This document shows, one piece after another, positions 1-64,000 of a stretch of DNA of 64,000 nucleotides. Every line of letters begins with the position of its first letter. Within the stretch, counting starts at the first letter, position 1. The stretch comes from Clostridiales bacterium (GTDB taxonomy: Bacteria > Bacillota > Clostridia > Peptostreptococcales > Anaerovoracaceae), in contig JAQYRL010000065.1 in NCBI GenBank assembly GCA_028725765.1, positions 1 to 64,000 on the forward strand, given 5' to 3'. A program made the position numbers and the translations under genes. The notes under the pieces are model-generated. The model was not told where the DNA came from, made no database searches, and saw nothing but the letters and a program-made list of their open reading frames with translations.

Positions 1-138
1 ATTTAAATTAGATTAGATTCCGCCCATATGTTTTTTGAGGCTTCCTCATGGGAGGTCTTTTTGGCTTGCACTGTTTTTGCAAAATAAATTATTCTATTTT
101 TTGCTAAATTTTATCTTGACTTTTCATAGTTGGTCTCC

Positions 139-333
139 TTATGCCTCTTCAATAGCACCAACAGGACATCCGTCCTTTGCTTCCGTTGCTGCAGATTCTA
201 ATTCCGTAGGCACTTCTGTTTCAATAGCTTTTGCTACACCTTCATCTGTCATCTTAAATACTTCTGGGCAGGTTGCCTCGCAAAGCCCGCATCCTATACA
301 TCCATCATTTACAAAATACTTCATAATTATCAA
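139..333 (-). CDS. 4Fe-4S ferredoxin
   Basis: 64 aa with CIGCGLCEATCPEVF and a distal CP(VGAI) cluster motif. Confidence 0.9.
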   Translation of the reverse strand: MIIMKYFVNDGCIGCGLCEATCPEVFKMTDEGVAKAIETEVPTELESAATEAKDGCPVGAIEEA

Positions 334-345
334 CCTCTCTTTCTT

Positions 346-675
346 TTAATCCAATGCGATAATAAGCGCCATCTTGAATTTCTTTGTTGCTTTTACTGAA
401 TGCAGAGCAGCTTTCGCGAAATGAAAATTCTCGCCCGCCTTTATAAGGTGTTCTTGACCTTCATATTCAATAACACCTTCGCCGTCCAAAGCGAAGACGA
501 TTGCCTCGCCGGGAGCGGCATGCTCCGAAAGCCTGGTACCTTCATCAAACGCCATAACAACAAGCTTCATCTTGTCATTATCCACCACAGCCATGTTCAT
601 GATCTTGTCTTCCTCATACGAAATAAGGTCTCTCAATCTAAAAACTTCTCCTGCTTTTATTGCTTCGTTCATCAT
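346..675 (-). CDS. cupin-domain protein
   Basis: Cupin-like H/E pattern (LSEHAAPGEAIVFALDGEGVIEYEGQEHLIKAGENFHFAKAALHSVKA). Start moved to MMNEAIKAG, which follows aaaggagag; the track ORF runs to 735. Confidence 0.75.
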   Translation of the reverse strand: MMNEAIKAGEVFRLRDLISYEEDKIMNMAVVDNDKMKLVVMAFDEGTRLSEHAAPGEAIVFALDGEGVIEYEGQEHLIKAGENFHFAKAALHSVKATKKFKMALIIALD

Positions 676-749
676 ACTCTCCTTTCTTACAGACATTTCT
701 GTATTGACACTACCTTGTGCTGTTCTCATTCTCATAACCTCCCTTTACT

Positions 750-1343
750 TCAATTATTATTTCGGAATACAGAATTCTCTGTAACCGTTATTTGAAAACA
801 ATGATCAAATAGCTCTATGGGTATCACTTCATTACACATACGCTCTCTGCATATTACTGCAGCTGGCACGTCCGAATGCTTGTTAAAAAGATTGTCATAA
901 TAACCTCCTCCGTGTCCTAACCGATTCCCTTTATGATCAGCTGTTAAACATGGGATAACTGCAAACTCAATATTATTTATTGGAATAAGTTCTGAAGATG
1001 CATCTGGCTGGAAGAGACCATAGTACCCTTTTTTCAGTTCGTCAAGGGATAATATTCTTCTTGCTTCCATAATTCCTTTTTCCGTGCAAAGTGGAACTGC
1101 TAATATCTTTCCATCCGCAAGTACATGCTTAAGAAATGGTCTTGTATTAATCTCATGTTCTAACCCTACAAAACAAAAAACGCTATTTGCCCTTTTATAT
1201 TCAGGGAGTTCGAGCAACAATTCAATAATACGCCTGTCAGAATCTCTTTTGTAATGTTCTGTAAGTTTAAGAGATTGAGACAACATTTTCTTTCTTAACT
1301 CTTTTTTGATTTCTTGTATATTTTGATTTCCTTCAATCTTCAT
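750..1343 (-). CDS. 5-formyltetrahydrofolate cyclo-ligase
   Basis: Family-like sequence with RLGHGGGYYDNLF motif. Confidence 0.88.
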   Translation of the reverse strand: MKIEGNQNIQEIKKELRKKMLSQSLKLTEHYKRDSDRRIIELLLELPEYKRANSVFCFVGLEHEINTRPFLKHVLADGKILAVPLCTEKGIMEARRILSLDELKKGYYGLFQPDASSELIPINNIEFAVIPCLTADHKGNRLGHGGGYYDNLFNKHSDVPAAVICRERMCNEVIPIELFDHCFQITVTENSVFRNNN

Positions 1344-1506
1344 TAGATATTATTTCCTTTCCCAAGAATCAATGCCAAATTTTAGAGTTCTCCATTTTCA
1401 GAATACAGAATCTATAAATATTTTTTCTGTTTCTTGATTTTCTGTTTTGATTATACTACAATTAAAATAACAAATATGTTGTTTTAACAACTAAATGGAG
1501 AATTTT

Positions 1507-1872
1507 ATGAATGAATTGAAATGCAAACGAATTTATGAACCTCTCGCAGAAACAGACGGGTTTCGTATTCTGGTGGATAGATTATGGCCGCGTGGAATAA
1601 AGAAGGAAAATGCCATGATTGATTTTTGGGCAAAGGAGATTGCTCCATCAAATGAACTACGAAAATGGTTTTCTCATGACCCAGAAAAATATGATGAATT
1701 TAAAAAGCTTTATACGCAGGAATTGGACACCAGCGAGGTTTCAAAAAAATTTGAAACTTTGTGCAAAAAAGAAATGCAGGATCATAATGTGACCCTGCTT
1801 TATGCTGCAAAAAACGAAAAATATAATCATGCTGTTGTTTTAAAAGAATGGTTGGAAGAACAAATATATTAA
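1507..1872 (+). CDS. DUF488 family protein
   Basis: RIYEPLAETDGFRILVDRLWPRGIKKE...WAKEIAPSNELRKWF is typical of DUF488; ATG at 1507 follows tggaga. Confidence 0.85.
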   Translation: MNELKCKRIYEPLAETDGFRILVDRLWPRGIKKENAMIDFWAKEIAPSNELRKWFSHDPEKYDEFKKLYTQELDTSEVSKKFETLCKKEMQDHNVTLLYAAKNEKYNHAVVLKEWLEEQIY

Positions 1873-1916
1873 AAGTTTTCTCCATATAGTATCAACAGAG
1901 AAATCCTTAATAAAAG

Positions 1917-3443
1917 TTATGCTTCTTTAACAAGAAAATGCTCTTTTGCGAATTCCATATCCTGTACTAGTTCTAATGTCCCAAGATACTTACCTGATTT
2001 ATCTCGCACAGCCATGTACTTAACTAGCATTGTGCGTCCCCCTTTTTCCATCCAAACATCCACGAAATCACGGATACCATTTCTAAAATCATCAAGAATC
2101 TGACGCACCATTGGCTCGATTTTAGGTGGATGACATGAGAAAACGTCACGATTAAGGGCCATTATAGGTCGTTTAAATACCTTCGGTCCGTCGTTGAAAT
2201 AGCGATTGATATTGTCATTATCAACAAATGTTATTTCCATCGGGATAGTATCAAGGAGTGCGGTAAGTTGCTCAATCGTCAGATGTCCTCCCGGCATAGA
2301 GACTTCACCATCTTTTATGGATGACACGTCGTTTTCCATTGCACTTTCAGCAGCCTCCCATGTTTCACTTGCAACTCCCAAGCAATCTTCGTAATCCTTG
2401 GCATCACGATAAATAGCATACCACTCATCTTCTGTAAAATTTACAGCACAGATTGGGAACAAAATATTTTGTTCTTTGTAAATCATCTCTTCGGCACGGG
2501 TGAGCACGGCATCAAGTCTTTTATTCCATTCTTCACCACGATCATTCTCCCTTACAAGCGCACCAAGCTCATCTCGGATTTCGTCGTCTACCGTCCACAT
2601 TACGTCTGAGGGTCCAGATATTCCATACTTAACTTTGAGCAGAGGATAGAGAAGATCGCCCTTCTTTGCATAATGTATCGAAAGCTCACGAATTTTAGGT
2701 ATGAGAGATTCATCTCCCCCTTCCTTGAAATTTATAAGTAGCTTTGCAAGCACATTATTTTCTTTTGTAAATGTATAAAGTGGATGACCCGTGATTTCTT
2801 CGAGCTCTACGGCCTTTGCATTTTTATCACCATAGTCATTTTCATTAAAATGATTACTTTTATTCAGTTCTTCATGAGCCTTTTGTCTTAAAAGTGAAGC
2901 CTCAACTTCCTTTTCAGCATTAGCAATTTTCTCTTCTTTAGTCATCCCGTGAAAAAGAGCAGAGTGAACATCGCAAAGACGCTGAACCTCAGAAAGCGGT
3001 GTACCTTCCTTCAAAAGTTCTTGCTCCGCTTGCATAATTTCTGATGCCTCAACCTCTCCAAATTCACGGACAAAATCTGCTCTGACATCTTCAAGCATTT
3101 CTCCACTGCCGAGTCTCTTAAGATAAACTTTCAATTGTTCTTTGCGATCTGTGGATGAATCGCTTATTTCCCTGTCATTCACTTGTGACTTTGGAATAGA
3201 TGCAATTTCTGGCATGTCACCAACTAACTCAAATCCATTGCTAACCAGTTTAGTCACAACATCCATTATGGATATGTTCTTCATCTTCGCACCCTTTGGA
3301 ATAGTCATCAATTTACCAACGGAATGCAACATAGGCTTTTTTGTAATTTCGCTAAAACCAAGTTCCACCATAATATCAATAAGTTCCGAATATTCCTGTG
3401 TCAGTTCAAATACTGTTTTATTTAAATCGAGTTTCTTTGCCAT
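1917..3443 (-). CDS. DUF1858/DUF438 protein with hemerythrin-like and PAS-like regions
   Basis: N-terminal DUF1858-like segment, central helical His/Glu-rich region, C-terminal PAS-like VDNDNINRYFNDGPKVFKRP...LGTLELVQD. Confidence 0.8.
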   Translation of the reverse strand: MAKKLDLNKTVFELTQEYSELIDIMVELGFSEITKKPMLHSVGKLMTIPKGAKMKNISIMDVVTKLVSNGFELVGDMPEIASIPKSQVNDREISDSSTDRKEQLKVYLKRLGSGEMLEDVRADFVREFGEVEASEIMQAEQELLKEGTPLSEVQRLCDVHSALFHGMTKEEKIANAEKEVEASLLRQKAHEELNKSNHFNENDYGDKNAKAVELEEITGHPLYTFTKENNVLAKLLINFKEGGDESLIPKIRELSIHYAKKGDLLYPLLKVKYGISGPSDVMWTVDDEIRDELGALVRENDRGEEWNKRLDAVLTRAEEMIYKEQNILFPICAVNFTEDEWYAIYRDAKDYEDCLGVASETWEAAESAMENDVSSIKDGEVSMPGGHLTIEQLTALLDTIPMEITFVDNDNINRYFNDGPKVFKRPIMALNRDVFSCHPPKIEPMVRQILDDFRNGIRDFVDVWMEKGGRTMLVKYMAVRDKSGKYLGTLELVQDMEFAKEHFLVKEA

Positions 3444-3602
3444 ATCAATAGATTCCTTTCTTTGCTATTTTTCTATATTATAGCTAAAATCAAAAACCAT
3501 TTATGTTGTTTTAACAACATATTCACATAAAAAATTATAAGCTATATTATTACATCGAGCATTAGAATATTTTTAACGGTGATAATTCTATTAGTATTCT
3601 AA

Positions 3603-5072
3603 TTATTTCATTCGTGACAAAGAACAGACTGTCTCTATATTCAAACTCCCCGGAAACATATCCATAGGGCAAACCTTCCCAAGCTTATATCCATATTCAT
3701 TGCACAAAATAGCCAAATCCCGTGCTAGTGTTGCAGGATCACAAGAAACATACACAATCGACTTCGGCATAACCAGTCCAATAGTATCAAGTAAAACCTT
3801 ATCACATCCAGCACGCGGTGGATCCATAACTATCAAGTCAATTTTCTTGAGTTTAAAATCGTCAATACCTTCATCAATCAATTTGGGTAGAACATTTTCT
3901 GCAGCCCCATGAAAATAACGTGCATTCACAATAGAATTTATTACAGCATTTCGATTAGCATTCAATACAGCCTCACGGTTTGACTCAACTCCGATAATGT
4001 AATTGTCATCTTTAGACATTGAAAGGCCAATTGTCCCTACGCCACAATATAAATCTACTATATTCGTTTTGTGCTTATTGTCTGAAAGTTCGTCTGAAGT
4101 ACTCGCAGAATTTTTGTAATTTAATTCTCCAGCGTATTCCTGATCCAGTTCTCCAACAAACTCTCTAACTGTTTCATATAGTATGCGAGTTTGCTCTTCA
4201 TTTACTTGGAAGAAGGCATCTGGACCAACTTCGAAAGTTAAATTACCAATGGTTTTTTGAATTGTAGTGGCACCAGCTAAAAGCTGTGGCGACTTTATTT
4301 TAGAATTCAGCTTTTTGCTGTTATTACACGTTTTATCTTCAATAATGTCAACGCTATATAATGATATAAGTTCACATTCTTCAGATACAAAATCACAGAG
4401 TTCCTGCATGTGGCTAATGCTAGATATCGATCCAAAAATAACTGCCATAATCTGACCATCATCCCCTACTCTAACCATAAATTTTTTTATATATTTAGAT
4501 TCTTTAGGATATGTTTTTAAAAATTTTGATAGCCCAGATGCGGCATATTTTAGTTCAGGCATCAATATCTGACAGTGAGGACAAGCTACAACATCTCTAC
4601 TCATTGTTTTGAGAAATCCAACTTTTGAGACCTCAATCGAAAAAACAGCTTTATTTCTATATGCCTTATCATTATTTGACGGTATTATCTCTTTAAATAT
4701 TACCTCATCTGATTCTAATGAAAAACCTCCAATCCTTGTAAGAGCATTCCTCACTCTTTTACTTTTGAGATCGAGTTGTTTTGTATAATTTAAATGACCT
4801 ATATTGCAGCCTCCGCAACCTTCTATAAGGTGGGGACAGACATCTTCAGAAGATTTTCTAAATTGTGACGGCACAATAATATTCTCCGCCTTTGCAACAG
4901 CATAATTTTTCTTGATCTTTGTCACCTCGCAGAGCACCTCATCGCCAAGGGTAGCACCACTGACAAAAATAACGCGATTATTTGAATCGCTATCACCATG
5001 CACTCTTGCAACTCCATTGCCTTCATTAGAAACATCAATAATTTTAACCTTAATTAAATCGCCTTTCTTCAT
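3603..5072 (-). CDS. rlmD: 23S rRNA (uracil-C5)-methyltransferase, RlmD/RumA family
   Basis: TRAM-like N-terminus, CPHLIEGCGGCNIGHL cluster motif, DLYCGVGTIGLSM, VMDPPRAGCD, YVSCDPATLARD. Confidence 0.9.
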   Translation of the reverse strand: MKKGDLIKVKIIDVSNEGNGVARVHGDSDSNNRVIFVSGATLGDEVLCEVTKIKKNYAVAKAENIIVPSQFRKSSEDVCPHLIEGCGGCNIGHLNYTKQLDLKSKRVRNALTRIGGFSLESDEVIFKEIIPSNNDKAYRNKAVFSIEVSKVGFLKTMSRDVVACPHCQILMPELKYAASGLSKFLKTYPKESKYIKKFMVRVGDDGQIMAVIFGSISSISHMQELCDFVSEECELISLYSVDIIEDKTCNNSKKLNSKIKSPQLLAGATTIQKTIGNLTFEVGPDAFFQVNEEQTRILYETVREFVGELDQEYAGELNYKNSASTSDELSDNKHKTNIVDLYCGVGTIGLSMSKDDNYIIGVESNREAVLNANRNAVINSIVNARYFHGAAENVLPKLIDEGIDDFKLKKIDLIVMDPPRAGCDKVLLDTIGLVMPKSIVYVSCDPATLARDLAILCNEYGYKLGKVCPMDMFPGSLNIETVCSLSRMK

Positions 5073-5214
5073 AGCTTCTCCATCTAAAATTCAGCATATG
5101 TAACGTCTTGCGTTTTGCACATCCCAACGTAAGACTAATTGATATTAATAGATACATTATACCATAAAAATATATCCTTAAAGTTTATCACTTCCTCGCA
5201 TTATTTATTTTGTC

Positions 5215-5289
5215 AAAAAAACGGGAGTGCAGATAAAACTTCAACTTGCATTCTAGTTCTTACAAGAGTGCAAAATCTACATTCCCGTT
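5215..5289 (-). terminator. Rho-independent terminator of the V-ATPase operon (nested hairpin)
   Basis: Arms ACGGGAGTGCAGAT (5221-5234) and ATCTACATTCCCGT (5275-5288), inner stem TTGCATTCT/AGAGTGCAA, and a T7 run on the minus strand. Confidence 0.75.
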
Positions 5290-5335
5290 CTTATATTTCA
5301 ATTTAGAATATACCTTGAATTTCCCTATTATCAGA

Positions 5336-6019
5336 CTACCCCAGACATTCCTCGTCTTTTTTCCTACGTTGACGGATGGCTTCTTCTAGCATCATATCTT
5401 TAACCTTCATAAGCCTTGTCTGGTTTCCTCTTTCATCTTCATCAAGTTTCATTGTTATATACTTGATTGTTACCTCAAGCCTAGGAATTACAACGTATTC
5501 CAAGGCATTTACACGTCTCCTTGTCTTTTCTAGTTCTGCAGCAAGAAGAGCAGTCTCCTTCTCTTTTGCGGCTAGTTCAAGAAGTTTTGGAAACATGTCT
5601 GAAAGGCCACTAACGGCTGTATCGAGTTCTCCTGATGTTCTAGCAAATCCGTATGGGAATATATCCGCAGATTCGTCCGCTTCAGTCTGAAACGTAAATA
5701 TTGGGACCTCCACACTCATTATATTCTTTTTTTCCATGTCAAGAGTTACTCCCTGCTTAGGAAACATCAGGGATTCTTCCATAACTTCTCCTGACATTAT
5801 AGCCGATGCGACTGTAAAAGATCGATACACATCCTCAAGACCGCTCTCAACCTCCTGTCTCAGCCTTCCGTTTTCACGAGCGACTTCAAGGAAGGTTTTC
5901 ATAAGCTCGTCTCTCTTATCCTTCATAAGTTTATGTCCTCGAGTTGCAGTTGCTAGACGTCTTTTCAACGTCGTAAGCATCATCCTCGTAGGATTTACCT
6001 TCATTCTTTCCATTGACAA
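5336..6019 (-). CDS. V-type ATP synthase subunit D
   Basis: Family sequence MKVNPTRMMLTTLKRRLATATRGHKLMKDKRDEL; position at operon end. Confidence 0.93.
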   Translation of the reverse strand: MSMERMKVNPTRMMLTTLKRRLATATRGHKLMKDKRDELMKTFLEVARENGRLRQEVESGLEDVYRSFTVASAIMSGEVMEESLMFPKQGVTLDMEKKNIMSVEVPIFTFQTEADESADIFPYGFARTSGELDTAVSGLSDMFPKLLELAAKEKETALLAAELEKTRRRVNALEYVVIPRLEVTIKYITMKLDEDERGNQTRLMKVKDMMLEEAIRQRRKKDEECLG

Positions 6020-6125
6020 ACCCTCTTTCTAAAGCTATTTTGTTGCACTCTCATACCCATAAAATCTCTAGGCTGAATTCACATGCATCTAAGCAATACA
6101 TGCATCAAACCTATTTTGTGAGATT

Positions 6126-7508
6126 TTATTCTTCAGAAAGATACTTCTCAATATACTCGTCATCAATACGCTTGAGTTCGCTCTTAGGAAGGATCTTCAG
6201 AAGTTCCCATCCGATATCAAGGGTTTCTTCAATAGTACGGTCAGTGTCATAGCCCTGCGAAACGTATTTCTGTTCAAACTCCTGCGAGAATTTGGCGTAC
6301 ATCAGGTCAACTTCACTCAGTGCAGCCTCGCCCAAAATAGTCATGAGTTCAAGTGCTTCCTTGCCCCTTGCATATGCTGCGAAAAGCTGGTTCATCGTAT
6401 CTGCATGATCTTCACGCGTTTTGCCATCTCCTATACCCTTATCTTTAAGACGGGATAGAGAAGGTAAAACGTTAATAGGTGGCTTAATATTCTTTCTGTA
6501 TAGTTCACGCGATAGAATAATCTGACCTTCAGTTATATATCCTGTAAGGTCTGGGATAGGATGAGTTATGTCATCTTCCGGCATCGACAAAATAGGAATC
6601 AGAGTTATCGAACCCTCTTGTCCCCTCTTTCTGCCTGCTCTCTCATACATCGTAGCAAGGTCAGTGTATAAATATCCAGGATATCCTCTTCTACCAGGCA
6701 CCTCCTTACGTGCGGCTGAAACCTCACGAAGAGCCTCGGCGTAGTTTGTTATGTCTGTCAAAATTACAAGTACATGCATGCCAAGTTCAAATGCAAGATA
6801 TTCCGCTGCAGTAAGTGCCATACGAGGTGTTGCAATACGCTCAACAGCTGGGTCATTAGCCAGATTAAGGAACATTACCGTTCTATCAATAGCTCCCGTC
6901 CTCCTAAAGTCAGCTGCAAAGAAGTCAGCCTCTTCGTATGTTATACCGATTGCTGCAAATACCACCGCAAAGTTACTCTCTCCGCCACGAACCTTAGCCT
7001 GTCTTGCAATCTGTGCTGCAAGTTCTGCGTGTGGCAAGCCGTTACCCGAAAATATAGGGAGCTTCTGTCCTCTAACTAGGGTATTAAGACCATCTATAGC
7101 GGAAACGCCTGTTTGAATAAATTCTGCCGGATAGTCCCTGGCTGCCGGATTCATAGGAAGTCCGTTGATATCCAAAGATTTCTCAGCAATGATTTCAGGA
7201 CCACCATCCTTTGGTCTTCCCATGCCGTCAAATACACGTCCCATCATCTCTGGTGAAACCTTAAGCTGCGTACCCCTTCCAAGGAATTTAACGGTACTCT
7301 CGGCTAGATTGATACCTGCAGAACTTTCAAAGAGTTGAACCATCGCATTGCTGCCGTTAACCTCTAGAACCTTGCAAAGCCTCTTTTCGCCATCAGGAAG
7401 AACAATCTCGCCAAGCTCATCATAGGTAACACCTTCAACATTTTCAACCAGCATCAGAGGTCCCACGACTTCAGATATAGTTTTATATTCCTTAATCATT
7501 GTATTCAT
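6126..7508 (-). CDS. V-type ATP synthase subunit B
   Basis: [20 protein letters not shown]...; [18 protein letters not shown]; operon context. Confidence 0.95.
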
Positions 7509-9270
7509 CCCCCTTGCTAATCAAATCTGAAATTGATTCTTTTAGTTCCTTCATTATCTCATCAAACCTCTTGCCGGTATCTTCTTCCTTGACATACTTG
7601 AAACGTCCAATCTGTTCTCTTACTGGAAGACTTATCAGTTTATTGTAATTGGCGCCCTTCTTAACAGCATCCCTTGAAAGGTTGTAGTACGCCATTATAA
7701 GTCTCATCAGCTTAAACTGCTTATCCATTGATGTATATGTGTCAACATCATGGAAGGCGTTCTGGTGCAAGTAGTCCTCGCGTATTGACTTACATGCTTC
7801 AAGCTTGATTCTATCTTCGTGCGATAATGCATCCACGCCGACAAGCTGAACGATTTCCTGAAGTTCTGCCTCTTCTTGAAGCAGTCTAATAGTGTCCATT
7901 CTTAACTTTGGAAAATCCGAACTTACATTTTGCTCATACCACTTTGTGAGCCTGTCTACATAGAGCGAATAACTCGAAAGCCAGTTAATAGCTGGGAAGT
8001 GTCTCCTATATGCCAATTGTGCATCAAGTGCCCAGAATACTTTTACAATCCTAAGTGTAGCCTGTGAAACCGGCTCAGATACGTCTCCTCCTGGAGGTGA
8101 TACGGCTCCAATTGCAGAAAGTGCTCCAACTCTTCCGTCTTTACCAAGTGAAACGACCCTTCCTGCCCTTTCATAGAATTGAGCAAGTCTTGAACCAAGA
8201 TATGCAGGATATCCTTCTTCACCAGGCATTTCTTCAAGTCTTCCTGACATCTCACGAAGTGCCTCTGCCCACCTAGATGTTGAATCCGCCATCAAAGCTA
8301 CTGAGTAACCCATGTCTCTGAAATATTCAGCTATTGTAATTCCTGTGTAAATGGAAGCCTCACGTGCTGCTACAGGCATATCGGATGTATTTGCAATCAG
8401 AACAGTCCTCTTCATCAGAGATTCTCCTGTATGAGGGTCAGTTAGTTCTGGGAACTCCATGAGTACATCTGTCATCTCGTTTCCACGTTCACCACATCCT
8501 ATATATACAACGATATCTGCGTCTGCCCACTTAGCAAGCTGATGCTGTACAACTGTTTTTCCTGAACCGAATGGTCCTGGAACAGCTGCTACGCCACCTT
8601 TTGCTATTGGGAATAGTGTATCTATAACTCTCTGTCCAGTTAAAAGCGGCATTTCAGGAACCAATTTTTCTTTGTATGGTCTGCCCCTACGAACTGGCCA
8701 CTTCTGCATGAGGGACAACTCTTTTGTTGATCCGTCCTCTAGCTCAAGCTCACAAATTGTTTCTTCTACAGTAAAGGCTCCTTGATAGATTTCTTTGACC
8801 GTACCCGAAACATTTGGCGGAACCATTATCTTCTGCATAACAACGATGGTTTCCTGAACCGTACCCAAAACATCTCCTGGGCCAACTTCATCACCTACAT
8901 TTACCGAAGGCGAGAATTTCCATTTCTTTTCTCTATCTAGAGCTGGAACAGCTATACCTCTCGTAATATTGCTTCCAACAGCTTCGTACATGCCCTTAAG
9001 AGGTCTTTGAATTCCATCGTACATGGTCTCTATAAGGCCAGGTCCAAGCTCAACTGAAAGCGGTGCTCCTGTTGTCACTACAGGGGCTCCTGGTCCTATT
9101 CCAGCAGTATCCTCATATACCTGAATTGAAGCGAGATCATTTCTCATCTCCAATATTTCACCAATAAGTCCCTGTTCGCCAACACGAACAACGTCAAACA
9201 TGTCAGCATCCGACATGCCTGATGCCACTACAAGTGGTCCTGAAACTTTGACAATTTTTCCTTGACTCAT
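7492..9270 (-). CDS. V-type ATP synthase subunit A (catalytic)
   Basis: [35 protein letters not shown] Walker A and family motif. Confidence 0.96.
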
Positions 9271-9594
9271 TTACTTGTCACCTCCAAATAGTATATCCGC
9301 TCCCACAGCACGTTCAACGGATTTTTTAACATTCATCATCCCCATTCCAGAAGCGCCTTGCCTGCTGGGGATTGGTATAATTGCAGGAATTATTGAGTCG
9401 TTATACCTATCTATATCTTTTTCCATAGCGTGAATCAAATTTTCTGTTATGTAAATAATTCCATACTTTTCCTTAGCGAGTCTATGAAGAGTTTTACGAG
9501 CATCTTCCTCATTTTCACTTGGAAATACGTCAAGGCCAAGAGCCTTAAAACTCATAACAGATTCTCGATCACCCATTATGCCTATTTTATACAT
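9271..9594 (-). CDS. V-type ATP synthase subunit F
   Basis: YKIGIMGDRESVMSFKALGLDVFP...; between A and C genes. Confidence 0.9.
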   Translation of the reverse strand: MYKIGIMGDRESVMSFKALGLDVFPSENEEDARKTLHRLAKEKYGIIYITENLIHAMEKDIDRYNDSIIPAIIPIPSRQGASGMGMMNVKKSVERAVGADILFGGDK

Positions 9595-10591
9595 ATGGTT
9601 CCCTCAATCTTTCTATGATGTTCTCTGCAGGAAGACCTACCTTCTTGCCAAGAAGTATGATACGCAGATTATCAATTTCGATCTCCTTTGCGAGCCAGTA
9701 AGCTGCAATAGGTGCAATACCAAATGACTCGTATTTCGCAGTCTTGTTATATTCCATAAGCGTATCGGCACAGAGCTTTTCAAGTACACTAAAATCATTT
9801 CTTTCAACTACATGAGCGGCGCCTTTTTCCATGACTTCCTTCAATTTATATGGTTTAAGTCTTTCGGCAATTTGACTGTAGCTTTCCTCCCAGTGTTGGG
9901 TGTAAAGGTTCATTGGGACCTCTCCATGGTCAAGATACACTTTCTCAAATACATTCCATGTTTTACCCATCTGCTTCAATCTTACAAAAGACTTTAAATT
10001 CAATAAATCTAATTGTTTTTTCACCAGATTTATTATGAAATCTACATCAACGTTAAGAGCCATCTCATACATTTCTTCATAGCATGCCTTGTCCAAGATG
10101 ATATCAATAATTTGAGGATCTCTTGATCTTGAGAATGCATCAACTGCTTCTTCAATGGCTTCCTTCATGTATGAAGACATGTGAGTATAATTTCGCTCCT
10201 TAACCATTGCCATTATTTTTTGCTCCGATACACCTCCTGACGAAACTAGATTGTTATCGTCCGGTGTTATCCCAAGGAATTCAGATTTCAAACATACCTT
10301 AACATTATGATAATCCATCGGCAAAGTGAAAAGTCCCATCTCTTCTTTTTTCGGCACAGTGGAAAAAATCATGCGAATAAGTCTGTTTTGTTCTCTCCTT
10401 ATAAAAAACTCTATATCACCGTCATAAAGTTCTTTCGCCTCACCATAACCGAAGTCAACAAGAATGCTCTCTATGGCTGCAAGGTCCTTAGCTTGAGCAA
10501 GCCTCATCAATGCCTGCTTGTCCATCAGTTTATTAACATATGACCCGATATATGCCGCTGCAAATGTATATTCTTCTAATGGCTTTCTCAT
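9587..10591 (-). CDS. V-type ATP synthase subunit C
   Basis: AC39/subunit C-like sequence; 8-nt overlap with the F gene. Confidence 0.88.
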   Translation of the reverse strand: MRKPLEEYTFAAAYIGSYVNKLMDKQALMRLAQAKDLAAIESILVDFGYGEAKELYDGDIEFFIRREQNRLIRMIFSTVPKKEEMGLFTLPMDYHNVKVCLKSEFLGITPDDNNLVSSGGVSEQKIMAMVKERNYTHMSSYMKEAIEEAVDAFSRSRDPQIIDIILDKACYEEMYEMALNVDVDFIINLVKKQLDLLNLKSFVRLKQMGKTWNVFEKVYLDHGEVPMNLYTQHWEESYSQIAERLKPYKLKEVMEKGAAHVVERNDFSVLEKLCADTLMEYNKTAKYESFGIAPIAAYWLAKEIEIDNLRIILLGKKVGLPAENIIERLREPYV

Positions 10592-10607
10592 TATATCTCC
10601 TCACACC

Positions 10608-11198
10608 CTAAAAAAGTTTTTCCACAACTGACGAAACTATATTCCCATACTCCTCTTCGATAAGATTTTCAAGTGTTCCGTTCATATAAATCTGTCCTTT
10701 CTTAACCATAAAACCGCCAACAGCATCTACAGTTTCGTCAGACAGAGTGAAACCTTTAAATTCAGCATCAAATGCGAGATTTTGATTAAGTTTCTCAACT
10801 AATTTCGTCCCTATTTCTTCGCGTTGAGTAGGATTCATAACAATTTCACCTTCTCTAATGCCTGATGCTTTGATTTTCTCAACAAGAAAATCTATATACT
10901 TATCGTTTTCCATAGAAGCAATCTTTTCAGCTGCAATCTTAAATGCTTTATCAATTATCTCCTGTTTTACACCTAGAGTAATTTTCCTACCATCTATTTC
11001 GGCAACTGATTTCTTCCTGTCGATAAGCTTAAGTTTTTCCTCTTCTCCTCGAGTTTTGTATGATTCAAAAAGACTCTCAGCATTCTCTTTGGCTTCGTTT
11101 ACGATTCCTTCAGCCCTGAGATTTGCATCCAAAGTTATAGCATCTGCCTGAGCCTTGGCATCTTCGAGAATTTTTGAGGTTATTTTCTCTACACTCAT
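10608..11198 (-). CDS. V-type ATP synthase subunit E
   Basis: MSVEKITSKILEDAKAQADAI... coiled stalk subunit; operon order. Confidence 0.87.
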   Translation of the reverse strand: MSVEKITSKILEDAKAQADAITLDANLRAEGIVNEAKENAESLFESYKTRGEEEKLKLIDRKKSVAEIDGRKITLGVKQEIIDKAFKIAAEKIASMENDKYIDFLVEKIKASGIREGEIVMNPTQREEIGTKLVEKLNQNLAFDAEFKGFTLSDETVDAVGGFMVKKGQIYMNGTLENLIEEEYGNIVSSVVEKLF

Positions 11199-11222
11199 TT
11201 ATATCTCCTTTAGATATTTCCA

Positions 11223-13718
<2,496 letters not shown>

Positions 13719-13732
<14 letters not shown>

Positions 13733-14045
13733 TGCTGCTCACTATCCTTTCAAAAATAAAATCAGATACCTCATCCAATTTATCCTCTGCATTATTCTGC
13801 ATCTCTCTGTTTTGCTTCTTAACATTTTCAATAAAGTCATCATAATTTGTCTTAGCAATACGATTACCTTCTTCAATTTGTTCCTGATAGTAATCCTTAC
13901 CTTTTTGCTCTGCTTCACTTATGATTCCTTCACTGCGATTCTTAGCATCTTCTAGGATTTTCTTTTCCGTAGCCTTTGCTTCTTTAACAAGATTTTCAGC
14001 TGCTTCCTCGCTATTGACAATCTTAGCAAGTTCATCAGAAAACAT
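13719..14045 (-). CDS. V-type ATP synthase subunit H/G-like coiled-coil protein
   Basis: Charged helical 108 aa protein at the operon head, overlapping the I gene. Confidence 0.75.
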
Positions 14046-14192
14046 AAACCCACCTCCTTATTCTACGGAAGATATATGTATATTTAATTATACTCTTAAG
14101 AATACATTCCTTCAAGTATTGTACCCACAAATTAAAAATTTTACTCATCTTATTTATTTTTTTCGGGATCACAATGTACTAAAAAAAGTTCG

Positions 14193-14221
14193 TTGACACG
14201 TTGAATTTTGAGGTATACAAT
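14193..14221 (+). promoter_or_regulatory. Sigma-70-type promoter upstream of the AtoE-like gene
   Basis: TTGACA (14193-14198), 17-bp spacer, TACAAT (14216-14221). Confidence 0.65.
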
Positions 14222-14273
14222 CTGAATTAGGAATAATTAACTTATTAACAATCTTTTAGAAAAGGAGGGTATT

Positions 14274-15632
14274 ATGTTCAAGAAAGTTTCTAATGCTTGC
14301 GTGCATATGGTAAATAAACTTTTACCAGATCCATTTATTTTCTGCATAATGCTGTCAATTATTGTTTTTGTCGTAGCGATTCCTGTTACCAAGATGGGGC
14401 CTCTTGAGCTCATTGATAACTGGGGCGACGGTGCCTGGAATTTGCTTGCGTTCTCGATGCAGATGGCCTTGGTTCTTGTGCTTGGTAGCGCCATGGCTCA
14501 AGCTCCTGTAGTGAAGAGACTCGTAGCTAGAGTTGCCTCACTTGCCAAAACGCCTAAACAGGGGATTTTGGTAGTTACCTTTTTCTCACTTATAGCATGT
14601 TGGCTTAACTGGGGATTTGGTCTTGTTGTTGGAGCAATCCTAGCAAAAGAGATTGCAAGACAGCTTGACGGTGTCGACTATAGACTTCTCATCGCTTCGG
14701 CATATTCAGGTTTTGTAATCTGGCATGCTGGATTTTCAGCTTCAATTCCACTTGCACTTGCTACACCTGATAAGCAGGCCCTTGCAGCAGCAACTGGTGG
14801 TGTTGTAAAAGATGTTATACCAACAAGCATGACTATCTTTGCTCCATATAACCTCATCATGATCGTCATCATTTTAATTTGTCTACCATTTATAAACGCA
14901 GCAATGCATCCTGAAAAGAATGATGTAATCGCTGTAGATCCTGCGCTTATTGAAGAAGAGGTATATGTTTACAAGCCACCTGAAACTCCTGCTGAACGTC
15001 TTGAAAACAGCTGGATCGTTTCTACCATAATTTCTATGGCCGGGGTAATTTATCTTGTAAGTTATTTTTCAAAGAACGGATTTAATCTGTCACTAAACAT
15101 TGTAAATATGATATTCTTAACTTTAGGTATCATCTGTCACAAAACTCCAATTAACTACGTAAGAGCGATTGCAGAGGCTGCAAAAGGTGCTGCTGGCATT
15201 ATTATCCAGTTCCCATTCTATGCTGGAATAATGGCAATGATGGTTACTGCAAATCCTGATACTGGAGTTTCTCTTGCAGGTGCAATATCTCACGGTTTCG
15301 TAAATATTTCAAACCAGGTAACATTCCCGTTATTTACATTCCTCTCTGCAGGTATTGTAAATCTATTCGTACCTTCAGGTGGTGGTCAGTGGGCAGTTCA
15401 AGGTCCAATCATGATGCCTGCAGGTCAGGCTCTTGGCGTAGACCCTTCTGTAACAGGTATGGCTATCGCATGGGGAGATGCTTGGACAAATATGATTCAA
15501 CCGTTCTGGGCACTTCCTGCACTTGGTATTGCCGGCCTGTCAGCTAGAGATATCATGGGATACTGCCTAATCACACTGTTCTTTGTAGCAATTGTTGTAT
15601 GTGGTGGCTTCCTAGTTGTAGGGCTTATATAA
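14274..15632 (+). CDS. Short-chain fatty acid transporter (AtoE/TIGR00366-like)
   Basis: Polytopic protein with FVPSGGGQWAVQGPIMMPA and WGDAWTNMIQPFWALPAL motifs. Confidence 0.85.
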   Translation: MFKKVSNACVHMVNKLLPDPFIFCIMLSIIVFVVAIPVTKMGPLELIDNWGDGAWNLLAFSMQMALVLVLGSAMAQAPVVKRLVARVASLAKTPKQGILVVTFFSLIACWLNWGFGLVVGAILAKEIARQLDGVDYRLLIASAYSGFVIWHAGFSASIPLALATPDKQALAAATGGVVKDVIPTSMTIFAPYNLIMIVIILICLPFINAAMHPEKNDVIAVDPALIEEEVYVYKPPETPAERLENSWIVSTIISMAGVIYLVSYFSKNGFNLSLNIVNMIFLTLGIICHKTPINYVRAIAEAAKGAAGIIIQFPFYAGIMAMMVTANPDTGVSLAGAISHGFVNISNQVTFPLFTFLSAGIVNLFVPSGGGQWAVQGPIMMPAGQALGVDPSVTGMAIAWGDAWTNMIQPFWALPALGIAGLSARDIMGYCLITLFFVAIVVCGGFLVVGLI

Positions 15633-15678
15633 TTATATTGTCAAGAGCCTTATAGGCTTAGACAAACGACAAAATAAT

Positions 15679-15720
15679 AGCGACCTTTCACGTTTATATC
15701 CGTGTCAGGTCGCTGTTTTT
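15679..15720 (+). terminator. Rho-independent terminator (possibly bidirectional with whiA)
   Basis: AGCGACCT (15679-15686) / AGGTCGCT (15707-15714), then gTTTTT. Confidence 0.8.
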
Positions 15721-15723
15721 ATA

Positions 15724-16665
15724 TTATAGATTGTTTGCAATCTCACTTATTTTTTTGAGTCTATTGTTAACACCGGATTTTTTTAATGGCGTACTGAGCA
15801 TTTCACCTAGCTGTGTCAGGCTTGCTTCAGGATTTGCAAGCCTAGCAAGTGCAACTTCTCTGAGTTTATCAGGTAGGAAGTTTTCTCCCTTAGCATTGAA
15901 TATTTTTTTAATATCCTGAATCTGTCTTCCAGATGCACTTATAACTCTGTCCATATTTGCCGTATCACAGTTTGTTAGACGGATTGCCTCGCTACGCAAC
16001 TCTTTTGTTATCATAATGTTTTCAAGTTCAAGCACTTTGCTATGAGCGCCCATAAGAGCAAGGAGATCACTTATATATCCTGAAGATTTGACATATACGA
16101 TGTAGTACTTGCCGCGTTTTGTCATCTTTGCTTCAAGATCGTCGAAAGTGCCGACAAGGCGCACAAGATCTTTTGACATTTTTTCGCCTGCACAGCGCCA
16201 TTCCATCTGATAACTTTTCTCAGGGTTGGATATTGTCCCTGCTGCAAGAAAGCTACCTCTTAAATAACTCTTCCGGCAACATTTCGTCCTTATTATTCCA
16301 GGATATATTCCATCAGATATGTAATTGTTTCCTTGCTTTATCATAAGTATACCAGTTTCTCTCAAAATTGCTTCGCTACGCATATCTGGAGTTATCCTGA
16401 GAACGTAAACATTACCCCTCGACAAATTTGTTTCTTCCTCGTATTCGACGATTGGGTCAATCTGAAAATACTCGCTTAAAAGGACTTTAAAATGCCTTGC
16501 AACAGCAGCATTTTCAGTTTTGAGTATGATATTAAATTTTCCATTACCTGCAAGACCGATACTTCCCGCCATACGAATGAAGCTGGCGATTTCCGCCAGC
16601 TTACAACAATTTTTTTCAGTTTCGAATCTCGCCAGTTCGTTCTTTGTTTCTTGAGCGAATGACAT
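15724..16665 (-). CDS. whiA: DNA-binding protein WhiA
   Basis: LAGLIDADG-like N-terminal region plus C-terminal HTH; rapZ neighbourhood. Confidence 0.9.
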   Translation of the reverse strand: MSFAQETKNELARFETEKNCCKLAEIASFIRMAGSIGLAGNGKFNIILKTENAAVARHFKVLLSEYFQIDPIVEYEEETNLSRGNVYVLRITPDMRSEAILRETGILMIKQGNNYISDGIYPGIIRTKCCRKSYLRGSFLAAGTISNPEKSYQMEWRCAGEKMSKDLVRLVGTFDDLEAKMTKRGKYYIVYVKSSGYISDLLALMGAHSKVLELENIMITKELRSEAIRLTNCDTANMDRVISASGRQIQDIKKIFNAKGENFLPDKLREVALARLANPEASLTQLGEMLSTPLKKSGVNNRLKKISEIANNL

Positions 16666-16735
16666 AGATATTCTCCCTTATTTCAAATATCTGTTATTAA
16701 TTAAACTCCATTAGAGTTAGAATTCAAAATTTACA

Positions 16736-17569
16736 CTATTTGTTTTTTCTTGGTGGGATTCCAAGGATTTCTCTTGCTTCATCTGGAGTAGCGATTTCTC
16801 TTCCCATAATCTTAGCAAGTTCAACAGCCTTTGCAACTAACTGCCCATTAGATTCTGCAAGGACACCTTTTTCAATATATAGGTGATCTTCAAAGCCAAC
16901 ACGAACGTGTCCGCCCATAGCAATTGTTGCTGCTGCGATTGGCCAGCAATTTCTGCCAAGGCCTGTAGCAGTCCAAGTGCATCCTGGAGGAAGTGAACCT
17001 ACCATGAATACTAGGTCACGAATAGTTGCAGTCATTGTAACGCCTAGTACAAAGTCAAAGTGCATAGGATCCTTGATAAATCCTTTTTTGTGGAATTTAA
17101 GAGCTGTATCAACCATGCCTTTTTCAAAAACTTCTAGTTCAGGCTTAATTCCCTTTTCATTCATGATTTTTGCGAAGTTAACAATTGTATCATCAGTATT
17201 CACAAAGATTTCGTCTCCGCCGAAGTTACAAGTACCACAGTCAAGTGTTGCGAACTCAGGTGTTGGGACTACGTCTGTAGATGCAAGTCTCTCAAGGTCA
17301 GTCATTCCAACTGCTCCACCTGTTGAAGGCTGAATAATTACGTCAGGACAAACTTCATAAATAGCGTCCATGCACTCTTGGAATCTTTCAGTAGACTGAG
17401 TTGGTGTTCCGTCATCCCATCTAACGTGAAGGTGAATTACAGCAGCACCAGCATCATAAGCTGACTTAGCTTCTCTTACAATTTCTTCAACTGTGTAAGG
17501 TACAGCAGGGTTCTGTTCCTTAGTTACCTCTGCACCACAGATACATGAACTGATAATTAATTTTTCCAT
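16736..17569 (-). CDS. kce: 3-keto-5-aminohexanoate cleavage enzyme (Kce/BKACE family)
   Basis: AAVIHLHVRWDDGTPTQ, VIIQPSTGG, GGHVRVGFEDHLY; full-length 277 aa. Confidence 0.88.
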   Translation of the reverse strand: MEKLIISSCICGAEVTKEQNPAVPYTVEEIVREAKSAYDAGAAVIHLHVRWDDGTPTQSTERFQECMDAIYEVCPDVIIQPSTGGAVGMTDLERLASTDVVPTPEFATLDCGTCNFGGDEIFVNTDDTIVNFAKIMNEKGIKPELEVFEKGMVDTALKFHKKGFIKDPMHFDFVLGVTMTATIRDLVFMVGSLPPGCTWTATGLGRNCWPIAAATIAMGGHVRVGFEDHLYIEKGVLAESNGQLVAKAVELAKIMGREIATPDEAREILGIPPRKNK

Positions 17570-17820
17570 ATCTTCTCCTTATCATAAAAACATAATTGTA
17601 ACATATATTAAATCCTGTTTTTTAGGTTCAGGTATTTTAATATGTTCTCATCATATAAGATTAACAAGCCCTAAAATCTATAAGTTTCATTTAGAAAAGA
17701 GCTCTTCCTAAGATAGTTAATATTGTATCATTTTTAAAACTTTTCTTCAAGTGGATGTTCACACTATACAACAGTTTTACTCTTCTTTGTAATAGTTATT
17801 TACAAATCTATATATAACTT

Positions 17821-18687
17821 CTATAAGTCCCTATGTTCAACTGTAACTTGAAAGCCCGATTTCAAAAACATCGATTCAAATACCTCAGCCATAGTAACCG
17901 ATCTATGTTGGCCTCCTGTGCAACCAAATGCAATGTTTAAATGATTTTTTCCTTCTTTCTCGTAATACGGCACAAGACTTCTTATCGTGCGAAAAAAATC
18001 TTCAATAAACAACTTCGTAATTTGTTGTCTTAAAACATATTCCTGCACTTTTTTGTTTCTTCCGGTCAGTTTTTTTAAACTCTTAACATAGAATGGATTA
18101 GGAATAAATCTGACATCAATCACCATGTCCGCAGCTTCAGGCAGCCCTCTCTTGTATCCAAATGATTGAAGATTAATTGTAAATGGTACGCTTGGAACAT
18201 CATCCTTAAAAGTTTTATCAAGCATATTGTTTAGTTGTGCTACCCTAAGACCTGTAGTATCAACGACATAATCTGCCATCTTCCTTATTCCGGATAGAAG
18301 TTCTCTCTCTTTGCCAATCACATTTGAATCTGCAGCACCAGATGTTCCCATATATAATGGATGGTTGCGTCTCGATTCATTGTACCGCCTCATAAGAGCT
18401 TTGTCGCTTGCTTCTACAAAGAGAATTTTGAGTTCAACATCTGGATCTTTTTTTAATCTCTCAAGTGCTGAATATAAGTCATCAAAAAACTCTCCGCCAC
18501 GAACATCAATTATAATAGCTATTCGATCCATATGTGAAGAATTTTTTGAAAGTTGAACAAAACTATCAATCAAAGACGGTGGCATGTTATCAACACAATA
18601 GAACCCCTTGTCTTCAAACCAATCCGCAACAACAGTTTTGCCCGCTCCCGAAAGCCCTGTTACTAAAAAAATTGAGAGTTTTTCCAT
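17821..18687 (-). CDS. rapZ: RNase adapter protein RapZ
   Basis: Walker A GLSGAGKT and C-terminal IAFGCTGGQHRSV. Confidence 0.93.
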   Translation of the reverse strand: MEKLSIFLVTGLSGAGKTVVADWFEDKGFYCVDNMPPSLIDSFVQLSKNSSHMDRIAIIIDVRGGEFFDDLYSALERLKKDPDVELKILFVEASDKALMRRYNESRRNHPLYMGTSGAADSNVIGKERELLSGIRKMADYVVDTTGLRVAQLNNMLDKTFKDDVPSVPFTINLQSFGYKRGLPEAADMVIDVRFIPNPFYVKSLKKLTGRNKKVQEYVLRQQITKLFIEDFFRTIRSLVPYYEKEGKNHLNIAFGCTGGQHRSVTMAEVFESMFLKSGFQVTVEHRDL

Positions 18688-18748
18688 ATCCCATCCTTTA
18701 ATTTTTCTTACTCTAAAACAATTTATATCACAACTGCTTATTCAACAG

Positions 18749-19501
18749 TTATATAACTTCTTCAATGTTGACAATTCTATCTATATCAAGGCCCGCTTCA
18801 AATGCCATATCAAGGCCTCTTTCAAAACTACCTACATTTTCCGGCTTATGAGCATCGCTACTTATCACAAATTTCACATCATATTTGGAACAAAATATTA
18901 GTTCATCAACGGTTAAGTGACCATGCCATGGATTAATCTCCATCAATGTGCCAGTTTCTTCACATGCCTCTGTCACCTTTTTAAGATCTATCGGAGCCTT
19001 ATCTCCGGGGTGCGTAAGTATTATTATTTTGTTCTTCTTGAGGGCCGACACCATCATTTCCGTATTCTTCATTTTTAGATTAGACTCGAAAATTTTACCT
19101 AAGCCATGATACCAAAGCCAGTTCCTAATCATATATCCGCCCCTCACGCCAAAATGGTAGCCTGCGTGAACAAAATCAAAGAGTCCTTTTTCAGATTCCG
19201 TCACATCTATGTTGTTTCCACTGTTGACAATATTGGCTTCAACGCTTAGAAAAACAGTTATTTCTTTATATTTTATATTTAACTCCTCTATGATTTCTCT
19301 CATGATAGGGAAATTTTTTCTTTTAACTCCATAAGTTAGATGCCCAGGTCCATGATCAGATATGGCAATAGAAGAAAGACCTTTTTCAATAGCAATTTTA
19401 ACATTATCTTCTATAGTGCCTATACCGTGAGAAAATATAGTATGTGTGTGATAATCCCATATCATCCTATACTTTCTGCCATTTTTATCATATATATTCA
19501 T
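18749..19501 (-). CDS. PHP-domain phosphoesterase
   Basis: DYHTHTIFSHG, AISDHGPGH, SSDAHKPENVG motifs. Confidence 0.88.
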   Translation of the reverse strand: MNIYDKNGRKYRMIWDYHTHTIFSHGIGTIEDNVKIAIEKGLSSIAISDHGPGHLTYGVKRKNFPIMREIIEELNIKYKEITVFLSVEANIVNSGNNIDVTESEKGLFDFVHAGYHFGVRGGYMIRNWLWYHGLGKIFESNLKMKNTEMMVSALKKNKIIILTHPGDKAPIDLKKVTEACEETGTLMEINPWHGHLTVDELIFCSKYDVKFVISSDAHKPENVGSFERGLDMAFEAGLDIDRIVNIEEVI

Positions 19502-19520
19502 ATCCTAACCTTTAATCTAA

Positions 19521-20384
19521 CTACTTTATAATTCTAACTTCTGGCTCAAGTTCAACTCCGAATTTTTCTTTTACAGTTTTTTGGACAAAATCTTTAAGAG
19601 CAAGTACATCACTTGCAGTCGCTCCTCCCTTATTGACAAGGAAGCCACAATGCTTTTCAGAGACCTGAGCTCCACCTATGCTATATCCTGCAAGTCCCGA
19701 GTTCTGTATAAGAGCTCCTGCAAAATGTCCTTCTGGCCTTTTGAAAAAACTACCGCAGCTAGGTAGGTTAAGCGGCTGCTTGCTGTTTCTCCGATTAGTG
19801 TATTCATCCATTAATAACTTTATATCTGATATTTTTTTCTTTTCTAGCTGAAATTCAACTTTAAGGATGATCTCTTGGCTATCTTTGAATCTGCTTGTCC
19901 TATATCCCAAATTCATCTCGTCCTTTGAAACCCAGTAGGCTTCTCCGCCATCAGACTTCATTACATAAGCACGTTTCACAACATGGCTCATCTCACTGCC
20001 ATAGGCTCCCGCATTCATAAACAACGCACCACCAATACTGCCTGGGATGCCACTGATTCTTTCGAGTCCACCAAGCCCCAAATCCATTGCTTTTCGAGCA
20101 GCCGCTGACAGCAGTGCAGATCCTCCACAGCTAAGAATATTTCCGGATGCAGTTATTTTGTTGAATTCATCTCCAAGCTTGATGACTGTGCCCTCATATA
20201 AACCATCTGCAAACAAAGTGTTACTGCCATTGCCGAGGAGAAGGTGTTTCTTATCATCTTTTGAAATTTCCTTGAGTGTATCCGACAATTCTGATTCTGA
20301 CTCTGCGATCAAAAGACGTTCACAGGTCCCTCCAGCCTTAAAAGATGTATATTCGGCCATATTGCAGTTTTTTATAATTTTCAT
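19521..20384 (-). CDS. murB: UDP-N-acetylenolpyruvoylglucosamine reductase
   Basis: LLLGNGSNTLFADG, GIPGSIGGALFMNAGAYG, LPSCGSFFKRPEG. Confidence 0.95.
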   Translation of the reverse strand: MKIIKNCNMAEYTSFKAGGTCERLLIAESESELSDTLKEISKDDKKHLLLGNGSNTLFADGLYEGTVIKLGDEFNKITASGNILSCGGSALLSAAARKAMDLGLGGLERISGIPGSIGGALFMNAGAYGSEMSHVVKRAYVMKSDGGEAYWVSKDEMNLGYRTSRFKDSQEIILKVEFQLEKKKISDIKLLMDEYTNRRNSKQPLNLPSCGSFFKRPEGHFAGALIQNSGLAGYSIGGAQVSEKHCGFLVNKGGATASDVLALKDFVQKTVKEKFGVELEPEVRIIK

Positions 20385-21616
20385 AAAATTTCTTCCTTCT
20401 TAATATCATATTTATCAAAATTCTGATACGCCTTGGTATCAGAAGGCATATTTTTCTCGTTAAGTTTAAATTCAATATGTCTGCGGAAATAGTAATAAAT
20501 AATCGCAAAAACTGGAACCCCCAGAACCATACCGACAAAGCCAAATAAGCCTCCACCTATTATGATTGCAAACATTATCCAAAAGCTTGGTAGTCCCACA
20601 GTTCCTCCAAGGATTTTTGGTCCAATTATATTGCCATCAAGTTGCTGGATTACAAGAATCATAATGGCAAAATAGACAGCCTGCAAAGGATCAACGGTTA
20701 AAATTATGATTGCACTCGGTATAGCCCCAATAAACGGACCGAAAAATGGGATAATATTTGTAATCCCGATTATAGCACTTATTAGCAAAGGATATGGTAA
20801 TCCGATTATATTCATAGTTATATATGTCAAAATACCAATAATGATTGAGTCAATGATTTTACCATTTATAAACCCACCAAACGTTTTGTTCGTAAATGTA
20901 AAAAAGTCAAAAATTTTATCCTTGTTTTCTTCCGAAAATTTAGCAATTATTACCTTCTTAGATTGAGCAAGAAAAATTTCTTTACCATTGAGAAGATAAA
21001 CTGCAACGATTATTGATACCAATACCTTTAAAATTGTCCTGAAAGTAAATAATACGCCTTCGGTTATTTTCTGGACATAGATGTCTAAACTGTCTACAAT
21101 ACCTTCTTTTGACCACATTACAACCTTATACTGCAGCTGATTGAGTGCATCGCGAATTGAATGTTCGGCAAAAGACAGAGAGCCTTTACTCAGTTCCATC
21201 TCTATCAACGTCCTTATTTTGTTCAAATTTGCAGGAGCAGATTCGATAATATTGGAAACACTTCTGATTAGTTCAGGAATAATCATCCATAGCACGCCAC
21301 CCACGACAAGACAAAGTATCAGAATTGAAGCAACCGAGCCTATTATCCTTGCAAAATTCAGCGTACGTCTTCTGGTTTTGAACATTGAAAGACTATGGTG
21401 ATAGGTGAACTTGACAGTAAAGTTATATACAGGGCACAAAAGATAGGCCAGCACACCGCCTAGCAAAAATGGAAATAAAATATCTCCAGCAGTGTTGATA
21501 GCACCTGATATATCCCCCATGTTTGAAATTATATAATGGAAAGTTATCAGTGCAACTCCCACTAAAATCAATGTTAGCCAGAGCCGAAAATATTTGTTTC
21601 TAAATCTATTCCTCAA
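20381..21616 (-). CDS. AI-2E family transporter (PerM-like)
   Basis: 411 aa membrane protein, FFGPFIGAIPSAIIIL, QQLDGNIIGPKILGG. Confidence 0.85.
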   Translation of the reverse strand: MRNRFRNKYFRLWLTLILVGVALITFHYIISNMGDISGAINTAGDILFPFLLGGVLAYLLCPVYNFTVKFTYHHSLSMFKTRRRTLNFARIIGSVASILILCLVVGGVLWMIIPELIRSVSNIIESAPANLNKIRTLIEMELSKGSLSFAEHSIRDALNQLQYKVVMWSKEGIVDSLDIYVQKITEGVLFTFRTILKVLVSIIVAVYLLNGKEIFLAQSKKVIIAKFSEENKDKIFDFFTFTNKTFGGFINGKIIDSIIIGILTYITMNIIGLPYPLLISAIIGITNIIPFFGPFIGAIPSAIIILTVDPLQAVYFAIMILVIQQLDGNIIGPKILGGTVGLPSFWIMFAIIIGGGLFGFVGMVLGVPVFAIIYYYFRRHIEFKLNEKNMPSDTKAYQNFDKYDIKKEEIL

Positions 21617-21684
21617 TTTATCTCCTTAAATAAACATCTCTGTTTTCAATGATTTACATGAAATGATAAATTTCTAATAACCTC

Positions 21685-22983
21685 TTAATTTTTGCCTTTT
21701 TTATAATATTCTTTCATTACATCTTCAGGGACAGCACTACCACCTGTTGCCCAAATTATATGAGTTGGATTATAGTCCTGATGCCCATGGCATTCCAAAT
21801 TATTCGTTACAAGTTCAGGCCCTGGAAATGCTGCACATGCAGAAGGCTCAATCCAAAGGTTTTCTAGGTCTCCAAGGTTAGATAAATAAGGATATAACCG
21901 TTCATCCTGCACTGTAAAACAGCCTTCAAGCATTTTCGCCATTATTGGTGAAACAAGAGCTGACGGCCTAGATACAGCCAATCCATCCGCCTCGGTTAAA
22001 CCAGAAAGTCCGATGTCAGTCGCAGAAATATTCTCAAATTTTCCGGTAACTAACCCCAAGGTCATTGCTGGGGCTTGTACAGGTTCAGCAAAATATATGT
22101 GAACATTATCACCGAATTCATCTTTGAGACCAAAGGCAATCCCGCCAGGTGCACCACCAACTCCACATGGGATATAGACATAGAGAGGACATTCCTCTGA
22201 AACAGAAATATTTTGCTCTTTAAGCTGTCTTGCGAGCCTACGTCCTGCAACCGCATAGCCCAAGAATAAATCTATCGAATTTTCATCATCTACAAAATGG
22301 CATCTAGGATCAGCCAAAGCGAGTTTGCGCCCTTCTGCAACAGCCTTTTCGTAGTCACCGGCATATTCACATATATTCACGCCAGCCTTTTTGAGTACAT
22401 CCTTCTTCCATTCCTTAGCATCATGTGACATATGAACAGTAACTTTAAAGCCTAGTTTTGCACTAATAATCCCTATGGACATACCTAAATTCCCAGTAGA
22501 TCCAACCGCAACACTGTAGCCTGAAAAAAACTTTTTAAATTTATCTTCAGCTAAAATGCTGTAATCATCGTCATAACTAAGAAGTCCCTCTGAAACTGCG
22601 AGTTCCTCAGCATATTTTAAAACTTCATAAATGCCTCCCCTAGCTTTAACTGAACCAGAAATAGGCAGGTGACTATCACATTTTAGGTACAAATCTCCAC
22701 AAATTTTTTCACCCTCGGTCTCGAGATATTCTTTCATTTTAGGAATTTCAACAAGTGGCGATTCTATCATGCCTCTTCGACATTTAGTCTCAGGAAAAAC
22801 GCGTTCGATATATGGGGCAAACCTTATTAGCCTTCCCTCCGCTTCATCTACATCTTTCGCATTCAAATTATCGTCTTGTATCCCATCCTGTTTAATGTTT
22901 TTTCTGTCTAGGACAAGGGGGTTAGTCCAAAATATTTCTCTTGCATTTGACATCTCGTCAACAAAATAGTTCATATCCCTCAT
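21685..22983 (-). CDS. dsdA: D-serine ammonia-lyase-like PLP enzyme
   Basis: SHLPISGSVKARGGIYEVLKYAE PLP-lysine motif and DsdA-like length. Start set at MRDMNYFV after aggagggtgacaac; the track ORF runs to 23004. Confidence 0.85.
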   Translation of the reverse strand: MRDMNYFVDEMSNAREIFWTNPLVLDRKNIKQDGIQDDNLNAKDVDEAEGRLIRFAPYIERVFPETKCRRGMIESPLVEIPKMKEYLETEGEKICGDLYLKCDSHLPISGSVKARGGIYEVLKYAEELAVSEGLLSYDDDYSILAEDKFKKFFSGYSVAVGSTGNLGMSIGIISAKLGFKVTVHMSHDAKEWKKDVLKKAGVNICEYAGDYEKAVAEGRKLALADPRCHFVDDENSIDLFLGYAVAGRRLARQLKEQNISVSEECPLYVYIPCGVGGAPGGIAFGLKDEFGDNVHIYFAEPVQAPAMTLGLVTGKFENISATDIGLSGLTEADGLAVSRPSALVSPIMAKMLEGCFTVQDERLYPYLSNLGDLENLWIEPSACAAFPGPELVTNNLECHGHQDYNPTHIIWATGGSAVPEDVMKEYYKKGKN

Positions 22984-23147
22984 GTTGTCACCCTCCTGCA
23001 TCAAATACCTCCCCAGATAAAGAGCAATATAATAAATGATTTTGATGAAATTTTACAGCTATTATTTGCATAATTGTTTGCAATAAATCTCTATTTAAAT
23101 TATAACTCATAGAACCTTGAAAGTGAATATTATTTATAGCAATAATA

Positions 23148-24068
23148 TCAAAGACCATGTTTCAGTTTTTTTCTTGCAAAAGTTGTCTGCGGAAGCCCCA
23201 AAAGGCTCGCTGCTTTTCGCGTAGTTCCCGCTTGCTCCATCGCATAAGCGATTATCTCTTTCTCTTGCGCATCCATGAATTCATGAAAATCAAAATGAGT
23301 TCCTATATCTGAGCTAGCCTGTCTTAGTTCCGGAAATCCGGTTTTTCCACCCTCAGAATGAATCAACTGCTCAACATCCAACTCTGTTATCATCTCACCT
23401 TTACTCTTTATTACAAGCCTGTGCATTACATTTTCCAGTTCCCTAACATTGCCAGGCCACGAGTAGCACGCCAAAGTTCTCAATGCATCATACCCTATTT
23501 TCTTATTAATCGAATATTTTTTTGACCACTCGTTTACAAAAAACTCTGCAAGGCATACGATATCTTCTCTTCGCTCTCTGAGCGGTAGGACATCTATAGT
23601 GCATATATTTAAGCGATAATAAAGGTCTTCCCTAAAGGCTCCATGTTCTACAAGTTCTTTGAGTGGAACATTGCTTGCAACTATTACTCTTACATTAATA
23701 TTTACAGGCGTTGTACCTCCTATCCTGTAAAATTGGCTTTCCTGGACAGCTCGTAGTAATTTTGACTGTAAATGCAGCGGCAAACTGCCAATTTCATCCA
23801 AAAACAAAATACCATTATTCGCCATTTCGAAATATCCGTGCTTGCCTTCACTTCTTGCTCCAGTAAAAGCTCCCTTCTCATACCCAAACAGTTCTGATTC
23901 AGCTAACCCTTCATTAATTGTTGCACAGTTTATTTTGATGCATGGTTCACTCCTCCTGCTGCTATTTTCATGTATAAGCTCAAGTACTTTTTCTTTTCCG
24001 ACTCCTGTTTCTCCTTGAATGACAACATTACAGTCATATTTTGCAATATTCAAAACTTCGTCAACCAT
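23148..24068 (-). CDS. Sigma-54 activator AAA+ domain plus Fis-type HTH; probably the C-terminal half of a frameshifted protein
   Basis: GETGVGKE Walker A, FGYEKGAFTGA loop, LFLDEIGSLPLHLQSKLLRA, SWPGNVRELENV, C-terminal KAASLLGLPQTTFARKKLKHGL. Confidence 0.9.
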   Translation of the reverse strand: MVDEVLNIAKYDCNVVIQGETGVGKEKVLELIHENSSRRSEPCIKINCATINEGLAESELFGYEKGAFTGARSEGKHGYFEMANNGILFLDEIGSLPLHLQSKLLRAVQESQFYRIGGTTPVNINVRVIVASNVPLKELVEHGAFREDLYYRLNICTIDVLPLRERREDIVCLAEFFVNEWSKKYSINKKIGYDALRTLACYSWPGNVRELENVMHRLVIKSKGEMITELDVEQLIHSEGGKTGFPELRQASSDIGTHFDFHEFMDAQEKEIIAYAMEQAGTTRKAASLLGLPQTTFARKKLKHGL

Positions 24069-25246
24069 TTTTTTGTTGCCTGGCTTTTAAAAACGAATCC
24101 TCCTTGTTCAGCGGTTTGTCCAGATTCAGCATCAGATGTTTCTTCGTCAAAAACGCTCCATAAGAAGTCTTTTTTTATCTCGTGCCATAGTTCTCCCGCC
24201 TTTTCCATATTCGTCTTTAATTTATTTGCAATCATGAATGTGAACTCAGGATGTTCCTCAACATATTGGTCAAAAACATCCATATGTACTTCTTTCCCCA
24301 GACCCTCAGTCGCCACTGCCGCAGTCCAATAGTGATTCCCTGCAGATGAAAAAAACACATGTCCACTCTCTTTCACAATTGATACTGCAAGGCTCTCTGC
24401 ACCAAAGACATCTTCTATCACGACAACCTTGTCTACAATACCACTATATATGTTCCCAAGTTCCATCATCTCTTTTACAGCCTCAATAGGTCTTACAAGA
24501 TCAACAAAATAGACTTGATCCACAACGCCTTCAAGAGCTTTTACTGTGGCTTCTTTTTGAATTGAATGCGATGAATTCCGATCTATTATGGCCGAAATAC
24601 TGCCTTTAATGCCATTATCATTCATAGCTTCTCTCATCGCCTGTGCATAAAGCATTGTAGCAATGGGAGTGTTACCTATTATCATGGCTGATTGAATTTT
24701 TTCAGACTTAGCAATTTTGTATAATCCATATAAATTGCCTGCCTCATCTACAGCGGTAAGAATAAACTCTTCCTGTATACCAGGTATTAGATGTCGCAAT
24801 GGAGTAGTATCAAAGACAATCGCATAGCCTTTGCAATTTATCTGGCCATATTTAAAATCAATTGAATCTATACTTTCAATCTTCATAGGGATTCCACAGG
24901 TTGAGCATACACAGCAAACATCATCACCAACTTGAAAGTTTTCAGCGTTTAAATAGTTTTTGCTCATACTCATCATCTTCCCTACAAATACTCCTCCAGT
25001 TTTAGTGTAAGGATTTTGGAGTTTCCCTCTTTTATTAATTATATCTATAATTCTATTTTTTATTTTGAATGTATCATATCCACAACTAGAACAAATTTGT
25101 CCAAAGCTTTCTTTTTCCATTTGAATTTTATCAATACGAAGAAGTGCCTCACCATCACCTATTTTAGGAGAGTTATCTAGTTCCCACGCTGCGACCGGCA
25201 ATACACCCTTGGGTGAAACAACTCTTGATAGTCCAAAATTTTTCAT
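24050..25246 (-). CDS. 3,5-diaminohexanoate dehydrogenase-like domain; probable sensor half of the adjacent sigma-54 activator
   Basis: Resembles Kdd (SRVVSPKGVLPVAAWELDN, RGKLQNPYTKTGGVFVG), with added CSSCG and CCVCSTCG motifs. Overlaps the AAA+ ORF at an A7 run (24068-24074). ATG at 25246 has an upstream AAGGA. Confidence 0.75.
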   Translation of the reverse strand: MKNFGLSRVVSPKGVLPVAAWELDNSPKIGDGEALLRIDKIQMEKESFGQICSSCGYDTFKIKNRIIDIINKRGKLQNPYTKTGGVFVGKMMSMSKNYLNAENFQVGDDVCCVCSTCGIPMKIESIDSIDFKYGQINCKGYAIVFDTTPLRHLIPGIQEEFILTAVDEAGNLYGLYKIAKSEKIQSAMIIGNTPIATMLYAQAMREAMNDNGIKGSISAIIDRNSSHSIQKEATVKALEGVVDQVYFVDLVRPIEAVKEMMELGNIYSGIVDKVVVIEDVFGAESLAVSIVKESGHVFFSSAGNHYWTAAVATEGLGKEVHMDVFDQYVEEHPEFTFMIANKLKTNMEKAGELWHEIKKDFLWSVFDEETSDAESGQTAEQGGFVFKSQATKKWLTKF

Positions 25247-25376
25247 GTACAATTCCTTCCAAATCTTTTGTTTCTATTTGATAAATAATTAAAATATAAT
25301 GTACAAACAACTTCTATGCATTTATCGACTTAGGTCTTAATCATTATTTCTTTATATTTTATATTTTTTCCTCCCT

Positions 25377-25437
25377 TGGGTCAATGATTTTTGACCCATT
25401 TTTGGTTCGCAAATACCCAGCTGACCCGTTTTTGGTT
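25377..25437. promoter_or_regulatory. Candidate sigma-54 activator upstream activating sequence
   Basis: 8-bp perfect inverted repeat TGGGTCAA-N6-TTGACCCA (25377-25398) and direct repeats TGACCCATTTTTGGTT / TGACCCGTTTTTGGTT offset by 30 bp. Confidence 0.65.
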
Positions 25438-25611
25438 TAAAAGTATACAAATCCTATCATATTCTATTTCAGTTATAGATAAAGCGACAGAGAATTTTAA
25501 AAAAAAACATTTTTTTGATTACATTAAAATCCTCATAAATTCAGTTTTAAATTATATATATTGTATATACATTTGTCTTTAATTAAATTAAAAGATTAAA
25601 AATCTATCTTT

Positions 25612-25628
25612 TGGCATGATGATTGCAT
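25612..25628 (+). promoter_or_regulatory. Sigma-54 (-24/-12) promoter
   Basis: TGGCATGATGATTGCAT; GG (25613-14), N10, GC (25625-26). Confidence 0.85.
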
Positions 25629-25702
25629 ATATACTGAGGATGGTGACTAAATCACCTAATTGTTTTTATTTATTATTATCTAAAAGAAAAGGAGAACTTT
25701 TA

Positions 25703-27211
25703 ATGAACACACTTAAAGCAATTCTTAAGTTCGTTCCAGTTGCTGTACTTGCAGCACTTATGATGTCCGGAATGGATGCTCTTATTGCAGCTCCCCTTGC
25801 AACTATCTGTGCTTGCATCGTTGCTGCTGTAACAGAGAGATTGAAGTTTAAAGACATGCTTGATGCAGCGGTTGGAAGTGTATCTCACATTCTTATCGCT
25901 CTATTCATTCTGATGTTTGCCTACGCAATGGCTTCCGCATTTATGAGCACAGGTGTAGGTGCTTCTGCCGTAATTATTGCGCTTTCGCTGGGTGTTACAG
26001 GTAAGACTGTAGCCGTAGTTGGAATTGCTGTTACAGCTGTACTTTCAGTTGCAACAGGTACATCTTGGGGAACTTTTGCAGCATGCGCTCCAATCTTCCT
26101 ATGGCTTAGTAACATAGTTGGAGGAGATGTTGTTTTGACTACTTGTGCAATCGCAGGCGGTGCATGCTTTGGAGATAATATCGGTCTTATTTCCGATACT
26201 ACAATTGTATCTTCAGGTATTCAGGGCGTTGAAGTAGTTGATAGAATAAGATCACAAGGAGTATGGTCAGTTGGATGTCTGATTCTTGCCATAATAGCAT
26301 TCTTTGTTGCAGGGACGTTAATGGGTCTCCCAGGGGAAACAGCTGATGCTTCTGGAGTTTTTGATAAACTTACCGCTGAAGCTCCAGATGCTATTGCATA
26401 TATTCAGGATAAAAAGCCTGTTGCTATCGACCTTCTAACTCAAGTTCAGGAAGGTGTGGCACTTTACATGATAGTACCTCTAATCCTTGTAATCGGTCTT
26501 GCTGTTGCAGGTGTTAACACATTCATGTGTATCGGTTCAGGTATTCTATCAGCTTATATCCTTGGACTCTTTGCAGGTACTACAACGTTTGGGGGACCTG
26601 ATTTCGAGCACAGTGGTCTAAACGAGTATCTAAATCTTATTATGGATGGATTCTCGGAAGCTGGTGCATGGGTAATTGTAATGATGATGTGGGTAGCTGC
26701 ATTCGGTGGAATCATGGCTGCAATGAACGCGTTTGATCCTCTTGCTAGAGGAATTGTTGCAATATCCGGCAAAGTAAGAACTCTTATGTTCTTTAACGGT
26801 CTTCTCTGCATAGGTGGTAACATGCTTCTTGCTGACGAAATGGCTCAGATTGTAACCGTTGGTCCTATCATCAAAAATGTCCTTGAAGAAAACGTTGAAG
26901 GTTCTGAAGAGGACATGTACAAACTTAAACTCAGAAATGCTACATTCGGAGATGCAATGGGAGTATTTGGTTCACAGCTTATTCCATGGCACGTATACCT
27001 TGCATTCTATGTAGGTATCGCAGCTAACGTATATCCTCTGTTTAAATTTGAACCTGTACATTTCATACAGTACAACTTCATGGCTATGATTGCTGTTGTA
27101 TCTTTACTTCTTCTAACAATAACAGGTGGAGACAGATTGGTACCTCTATTTGGTCTTCCTAGAGAACCTGAAGTTTATCTCAAAGGAAAAGAAAAACAGT
27201 TTCAAGCTTAA
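25703..27211 (+). CDS. NhaC-type Na+/H+ antiporter family transporter
   Basis: Polytopic, ATGTSWGTFAACAPIF, GGACFGDNIGLISDTT. Start reassigned to ATG 25703 (aaaaggag upstream) because the track start 25616 lies inside the sigma-54 promoter. Confidence 0.88.
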   Translation: MNTLKAILKFVPVAVLAALMMSGMDALIAAPLATICACIVAAVTERLKFKDMLDAAVGSVSHILIALFILMFAYAMASAFMSTGVGASAVIIALSLGVTGKTVAVVGIAVTAVLSVATGTSWGTFAACAPIFLWLSNIVGGDVVLTTCAIAGGACFGDNIGLISDTTIVSSGIQGVEVVDRIRSQGVWSVGCLILAIIAFFVAGTLMGLPGETADASGVFDKLTAEAPDAIAYIQDKKPVAIDLLTQVQEGVALYMIVPLILVIGLAVAGVNTFMCIGSGILSAYILGLFAGTTTFGGPDFEHSGLNEYLNLIMDGFSEAGAWVIVMMMWVAAFGGIMAAMNAFDPLARGIVAISGKVRTLMFFNGLLCIGGNMLLADEMAQIVTVGPIIKNVLEENVEGSEEDMYKLKLRNATFGDAMGVFGSQLIPWHVYLAFYVGIAANVYPLFKFEPVHFIQYNFMAMIAVVSLLLLTITGGDRLVPLFGLPREPEVYLKGKEKQFQA

Positions 27212-27268
27212 TATCAAATCTTGGTATCAACAAATATTTTTTTAAATCGGCATATAGGCTAGCAAAAC

Positions 27269-27311
27269 AAAAGGTAGTATATCGGATGTTATTCCGGTCA
27301 TACTACCTTTT
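27269..27311 (+). terminator. Rho-independent terminator after the NhaC-type gene
   Basis: AAAAGGTAGTAT / ATACTACCTTTT perfect arms. Confidence 0.75.
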
Positions 27312-27379
27312 CAGTTTTATGAATGATTTTCAGGTTATATACAATACCCCAGGTTTTACTCTCAATATCTGATTAAAGT

Positions 27380-28093
27380 TTAATCAGTATAGTTTTTTTG
27401 AATATCCGTAAGCTTGTCGTCGTTTATTTTACTATCCCAGTCATACAAAGATAGCCAACACATTCCAGATATTAAAACTGGAATCCAGCTATTTATATAC
27501 CAAGGTTCAGGAAGATTCAAAACCATGTGTGACAAAGCAGCAGATACCGATGTGACTGCAACCACTATAAGTTTATATTGTCCACCTGAACGTCGTCTAC
27601 CCTCTTCATTTTTAGCATTTCTACCTGTATTTCTAGTTACAAAAAATAGTGCAACAAAGCTCAGCAATATTATTGCAAGAAGAGGAGGGCCAAATACAAA
27701 TCTATATCTGCTACCTGAGATTCCGGCGGCTATTCCCAAAACAAAAATATAAGTAAAAAATGCATCCCCTATAGCCATAATGAGGTTTTGTTTATCTGTT
27801 CTCCGAGGAGCAGCTTCCATTATTTCGTCAATAGCTTCTTCAACGTTCCCACCGAGTATACCTTTTAGATCTCGCTTTACACTCTTATGAGAATGTTCTT
27901 CATGTATCATTGCATTTATTAAATCAGTCCTGACAACCTCTATATAAGCCCTTGAGGCTCCCCTTATATCCAGTTCTGTTATGAGATCCTTCATCAAATC
28001 CCGGTCTTCCATTTCAAAGTACTTCAGCCTCTTATCATTGGCTCTCTTTAATTTTTGATAATCGTTTTTCGAAAAAATATTTTTCTTTCCCAT
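27380..28093 (-). CDS. Uncharacterized membrane protein
   Basis: Charged N-terminal half, then four hydrophobic segments; family not confidently recognised. Confidence 0.6.
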   Translation of the reverse strand: MGKKNIFSKNDYQKLKRANDKRLKYFEMEDRDLMKDLITELDIRGASRAYIEVVRTDLINAMIHEEHSHKSVKRDLKGILGGNVEEAIDEIMEAAPRRTDKQNLIMAIGDAFFTYIFVLGIAAGISGSRYRFVFGPPLLAIILLSFVALFFVTRNTGRNAKNEEGRRRSGGQYKLIVVAVTSVSAALSHMVLNLPEPWYINSWIPVLISGMCWLSLYDWDSKINDDKLTDIQKNYTD

Positions 28094-28211
28094 AATCTAT
28101 TTCTATTTTCTATACTTCTAAATGCTAAAATTTGTTACAAAGATAATCACAATTGAAAATTCTAGCATAGTGTAAAAACTATATAAAATTATAAATCCAT
28201 CCTTTAAAATT

Positions 28212-28240
28212 TTAAAAATGGGACCCTTTTAAGGGTCCCA
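28212..28240 (-). terminator. Rho-independent terminator of the PFOR gene
   Basis: TGGGACCCTTTTAAGGGTCCCA perfect palindrome, T-rich on the minus strand. Confidence 0.85.
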
Positions 28241-28295
28241 ATATTATTTTGTTATTAGAATCTAGGCTGTACGAACAGCATATTTGCAATTCTAT

Positions 28296-31200
28296 TTACT
28301 GTTTCTGAGGATCTCCTGGATCTCTCTTAGTCGCTACATCAGAAGCTGTAGGAACATCCTCGTTTGCAGTTGCATATGTCTTTTCAAGTTCTTTGAGAAG
28401 GTCATAACGACGAAGTGCATCTTCCTCATTCTTCTCGAATAGTTCTTCAGCTCTACCAGGGAATTTTCTAGTCAATGAGCTGTAACGTACTTCACTCATC
28501 AAGAAGTCCTTATATCCTTCTGGTTGAGGCTGCTTGCTGTCAACCTTAAGTGGATTCTTACCTTCTGCAGCAAGATCAGGATTGAATCTGAGCAAGTTCC
28601 AATAACCTACATCAACTGCATCCTTGATGATGCCCTGTGCATTTGAAAGGTTGATTCCGTGGTTGATACAAGGTGCGTATGCGATTATCAGAGATGGTCC
28701 CTTATATGCTTCAGCTTCCTTGATTGCTTTCAGAGTCTGATTCATATCTGCACCCATTCCGATTTGTGCAACATATACATATCCGTAAGCCATTGCGATC
28801 TGTGCAAGATCCTTCTTCTTAACACCCTTGCCTGAAGCAGCAAACTTAGCAACAGCACCCATTGGAGTTGATTTAGAGCTCTGTCCACCAGTGTTAGAAT
28901 AAACCTCTGTATCGAATACTAAAATGTTTACATCCTCGCCTGATGCGATAACGTGGTCAAGTCCACCGTATCCGATATCATATGCCCATCCGTCTCCACC
29001 GAAGATCCATACTGAAGGTTTGATTAGAAGATTCTTATTATCCTTTAAGAACTTAACTTCTTCCTCATCTGCATTCATCTTATCAAGAGCTTCAAGAACT
29101 GCCTTGGATGTAGCCTTCGATTCGTCTCCGTCGTACATGTGGTCAATCCAGTTTTGTCCGACTTCCTTAAAGTCTGCATGTTTCTCCATGAGTTTTTCAA
29201 CCGCTGTTCTGGCTGCTTCTCTTCTTGTCTTCATTCCAAGGTGCATACCAAGACCAAATTCAGCGTTGTCTTCAAATAGTGAGTTAGCCCAAGCAGGTCC
29301 ACAACCATTTTCGTTTGTTGTATAAGGTGTTGCTGGTGCACTGAATCCCCAGATAGAAGAACATCCTGTAGCGTTGGCTACAAACATTCTATCTCCGAAT
29401 AGCTGAGTTACAAGTCTTGCATAAGGAGTTTCTCCGCATCCTGGGCAAGCGCCTGAGAACTCAAGCAATGGTTGCAAGAACTGAGATCCCTTTAAGCTGT
29501 CTGGCTTGAATGGAACTTCAACTCGCTCTGTATCATAGAATACTGTATTATATTTCTTCTGAGTATTATGCATAAGATCAGAAGTCACTGGCACCATCTC
29601 AAGTGCCTTGTTCTTTGCAGGGCAAGTTGATGCACAAGATCCGCAACCAGTACAATCCATTGAGGATATAGCAATTGTGAACTTCTGTCCATCCTTAGCT
29701 CCCATCATATCAAGAGCCTGATCTCCGATCTTCTTACCATCTTCTTCGCTCATGCCGAATGCCCTGATAACTGCATGCGGACATACATAAGCACATCTAT
29801 TGCACTGAATACAATTTTCAGGTTTCCATACTGGAATTCTCTGTGCAATTTCTCTCTTTTCGTGAAGTGAAGTTCCAGCAGGAGCATCTCCTCTGATATA
29901 GTCAACAAAGGTTGAAACTGGAAGCTCGTCGCCACGCATAGCATTTGAAGGTACCATAACCTCATTGAGATATTTTGTGAGTTCTGGTGTCTTACCTTCA
30001 GGCTGTGGATAGCACATTTCGCCTTCAGCAGTTTTCCAACTTTCAGGAACCACAAATTCCTTAACATGCTTGATTCCAGCGTCAACAGCTGCTTTGTTCA
30101 TATTTACAATCTTCTCACCCTTACGTCCGTAAGTCTTCTCAATTGCAGTCTTCATATATTCTGAAGCCTTATCAATAGGAATTATATTAGCTAGCTTGAA
30201 GAATGCAGCTTGAAGAACAGTATTTGTTCTCATAACGCCAAGGCCTATCTCTTCTGCCAAATCAACGGCATTACAAGTATAGAATTTGATATTGTTGTTA
30301 GCAATGTATCTCTTAACATTTCCTGGAATCATCTCTTCCAGTTCTTTCTCATCCCATGTAGTATTGAGAAGGAAGTATCCGCCAGGAACGACATCTTGCA
30401 CAATGTCATATCTGTGCATATAAGACTGCTGATGACATGCAACGAAGTCTGCCTGTTTTACATAATATGTAGATTTAATTGGGTGATCTCCAAATCTCAA
30501 GTGAGAAATTGTGATACCGCCAGATTTCTTAGAGTCATATTGGAAATATGCCTGTACATACTTATCAGTGTGGTCACCTATAATCTTAACTGAGTTCTTG
30601 TTAGCTCCAACTGTACCGTCAGATCCAAGACCCCAGAATTTGCAAGAAATTGTTCCTTCAGGCACTGTAACAGGTTTTTCACTTGGTGTAAGTGAAAGAT
30701 TAGTAACATCATCCACGATGGAAATTGTAAATTCAGGCTTTGGATTATCTTTCTTAAGTTCTTCATATACAGACAAAATATCTGCTGGCTGAACGTCTTT
30801 TGATCCAAGTCCATATCTACCGCCAGTGATTACGCAGTTATCAAATTCTGATCCACGAAGAGCTTTAACAACGTCAAGATACAGAGGTTCGCCAACAGAT
30901 CCTGGCTCTTTACATCTATCAAGTACAGCTATCTTCTTAACAGTCTTAGGAATTTGATCTAACAGATGCTTAACAGAAAATGGTCTGAATAAGTGAACCT
31001 TAACAAGTCCTACTTTTTCACCCTTAGCACTTAGGTAATCCACCACTTCTTCTGTCGCATCACAGACAGAACCCATTGCAATAATTACCTCTGTAGCATC
31101 CTTTGCACCATAATAGTTGAAAGGTTTATAATTTGTGCCAATCTTCTCGTTAACCATATTCATAGAATCAACGAATATATCTACTGCATCCTTATATACT

Positions 31201-31907
31201 GTGTTGCAAGCTTCTCTATGCTGGAAGAATGTCTCTGGCTGTTCAGCTGATCCCATTGCAATACCGTGTTCAGGATGCAGAGCCTGATCTCTTCTTCTCT
31301 GTACTGCATCCCAGTTAACCATGCTCTTGAGTTCGTCGTAATCCCAGACTTCAATCTTCTGCTGCTCATGTGAAGTTCTGAATCCGTCGAAGAAGTGAAG
31401 TGTAGGAAGTGCACCGTTAATTGTTGCAAGGTGAGCAACTGCTGCAAGGTCCATAACCTGCTGAACGCTGTTTGAAACTAGCATAGCAAATCCTGTCTGT
31501 CTTGCTGCCATTACGTCCGAATGATCTCCAAATATTGAAAGAGCATGGGTTGCAATAGCTCTTGCTGCAACGTGAAATACTGCAGGTGCCATTTCTGCTG
31601 CAAGTTTATACATGTTAGGAATCATCAAAAGCAATCCCTGCGATGCTGTGAATGTAGATGTAAATGAACCAGCGGAAGCTGCTCCGTGAACTGCTCCTGC
31701 AGCTCCTCCCTCTGACTGCATTTCGATAATGTTAACTTTTTCACCGAAAATATTCTTTCGATCATCAGATGCCCATTCGTCCATGCTTTCAGCCATAGGG
31801 GATGATGGTGTGATTGGATAGATAGCTGCTACTTCTGAAAAAGCATATGCCACATGAGCGGCAGCTGTATTACCATCCATTGTTTTTAGGTTTCTCACTC
31901 TTTTCAC
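28296..31907 (-). CDS. nifJ: Pyruvate:ferredoxin (flavodoxin) oxidoreductase
   Basis: 1203 aa; YPITPSSPMAE, two 4Fe-4S motifs (CIQCNRCAYVCP, CTGCGSCASTCP), GCGETPYARL, GGDGWAYDIGYGG. Confidence 0.96.
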   Translation of the reverse strand: MKRVRNLKTMDGNTAAAHVAYAFSEVAAIYPITPSSPMAESMDEWASDDRKNIFGEKVNIIEMQSEGGAAGAVHGAASAGSFTSTFTASQGLLLMIPNMYKLAAEMAPAVFHVAARAIATHALSIFGDHSDVMAARQTGFAMLVSNSVQQVMDLAAVAHLATINGALPTLHFFDGFRTSHEQQKIEVWDYDELKSMVNWDAVQRRRDQALHPEHGIAMGSAEQPETFFQHREACNTVYKDAVDIFVDSMNMVNEKIGTNYKPFNYYGAKDATEVIIAMGSVCDATEEVVDYLSAKGEKVGLVKVHLFRPFSVKHLLDQIPKTVKKIAVLDRCKEPGSVGEPLYLDVVKALRGSEFDNCVITGGRYGLGSKDVQPADILSVYEELKKDNPKPEFTISIVDDVTNLSLTPSEKPVTVPEGTISCKFWGLGSDGTVGANKNSVKIIGDHTDKYVQAYFQYDSKKSGGITISHLRFGDHPIKSTYYVKQADFVACHQQSYMHRYDIVQDVVPGGYFLLNTTWDEKELEEMIPGNVKRYIANNNIKFYTCNAVDLAEEIGLGVMRTNTVLQAAFFKLANIIPIDKASEYMKTAIEKTYGRKGEKIVNMNKAAVDAGIKHVKEFVVPESWKTAEGEMCYPQPEGKTPELTKYLNEVMVPSNAMRGDELPVSTFVDYIRGDAPAGTSLHEKREIAQRIPVWKPENCIQCNRCAYVCPHAVIRAFGMSEEDGKKIGDQALDMMGAKDGQKFTIAISSMDCTGCGSCASTCPAKNKALEMVPVTSDLMHNTQKKYNTVFYDTERVEVPFKPDSLKGSQFLQPLLEFSGACPGCGETPYARLVTQLFGDRMFVANATGCSSIWGFSAPATPYTTNENGCGPAWANSLFEDNAEFGLGMHLGMKTRREAARTAVEKLMEKHADFKEVGQNWIDHMYDGDESKATSKAVLEALDKMNADEEEVKFLKDNKNLLIKPSVWIFGGDGWAYDIGYGGLDHVIASGEDVNILVFDTEVYSNTGGQSSKSTPMGAVAKFAASGKGVKKKDLAQIAMAYGYVYVAQIGMGADMNQTLKAIKEAEAYKGPSLIIAYAPCINHGINLSNAQGIIKDAVDVGYWNLLRFNPDLAAEGKNPLKVDSKQPQPEGYKDFLMSEVRYSSLTRKFPGRAEELFEKNEEDALRRYDLLKELEKTYATANEDVPTASDVATKRDPGDPQKQ

Positions 31908-32120
31908 CTTCCTTTGTTTATATTAAAAATTAATGCTTTATTCTCTACTCTAAGTGTACTCCTCAGTGTATACAATGTCAACCAATTTCTCCTATTAGCA
32001 CTAGTTAAAACCTCAACAAAATTAGAAAATAACGGCATACTCAAGCCTTACCTTATCTCTTCTACAATAACATAATATCTTATTATTCTAAAATTACTGA
32101 AGCTAAGTATTTGATTCTAT

Positions 32121-32170
32121 AAAAAAAATAAACCGCTGCAGTCCAATGTGAATTTATGCAACGGTTTATA
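32121..32170 (-). terminator. Rho-independent terminator of the lipoprotein gene
   Basis: ATAAACCGCTGCA (32129-32141) / TGCAACGGTTTAT (32158-32170), T8 tract on the minus strand. Confidence 0.75.
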
Positions 32171-32283
32171 TTAACATGTTTATAAAATATGAATACAATT
32201 TTTTCTCTGCGCTTAATTTAAATTAACGGCATGAAGCACTTACTCTGCTTATCAATTTATATCAAGCAATTCAAACTATAATT

Positions 32284-32916
32284 TTAATTGGTATTTTTAT
32301 GAGTATCTTTCAATTGTTGAGCTTGCTGTGTCAAATATCCTCCCATAAGTGCGTCCTGAAATTCAAAATTATTGTTTGGATCTACAACTTTCCATTCGCC
32401 TTTCTTCTTATCGTAGTTAAGCACAATATCAGCTTTATTCTTTACTCTTTTGTCTGCTTTCTTGTATTCTTCTTTCATTTTCTTGTCAATAGCTTTACTT
32501 AGCTCATCTTCCTTCATGGCTTTTAATTCTTTCATATTCTTACTAAAGTACTCATTCATACGCTCAGTTACTTTTATAAAATCGTATGTTTCAAATTCAA
32601 CTGTTACTTCTGCTTCTTTATTCTTTTTCACTTCTTCACTATCAACAATTTTAAATTCAAAATCCTTCATTCTATTGAACTGCTCTTGTGGGCTCTTTTC
32701 GAAGGTTTTCTTGAGTTGTTTCTTTTCATCATCGGAAAGTTTACGACCCGATAGTTTCTCCTGCCACACTACAACATCGCCCTTTTGAAGGTCCTTCAAA
32801 AAAGCTTCTGTAGCACCTTTTGGTGTTTTTAGATCTTGACCACATGCTGATAATCCCATTATCATGCACAAAACAATTGCAACACCCAATATTTTACTAA
32901 ATTTCTTATTCATCAA
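32284..32916 (-). CDS. Putative lipoprotein, DUF4878/DUF5105-like
   Basis: Lipobox LSAC after a hydrophobic signal peptide; small repeat-free lysine-rich domain. Confidence 0.65.
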   Translation of the reverse strand: MMNKKFSKILGVAIVLCMIMGLSACGQDLKTPKGATEAFLKDLQKGDVVVWQEKLSGRKLSDDEKKQLKKTFEKSPQEQFNRMKDFEFKIVDSEEVKKNKEAEVTVEFETYDFIKVTERMNEYFSKNMKELKAMKEDELSKAIDKKMKEEYKKADKRVKNKADIVLNYDKKKGEWKVVDPNNNFEFQDALMGGYLTQQAQQLKDTHKNTN

Positions 32917-32970
32917 ACATTCTCCTTAATTATAAATCAACATGATTATTATACATCCTACGTTCAATGC

Positions 32971-32998
32971 TTGCAAGATAAAAACAATGTTATATAAT
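32971..32998 (+). promoter_or_regulatory. Sigma-70-type promoter of the EamA gene
   Basis: TTGCAA (32971-32976), N16, TATAAT (32993-32998). Confidence 0.55.
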
Positions 32999-33004
32999 AG
33001 TCTC

Positions 33005-33937
33005 ATGATTAGAAATAACATTAACATAATATCACAAAAATACAACTTAAAAGCCATATTCTCAATGATGCTGTCATCAGCGTCCTTTGTGTGCATGGCA
33101 ACAATGGTTAAAATCTCTGGTTCAGATATACCTCTAATGCAGCAAGTTTTCTTCCGCAATCTTGTAATGCTAATATTTGCGTGTTTCGTCATTCATAAAG
33201 AAAATATTAGCCTCCGGGTTAAAAAAGTCCATCGTCCTTTTTTGACAGTGAGATGTGTTTTTGGTTTCTTTGGTGTCATAAGTGTTTTTTATGCCAGCAA
33301 TCATCTATATCTTGCGGATGCCCAAATTCTTCAAAAGCTCAATCCTTTTTTTGTTATGTTTTGGGCCGTGACTCTACTGAAGGAAAGAGTTAGCTGGCAG
33401 AGGATTCTGAGCATATTGCTAGGATTCCTAGGTGCCGTCATCGTAATAAACCCTACCGGAAACCTCGAGTTAGCTCATATAGACAACTCACCGATATTAG
33501 GTGGAGGAAACTTTTCTCTCATATTTCCTTTCCTAGTTGGAATTGCATCTGCATTCTTTGGAGGCACTGCATATGCAATGGTTGGTAAACTCGCTGGTGC
33601 AATTGAAGGAATGGTAATAATATTCTATTTCTCATTGTTTTCAATGATTTGCTCAGTTATGTTCATACCATTTCAATGGGTATCCCCAGATCCTATGTCA
33701 TGGATTTATTTGATACTTATAGGTGTTTTTGCTGCAAGTGGTCAATACTTTCTAACGAAAGCTTATCTGTCGGGAAAAGCTAGTTCAGTTACTGTATTTG
33801 ATTATACAGGTGTCATACTATCACCTTTAGTAGGAATGATTATCTTTGGTGAAAATTTAAAATTGACGACTCTTATCGGTATGGCAGTAATTATTGGAAG
33901 CGGCATCTGGGCTATAAGTCTTAATAAATCAAAATAA
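33005..33937 (+). CDS. DMT/EamA family transporter
   Basis: Ten-TM EamA-like protein; start placed at ATG 33005 because the promoter -10 ends at 32998. Confidence 0.8.
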   Translation: MIRNNINIISQKYNLKAIFSMMLSSASFVCMATMVKISGSDIPLMQQVFFRNLVMLIFACFVIHKENISLRVKKVHRPFLTVRCVFGFFGVISVFYASNHLYLADAQILQKLNPFFVMFWAVTLLKERVSWQRILSILLGFLGAVIVINPTGNLELAHIDNSPILGGGNFSLIFPFLVGIASAFFGGTAYAMVGKLAGAIEGMVIIFYFSLFSMICSVMFIPFQWVSPDPMSWIYLILIGVFAASGQYFLTKAYLSGKASSVTVFDYTGVILSPLVGMIIFGENLKLTTLIGMAVIIGSGIWAISLNKSK

Positions 33938-33940
33938 GTA

Positions 33941-34480
33941 CTAATTTTTACTTTCTCTCTCAGCCTCAATCTTTTTAAAATCATCTGCATACTTCACATT
34001 TGGAGGGATAGTCATTAGTTTTGCCAAGCCCTCCTCTAGAAGAGTTTTGTTGAACATTTTGTCATCTAAGTATACATATGCTAGGATTCTTCCATATTTA
34101 TCTCTCTCCTGCACATCGGTTTCAAGAGTAACATACTTTCCTTCAAGATTATCCCTTGTATACTTGCTGGCTATCTTTCCGATAGGAGTATTTCTTGACT
34201 TATCCGGATGTACACTTTCCGGTGTGTCTATCCCTATCATCCTTACTTTTTCTTTTTTTCCATTTAAAAGAACTACAACTGTATCCCCATCAACAACTCT
34301 ATCGCAGTAGACCTTGCCATTCTCAACCGAAGATGACTGGTCATCCAACCAGTCAGGTATCAATCCTTCCGGTATAAGTCCACTATCTCTCCCATATGTT
34401 ATTGTAACAACTATAACTAATGTAATTACAATTGATATTAATCTGTTCTTATTGTTTCTACGTCTACGTCTTTTTGCCAT
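33941..34480 (-). CDS. Secreted/membrane-anchored thermonuclease (SNase) family protein
   Basis: CDRVVDGDTVVV, VRMIGIDTPE, DKYGRILAYVY. Confidence 0.9.
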   Translation of the reverse strand: MAKRRRRRNNKNRLISIVITLVIVVTITYGRDSGLIPEGLIPDWLDDQSSSVENGKVYCDRVVDGDTVVVLLNGKKEKVRMIGIDTPESVHPDKSRNTPIGKIASKYTRDNLEGKYVTLETDVQERDKYGRILAYVYLDDKMFNKTLLEEGLAKLMTIPPNVKYADDFKKIEAERESKN

Positions 34481-34510
34481 ATAGGGTCCTGACTATAAAG
34501 ATTTAATGAT

Positions 34511-35341
34511 CTATCTTATGTTGAAAAATTTCTTGGCATTTTCACAAGTTATCCTTGCAACCTCTTCATAATCCATGCCTTTAATTACAGCCATCCTTCT
34601 GGCAGTATGTTCTACATATGGCGATTTATTTGGTTTCCCTCTAAATGGCTCAGGTGTCAAATACGGTGCATCTGTTTCAACCAATAGATATTCAATAGGA
34701 ATCTGTTTCACTACCTCTACACTCTTTTTGTTGTTCTTATATGTAAGAGGCCCTGCCATCGAAAGTGTTCCGCCAAGTTTAATATATTCCATACCCTGTT
34801 CCACGCCACCAGAGTAGCAATGCAAAAGAACGCGTGCATCAGAAACCTGGCTGCCATCACTCAAAGTTCTTTTTGGGAACCATCCTTTTCTTTCATCGGA
34901 AAACGCCCCCTCTTCAATGAGGATGTCCATTGTATCCTTTGCAGCTTCACGCGAATGTATTACTATTGGCATCTTAAGTTTGTTTGCAAGACGGATTTGC
35001 TCTCTAAACCACTTTTGCTGATCGTCCTTAGTGCTGTGCATGTAGTGGTAGTCAAGGCCTATTTCACCAATGGCCTGAACTTTTTCTTTCTTAGCAAGTC
35101 CTTCTATTAATGATATCTCCATTTCATCGATATCTGAAACTTCATGCGGGTGGATACCAACAACAGCATAACACCATTCATTTTCACCTGCATTTTTAAC
35201 GGACTGTAGTGACGACGAAAGGTCGCATCCTACATCCATAACATATGAAACATCTGAATTGTTTATTTCTTCAATTAATATTTTTCTGTCTTCGTCAGTA
35301 TATTTCTCGAAATTTATATGTGCATGCGAATCGAATAGAAT
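34511..35341 (-). CDS. TatD family hydrolase (putative ATT start)
   Basis: GEIGLDYHYMH, HSREA, HCYSGG, ETDAPYLTP. Frame extends upstream of the track ORF (35239) to give (I)LFDSHAHINFEKYTD. Confidence 0.85.
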   Translation of the reverse strand: MLFDSHAHINFEKYTDEDRKILIEEINNSDVSYVMDVGCDLSSSLQSVKNAGENEWCYAVVGIHPHEVSDIDEMEISLIEGLAKKEKVQAIGEIGLDYHYMHSTKDDQQKWFREQIRLANKLKMPIVIHSREAAKDTMDILIEEGAFSDERKGWFPKRTLSDGSQVSDARVLLHCYSGGVEQGMEYIKLGGTLSMAGPLTYKNNKKSVEVVKQIPIEYLLVETDAPYLTPEPFRGKPNKSPYVEHTARRMAVIKGMDYEEVARITCENAKKFFNIR

Positions 35342-35426
35342 TTGAAATTACCTCCTAATTTTCAATAATGAATAATCTATAATCAGAATCAATTTAGTAT
35401 TGAATCATCTATATATAGATTGCTAT

Positions 35427-37346
35427 TTAAGCTATCACTTCTCCATCCGGGGCATCGGTTTCTACAAGTTCAAGTTTCTCACCATTATCTGCATAGAGAA
35501 TCATGCCCTTTGACTCCAATCCACGAAGTTTCCTAGGTTTTAGGTTTGCAACAACCGCAACCTTTTTCCCAACCATTTCTTCTGGTGTAAAATGCTCTGC
35601 AACACCTGAAATTATCTGTCTCTTTTCAGTTCCCATTTTCACCTGAAATACAAGCAGTTTATCTGCTTTTGGATGTTTCTCAGCCTTGATAATCTCACCA
35701 ACACGCAAATCTATTTTGTCGAAATCATCATAGACAATTTCCGATTTAAGATCTAGAGGAATATTGTCCTCTTCAGCATCATGAGAATCCTGAATCTTTT
35801 CGAGTTCCTCAAGCTCTTTCTCAATATCAATTCTTGGGAATAGTGGCTTACCTTTCTTGACTTTCTCCTGATACATCATTTCAAATTCTTTTGCATCTTC
35901 CCAAGCTACGTCAGCATACCAAAGTCCCATTTGTTTTCGTATTTCGTCTGAAGTAGAGTGCATGAATGGATAAATTAAAATTGATACGATTCTAATTGTT
36001 TCAGCCAAGTTATGTAGGCATGTGTCAAGATTGTCCTTTTTTGCCTCATCCTTAGCGAGGACCCAAGGCATCTTCTCATCAATGTACTTATTTGCTCTTC
36101 TAACTAGAATCCAAATTTCTTCGAGTGCACTGTGGAACGCGAATTTATCCATCTCTGTCTCAACCTTATCAGCCGCTGCAAGTGCGACTGCTTTGAGACT
36201 CTTGTCATAATCATCTTCGATTTTTGCATCAGGGACTATTCCTGCATTATATTTTTCTATCATCGAAACTGTTCTTGACACAAGATTTCCAAGGTCATTT
36301 GCAAGGTCCGAATTTATTCTTTTGATTAATGCTTCTGTACTGTAATTGCCATCATGACCAAATGTATATTCACGTAGCAAGAAATACTTGAGTGCATCAA
36401 TGCCATATCTATCTATTAGTTTAACAGGATCAACAACATTTCCCTTAGATTTTGACATCTTCCCACCATCTAACAAAAGCCATCCATGTCCAAGAACTTT
36501 CTTAGGTAGAGGAAGTCCTAAAGACATCAAAATAGCTGGCCAAATAACCGTGTGGAATCGTACGATTTCTTTGCCTACAAGGTGCACATCTGCAGGCCAA
36601 TATTTGTCATAAAGCTCCTTGTCATCAGGATATCCAAGTGCCGTAATATAGTTGCTCAAAGCATCAAGCCATACATAAATTACATGTTTTTCATCAATCG
36701 GAACCTTGATTCCCCAATCGAATGTAGACCTAGAAATACATAGATCGTCAAGTCCCTGTTTAACAAAAGCAAGCATCTCATTTCTTCTAGCTTCTGGTTC
36801 AAGAAAATCAGTTGTTTCAAAAAGCTCTATCAACTTGTCCTGATATTTTGATAGCTTAAAGAAATATGCTTCTTCATGTTCCTCTGTTACTGGTCTTCCA
36901 CAATCAGGGCATTTACCATCTTCCAATTGACTGTCGGTCCAGAAAGCTTCACATGGCTTACAATAATGCCCACTATATACACCCTTGTATATATCACCTT
37001 TCTCATACAGTTCCATGAAAATCTTCTGAACTCTTTCAATATGTCTAGGTTCTGTAGTCCTGATAAAATCATCATAGGAAATCTCCATAGTCTCCCATAA
37101 CTTTTTCACCCCAGAGACAATTTTATCTACATGTTCCTTAGGTGTAATACCCTTCTCCTGAGCGATAGTTTGAATCTTTTGCCCATGTTCATCTGTTCCT
37201 GTCAAAAATCTGACATCATAACCTGATAGCCTTTTAAATCTGGCCATAGCATCAGCCATAACAGTACAATAAGTATGACCTATATGCAGATTGTCGCTCG
37301 GATAATAAATAGGCGTTGTAATGTAATATTTCTTCTTATCGCTCAT
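35427..37346 (-). CDS. metG: Methionyl-tRNA synthetase
   Basis: TTPIYYPSDNLHIGHTY, KMSKSKGNVVDP, C-terminal tRNA-binding domain. Confidence 0.97.
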   Translation of the reverse strand: MSDKKKYYITTPIYYPSDNLHIGHTYCTVMADAMARFKRLSGYDVRFLTGTDEHGQKIQTIAQEKGITPKEHVDKIVSGVKKLWETMEISYDDFIRTTEPRHIERVQKIFMELYEKGDIYKGVYSGHYCKPCEAFWTDSQLEDGKCPDCGRPVTEEHEEAYFFKLSKYQDKLIELFETTDFLEPEARRNEMLAFVKQGLDDLCISRSTFDWGIKVPIDEKHVIYVWLDALSNYITALGYPDDKELYDKYWPADVHLVGKEIVRFHTVIWPAILMSLGLPLPKKVLGHGWLLLDGGKMSKSKGNVVDPVKLIDRYGIDALKYFLLREYTFGHDGNYSTEALIKRINSDLANDLGNLVSRTVSMIEKYNAGIVPDAKIEDDYDKSLKAVALAAADKVETEMDKFAFHSALEEIWILVRRANKYIDEKMPWVLAKDEAKKDNLDTCLHNLAETIRIVSILIYPFMHSTSDEIRKQMGLWYADVAWEDAKEFEMMYQEKVKKGKPLFPRIDIEKELEELEKIQDSHDAEEDNIPLDLKSEIVYDDFDKIDLRVGEIIKAEKHPKADKLLVFQVKMGTEKRQIISGVAEHFTPEEMVGKKVAVVANLKPRKLRGLESKGMILYADNGEKLELVETDAPDGEVIA

Positions 37347-37370
37347 TCTTCTAATCCCTTCCTTAAGTAA

Positions 37371-37574
37371 CTAAATTTCAAGATCCTCGTCTGTCCAGTC
37401 TTCACCGCTCCACTCTTCTTCAGGCCACTCTTCGTTGATAAAAATTTTCTTCATGATTCTATCCATGCCTATTACAAGTGCGGTACTGGCTACAAATCCA
37501 ACTCCTAGGATCGCAAGAGAAACCTTAGCAACCTTTGAAAAACTGTTATTTGTTTTTTTACTTTCTTTGCTCAT
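37371..37574 (-). CDS. Small single-pass membrane protein
   Basis: 67 aa with one hydrophobic segment and acidic tail; AGGGAGGG-like site upstream. Confidence 0.55.
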   Translation of the reverse strand: MSKESKKTNNSFSKVAKVSLAILGVGFVASTALVIGMDRIMKKIFINEEWPEEEWSGEDWTDEDLEI

Positions 37575-37598
37575 TTCTAACCCTCCCTCTAATTGAGA

Positions 37599-38210
37599 TT
37601 AATACTTCCTTTTTTCAATATATTCTATTATTAAATTAGCTGCCTGTTCATAGTCAATATAAGAGGAGTTTAAACTCAAGTTATAATTCTTGATATCTCC
37701 CCACTTAAAACTAGTATGATAATTATAATAGTTTTCTCTTGCCTTATCATACGTTTTAACAAGTTCTTCTATAGTCTCAGGTTGCTCGCCATATTCTTCA
37801 ATACATCGCCTTATTCGATCCTGCTTCTCACCATGTATGAAAATATTTGTAACTCCAGGCACATCCTTTAAAACAAAGTCTGCACATCTTCCGACAATCA
37901 CGCCTTCGCCACTTTCAGCAATTTTCTCTATCACCTTATATTGAGCAACAAAAACTCTGTCGTTGATGCTCATAGGATCAGCCGAAATCGACTCTCCAAG
38001 ACAAATAGCTGAAGATAGTCCGTAAGTGAAACTGTTTTTCGCCCTAAGTTCTTCTCCCTCAAAAATGCTTTTGTCAATCCCACTTTCTTCGGTTGCCATT
38101 TCAATAATTTCTTTGTCATAGAATTTAACGCCTAGCTTCTCGGCAACAATTTTGCCTATAATTCTTCCGCCGCTTCCAAACTGTCTGCTGATTGTAACTA
38201 ATTTTTTCAT
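37599..38210 (-). CDS. Cytidylate kinase-like family protein
   Basis: MKKLVTISRQFGSGGRIIGKIVAEKLGVKFYDKEII; start refined to the ATG after aggaggttca. Confidence 0.85.
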   Translation of the reverse strand: MKKLVTISRQFGSGGRIIGKIVAEKLGVKFYDKEIIEMATEESGIDKSIFEGEELRAKNSFTYGLSSAICLGESISADPMSINDRVFVAQYKVIEKIAESGEGVIVGRCADFVLKDVPGVTNIFIHGEKQDRIRRCIEEYGEQPETIEELVKTYDKARENYYNYHTSFKWGDIKNYNLSLNSSYIDYEQAANLIIEYIEKRKY

Positions 38211-38427
38211 TGAACCTCCTACAAATTGAGCCAATGCCATTGCTATGCTAGTATTATACAACAATTAACCCACTTTTACAACAGGATATTTGGAAAAATT
38301 TGGTAAAAATATCGATTGCTTCATTGACAAAATATTAGTGCTTTGTTACAATTCTACTTGCCGAGAAAAACGAAAATTCAAAATCCCATACAAAGTAATT
38401 GCATATTCGATTTATAAAATTTCATAT

Positions 38428-38503
38428 GGGGAATTGGCGCAGTTGGGAGCGCGTTTGACTGGCAGTCAAAAGGTCAGGGGTTCGAATCCCCTATTCTCCA
38501 CCA
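38428..38503 (+). tRNA. tRNA-Ala (anticodon GGC)
   Basis: Full cloverleaf: GGGGAAT/ATTCTCC acceptor with G3:U70, D-stem GCGC/GCGC, anticodon stem TTTGA/TCAAA with loop CTGGCAG, T-arm AGGGG-TTCGAAT-CCCCT, encoded CCA. Confidence 0.96.
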
Positions 38504-38531
38504 AGCAGATATTGGACAAACACCTATTTCT

Positions 38532-38574
38532 CTAACGACCGTTTTTCTATTTTTTCTAGCGACCGTTTCTCTAT
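38532..38574. repeat. Tandem imperfect 19-nt repeat (x2)
   Basis: CTAACGACCGTTTTTCTAT (38532-38550) and CTAGCGACCGTTTCTCTAT (38556-38574), 17/19 identical. Confidence 0.7.
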
Positions 38575-38600
38575 GAAGTGTTTGCTCTTACACGAAGTCG

Positions 38601-38641
38601 CAACCACCAACTAATGGGTTCACTACAATAGCTGGTGGTTG
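38601..38641. repeat. Inverted repeat/hairpin between the tRNA-Ala and fic-like genes
   Basis: CAACCACCA ... TGGTGGTTG arms. Confidence 0.6.
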
Positions 38642-38711
38642 TGATTTATTTACCCGCTTGTATAGTTTATTAGATTAGGCTTATGCCACAAAATAGTTGG
38701 CAATTTGGTAT

Positions 38712-39656
38712 TTACTCTACCATTCTTTTCCAACATCGTTCCTTCATAAAGGCTGAAATAACAGAAATATCTTCGCCTTCGTAATACTTTACAAGTAACT
38801 TTTTAAATTCCGATACTTCCTTTTCTGGAATCACTAAGAAACCTCCTCCATGGGCAATAAGATAATGGTTTGCAAAAATAACAGAAGCTCGCTTATTACC
38901 GTCCAGAAATACTTGCGTCTTCATGCAGTAAAGACAAAGCCTGATTGCAATATTAATTGAGTCATCATCTTCCTCAACAATCTCCTGAATTCTTTCCTTT
39001 ACGTCTAACTCGCTTGGCAAGGGTGGAACATAAGATGAGCCACCTATTGTAACTGGAACACCTCTGATTCGACCGCCTTCTGAAAAGAAACCTTGATTAA
39101 CAAGTCTAGCAATATGACTTAGCATATAATAGTCAGAACGGCTAGCAACAACGTCACGATCTAAAATAAACTCCCATGCGTGTTTCAAATTCAAAATTTT
39201 CTGCACATCGGTAGCCGTCATGCCAGATACTTTTCCGTTCTCTATTATCTCTTCAGTTTGAGGAAAGGATGTTGCGACACCCTCCAAAACAGCTTGATCG
39301 TAGATATTCATTTTCATATTTGCACGTGCAAATTCAATATTGTTTATAACTTCGGCAGAAATATCATCCTCGGCATACCCGGCTGCAGCAAGCTGTTTTT
39401 CAATACTGCGAAGAGATTTTCTGATTTCGCGTGCTTCCCTAGCATTTCGCAGTAGCAGATTATACAATTCTTCTGTATATTTGCCTACATAAGTAGATGT
39501 CTGTTTTCCTGCAACACGTTTTCTTACATAAAGATATTTGCCATTGCCACGGTTCTTGATTTCAGGTGTACCTTCATATGGCATTAAGTTCATTCTTGCA
39601 TTGAGCTCGGCACGACTTCTGAGTAACTCCTGAATCTCATTATATTGTGCTGCCAT
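38712..39656 (-). CDS. Fic/DOC-domain protein with non-canonical active site
   Basis: TQVFLDGNKRASVIF at the Fic motif position (HxFxDGNKR in canonical members). Confidence 0.8.
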   Translation of the reverse strand: MAAQYNEIQELLRSRAELNARMNLMPYEGTPEIKNRGNGKYLYVRKRVAGKQTSTYVGKYTEELYNLLLRNAREAREIRKSLRSIEKQLAAAGYAEDDISAEVINNIEFARANMKMNIYDQAVLEGVATSFPQTEEIIENGKVSGMTATDVQKILNLKHAWEFILDRDVVASRSDYYMLSHIARLVNQGFFSEGGRIRGVPVTIGGSSYVPPLPSELDVKERIQEIVEEDDDSINIAIRLCLYCMKTQVFLDGNKRASVIFANHYLIAHGGGFLVIPEKEVSEFKKLLVKYYEGEDISVISAFMKERCWKRMVE

Positions 39657-39844
39657 TTAAGTCCTCCTTTTGGGGAGCATTACCCTAGAATATTATATAA
39701 TAAAGCTCCCCAATGTTCAATATTCCTTTGTGCAGATTTTTTCATATATCAAAATAGTTCCCCAGACATCTATGTGCCCGTCGGAACTATTTCTTATTTT
39801 TCAATAATATTTTGTGTTATCTTACATATTAAACTTATATATTT

Positions 39845-40894
39845 CTACAGGTCATCTTCAATAGCGCTGCTCTTGGCGTAAGCTGATGATCTAGCCTCAA
39901 AGAAATCGGTTTTAACCATGTTCGCATTGGAATACTGGCTTACCCACGCCATTGATGCAGGTTCTTCCTCATACCCCGGATAAAGTGTCCCAAGTCCCAA
40001 AGAAGAATACCTCTGATTGCCAAGATACTTGATATAGTCTTCCACCATTTTGTTATTCAATCCTGGTATGTCATTGCCTATAACGTACTGCCCCCACGCA
40101 ATTTCCTGCTCTACGCCAGTCTTTATCATGTCGGCAATCATCTTCTTGTTTTCCTCATTGAACAGTTCCGGTTCTTCCTTTTCAAGCTCCAAGAGAATTT
40201 TTTTGAAAAGCCACAGATGTGTGTTCTCATCCCTGTTTATATACCTTATCTCCTGAACGCTTCCAGGCATCTTGCCATTCCTACCAAGATTATAGAAAAA
40301 CATAAAGCCAGAATAGAAATAAACACCTTCAAGAATGTAGTTTGCAATACAGACCTTGAGGAATGTATATTTATTTGGATTATCCAGAAACTCGTTATAA
40401 AGTTCTCCGATAAATTTGTTTCTATTCAAAAGATGTTCATCTGTCTTCCACTGATAAAGAATGTCGTTTCTCTCCGTTGGATTGCATATTGTATCGAGCA
40501 TATAGCTGTAACTCTGACTGTGTATGCACTCCTGGAAAGTCTGAATTGAAAGGCATAGATTGATTTCGTTAGCCGTTACGTACTGACCTATGTTTGGCAG
40601 ATTTGCAGACTGAAGCGAATCAAGATACACAAGGAAGCTGAGTATTTTGTCGTATGCAGTACGCTCCGCTGGTAGCAAATTAGGATAATCGTTCTTGTCT
40701 TGGTCGAGGTTGATTTCTTCTGGAATCCAGAAGTTATTCATGCCCTGTCTGTACCAGTCAGAAACCCATGAGTATTTCATGTTGTTGAAGTCGTTGATAT
40801 TAGTTGTGTTGAAGTTCAAAAGTCTTCTGTTGTTTACCTCGATATCACCATCCGGATTGAAAAGAGGTTTTTTTGTAATTTTGTTCTCGCCCAT
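39845..40894 (-). CDS. nrdB: Class I ribonucleotide reductase beta subunit
   Basis: Ferritin-like metal-ligand pattern (E..H) such as EIRYINRDENTHLWLF; adjacent to nrdA. Confidence 0.93.
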   Translation of the reverse strand: MGENKITKKPLFNPDGDIEVNNRRLLNFNTTNINDFNNMKYSWVSDWYRQGMNNFWIPEEINLDQDKNDYPNLLPAERTAYDKILSFLVYLDSLQSANLPNIGQYVTANEINLCLSIQTFQECIHSQSYSYMLDTICNPTERNDILYQWKTDEHLLNRNKFIGELYNEFLDNPNKYTFLKVCIANYILEGVYFYSGFMFFYNLGRNGKMPGSVQEIRYINRDENTHLWLFKKILLELEKEEPELFNEENKKMIADMIKTGVEQEIAWGQYVIGNDIPGLNNKMVEDYIKYLGNQRYSSLGLGTLYPGYEEEPASMAWVSQYSNANMVKTDFFEARSSAYAKSSAIEDDL

Positions 40895-40940
40895 TTTTAT
40901 CTCCTATTTTTAAACGAACTATTATTAAATTCCCCATACT

Positions 40941-41000
40941 GACCCAATTTTAATCTGAGTCGATCCAATTATAATCTAGGCCGACCTATTCTTAAGCCGA
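40941..41000. repeat. Degenerate tandem repeat, 21-bp period, nrdA-nrdB spacer
   Basis: GACCCAATTTTAATCT (40941), GATCCAATTATAATCT (40962), GACCTATTCTTAAG (40983). Confidence 0.6.
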
Positions 41001-43508
41001 ACAGCTATCGCACTCTTCAGCCTCTAGGGATTTCGATCTCACATAGTAAACCGTCTTAACGCCCTCTTCCCACGCCAAAATATACAAGTTCAAAAGTTGG
41101 CTCATCTTGTAATCGTTGTTTATCCAGAAATTCATGCTCTGAGCCTGGTCGATATGCCTCTGCCTTGCACCTGCTGCCCTGATTGACCACGTCTGATCGA
41201 TGTAGTGAGCCTGCTTGTAGTACCAGAACGTTTCAGTCGAAAGATCTGGAGCCACCCTTGGCATAATCATTCCCTTCTTTTCTTCCAGATAGAACTTGCT
41301 CATAACTGGGTCCAGTCCAGCACTTGTTCCTATCAAAATCGATGTTGAACTTGTCGGTGCTGTCGCCATGAGCCATCCGTTTCTCATTCCGCCTTCCTTG
41401 ATGCTGTCTTTGAGAGCAAGCCATCTTTCGCTGTCATAGTTTCTTCGCACAAAATATTCGCCTGTCTCCCACTCGCTGTCCTCGAAGTAGCTATAACTGC
41501 CTCTTTCTTTGGCAAGCTCGTTGCTCGCCTTGATTGCGGCATATGCGATGTCTTCAAATACCCGATCCGCAAAGGCTACGTGTTCATCTGACTCCCAACG
41601 TATTTTGTTCTTCGCTAGCATGTGGTGATATCCTGAAACACCTAAGCCAATTGCCCTGTTCCTCTTGCTTGTGATTTCAGCGTATGGCACTGGATAGAGG
41701 TTCAAGTCAATTACGTTATCAAGTGCTCTCACAGTGGTTGCTGTTACATCTTCGAGTTCTTCCTTGTCGCTAACATCAATGTGTCCTAGGCAGAGCGATG
41801 CGAGATTGCAAACGACAAAATCTCCTGGCTTCGTTGTCTGAACTACTACTTGATCGCCGTCTTCAGTAGTTATAGTTTTGCTTATAAATTCAGTTTCACT
41901 CATGTTTTGTGCAATTTCTGTGCACAGATTTGAGCAATATATCATGCCCTGATGTTTGTTAGGATTAGCCCTATTTACGGTATCCCTATAGAATGCGAAC
42001 GGGGTGCCGGTTTCAACCGCAGATTTTAGAATAAGCCTTACTAATTCCTTTAGATTTATAGCTCTTTTTGAAATTCTTGAGTCGTTGACACAGTCCAAAT
42101 ATTTTTCTTCCCATTCCTCACCATAAGAATCTTCAAGAGAATACCCCTTTGTAGTGAGGATATCGTGAGGGTCCATTAGGTACCAATCTTGGTCAAGGTT
42201 TTCCTTCGCCATCTTCCAAAACAAGTCTGGATAGCAAACCGCAGGAAATACGTCATGAGCCTTCATTCGGTCATCGCCGTTGTTTGTTCTAAGTTGCAAG
42301 AATTCTGGCAGGTCCTTATGCCATGCATCCAGGTAAACAGCGACTGCTCCCTGCCTCATTCCGAGCTGATCGACCGCAACAGCAGTATCGTTTACTAGCC
42401 TAATCCACCTTATCACACCGCCACTTGCACCTTCAAAGCCCCTTATTTTGCCGCCTCTTGATCTAACCTTGCCGAAGTACATCCCCATTCCTCCACCGAG
42501 TTTTGAAACCTCAGCGAACTGAGAAATGCTGTGATAGATCCCTTCAAGTGAGTCAGGCACAGTGTCGATAAAGCAGCTTGATAACTGATTGTACGGCTTC
42601 CTCGCATTCGAAAGCGTAGGTGTTGCCATAGTAACCTTCTGCAAGCTCAAGATATCATAGAATTTTTCTACCCAAAATAATCTGTCTTCTTTTTCACCCA
42701 TGGCCAGATGCATCGCAACGCCCATAAACATCTCTTGCGGAGATTCAAGTGACACATGGCTATGGTTATGGATTATATACCTATGTATCAAAAGATCCAG
42801 ACCTGAATATGTGAACAAATCGTTTCGGCTATTATCCAATTTCTCCTCGATTTGGTCGATTTCGTTCTTATCATAGTTCTCTAAAATATATTGGCCATAA
42901 AGTCCTTCATCAGTTAGATATTTGATTTTGTTATAGAAACCACTAATGCCTAGATTATCTTCAGTCTCTCTAAGTTCCCGATGAAAAACATAACTGAGAA
43001 TACGCCCTGCAATCTTTTCCCAATTTGGCTCCTCCTGAGAAGTGAGCTCCTCGGCGGATTTGGTAAGTAGTTTAAGCCTGCTATCAAGGTCCATTTCGTC
43101 CTTGTTCATTGCAATATACTTAGCTCTTAAGCGTGATAAATCATAATCCTGAAAATCTCGCTGAATCTTATGTAGAACATCTTCAATTTCTTCATCTCCG
43201 ATATCCTTAATTAATTTGGTTCTGATTCGTCTTAGAGATGTCCTCTTTTCCCTGTACAAAATATAGCTTCTTGCGACATTGTAGCAGTCGTTTTTCATGA
43301 GTATAACTTCAACGGCATCCTGAATTTCTTCAACCTCAGCCATCTCAACACCATGAAATCTCATTTCAATCTGCTCAATTAAGCTATCTAACCTTTCACT
43401 GTCACATTCCTCTCCCACAGATACAAAAGACTTGCGTATTGCAACTCTAATCTTCTCTGCATCATAAGGCACCTCTGTTAAGTTTCTCTTAATAATTGTC
43501 TTCATCAA
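40992..43508 (-). CDS. nrdA: Class I ribonucleotide reductase alpha subunit
   Basis: ATP-cone N-terminus; NARKPYNQLSSCF, GLGVSGYHHML, ATAPTSSTSIL, C-terminal ECDSCSA. Confidence 0.95.
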   Translation of the reverse strand: MMKTIIKRNLTEVPYDAEKIRVAIRKSFVSVGEECDSERLDSLIEQIEMRFHGVEMAEVEEIQDAVEVILMKNDCYNVARSYILYREKRTSLRRIRTKLIKDIGDEEIEDVLHKIQRDFQDYDLSRLRAKYIAMNKDEMDLDSRLKLLTKSAEELTSQEEPNWEKIAGRILSYVFHRELRETEDNLGISGFYNKIKYLTDEGLYGQYILENYDKNEIDQIEEKLDNSRNDLFTYSGLDLLIHRYIIHNHSHVSLESPQEMFMGVAMHLAMGEKEDRLFWVEKFYDILSLQKVTMATPTLSNARKPYNQLSSCFIDTVPDSLEGIYHSISQFAEVSKLGGGMGMYFGKVRSRGGKIRGFEGASGGVIRWIRLVNDTAVAVDQLGMRQGAVAVYLDAWHKDLPEFLQLRTNNGDDRMKAHDVFPAVCYPDLFWKMAKENLDQDWYLMDPHDILTTKGYSLEDSYGEEWEEKYLDCVNDSRISKRAINLKELVRLILKSAVETGTPFAFYRDTVNRANPNKHQGMIYCSNLCTEIAQNMSETEFISKTITTEDGDQVVVQTTKPGDFVVCNLASLCLGHIDVSDKEELEDVTATTVRALDNVIDLNLYPVPYAEITSKRNRAIGLGVSGYHHMLAKNKIRWESDEHVAFADRVFEDIAYAAIKASNELAKERGSYSYFEDSEWETGEYFVRRNYDSERWLALKDSIKEGGMRNGWLMATAPTSSTSILIGTSAGLDPVMSKFYLEEKKGMIMPRVAPDLSTETFWYYKQAHYIDQTWSIRAAGARQRHIDQAQSMNFWINNDYKMSQLLNLYILAWEEGVKTVYYVRSKSLEAEECDSCSA

Positions 43509-43544
43509 TTCAACTCCGTTTAAATTATTATATTAATGCATCTT

Positions 43545-43586
43545 CACAATATGTCGTTGTTACGAAAATATTCTATCACAATATGT
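43545..43586 (-). promoter_or_regulatory. Tandem NrdR-box-like sites upstream of nrdA
   Basis: TCACAATATGT twice (CACAATATGT at 43545-43554 and 43577-43586), 32 bp apart. Confidence 0.7.
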
Positions 43587-43615
43587 AGAGAATTTATACC
43601 CCGAATTTTCAAAAT

Positions 43616-43645
43616 AAAAGACTGCAAAATTGCAGTCTTTTTCTC
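43616..43645 (-). terminator. Rho-independent terminator of the bceAB-like operon
   Basis: AAAAGACTGCA-aaat-TGCAGTCTTTT. Confidence 0.8.
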
Positions 43646-43661
43646 TTTCACTCTTATTCAA

Positions 43662-45668
43662 TTAAGAAATAATCCTATGATAAACTTTTGATGTCATGAT
43701 AAATATAATCAAATATATCGCTGCAAACACTGCAATCACAGTCAGTAAATTTCCCACAAAGAACCAAACATCCGTTACTGCAAAGAGTGCCATAAGCTGG
43801 AATACTATCTTGCTTGCTACAGCACAGTGTATAACTGCAACAGCAAGAGGCAAGAAGAATAACCACAAAATTTGTTTTCTAGTGGTACGTTTGACAATTT
43901 TCTCCGGGAGACCTACCTTAGCCATTATCTGATACCTATTTCTATCCTCAAATGCTTCCGAAATTTGTTTATAGTAAATTATCATAATGGCTCCGATCAA
44001 GAAAATGGTTCCCATCAGCATCCCTATAAAGAAAAAACCTCCATTAATCTGCATAAGAAAATCTCGCTTTTCCTCTCTTGTTTCATAACTAAATTTTTCA
44101 CCTTCTGATTCGAAAGCGGTCTTGACCCTTTGGCTGTAATCAGTTTTCATATTATCAACATGCCACGCCGCCGAAATATGGTATAAATCTGATGTTGTTT
44201 GCCCACTTTTTACATTATAGTCCTTATTATAATAGTTAACTATTTTAAAGAGATCATCTTCATCCGGAACTACAATGGCCTGACCCTGAAGAATTAATGT
44301 TTCCTTGGTGCCTTCTTTTGCATGATCTATGACTTTATATTTCTTGGTAGCAATAACTAAATTTTTCGCACTTGCTAGATCCGTCTTTGCATCAGCTATT
44401 ATAATTTCATTTTTGCCCAATTTGTAATTTGTTCCGGCTCTATTATTGTAGTCTCTTACAGTCATAAAAGACACAACATATATATCACCCATAGAAGGAT
44501 TCTTTTTATAGTCATGCTTAAGTGCACCCTTCTCCAAAGTAAAACCATTCATATAGTATTGGTACACCTTTAGCCCCTTTATCTCTTCATTACCAATTGT
44601 AGTCGATTCAATTTTATTTTTCAGTTCCTTTTCAAACAATGCGTAATTATCATAGTCTTTATGAGACTCATTCATAAAATAATCTACATTGTAATCATCA
44701 TCAACAAGCTGATCTATTAGCCTGTCTGTCTGAACATATGCTGATGCAGTAATTGTTAAGGTCAGTATTATCATGGTGCTTAGGAGCGCTATACTGCCAA
44801 GGCTCAGGCCATTACTATTTATTCTATGTAGCATTCCGGATATTGAAAGAAAGTTTTCAGCCTTATAATAGAATTTTTTATTTCGTCTTAGGGCCTTCAA
44901 AACTATAGACCCAAGGCTTATAAATAGCAAGTATGTTCCAATTACCACAGCTATGGCTGCGAAGAAAAATATTGTTATGGCATCCAATGTGCCCTTCGTA
45001 GTTAAAGCTGCAAAATATCCGCCTCCCAAGAATAATGCACCAATTACTAGAAGGATATATCTATTCTTGGGTTCGCCCTCTCTTTTGTGCTTGCTTGACA
45101 TAAGCTCAATAGGTGAGGAACGATAAATTTTACCTATTCCGTTTATCGCTATAATTAGATACGATATTCCAATCACAGCGATTGTGAGTAGAACGGGTTT
45201 CATTGTTAAAGGATACTCCATAAGAGGAACACCCTGGCTGCCTGTTATTTTGTTAAAAATTAAGAAGAGTGCCTTGCCAAAGATCCTCCCACCAGCAATT
45301 GAGAGAATAGATATTGCGAGGAAACATATATTTTGTTCTATAAACATTATAGCGTTTATGTGTTTTTTCTCCATGCCTAAAATTTCATACAAGGCGATTT
45401 CCTTGCTCCTTGTCTTGCTGATTAGTCGATTGCAATATGTGATAAAAATCACCGCGAAGATGCCAACAAGGGTAACTGCAAGGCTCATTATGCTAATCAT
45501 GTTTGCATTTCTCTCTTGGACAAATTTATTATCAAGTAATGATGCTCCTATAAAGAACAACATCCCCATAATGCCCGAAGTGAAGATAAATGGTAACAAT
45601 AATTGTTTATAGGATACTACGTTCCTCCATGCTATCCTCCTTTTTAATTTATTTTTCATAGTCTGCAC
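43662..45668 (-). CDS. BceB-type FtsX-family ABC transporter permease
   Basis: 668 aa with large extracytoplasmic domain; adjacent BceA/S/R-like genes. Confidence 0.88.
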   Translation of the reverse strand: MQTMKNKLKRRIAWRNVVSYKQLLLPFIFTSGIMGMLFFIGASLLDNKFVQERNANMISIMSLAVTLVGIFAVIFITYCNRLISKTRSKEIALYEILGMEKKHINAIMFIEQNICFLAISILSIAGGRIFGKALFLIFNKITGSQGVPLMEYPLTMKPVLLTIAVIGISYLIIAINGIGKIYRSSPIELMSSKHKREGEPKNRYILLVIGALFLGGGYFAALTTKGTLDAITIFFFAAIAVVIGTYLLFISLGSIVLKALRRNKKFYYKAENFLSISGMLHRINSNGLSLGSIALLSTMIILTLTITASAYVQTDRLIDQLVDDDYNVDYFMNESHKDYDNYALFEKELKNKIESTTIGNEEIKGLKVYQYYMNGFTLEKGALKHDYKKNPSMGDIYVVSFMTVRDYNNRAGTNYKLGKNEIIIADAKTDLASAKNLVIATKKYKVIDHAKEGTKETLILQGQAIVVPDEDDLFKIVNYYNKDYNVKSGQTTSDLYHISAAWHVDNMKTDYSQRVKTAFESEGEKFSYETREEKRDFLMQINGGFFFIGMLMGTIFLIGAIMIIYYKQISEAFEDRNRYQIMAKVGLPEKIVKRTTRKQILWLFFLPLAVAVIHCAVASKIVFQLMALFAVTDVWFFVGNLLTVIAVFAAIYLIIFIMTSKVYHRIIS

Positions 45669-46410
45669 CTCGCATCATGAACTGGGTCTTGCCGATTGTT
45701 TCCATAAACTCATTATTGCTTTTCTCACCTTTATATATTTCGTTATAGACTTTACCATCTTTGATAAACAAAACTCTATTTGCAAAGGATGCTGCTCGAA
45801 CTGAATGTGTTACCACCATTATGGTTTGTCCTGAATTATTGATTTTTTCAAATGTCTTCATTATCATATCTGCCGACCCTGAATCCAGTGCACCCGTTGG
45901 CTCATCTGCGAGAATAAGTTTAGGGTTTGTAATCATTGCTCTAGCTATAGCGACCCTTTGCTTTTGTCCACCCGAAATTTCGTATGGGAATTTATTTAGT
46001 AGAGTTTCAATTCCAAGTGCCTCCGAGAGTGGCATGAGCTTTTTCTCCATTTTGTCATACGAATATCCCGACAAAACAAGGGGCAACAAAATATTGTCCT
46101 TTGTGTTAAAGGTATCTAGCAAATTAAAATCTTGAAACACAAATCCGAGTTCATTTCTCCTAAACGATGCAAGCTCATTATTTTTGAATTGTCCTATATT
46201 ATTTCCACCTATGTATACTTCCCCTTCGGTAGGATTATCGAGGGTTGAAACCATATTTAAAAGTGTAGTTTTTCCTGAACCTGACTCTCCCATTATTGCA
46301 ACAAACTCTCCCTCTTCAAGCGAGAAATTTATTCCATTCAGAGCTACAGTCTGGCTTCCTGTTCCCTTTGAATATATTTTTGTAAGATTTTTTACTTCTA
46401 ACATTGCCAT
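45649..46410 (-). CDS. BceA-type ABC transporter ATP-binding protein
   Basis: GESGSGKTTLLN, YEISGGQKQRVAIARA, LADEPTGALDS. Confidence 0.93.
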   Translation of the reverse strand: MAMLEVKNLTKIYSKGTGSQTVALNGINFSLEEGEFVAIMGESGSGKTTLLNMVSTLDNPTEGEVYIGGNNIGQFKNNELASFRRNELGFVFQDFNLLDTFNTKDNILLPLVLSGYSYDKMEKKLMPLSEALGIETLLNKFPYEISGGQKQRVAIARAMITNPKLILADEPTGALDSGSADMIMKTFEKINNSGQTIMVVTHSVRAASFANRVLFIKDGKVYNEIYKGEKSNNEFMETIGKTQFMMRGADYEK

Positions 46411-46503
46411 TATAAATTTTCCTCCTCAATCGAACTATATCTAAATTATAATATCTTATTTAAAGGCTTGCATTTATTTAACCTTACAAAAAACACCCCA
46501 TAT

Positions 46504-46519
46504 CTTACATTTTCGTAAG
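46504..46519 (-). promoter_or_regulatory. Candidate BceR-type response-regulator site upstream of the bceA-like gene
   Basis: CTTACATTTTCGTAAG, close to TNACA-N4-TGTAA, inside a larger palindrome CCCCATATCTTAC...GTAAGTATGGGG. Confidence 0.55.
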
Positions 46520-46545
46520 TATGGGGTCAGTCTATACTTTTCGGT

Positions 46546-47511
46546 TTATAATATATTCCTAGGAAAAAATATGCTAAATTCACTTCCAATACCCTGCTTG
46601 GATTCTACGTGAATACTGCATCCAAGTCTATCGAGGATTTTCTTAGCAAGATATAGGCCTACTCCCGTAGAATTTCTATACCCCCTGCCATTGAATCCTG
46701 AATATCCTCTGTCAAAAATTTTAGGCAGATCAGATTCAGGTATTCCAATTCCAGTATCCTGGATTACAAGAGAATTCTCCTCATCGCAAAAATAAATTTT
46801 TACCGATTCACCCTTAGAATACTTTGCTGCATTTGATATTAACTGCTCAATTGCAAGCGTGAGCCAATTGGAATCACTTATTACATTTCTTTCTATTTCT
46901 GCGTATTGCACATTTATATCTTCGTTGATAAACAAAACAGCATACTTTTTGAGTAGATTTTTAATAATTTGATTTAAATCTACAGAATCTACAAAAATCT
47001 CTGTGTCATCATTTGAAAGTTTAAGATATCCGAGTGCCATATCTGAATACTTTTCAATTTGCAGCACTTCTGCTCTCAGCTGCTGCTTCTCATCTATGCT
47101 CAAATTCGATGCGCTGATATTTTCCCCTAATTTATTGGTTGAGGATAACAAAAGCTTCGAAGCCGCAATAGGTGTTTTAATTTGATGTACCCATATTAGG
47201 AAGAAATCAAGAATATCAGCCTTAAGTTCGGCCATATCGTTTACTTTCTGTTGATATTTCTGGCTAAGTTCAGCATATTGATTCTCCAGACTCTTCCTGC
47301 GCTTAATCTTCATTAGCATGTATATACAATAAAATATAAATATTATCAAAAATATCTCAGAAGCTAATACGATTAAGTCTGCTTTCTTTGACATGAATTT
47401 CATTAGAAATAGGAGAATTATTAAAAATATGCCTCCGCCCATGGCGAAAGGCAATACAGATTTTATAAAAAAATATATGTATTCTCTTAGATTTTTACTA
47501 CCTGAGTCCAT
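46546..47511 (-). CDS. BceS-type intramembrane-sensing histidine kinase
   Basis: Two N-terminal TMs with short loop, WVHQIKTPIAA, VIQDTGIGIPESDLPKIFDRGY. Confidence 0.9.
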   Translation of the reverse strand: MDSGSKNLREYIYFFIKSVLPFAMGGGIFLIILLFLMKFMSKKADLIVLASEIFLIIFIFYCIYMLMKIKRRKSLENQYAELSQKYQQKVNDMAELKADILDFFLIWVHQIKTPIAASKLLLSSTNKLGENISASNLSIDEKQQLRAEVLQIEKYSDMALGYLKLSNDDTEIFVDSVDLNQIIKNLLKKYAVLFINEDINVQYAEIERNVISDSNWLTLAIEQLISNAAKYSKGESVKIYFCDEENSLVIQDTGIGIPESDLPKIFDRGYSGFNGRGYRNSTGVGLYLAKKILDRLGCSIHVESKQGIGSEFSIFFPRNIL

Positions 47512-48178
47512 AACCTACACCTTTTTTGGTAATAATAAGATTTTCAAGACCCATATTATTCAGTTTCTTTCTCAGTCTCGCAACATTGACAGCAAGGGTG
47601 TTATCATCGATAAAATCTTCGCCCTGCCAGCAGACTTCAATAATAGCCTGACGCGAAACGAATCCACCTTGTGCATTTATAAGTTCTTGCAAAATCATTA
47701 TCTCAGTTTTCGTAAGATCAATCTGTCCTTCTGCACATAGAAAAAGTCCCCTGCTAGAATCTAGTTCGATGCGACCATAATCCTGTGATATGAAGTCATA
47801 TTTTTTTGTATCCGAAAAATCATAAGTTCTTCGTAGAATTGCTTCAACTTTGGCTCTAACAACATATAGATCAAACGGCTTGGTAATATAATTATCTCCG
47901 CCGGCTTGCATGCCGGTTACAATATCCAGAGCTTCGTTCTTAGAAGAAATGAAGACTATGGGAACGTTCGAAATTTTTCTTATTTCTTGACACCAAAAAT
48001 ATCCATTCCTGCTTGGAAGTATAACATCAAGCAAAACTAAGTCAGGCTTAATCTTATCAAAATCTTCTATGGGATTTTGAAAGTTTTCTTGTAAAAAAAC
48101 TTCATAACCCCAGTTTACAAGTTCCCTGCCAAGGTACTCTCTAATTGTTCTGTCATCTTCAATTATAAGTATCTTCAT
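47498..48178 (-). CDS. OmpR/BceR-type response regulator
   Basis: MKILIIEDDRTIREYL, LLDVILPSRNG, winged-helix C-terminus. Confidence 0.93.
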   Translation of the reverse strand: MKILIIEDDRTIREYLGRELVNWGYEVFLQENFQNPIEDFDKIKPDLVLLDVILPSRNGYFWCQEIRKISNVPIVFISSKNEALDIVTGMQAGGDNYITKPFDLYVVRAKVEAILRRTYDFSDTKKYDFISQDYGRIELDSSRGLFLCAEGQIDLTKTEIMILQELINAQGGFVSRQAIIEVCWQGEDFIDDNTLAVNVARLRKKLNNMGLENLIITKKGVGYGLR

Positions 48179-48197
48179 GCAAAACTACCTTAATCTA

Positions 48198-49523
48198 TCA
48201 GATTTCCTCATCTTCAAAAGCACCATAGATGGCTCTTATTGCATCGCCCATCTGATTGTTTTCCACTCCGATTATTATATTCATCTCTGAAGAACCTTGG
48301 TCTATCATTCTTACGTTTACATCAGCCTCTGCAAGTGCAGTAAACAACCTCGCAGAAACACCTATGTTCGACGTCATTCCCTGTCCAACCGTCGCAATAA
48401 GAGCAATATTTTGGAACACTTCTATATTATCTGGTTCAAGTTGAATCTTGATTTGACTAATGACCTCATCAAGTTTATCGCCCAAAGAAGCATTTGAAAG
48501 CACGACTGACATGGTATCAATTCCGCTCGGAAGGTGCTCAAAGTTGACATCAAGATCCTCTAGTATGCTGAGTAATCTACGAACAAATCCACGGCCCGTA
48601 CTCATCATATTCTTATACAGAGCAATAACTGTGAAATCTTTAGATCCTGCTATGCCCGTGATTATTCTGTTTGAGTTTGGATCGTGATGAGCTGTAATGA
48701 ATGTCCCCTTATCTTTTGGAACATTCGTGTTTCTAATATTTATAGGAATATTGGCAACACGCGCTGGATAAATAGCATCCTCGTGCAAAACAGATGCTCC
48801 CATATAGGAAAGTTCTCTAAGTTCCTTATAAGATATTGAATCTATCGGCTTTGGATTTTCTACAATTCTAGGATCAGCCATCAAGAAGCCTGACACGTCT
48901 GTCCAGTTCTCATAAACGGATGCCTCTATTGCCTTCGCAACAAGAGCCCCTGTAATGTCAGATCCTCCACGAGAAAAAGTTCTTATCCTCGTGCTGCCCT
49001 TCTCGGAGCCGTAAAATCCAGGTATTACAGCTGTTTTGTGCTTTGACAATTCTTCCGATAATGCGGCATCCGTCGCATCGTGCAAAAGTTTACCCTTATC
49101 GTCAAACAAAATAAGGCCGGCAGAATCAACAAAATCATATCCTAGGTAGGCTGCAATCATAACAGCGTTTAGATATTCTCCACGACTAACGATATACTCA
49201 GTAGAAGAACCCTCATTTATCTTTTGCCTGATTATATCAAAATGTTCATCGAGCACGCCGTCAACTCCAAGCTTGTGAGCGACTGCTACATAGCGATCTA
49301 CAATTACTTCAAAAAGCTGCTCCCACGGCAGATTGTGGTCCATATGCGTCTTGCAGAGGTAAAGCAAGTCCGTTATTTTGTTGTCACCTTCGTATCTCTT
49401 GCCAGGTGCAGATACGATTATATAATTTCGCCCCTCATCCTGGAGAATTATATCTCTCGTTTTAATTATCTGTATGCTGTCTGCAACAGATGATCCGCCG
49501 AATTTTGCAACTTTAATATCCAT
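48198..49523 (-). CDS. lysC: Aspartate kinase
   Basis: VAKFGGSSVADS, FSRGGSDITGALVA, C-terminal ACT-like region. Confidence 0.92.
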   Translation of the reverse strand: MDIKVAKFGGSSVADSIQIIKTRDIILQDEGRNYIIVSAPGKRYEGDNKITDLLYLCKTHMDHNLPWEQLFEVIVDRYVAVAHKLGVDGVLDEHFDIIRQKINEGSSTEYIVSRGEYLNAVMIAAYLGYDFVDSAGLILFDDKGKLLHDATDAALSEELSKHKTAVIPGFYGSEKGSTRIRTFSRGGSDITGALVAKAIEASVYENWTDVSGFLMADPRIVENPKPIDSISYKELRELSYMGASVLHEDAIYPARVANIPINIRNTNVPKDKGTFITAHHDPNSNRIITGIAGSKDFTVIALYKNMMSTGRGFVRRLLSILEDLDVNFEHLPSGIDTMSVVLSNASLGDKLDEVISQIKIQLEPDNIEVFQNIALIATVGQGMTSNIGVSARLFTALAEADVNVRMIDQGSSEMNIIIGVENNQMGDAIRAIYGAFEDEEI

Positions 49524-49560
49524 TTATTATGTTACTCCTTAAATTACGTTATTCCTTAAA

Positions 49561-50028
49561 TTATTTTTCAAGTTCTATCTTTTCTGATCTTGACTTCACT
49601 TCCTCAAGTTGTTGGTGCAGTCTCTCGTATGTGCTATGGAGATCATCCAAATCATCCGCGTCCACGTTATGCTTCATAAATAAATCCTCCGCAGCAAGCT
49701 GGAACCTGATGTGACTTTTAACAAGCTGAAGATAAGAGTCGTAGTTTCTACTATTATAAGCGTTTTTAAAACTTGCTACATCATTCTTAATTATATCTAC
49801 CAAAGCTGATTCATCGAACATTCGTCCAAGAAGCATAGGGTATGGACTGGTTCTCTCGAGATAGATTTCCCCATTCTCCTTTATTTCATAAACATACATA
49901 ACCTTAACATCGGGTGCAATCTGGAAGGTGACAATGTTTATGTGAGCAAGATGTGTCTTTATTGAATCCGCACCTGCTTGTCTTAAGACAATATTTATCA
50001 TGTCATCGTTAAAAGTATCATTAAACAT
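49561..50028 (-). CDS. Conserved-looking hypothetical protein
   Basis: 155 aa complete ORF with upstream aaagaggttt; no confident family. Confidence 0.55.
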   Translation of the reverse strand: MFNDTFNDDMINIVLRQAGADSIKTHLAHINIVTFQIAPDVKVMYVYEIKENGEIYLERTSPYPMLLGRMFDESALVDIIKNDVASFKNAYNSRNYDSYLQLVKSHIRFQLAAEDLFMKHNVDADDLDDLHSTYERLHQQLEEVKSRSEKIELEK

Positions 50029-50134
50029 TTTTAAACCTCTTTTTAACCTTGAATTTTTCTAACTTTTAAATTAATTTCACTAACATCCTTGCCAACATCC
50101 ATACAAAAATAACAACATTTACATATAATAAACA

Positions 50135-51400
50135 TCAATATCTGAGCAACATAAATGCCGACGAAACAATCATTGAAATAATCATTACAGGCATACCCAC
50201 TTTCATAAAACTCCTGAAGGTTATAGGATAGCCCTGTTTATTACTGATACCTGCAAGTACCACATTCGCCGAAGCCCCGATAAGTGTTCCATTGCCACCC
50301 AGGCACGCGCCAAGAGAAATTGCCCACCAAAGTGGAACGGTGTCAATACCATCATTTCCCATTGCAATAATCATCGGTATCATAGTAGCTACAAACGGAA
50401 TATTATCCAGGAATGATGACAAAATAGCCGAGCCCCAAAGCAGTACGAGCATTGTAAGCATAACATTACCGTCCGTGAAAGCAATGAGTTCATTCGCAAA
50501 ACTCTTTATCACCCCAGTTTCAACCATGCCTCCAACTACAATGAAAAGTCCTACAAAGAAGAGGATTGTACCCCACTCCGCATCTACTATTATGTGTTCA
50601 ACATTGATTTTTCCAAAGATCATCATTGCTGTAGCAGCCGTAAGTGCAACTACTGAGGACTCAATTCCAAGAAGTCCGTGGAACATGAATCCAAATAGAA
50701 CGAGAATGATAATTATAAGGCTTTTTCTTAGCAATCCTATATCTTCAATTGCCTTTTCTTCATCCATATTCATGACTTTTTGGATTGCTTCATCACTCGC
50801 CCCGAGATTACGACCGTAGAAGAATCTGAACATCAATATGATAACAGCCATTATTACTACAGCAACTACTCCTGTATTCGCTAGAAAATCTATAAAATTT
50901 AAATCCGCCGCACTGCCTATCATAATATTTGGAGGGTCACCTATGAGTGTACCTGTACCTCCAATATTTGAACTCATTATCTGAGTCATTAAGAATGGAA
51001 CAGGATCAAGTTCAAGCACCTGACAAATTGCAATAGTCATAGGACCTACGAGCAAAACTGTTGTAACGTTATCTAGGAATGCAGACAAAACAGCTGTCAA
51101 AACCATGAAACTGACCATGATTTTCCAAGGATCCCCCTTTGCAAGTTTAGCTGCTTTGATTGCAATGTATTCAAACAATCCAGATCTCTTAACACCAGAT
51201 ACAAAAATCATCATTCCTACAAGGACGCCAATAGTATTAAAATCGACATATTCAATTGCTTTTTCAACATCAAGAATATGTAAGAAAAACAACGCCATCG
51301 CACCGGCAAGAGCCGCTGCAGTCCTGTGAATTTTCTCCGACATTATAGCTATCATCACAAGAAAAAATACAACAACTGTTAAAATCTGATTTGTTTCCAA
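50135..51400 (-). CDS. ArsB/NhaD family (SLC13-like) ion transporter
   Basis: SNIGGTGTLIGDPPNIMIG and GACLGGNGTLIGASANVV repeated motifs. Confidence 0.88.
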   Translation of the reverse strand: METNQILTVVVFFLVMIAIMSEKIHRTAAALAGAMALFFLHILDVEKAIEYVDFNTIGVLVGMMIFVSGVKRSGLFEYIAIKAAKLAKGDPWKIMVSFMVLTAVLSAFLDNVTTVLLVGPMTIAICQVLELDPVPFLMTQIMSSNIGGTGTLIGDPPNIMIGSAADLNFIDFLANTGVVAVVIMAVIILMFRFFYGRNLGASDEAIQKVMNMDEEKAIEDIGLLRKSLIIIILVLFGFMFHGLLGIESSVVALTAATAMMIFGKINVEHIIVDAEWGTILFFVGLFIVVGGMVETGVIKSFANELIAFTDGNVMLTMLVLLWGSAILSSFLDNIPFVATMIPMIIAMGNDGIDTVPLWWAISLGACLGGNGTLIGASANVVLAGISNKQGYPITFRSFMKVGMPVMIISMIVSSAFMLLRY

Positions 51401-51413
51401 ATATCTACCTCCA

Positions 51414-52622
51414 TTATAAACCTGCTTTTTCTCTGATAATATCTACCTTATCAGTTCTCTCCCATGTTAAATCTATATCTGTTCTACCGAAATGTCCACT
51501 GCCTGCAACCTGCCTGTAAATAGGCTTTCTTAAATCTAAATCTCTAATTATAGAAGCCGGTCTCAAATCAAACACTTCGTTTATTATTTCAACTATCCTA
51601 TCCTCGGCAATCTTCTCAGTGCCAAAGCATTCAACTGATACACTTACAGGTCTTGCTACACCTATCGCATAAGCGAGCTGGATTTCACACTTATCTGCAA
51701 GACCGGCAGCCACAATGTTTTTCGCAACATATCTTGCTGCATAACTTGCTGACCTATCAACCTTTGTAGGATCCTTCCCAGAGAATGCACCGCCTCCATG
51801 CCTTGCACATCCTCCGTATGTATCAACTATTATTTTTCTACCAGTCAATCCAGAATCGCCATGTGGTCCACCTATTACGAAGCGACCCGTTGGATTAACA
51901 AAATATTTTGTTGCATCATCAAGAAGCTCTGCTGGAATTATCGGTTTGATTACGTGCTCGATTATGTCTTTTCGGATTTGCTCCTGCGTTACATCCGGAT
52001 TATGCTGAGCACTGACTACAATTGCATCGACTCTAACAACCTTGTCGTCATCATATTCAATTGTTACCTGTGTTTTGCCGTCAGGTCTTAGATATGTCAG
52101 AGTTCCATCTTTCCTAACCTTAGTTAGCTGTCTTGCAAGTTTATTAGCAAGCGCGATTGGCATTGGCATAAGTTCCTCAGTCTCATTACAAGCATATCCG
52201 AACATCATTCCCTGATCTCCAGCACCCGTATCTAGACTCTCGTGACCTACCTTAGTCTCATCTTCACTCTTAAGTTCTCCATCCTTGTATTCAAGTGCCT
52301 TGTCAACTCCCATTGCGATATCAGAGGACTGCTCGTCTATTGATGTTAGAACTGCACATGTATTGCCGTCGAATCCATATTCTGCATTGTCATATCCTAT
52401 GTCACAGATAACTGCTCTTGCAATCTTAGGGATATCAATGTAACAATTTGTAGTGATTTCTCCCATAAGCATTGCATATCCGGTATTTACCGTTGTTTCG
52501 CACGCAACCCTTCCAGTTGGGTCCTTATCCATTATAGCATCAACTACTGCATCCGAAATCTGATCGCAAACCTTGTCAGGATGACCTTCTGTAACCGATT
52601 CTGATGTAAATAATCTTTTCAT
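51414..52622 (-). CDS. metK: S-adenosylmethionine synthetase
   Basis: [36 protein letters not shown]. Confidence 0.97.
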
Positions 52623-52744
52623 TTTTCTTCCTTTCTTTGAAATATTTCAGCAAGTCCAAGCTTCACAAGTACAAAATAGGAGTGATATCCCACAAATATT
52701 TTGTTTGAATGGAATAGTGTGTCAAGCTTTGCTGAAAACTAAAA

Positions 52745-52775
52745 TAAAAAACTCTCCTTGCATAGCTAAGAGAGG
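52745..52775 (-). terminator. Terminator of the SAM riboswitch expression platform
   Basis: Minus strand CCTCTCTTAGCTATGCAAGGAGAGTTTTTTATTTT. Confidence 0.8.
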
Positions 52776-52787
52776 TTGATTTTTCTA

Positions 52788-52937
52788 TCAATCCTCATCT
52801 TTCAAAGCAATGCTCTGTAGGAATTAGCACCTTTAAGATGGAGTTTTTAAGGTCGTGTTAAAACTGCTAAATGAACATCCGCCTTAGGGTTGCCGGGCAT
52901 CACAGGGCCTATTCCCTCCGCCACTCTTGATAAGGTA
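52788..52937 (-). ncRNA. SAM-I (S-box) riboswitch upstream of metK
   Basis: Minus strand CTTATCAAGAGTGGCGGAGGGAATAGGCCCTGTGATGCCCGGCAACC ... AAGGTGCTAATTCC ... GAAAGATGAGG; P1 CTTATC/GATGAG. Confidence 0.95.
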
Positions 52938-52979
52938 TGTCTCAATTATACACTGACATGTCTAAAAGTCAATATTGAT

Positions 52980-53049
52980 ATAAGAAAATCGCTAGAGTAA
53001 TCTGGAGAATAATAAAATCTCCGGAGTTATAAGAAAATCGCCAGAGTAA
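52980..53049. repeat. Direct repeat flanking a hairpin
   Basis: ATAAGAAAATCGCTAGAGTAA (52980-53000) and ATAAGAAAATCGCCAGAGTAA (53029-53049); CTGGAGA...TCTCCGG hairpin between. Confidence 0.7.
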
Positions 53050-53151
53050 ATTTTTTAGAAATTACACCGGCGACTATGGTTAAAAATAGAATTAAAATCG
53101 TTTAAAATTAACATGAACTTACTATATCTTATTTATTAATGATTTAAAAAT

Positions 53152-53370
53152 TCAACTTTTAGAAGCATCTGCACCTGCAGATTTCTTTTGGCTATACATC
53201 TTCCATGCATCTGCGAGGAAAGTTATAAATACAAGAACTGTTGCTATAACAATGTTAGCAATAGGATTAAAAGAGGCAGAACTCCATACTAAATCGAGAA
53301 GATATATCAAGCCCAGTAATTGAAGCCAAGAGTTCAGATATTTGGTAAACTTCATAATAATTACCTCCAT
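53152..53370 (-). CDS. Small membrane protein
   Basis: 72 aa, two hydrophobic segments; upstream gaggtaatt site. Confidence 0.55.
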   Translation of the reverse strand: MEVIIMKFTKYLNSWLQLLGLIYLLDLVWSSASFNPIANIVIATVLVFITFLADAWKMYSQKKSAGADASKS

Positions 53371-53553
53371 CGTTTATTTATACTTACATTATATTTCTTT
53401 CAAATACTTTTGTCAACGTGTTTTTGTACTAATATATCTAGAATAGAACTTGAACTAAACATACTGATTGCAAGTAGTGCAGATATGTGCGATAATTAAG
53501 AAAAATTATAAATATTTCATTGTTCTAAAATATATGAGGTGTTGCGACTTATC

Positions 53554-54786
53554 ATGAGTAATAGTAAAAACAAAAATCTTACAGTTTCCACTAACAAAAA
53601 AACCATATCTAAATCTATGATTCAGATTGAGACCCTGGATGGTGGAGCCATCGAATCATACAAAACCGGCAACAAAGTATTTCGCTCAGCATATGTGACC
53701 GATACTCGCCTCATGGGTGTTCTCTCTATTGGTATAACATGGGATTTACCCGATAACAAATTCAAAAAACACTTTCATCAATTCTTCTACATAGATGTTG
53801 AGGACTACGGCCTTGAAAGATATGACAGCCTCCTCGGTGAAGAGGACGATACATTCTATGATATTCAACGTACCTATGTAGGTGGTCTCGGAGCAAGACT
53901 TGTTGAAATTTCACTTAGAGAAGCAATGTGGCTCCTTCAAAAGTATTCAAATCGAGCCCTTAAGAATGGCTACAATATTCCAACCCCTGTAGATGAATAT
54001 ATTGACCTTCTCAGGCCTACCGTTATTTTTACTGATCCCGAAATGTACATTCTCGACAGCAAGCAGTGTACACCTGTGTCGACACCTTATGAGGCAATCA
54101 ACTATTTTGTTATGAGAATGTTTGCAAAAGATATCGAAGCAGCCGCTGTGCTTTCGACCAAGCCGGACATTTCAGATGCATTCCCACGCATACCGCGCTC
54201 CGTATTATACAACAACAAAATAGTTGCCCTTGAAGAGGCAGATTCGTTCTCATGTGAATCACTTATAGAAGCAAAAGATGTATACTATCTCACCGTCTGC
54301 CATATACAGATGGATCAGTTGCGAATAAAAAAAATAAAAAAAATTTCAGCTTTTCCGATTTCAACGGTCGAAGCTGCGGTAATGCTGCGAAGGACAGAAC
54401 ATATTTCCGTTATGACGGTGGATGAGGAATTTGAAAAATTCAATCAAAACTCGACTTTCATGCTAAATTGGAGTACAGAGAGAAAAGAAGGCAAAGGTAC
54501 TTTATTTATTTTGTATAAGCCTGATAATTCACACGTAAATTCTGAAAATTATTCTATGCTCAATGATTTTTATGGGGCATATTTTTACAATGGCAAAGAT
54601 GAGCTTGTGCTGATGGCGCCTTCAGCTGAGTATCTCGGCCTGCTTGAGCACGATATATTCAATTCAAAATTTGGCAAACACGCTCAGGTCATACACAAAG
54701 AGATTTATGAAAATCCTCTTCTATATGATTATATTCTAAGCGAACAAAATCATTTTATTGACTATGCTGAGAATATAAGCAAATAA
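53554..54786 (+). CDS. Uncharacterized protein, about 410 aa
   Basis: Single uninterrupted ORF with ordinary composition; no recognisable motif. Confidence 0.6.
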   Translation: MSNSKNKNLTVSTNKKTISKSMIQIETLDGGAIESYKTGNKVFRSAYVTDTRLMGVLSIGITWDLPDNKFKKHFHQFFYIDVEDYGLERYDSLLGEEDDTFYDIQRTYVGGLGARLVEISLREAMWLLQKYSNRALKNGYNIPTPVDEYIDLLRPTVIFTDPEMYILDSKQCTPVSTPYEAINYFVMRMFAKDIEAAAVLSTKPDISDAFPRIPRSVLYNNKIVALEEADSFSCESLIEAKDVYYLTVCHIQMDQLRIKKIKKISAFPISTVEAAVMLRRTEHISVMTVDEEFEKFNQNSTFMLNWSTERKEGKGTLFILYKPDNSHVNSENYSMLNDFYGAYFYNGKDELVLMAPSAEYLGLLEHDIFNSKFGKHAQVIHKEIYENPLLYDYILSEQNHFIDYAENISK

Positions 54787-55097
54787 TAAATATTTTCCTC
54801 GTTGTCTATTATGTGTTTATATTCATTCGTTTAAAAATTATGTAAACTACAATTGAAATATATGTAAGATGTCCAAATCAAATCCATTGAAAAATCGTGC
54901 TTACATACATTTTTACAGAATTGTACATAAACTTATTAACAAGATGATGTGGACAATTTGAACCATGAATATTGTTGAAATACCAATGTTTATGGGCTTA
55001 GCAATCAAATTCTTTCATGGAGTTATCCACATGTTTTTTAAAAAATTATCTATGCACTTTTACGCTGCAAACTCTGCAACTGAAAATAGGAGAGATT

Positions 55098-56387
55098 ATG
55101 AAAACAATAAGAGTTTATAAAGAGGATGTTTACAAAAAAGACCTTGTTTCTCACATTTCAGGAGTCTTCCGTGATCAAGAAAATATTTTACTTACATTTA
55201 AAGAAACTATATTCTTTCCAACTGGTGGTGGTCAAAGCTCGGATGTCGGTATTATATCTATAAATGATAAGAAATATAAAATCATCGATGTCAGTGAACA
55301 CGATGATGAAATTTATCATAAAATTGAGAATGTTAAAGATAATGTTCCCCAAGCCTCAGATAATGCATATATAGATAGCTTTGATTTTAAAATAGGAGAT
55401 GCTGTTTTGCAGGAGATTAACTGGGCTCATAGATTTGATAATATGCAAAGACACTGTGGTGAACACATCCTGAGCGGTATATTGTATAAAATGTATAAGG
55501 GAATTAACCGCGGTTTTCATATGGGCGATGACTATATGACAATAGATATCAGTCTTGAGAATAGCCAGTATAATAGGATTAACTGGTCGATGGCAGAGGC
55601 TGCGGAGCTTGAAACGAATAGTGTTATATGGCAAAACTTGCCCGTGATAAGCACGCACTATGATAGCAAAGAAGAAGCTTCTAAAGAACCCCTTAGAAAG
55701 GAATTAAAACTTGAATCCGATATTACAATTGTCCGTATAGGAAGTTTTGATAATCCTTCAGATGCTGTGGCATGTTGCGGAACTCATCCTGCATTTTCAG
55801 GTCAGGTCGGCATGTTGAAAATTTACAAACTAGAACAAAACAAAGGCATGACTCGCATTTACTTCGAAGCTGGAGAGCGAGCATTGAAAAAATATCAGTC
55901 ACAATATAATGCTATGACAGAGATATCAAACAAACTTTCGGCTGGTCAAGAAGATCTGCTTGAGAAGTTTGAATCTATGGAAGCAAAAAATCAAGAAATA
56001 AGAAATAGGCTATTTTTGCTCGAAAAGTCAGTTATCGCGAGCAAAACTGAAAATATTAAAGAACGTTTAGAAAAATCCGCTTCTCAAATACACATTGAGA
56101 CACTAGATGGTTTAAATCCTAAGCTTCTGCAAGCAATGAGCAAAGATTTAATAAAAATTGCAGACTCAAAACTGATTATCCTAGTCAATCATGATGCAAA
56201 ATTTGCTCTAATCATCACATCTAAAGACTCATCTATCAACTGTGGTGATATTGTAAAAAACTTAGCCCTGAATCTGGGTGGCAAAGGTGGCGGTAACAAG
56301 ATATCAGCTCAAGTAACCTTTGGAAATATTAAGGATTTGAAAGAGTTCATTAAATCAGTTAAAGAAAGTTATAATGATATTCTATAG
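55098..56387 (+). CDS. AlaX-like alanyl-tRNA editing protein with DHHA1-type C-terminus
   Basis: GGGQSSDVG, HCGEHILSG, CCGTHPAFSGQVG, GGKGGGNKISAQ; ATG 55098 follows taggaga. Confidence 0.88.
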   Translation: MKTIRVYKEDVYKKDLVSHISGVFRDQENILLTFKETIFFPTGGGQSSDVGIISINDKKYKIIDVSEHDDEIYHKIENVKDNVPQASDNAYIDSFDFKIGDAVLQEINWAHRFDNMQRHCGEHILSGILYKMYKGINRGFHMGDDYMTIDISLENSQYNRINWSMAEAAELETNSVIWQNLPVISTHYDSKEEASKEPLRKELKLESDITIVRIGSFDNPSDAVACCGTHPAFSGQVGMLKIYKLEQNKGMTRIYFEAGERALKKYQSQYNAMTEISNKLSAGQEDLLEKFESMEAKNQEIRNRLFLLEKSVIASKTENIKERLEKSASQIHIETLDGLNPKLLQAMSKDLIKIADSKLIILVNHDAKFALIITSKDSSINCGDIVKNLALNLGGKGGGNKISAQVTFGNIKDLKEFIKSVKESYNDIL

Positions 56388-56443
56388 GAAATCATGCTCT
56401 TAATAACCCCTCCACTAAAAGCCTTATATCAATAATCAAAACA

Positions 56444-56526
56444 CCCCGATAGCCGCATATCAACTTCTTAAAATCCGAGTTCAATGAAAGACATTGCTGC
56501 TAGGATTATGATATGCCGGCTCGGGG
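56444..56526. terminator. Long multi-stem hairpin between convergent genes
   Basis: CCCCGA/TCGGGG, GCCG/CGGC, ATATCA/TGATAT, AATCC/GGATT, CAATG-AAAGA-CATTG nested. Confidence 0.6.
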
Positions 56527-56587
56527 CATTATTTTGTTCTCATATATTTTCGCAAAATAAATGCGAATTATTCAAGATCTAAATAAA

Positions 56588-57244
56588 TTAGTCTTCCTGA
56601 TATGGTTTTAGATCAGGGCTCCAGATTAGTTCGCATCCAGTTGCTTCCTGAACCTGCTCCTTAGTGAAATCAGGATGAAGTTCGATAACTTCTATACCCT
56701 TATCAGTTACCTTCATAACAGCCATCTCTGTGATGATCATATCAACAACTTTTTCAGCTGTAAGAGGAAGTGTGCATTCCTTAAGGATTTTGTGGTTACC
56801 CTTCTGAGTATGAGTCATTGCAATGATAACTTCTCTTGCACCTACTACAAGGTCCATTGCACCACCCATACCGGCAACCTTCTTACCAGGGATAATCCAG
56901 TTAGCAAGGTCTCCGTTTTGAGCAACCTGCATAGCACCAAGTACTGTAACGTCAACGTGTCCGCCTCTTACAATACCGAAGCTTGTAGCTGTATCAAAGT
57001 AGTTAACTCTTGGAAGAACTGTTACATACTGTCCACCTGAGTTAATGATATCAACGTCTTCTTTGCCCTCTTCTGGGACAGAATCAAGACCTGCAAAACC
57101 GTTTTCAGAGTGAAGTGTAATAATGATATCTTCAGGAACGAAAGATCCAACCATAGTTGGAAGTCCAATTCCAAGGTTTACCAATTCGCCATTTCTCAGC
57201 TCTTTAGCTGTTCTTCTGGCAATTCTTTCCTTTATATCTGCCAT
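56588..57244 (-). CDS. 3-oxoacid/acetoacetate CoA-transferase subunit B
   Basis: LVNLGIGLPTMV, SENGFAGLD, GGHVDVTVLGAMQV. Confidence 0.92.
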   Translation of the reverse strand: MADIKERIARRTAKELRNGELVNLGIGLPTMVGSFVPEDIIITLHSENGFAGLDSVPEEGKEDVDIINSGGQYVTVLPRVNYFDTATSFGIVRGGHVDVTVLGAMQVAQNGDLANWIIPGKKVAGMGGAMDLVVGAREVIIAMTHTQKGNHKILKECTLPLTAEKVVDMIITEMAVMKVTDKGIEVIELHPDFTKEQVQEATGCELIWSPDLKPYQED

Positions 57245-57957
57245 TTCTTTTCTCCTTCCACAATGCCATCTACAAGAACGCCAGCAACTGTAAACCTATC
57301 AGGATCTCCTGAACCGATTTCAACTAGTTCTTCAGTTGCAACAATTACCTTATCAGCAGCTCCAGCCATAACGTAGTTAAAGTTCTTGGTAGCCTTTGAG
57401 CAAACGAAGTTACCAAACTTGTCGCATACAGATGCTCTGATGAACGCATAGTCAGCCTTTAGAGGTCTCTCTACTAGGTACTTAACACCATCTATCTCCA
57501 TGGTAATCTTATCTCTACCAAGTTCATCTTTTTCAAATTCCATAGGAGTACCAATACCTGTTGGAGTTATTACTCCGCCAAGACCATAATTGGCAGCCCT
57601 AATTTTCTCAGCAAGAGTTCCCTGAGGAACAAGTGTATATTTAAGAGAACCGTCAGCAAACTGCTCATTCAGTTTAGGGTTAACTCCCAGGTGAGAAGCT
57701 ATGATGTGGTCAACCATGTGATTTTCAAGTAACTTTCCAACACCTCTAGCTGTCCTTGCACCATACTGACCAACATCAAGTCCGCCATCATTTGCAATTA
57801 CAGTAAGGTGCTTTACACCTTTTCTCACTAGTGCATCCATTAGGATTTCCGGAGATCCAGTTGCCAGGAAGCCGCCAACCATTATGGTCATGCCGTCTTT
57901 AACACCTGCAACTGCTTCATCCGCAGTCATCATTTTGTTAATCATTTTCCAAATCAC
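57232..57957 (-). CDS. 3-oxoacid/acetoacetate CoA-transferase subunit A
   Basis: AVAGVKDGMTIMVGGFLATGSPE; overlaps the B gene. Confidence 0.92.
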   Translation of the reverse strand: MIWKMINKMMTADEAVAGVKDGMTIMVGGFLATGSPEILMDALVRKGVKHLTVIANDGGLDVGQYGARTARGVGKLLENHMVDHIIASHLGVNPKLNEQFADGSLKYTLVPQGTLAEKIRAANYGLGGVITPTGIGTPMEFEKDELGRDKITMEIDGVKYLVERPLKADYAFIRASVCDKFGNFVCSKATKNFNYVMAGAADKVIVATEELVEIGSGDPDRFTVAGVLVDGIVEGEKKWQI

Positions 57958-58104
57958 CTTTCTATCATAATATTAACGGTTAATTTAAGTAAATCCTTAT
58001 CTATTATAACAATCTTCTTGATAAAAATCTAGCATTCTTGAAGAAATTGTTTATTTTATCACACATTCTTTAAATATATTTTATTTGGATATCTTTATTA
58101 GCAT

Positions 58105-59385
58105 TTAAAATTTAATATTGCTACGCTTACGATATCTTTTCTTGCTCATTATAAGCCTTCGATTTCGCCTACGTCTCCTTATTATATATCTAAGTAGCAA
58201 TATCAACAAAATAATTGCAATTACTATTGAAACCGCAAACTCAACTATTTTGATAATAAAAGATTTTTTATTTTCTTCTTTCTTCTCTTTAGGTGACATC
58301 GGTGTAATATTCCCAGGAATCTTTAAGCTCGACATCGGTGCAATAATATGTCTTTGCCTAGCTTGAAAGAACCCCTCACCGATATTCAAAAGTTCCTCTA
58401 TTTTTTCATCCCTCTCCTGCACACTGCTGGCGCCCATCAGAACAACCATAGTTCTCATGTTTTTAGGACCATCGTTAAAATCTGGTTCCTCAGTTCTTGT
58501 ACATATTAAACATCGTCCAGCACCGCTTGTATATCCCGTTTTTAGCCCATCAACTCTGTCATCTTTTTGAAGTAGTCCATTTGTGTTTCTTGAAGTAAAA
58601 TAAAATTGATCAAGAGTGATATTTTTCTTAGATGTAATCTTCGTTATCTCAGGATATTTTTTTAGTATAAAACTTGCAAGTTTAAATAGATCCTCAGCCG
58701 AAGAATGGTTTTCTATCTCAAGATATTGAGATGGCAACATATTTTCATCTTCTTCAAGATTAGTAGGCAGACCGCTTGCAGTATAAAAATGGGTATTTTT
58801 CAATCCCAGTTCTTTTGCTCTCTTATTCATAAGATTTACAAATTCAGCTTCTGAGCCCGATACATGGCAAGCTAGTGCAACAGCGGCTTCATTACTTGAT
58901 GGAATAAGTATGGCTTCTATTAAATCAGAAATTGGAGTCTTCATTCCTTCCCTTAGCCCAATCACTCCATATGAATAACTTGTCTCTTCAGCTTCCTTTG
59001 ATATAACTACATTCCCACTTTGACTTATCTCTCCATTGTCGATGGCTTCCATAACAAGAAGATATGTCATTAGTTTAGATATACTTGCAATCGGTACCTT
59101 TTTTGTAGTTTTGTCACCAAAATAAATTTCGCCGGTCTCTGGATTTCCTACAATAAAGCTATGCAATCCGTCAAAATGTTTGTATACTTCTTGTATTTTT
59201 GTATTTGAGTCTGCTTCCCTTGCGTCATTTTGTTTCTTAGATTCACCGTATGCATACTCAGTTGTAAATAAGACTGATGTAAATGAAAAAACAACAAAAA
59301 TCGAAAGCAATATTGCTGTTATTTTTTTGAAGCAATATTTACTTTTCCCAACTGAAAATAAACTGAAATTGGATGAACTGTACAT
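58105..59385 (-). CDS. D-alanyl-D-alanine carboxypeptidase (DacF-like)
   Basis: IASISKLMTYLLVMEAI (SxxK), SSNEAAVALA, KTGYTSGAG; C-terminal TM. Confidence 0.9.
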   Translation of the reverse strand: MYSSSNFSLFSVGKSKYCFKKITAILLSIFVVFSFTSVLFTTEYAYGESKKQNDAREADSNTKIQEVYKHFDGLHSFIVGNPETGEIYFGDKTTKKVPIASISKLMTYLLVMEAIDNGEISQSGNVVISKEAEETSYSYGVIGLREGMKTPISDLIEAILIPSSNEAAVALACHVSGSEAEFVNLMNKRAKELGLKNTHFYTASGLPTNLEEDENMLPSQYLEIENHSSAEDLFKLASFILKKYPEITKITSKKNITLDQFYFTSRNTNGLLQKDDRVDGLKTGYTSGAGRCLICTRTEEPDFNDGPKNMRTMVVLMGASSVQERDEKIEELLNIGEGFFQARQRHIIAPMSSLKIPGNITPMSPKEKKEENKKSFIIKIVEFAVSIVIAIILLILLLRYIIRRRRRNRRLIMSKKRYRKRSNIKF

Positions 59386-59396
59386 TTTAATTCCCT

Positions 59397-60659
59397 CTAT
59401 GACCTTCCTTCAAGATTCTCATTTATCTGTCTCTTAATCTCTCTAAGTCTATTTGAAAGTAAATTTATATTTGCTATCCTTCTCACTACAATGTAAGCAT
59501 TATCTTCTCTATACAACAAAATACTATCAAGTGTATTCCTAAGATCATCAACAAGAGCATTTACTTTTTCCTCAAATTCAGGCTTTGTCATTGTGCGTTT
59601 GAAAGGTGAGGTTTCTTCTATTTCATATACATATCTAATGCCAAAAAACTCTTGAACTTTATCAGATAATTCTATCTTTATTTCATTGAATTTTATTTCA
59701 AAATTAGAGTCCTGTAGATCTGCTTCTTTTTTAATTTTTTCTATATACTCGTCAATAGAAGAAAAAGCGATATCAAGATCCTTGTACTCCATATTCATGG
59801 CTTTCCAATAGAATCTGAGCTGATCTATAGCCTCATCTATAATATCTCTTAATTTTAGAATTGACGAACGTTCCAGTATTGCTCTTGCATTTTTCTTTAG
59901 GTCTTTGCTTACCGAAGTTGTCAGTTCTTTAATTCCATCCCCAGTCTTTGCCGAAACAGGAAAAATCTTAACAGGCTCTTTGTCATATCCCATTATTTGC
60001 TGGAGCACACCTTGGCAATATCCTATGTATTGTGCGAGCTCGACTTCAGATACTAAATCCGATTTATTGACTGCAAAATAAAACTTCGAAGCAAACTCTT
60101 TTGTCGCTTTAAGAAATTCAATTTCTATCTCGTTTATGGGGCTGTCAACCGAAAGCAGGAATATTACTCCGTCACTTTCCTTCATATACTGATATGCTAC
60201 TTCTGTGTTATTCTTGTGAAAAGAACCGACACCCGGCGTATCGACAAACTCTATGCCATTTTTGAGAAATTTTGATGGTGTCCTTATAACTACAGAGGAC
60301 ACACCTAGCTTGTTATTATTGTTTTGCTGCTCGCTTATATATTCGGATAAATTTTCAAAATCTATAGGCTTGACATCGCCGTTAAAAAAGTGAACCTCTG
60401 CCGATTTTTCTCCGTAATACACTCGCGTAACAGCTGAAGTTATAGGTACAATTCCGACTGGAAGAATATCATCACCCAAAATGTAATTCGCAAGAGTACT
60501 CTTTCCTCTTTTAAATTGCCCTATTATTGATAGAGTCAATGTCTCTTTTTCTAGTTTATCTTTAATTATCCGTAGATGATGTGCCTGGCCCTTGCATGCT
60601 TCTTCAGCCGAAAGAAGTTCATATGCACGATTAACTGCTTGCACTTCATTAAATTCCAT
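59397..60659 (-). CDS. Dynamin-like GTPase
   Basis: GQFKRGKSTLANYILGDDILPVGIVPIT, FVDTPGVGS, NKSD. Confidence 0.88.
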   Translation of the reverse strand: MEFNEVQAVNRAYELLSAEEACKGQAHHLRIIKDKLEKETLTLSIIGQFKRGKSTLANYILGDDILPVGIVPITSAVTRVYYGEKSAEVHFFNGDVKPIDFENLSEYISEQQNNNNKLGVSSVVIRTPSKFLKNGIEFVDTPGVGSFHKNNTEVAYQYMKESDGVIFLLSVDSPINEIEIEFLKATKEFASKFYFAVNKSDLVSEVELAQYIGYCQGVLQQIMGYDKEPVKIFPVSAKTGDGIKELTTSVSKDLKKNARAILERSSILKLRDIIDEAIDQLRFYWKAMNMEYKDLDIAFSSIDEYIEKIKKEADLQDSNFEIKFNEIKIELSDKVQEFFGIRYVYEIEETSPFKRTMTKPEFEEKVNALVDDLRNTLDSILLYREDNAYIVVRRIANINLLSNRLREIKRQINENLEGRS

Positions 60660-60673
60660 AATCCCTCCAAAAT

Positions 60674-63172
60674 CTAGTCTACATCTGTCCTTGCAAGAAT
60701 TGCAGCAGGCGTCTTCATCAGTACCTTAGCGACTGGCAAAAGTCCGAACAAAATATTTGCAACATAGATAATTGCTACAGCAACTATTGCAACCGTTGGA
60801 TTCATGAGGAAGGTGTACTGGAAGGTCTTAATAAGACTCAGCCTGTGAACAATATAGCCCATTAAAACAAACCCAGGTATACCTGCTACGGTTGTAATTG
60901 CTAGCACTTCACCAAGGAACATCTTGTAAATATCTGTTTTTTTGACTCCAATAGCTCTGAAAATTCCAACCTCCTTTATCCTTGATAGGAATGATGCTCT
61001 CATCATAAGGTATATTTCTATGAGCGAAATAGCCAAAATAATTAAGCCGGTTATACGTACTGTCTTCATTGTTTTCTTAACTTCATTCGTATATTTTTCT
61101 TTAGAACTCTTATATGCATCATAGCAATCGAAACCAGCGTCTTTTAAGGTCTGTATAGTTTCAGCCTTCTCTGACTGCTTAGGTACATACAGAGATGCTC
61201 CATTTGCTTCAAATACGATTTTCTTCTTAAGTGTTTCTTTAGAAACTATCGACATAGGTCTGCTATATTCATCTGTATAGAAGCCAACGACTTTCAATTT
61301 TTGTCCATTAACTTTTGGTGTAACTAACGATCCCATATTTACATCGTAAATCTTGTCATAAGGGATTGCGGTCTCATACTCTCCTTCTGGCCAGCTACCG
61401 CGTTTGAGTGTAAGAGCATCATCAGCTACTCTATCGGCCAACTCTTTTGTTATGAGCTTATTGTCAGAAGCGTTAGATTCCATATCAGGCTTTTCATTTT
61501 TCTGAGGCATACTTCCCATAGTATATAGAATGTTATATATTTCGCCTGAATTTACATACATCGAAGGAGAAGATTTGTCAACGATTCCTGTGATTTTAAG
61601 GGTAACATTTCCGCCTAATTTCAAGTCCATTCCAATGAAGTCGGAGGCTTTAAAATATCCTGCTTGTTTTGCTAATCCCTCCTCAATAAGGCTCTTAAAT
61701 GCCAGCTTGTCAACTACTACTTCAGAAGGATTTTCTGGCAACTTACCTGAAATTAAATCTTTCTTTCTGAGAGTATTAACATCCGTAATAGAGGTCTTGA
61801 TGCTTTCTCCCATTTCCACTCCGGTCTGTAAAAAATTATCATATCTTATCGGAATGTTAATTATCGACTTACCAGGGATCACATATCCTTTTACATCTCC
61901 ATCTTTTTTATTTGCGACCAAATTGTTAGCGATGGATTCAAGTTCAGAGAACTGTTTCTCTGACATCTTTTTGTTGTTGATAATTATATAATGTTTATTG
62001 GTGTCCACAAATCTTTCATCTGGAGTATTCATAATAGCTGCAGTGTTTGAGATAGCGTACATAATAAACATTGAGGAAATGAAGAAACCTACGAGCAGAA
62101 CCTTCTTCATCACAGGATAATTAGAGACCTGTTTGAAGCCTTTAACTATCATCGACCACAGGTTAATAATTGATGCATTTCTCGGAGGCTTCTTAGCCTC
62201 AAGTACGCTCATATCATAGCCCTTATCCTTGTAGTCATCCTTTGAAATTTCTTTATATGTACCATCAATAAATTCTACACTAGAATGTTCATCGACAATT
62301 TCAGTTCTTAAGTTGTTATCATTAACCTTGATATATACATTGCCATTCTTGATGACGATATCCATGTCTGCAAGTTGCTCATCTTCCTGATAAACATTTA
62401 TCTTTGAGCCCTGCATATTGAATGAATCATGATTCTGTATCTCACCCAAATATATTTTGTCGTCTATTCTATAGTCCAGGTTACGTTCATTTGTGTTTAC
62501 ATCGTCTGAGACTACAGCTCCATCCTTTAGCCTGATTATTCGAGATGCATAGAAATTTGCAAGCTTCTCTTCGTGAGTAACCATGATGACCAGTTTGGTC
62601 TTAGAAATCGTCTTGATTATATTCATTACCTCAAGAGTATTTCTGCTATCTAGGTTACCAGTAGGTTCATCGGCTATTACAATGGCGGGATTCTTGACTA
62701 TCGCTCTAGCAATACCTACTCTTTGGCGTTCACCACCGGAAAGCATGTCGGCATATCTATTTCTATAGCGATACATGCCTACCATTTCAAGAGCATAGTA
62801 AACCTTCTCTTTGATTTCATCTTTGTTCTTAACGCCCTGCATCTTTAGTACAAGCGCTACATTGTCAAATACAGACATCTCATCAACAAGGTTATAGTTT
62901 TGAAATATATATCCAATGTTTAAATTTCTAATCTTGTCCCTAGTCCAGGCGGTCCTACCAGTCAGCTTCTGATTATTTACAAATATTTTTCCCGTGCTTA
63001 CATTATCAAGACCACCAATTGCATTCAGAAGTGTTGTCTTGCCACAGCCTGAAGGCCCCAGTATCGCAATAAGCCCTGGCCCATCTATCTCAAGCGAAGT
63101 ATTGTCGATAACATGGATTTCATTCTTTTTCAGTCTATTAAAATACTTATTTACATTTTCTAATTTTATCAT
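60674..63172 (-). CDS. ABC transporter ATPase-permease fusion (FtsX-type)
   Basis: GPSGCGKTTLLNAIGG, LSGGERQRVGIARA, ADEPTGNLDS, then FtsX-like TM region. Confidence 0.9.
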   Translation of the reverse strand: MIKLENVNKYFNRLKKNEIHVIDNTSLEIDGPGLIAILGPSGCGKTTLLNAIGGLDNVSTGKIFVNNQKLTGRTAWTRDKIRNLNIGYIFQNYNLVDEMSVFDNVALVLKMQGVKNKDEIKEKVYYALEMVGMYRYRNRYADMLSGGERQRVGIARAIVKNPAIVIADEPTGNLDSRNTLEVMNIIKTISKTKLVIMVTHEEKLANFYASRIIRLKDGAVVSDDVNTNERNLDYRIDDKIYLGEIQNHDSFNMQGSKINVYQEDEQLADMDIVIKNGNVYIKVNDNNLRTEIVDEHSSVEFIDGTYKEISKDDYKDKGYDMSVLEAKKPPRNASIINLWSMIVKGFKQVSNYPVMKKVLLVGFFISSMFIMYAISNTAAIMNTPDERFVDTNKHYIIINNKKMSEKQFSELESIANNLVANKKDGDVKGYVIPGKSIINIPIRYDNFLQTGVEMGESIKTSITDVNTLRKKDLISGKLPENPSEVVVDKLAFKSLIEEGLAKQAGYFKASDFIGMDLKLGGNVTLKITGIVDKSSPSMYVNSGEIYNILYTMGSMPQKNEKPDMESNASDNKLITKELADRVADDALTLKRGSWPEGEYETAIPYDKIYDVNMGSLVTPKVNGQKLKVVGFYTDEYSRPMSIVSKETLKKKIVFEANGASLYVPKQSEKAETIQTLKDAGFDCYDAYKSSKEKYTNEVKKTMKTVRITGLIILAISLIEIYLMMRASFLSRIKEVGIFRAIGVKKTDIYKMFLGEVLAITTVAGIPGFVLMGYIVHRLSLIKTFQYTFLMNPTVAIVAVAIIYVANILFGLLPVAKVLMKTPAAILARTDVD

Positions 63173-63174
63173 GA

Positions 63175-64000
63175 CTACACCTCCTCTCTAAATGTGCTCA
63201 TTGCGGATTTCTTAAACAATTTCTTTGAGAATTTTCTCGAAATTATATACGCCAAGCACACAACAATTACATAGAGAATGATGTAATCCTGAATTTTTAT
63301 AAAATCAAATATTTCTACAAGGAACGAAATCTTTAAAACTTTAGTTTGAACTAACCTTATAAATGCGACCAAAATAAAGTACGCTATATTAATTATAAAG
63401 ATAAGCTCTATATCCAAAATCTGCTTGATGCTCTTGATATCAAGGCATATTAGTCTCAATGTTGAAAAATACGTGCTTCTTGACCTTAATATTAGCCTTA
63501 TAACAAAATAGCAGATGAAGAAGATTCCGACCACAATAGCGACATTGAGAGGAACCGTAACAATATTCAAAATATCGGTATCTATGAACTGGGTCTTTGC
63601 CTTTGCAAGAGAAACAACGGTATATCCATTATCCTTAAGCCATGAAACGGCTTCATCTGCATTCTTTCTTTCATCTATATACACCGTTGACTGATAATTC
63701 TCCTTCATAAACAGAGAATTGTACTCTTCATCATTTATGTATATATTCCCCGAAATGTCCTCAAAAGGTTTGTCTATGCCGAGCAAATTTTTATAATTAT
63801 TCTTTGTATATGTAGCCACACTTACAACTGTAGTTGTATCCTTGAAATATATGTTTTTCACATTATATACAAGCTGTCTCCATCTTGAAGAGCCACTCTC
63901 ATAAAGTGCATCCACTTCTTCGGGCACAATCGCATATCCCTTTGCAACATTAGCATTAGGATATACATTAAACTGTCCGCCATCCGCTCCAAGCGGATAC
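63175..64000 (-). CDS. FtsX-like ABC permease, partial (runs off the window)
   Basis: Frame stays open past the track start to the window edge (YPLGADGGQFNVYPNANVAKGYAIVPEEV...); C-terminal TMs. Confidence 0.8.
   Translation of the reverse strand, partial: YPLGADGGQFNVYPNANVAKGYAIVPEEVDALYESGSSRWRQLVYNVKNIYFKDTTTVVSVATYTKNNYKNLLGIDKPFEDISGNIYINDEEYNSLFMKENYQSTVYIDERKNADEAVSWLKDNGYTVVSLAKAKTQFIDTDILNIVTVPLNVAIVVGIFFICYFVIRLILRSRSTYFSTLRLICLDIKSIKQILDIELIFIINIAYFILVAFIRLVQTKVLKISFLVEIFDFIKIQDYIILYVIVVCLAYIISRKFSKKLFKKSAMSTFREEV

Follow-up and report, generated by a model that had tools for sequence, protein, structure and literature searches.

Sensor and Fusion Partner

The locus raises the question of whether a dehydrogenase of lysine fermentation has become the sensor of a sigma-54 activator, and, if so, whether the copy found here still works. 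In the window (the whole 64,000 bp stretch of DNA analyzed), two minus-strand open reading frames (ORFs) follow each other. The first resembles L-erythro-3,5-diaminohexanoate dehydrogenase (Kdd) and the second is an AAA+ module. We consider it reasonably probable that together they represent a sigma-54 activator of the one-component type, belonging to a Kdd-derived family and interrupted here by a one-base break, and that its cofactor-free sensor activates nhaC, probably on D-serine or a related amino acid.

The sensor ORF (24050..25252, minus strand) has a probable start at ATG 25246 (MKNFG, matching the orthologues) and a TGA stop at 24050. It is 400 aa long and is Kdd-like over nearly its entire length by profile, sequence, and fold. 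The NCBIfam model NF052381 (Lys_ferment_KDD) covers residues 7-172 with an E-value of 1.1e−35, scoring 123 bits against an equivalog cut-off of 200 bits. Residues 6-343 align by phmmer with PDB entry 7dl3, a 3,5-diaminohexanoate dehydrogenase (1.4e−26), and a profile built from 17 relatives finds Kdd homology at 1.8e−55. The predicted structure (mean pLDDT 82, pTM 0.80) has the Kdd fold. Foldseek matched it to 7dl0, 7dl3, and 7dl7 at an E-value of about 1e−27 (TM 0.63-0.69 by query), and the Kdd structures far outrank other medium-chain dehydrogenases. A Pfam search of the sensor gave only sub-threshold PTS_IIB and PALP hits and no family placement, and a PHROGs search gave nothing. The preliminary description had proposed about 390 residues of Kdd resemblance, to be checked with Kdd profiles, in the sensor of a sigma-54 activator. 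The resemblance is borne out by all four comparisons (NCBIfam, phmmer, the 17-relative profile, and Foldseek), and a Kdd-derived sensor within a sigma-54 activator family is supported. The segment it quoted as the presumed Rossmann region, SAMIIGNTPIATMLYAQAMREAM, is present in the sensor as stated.

The second ORF (23148..24068, minus strand; 306 aa) encodes an AAA+ sigma-54 activation domain (PF00158, 2.7e−62) and a C-terminal HTH (HTH_50, 1.7e−06, 28.0 bits against a cut-off of 27). The Walker A (GETGVGKE) and GAFTGA motifs are intact. The AAA+ profile match begins at position 13, with the first core strand missing from the ORF.

The Frame Break

The earlier reading placed the sensor ahead of the AAA+/Fis module in one protein and missed that the two ORFs are in different frames, so that a −1 shift is needed to join them. 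The relatives are truly fused. The full-length relatives examined, including orthologues at 85% and 71%, carry sensor and AAA+ domain in a single ORF of about 690-740 aa. The frames part at an A7 run (24068..24074, minus strand) that forms an A_AAA_AAA heptamer, with ACA AAA AAA TGG in the zero frame and the AAA+ ORF in the −1 frame. The junction reads GCA ACA AAA AAA TGG TTG, and a −1 shift yields ...KKMVDEVLNIAKYDCN, through which homology continues. The closest orthologue crosses the junction in one frame as ATKKLVDEVLNIAKYD, with A7 followed by C. Other orthologues have TKQMVDEV, TKNMVDEV, or TARMVEEV. Among the relatives examined, the break is private to the window genome, as a mutation, an assembly error, or a break rescued by slippage. 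The simplest history is an A8 run shortened by one A in this genome. A second apparent break, at 13620-14193, proved to be a spurious antisense ORF over minus-strand genes.

One reading of the break, short of an even chance but to be taken seriously, is a recent pseudogene in which an A was lost from A8 and the AAA+ part is at most a sensorless, unregulated activator started at ATG 24068. It draws on the uniqueness of the break, on its being the sole genuine one when about 29 genes of the window were compared with 30 ORFs of the closest relative, and on the A7 run having no supporting stem-loop downstream. The rest of the gene shows no sign of long decay, however. The dN values against the closest relative are low on the two sides of the break (0.089 and 0.078; synonymous sites are saturated or nearly so), which dates any loss of function as recent, and the promoter and repeats described below are intact. 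The AAA+ fragment is also a poor candidate for a product of its own, as it lacks both the first core strand and a well-spaced ribosome-binding site.

We hold in similarly limited regard a homopolymer sequencing or assembly error in a gene that is really intact. A one-base indel in an A run, seen in this assembly alone and set in an otherwise conserved gene, is what such an error would leave behind. Short-read sequencing normally reads A7/A8 runs correctly, which counts against an error if the platform was short-read, and the window showed no further break of this kind. A joining of the two ORFs by slippage on A_AAA_AAA, whether as programmed −1 frameshifting or during transcription, is unlikely, for although the slippery heptamer is canonical and in the right phase, an A8 run minus one base creates it automatically, the site is conserved in no relative, the RNA after the run folds no better than shuffled sequence (z 0.25), and an AGGAGG about 24 bases upstream is too far away for the usual stimulator. 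The frame break may mean that the window copy makes no working regulator.

Gene Neighborhood and Promoters

Downstream of the regulator, and in the same direction, is dsdA, encoding D-serine ammonia-lyase (21685..23004, minus strand; NF002823, 5.8e−187; TIGR02035, 1.4e−175). Divergent from the regulator is a gene for an NhaC-family transporter (25703..27211, plus strand; PF03553, 5.9e−20), whose orthologues are about 500 aa. Because the start listed for the nhaC ORF (25616) falls within its sigma-54 promoter, translation most likely begins at ATG 25703 (MNTLK). This −24/−12 promoter (TTGGCATGATGATTGCA, 25611..25627, plus strand) faces nhaC and is the sole consensus match in the 64 kb window, with 0.09 expected. 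The genome has one sigma-54 gene.

Two copies of CCAAAAAYGGGTCA, 30 bp apart, lie about 180-220 bp upstream of the nhaC promoter, where 0.05 would be expected. Both are on the minus strand and are candidate upstream activator sites, the first (CCAAAAATGGGTCA) at 25392..25405 and the second (CCAAAAACGGGTCA), from the same repeat search, at 25422..25435. A palindrome, TGGGTCA-N8-TGACCCA (25377..25398; one found, 0.02 expected), overlaps the likely promoter of the regulator (TTGACC ... TATAAA).

The order nhaC, divergent regulator, dsdA is found in eight genomes including the window genome, and further related loci have nhaC with dsdA absent. At the threshold used, 11 of 12 related loci have a sigma-54 promoter before nhaC (0.25 expected), and none of the 12 has one above threshold before dsdA. 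In some relatives only 7-59 bp separate the regulator from dsdA, which may let transcription from the regulator promoter continue into dsdA. Promoters of the same kind accompany the lysine-type regulators, defined by kal or kamA beside the regulator (42 loci). A strong sigma-54 promoter is downstream of the regulator in 37 of the 42 (about 0.6 expected from shuffles), and 29 have one upstream that faces away from it (about 0.45 expected from shuffles).

Distribution and Phylogeny of the Family

Scanning the GTDB species representatives turned up 264 candidate relatives, and we read the loci of the best 79. The informatively named loci among these best 79 of 264 are from Clostridia, many from Anaerovoracaceae/Family XIII. 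An even draw of 147 genomes across the class contained a Kdd relative in 13, and in four of the 13 it was a fusion. The window genome is one of the four, through its unbroken fused copy (C70), and two of the four belong to other families. The C70 copy is a separate paralogue located in a lysine cluster.

In a quick tree with long branches, whose root was set by choice between enzymes and regulators, 20 enzymes split from 55 regulators with an SH-aLRT of 100. The lysine-cluster regulators form one group (SH-aLRT 99) and the window gene is in another. Kdd was likely captured once as a sensor.

Several loci have features of their own. Aminicella lysinilytica (L061) has two Kdd-type regulators at one locus, one beside nhaC and the other beside an amino-acid permease gene and a gene for a 1604-aa protein. 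A 1590-aa homolog of the latter, without an NCBIfam match, is found at L059. Two lysine-cluster regulators (L052, VEKDKSKG; L141, VERDEENG) have lost the GAFTGA loop of the AAA+ domain and may therefore be unable to activate sigma-54 promoters in the normal manner. Other Kdd-type regulators (L071, L098, L081, and L086) precede CoA-transferase, thiolase, and aminotransferase genes with sigma-54 promoters, which suggests further amino-acid regulons.

Cofactor Loop, Retained Residues, and Cysteines

In alignments, the dinucleotide-binding loop of the window sensor is degenerate. Residues 193-203 (24644..24676, minus strand) read GNTPIATMLYA where enzymes have GGGGKSGLLC. The enzymes sampled carry GGGGKSG, GGAGKSG, or a close variant, so the preliminary description was right in recalling a glycine-rich GxxGKSG-type loop for catalytic Kdd, and the degraded cofactor site that it suspected is supported by GNTPIAT in place of GGGGKSG. 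The G-K-G residues of the enzyme loop occur in 0% of the lysine-type and dsdA-linked regulators.

The other half of the sensor has kept more of the enzyme. Gly76, Lys77, Asn80, and Gly87 are retained in 100% of the regulators aligned, and Pro81 and Thr83 are present in essentially all. Glu316 is also retained and aligns with Glu310 of the enzyme in the phmmer alignment to 7dl3. In Kdd, Glu310 touches the NADPH amide (PMC9902596), so the sensor may still allow some cofactor binding. The dsdA-linked branch lacks the glycine that enzymes and lysine regulators invariably have at position 329. The window sensor thus shares with Kdd its fold, its near full-length homology, and these retained residues, but differs in its score below the NCBIfam cut-off, its lost GGGGKSG, and the AAA+/HTH module attached in the relatives. 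From sequence, the best reading is a cofactor-free pseudo-dehydrogenase, which would be a sensor without enzyme activity.

Early-branching or distant regulators have loops closer to those of the enzymes: GANGKIG (L053), GANGKVG (L142), and GASSKIG (L143), the last two being assigned by loop sequence only and absent from the tree. Since these regulators retain the loop, its loss is a feature of the derived clade. At L048 and L050, the gene for a divergent Kdd-like enzyme, its loop shortened to GAGKAG, is flanked by genes for an early-branching regulator and a TRAP transporter.

Two cysteine clusters had been pointed out in the sensor, and both are present in the alignments: a Cys54/Cys57 pair (CSSC; 25082..25093, minus strand) and a cluster at residues 113-119 (CCVCSTC; 24896..24916, minus strand). 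Cys54 occurs in 79 of 83 activators (99% outside the early branches) and is missing from most enzymes. Cys114, where the enzymes have Thr, is found in all seven other dsdA-linked regulators, 40 of 41 lysine-type regulators, and about half of the remaining ones. In the dsdA-linked branch Cys57 is invariant (7/7), as are Cys54 and Cys114, and Cys119 is nearly so. Cys113 and Cys116, which complete the CCVCSTCG cluster, are restricted to the three closest species. Arranged as two pairs, the four conserved cysteines might provide a metal or thiol site.

For the family as a whole, we lean slightly toward a history in which Kdd was captured once as the sensor for the sigma-54 activator of its own lysine pathway. 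The NAD(P) loop would have persisted in the early branches, which may sense cofactor and substrate jointly. The derived branches would have lost the loop, multiplied, and been redeployed to other amino acids, including a D-serine/NhaC regulon.

Proposed Mechanism and Ligand

In the proposed mechanism, a small amino acid would bind in the former dehydrogenase cleft and not be converted. This would release the AAA+ ring, sitting on the repeats about 180-220 bp upstream, so that it could remodel sigma-54 RNA polymerase and open the nhaC promoter. NhaC would then import the amino acid that DsdA breaks down, with D-serine or a close relative as the likeliest signal. Gene order points first to D-serine, dsdA being the neighbor that is conserved; given the missing sigma-54 promoter before dsdA and the several nhaC loci without dsdA, it is a neighborhood-based guess. 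The window copy could give a full-length protein only if the break is an assembly error or if −1 slippage occurs on A_AAA_AAA; failing both, it would be a recently broken gene or the source of a sensorless AAA+ fragment.

The preliminary description had the sensor reading a diamino or keto-amino acid intermediate, and a lysine intermediate is not supported for the window copy, which belongs to the nhaC/dsdA branch, is separate from the lysine-cluster paralogue (C70), and has the window's sole sigma-54 promoter facing nhaC. A version in which the sensor still recognizes 3,5-diaminohexanoate or 3-keto-5-aminohexanoate, and nhaC moves a basic amino acid, is improbable. It can appeal to the related clade in lysine-fermentation clusters behind sigma-54 promoters, to Lys77, Asn80, and Gly87 of the substrate half being retained in all regulators, and to the presence of an nhaC gene in the ornithine operon of clostridia (PMC6615313). 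The tree, however, puts the window gene outside the lysine clade, the genome already has a lysine-cluster paralogue, and the dsdA linkage in eight genomes and the changed glycine at 329 also argue against it.

Comparison with Known Activators and Implications

The regulator resembles PrdR, OrdR, and LeuR, clostridial one-component activators with a GAFTGA motif that are encoded beside an amino-acid catabolic gene and an nhaC-type transporter gene with a sigma-54 promoter (PMC6615313). The survey that describes them lists PAS, GAF, HPr, PrpR_N, ACT, CBS, ferredoxin-type, V4R, and receiver sensors, with PAS in most of the one-component activators surveyed in Clostridiales, but no sensor of a dehydrogenase type (PMC6615313). 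KamR of Bacillus thuringiensis (PMC4428206) is likewise a sigma-54 activator at a lysine-aminomutase locus, but its sensor is PAS, not Kdd. We found no description of a Kdd/sigma-54 activator fusion in the literature searched, which took in few subscription journals.

To our knowledge, the ligands of most one-component sigma-54 activators are not known. The enzyme from which this sensor descends has a known substrate and crystal structure, which offers a direct route to them, and with cofactor loops ranging from intact to lost, the conversion of enzyme into sensor can be put to the test. Regulators in the lysine clusters would be predicted to activate the fermentation of lysine to butyrate in gut Clostridia. 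If the single capture and later redeployment are true, a metabolic enzyme would have given rise to a whole sensor family whose intermediate forms still exist.
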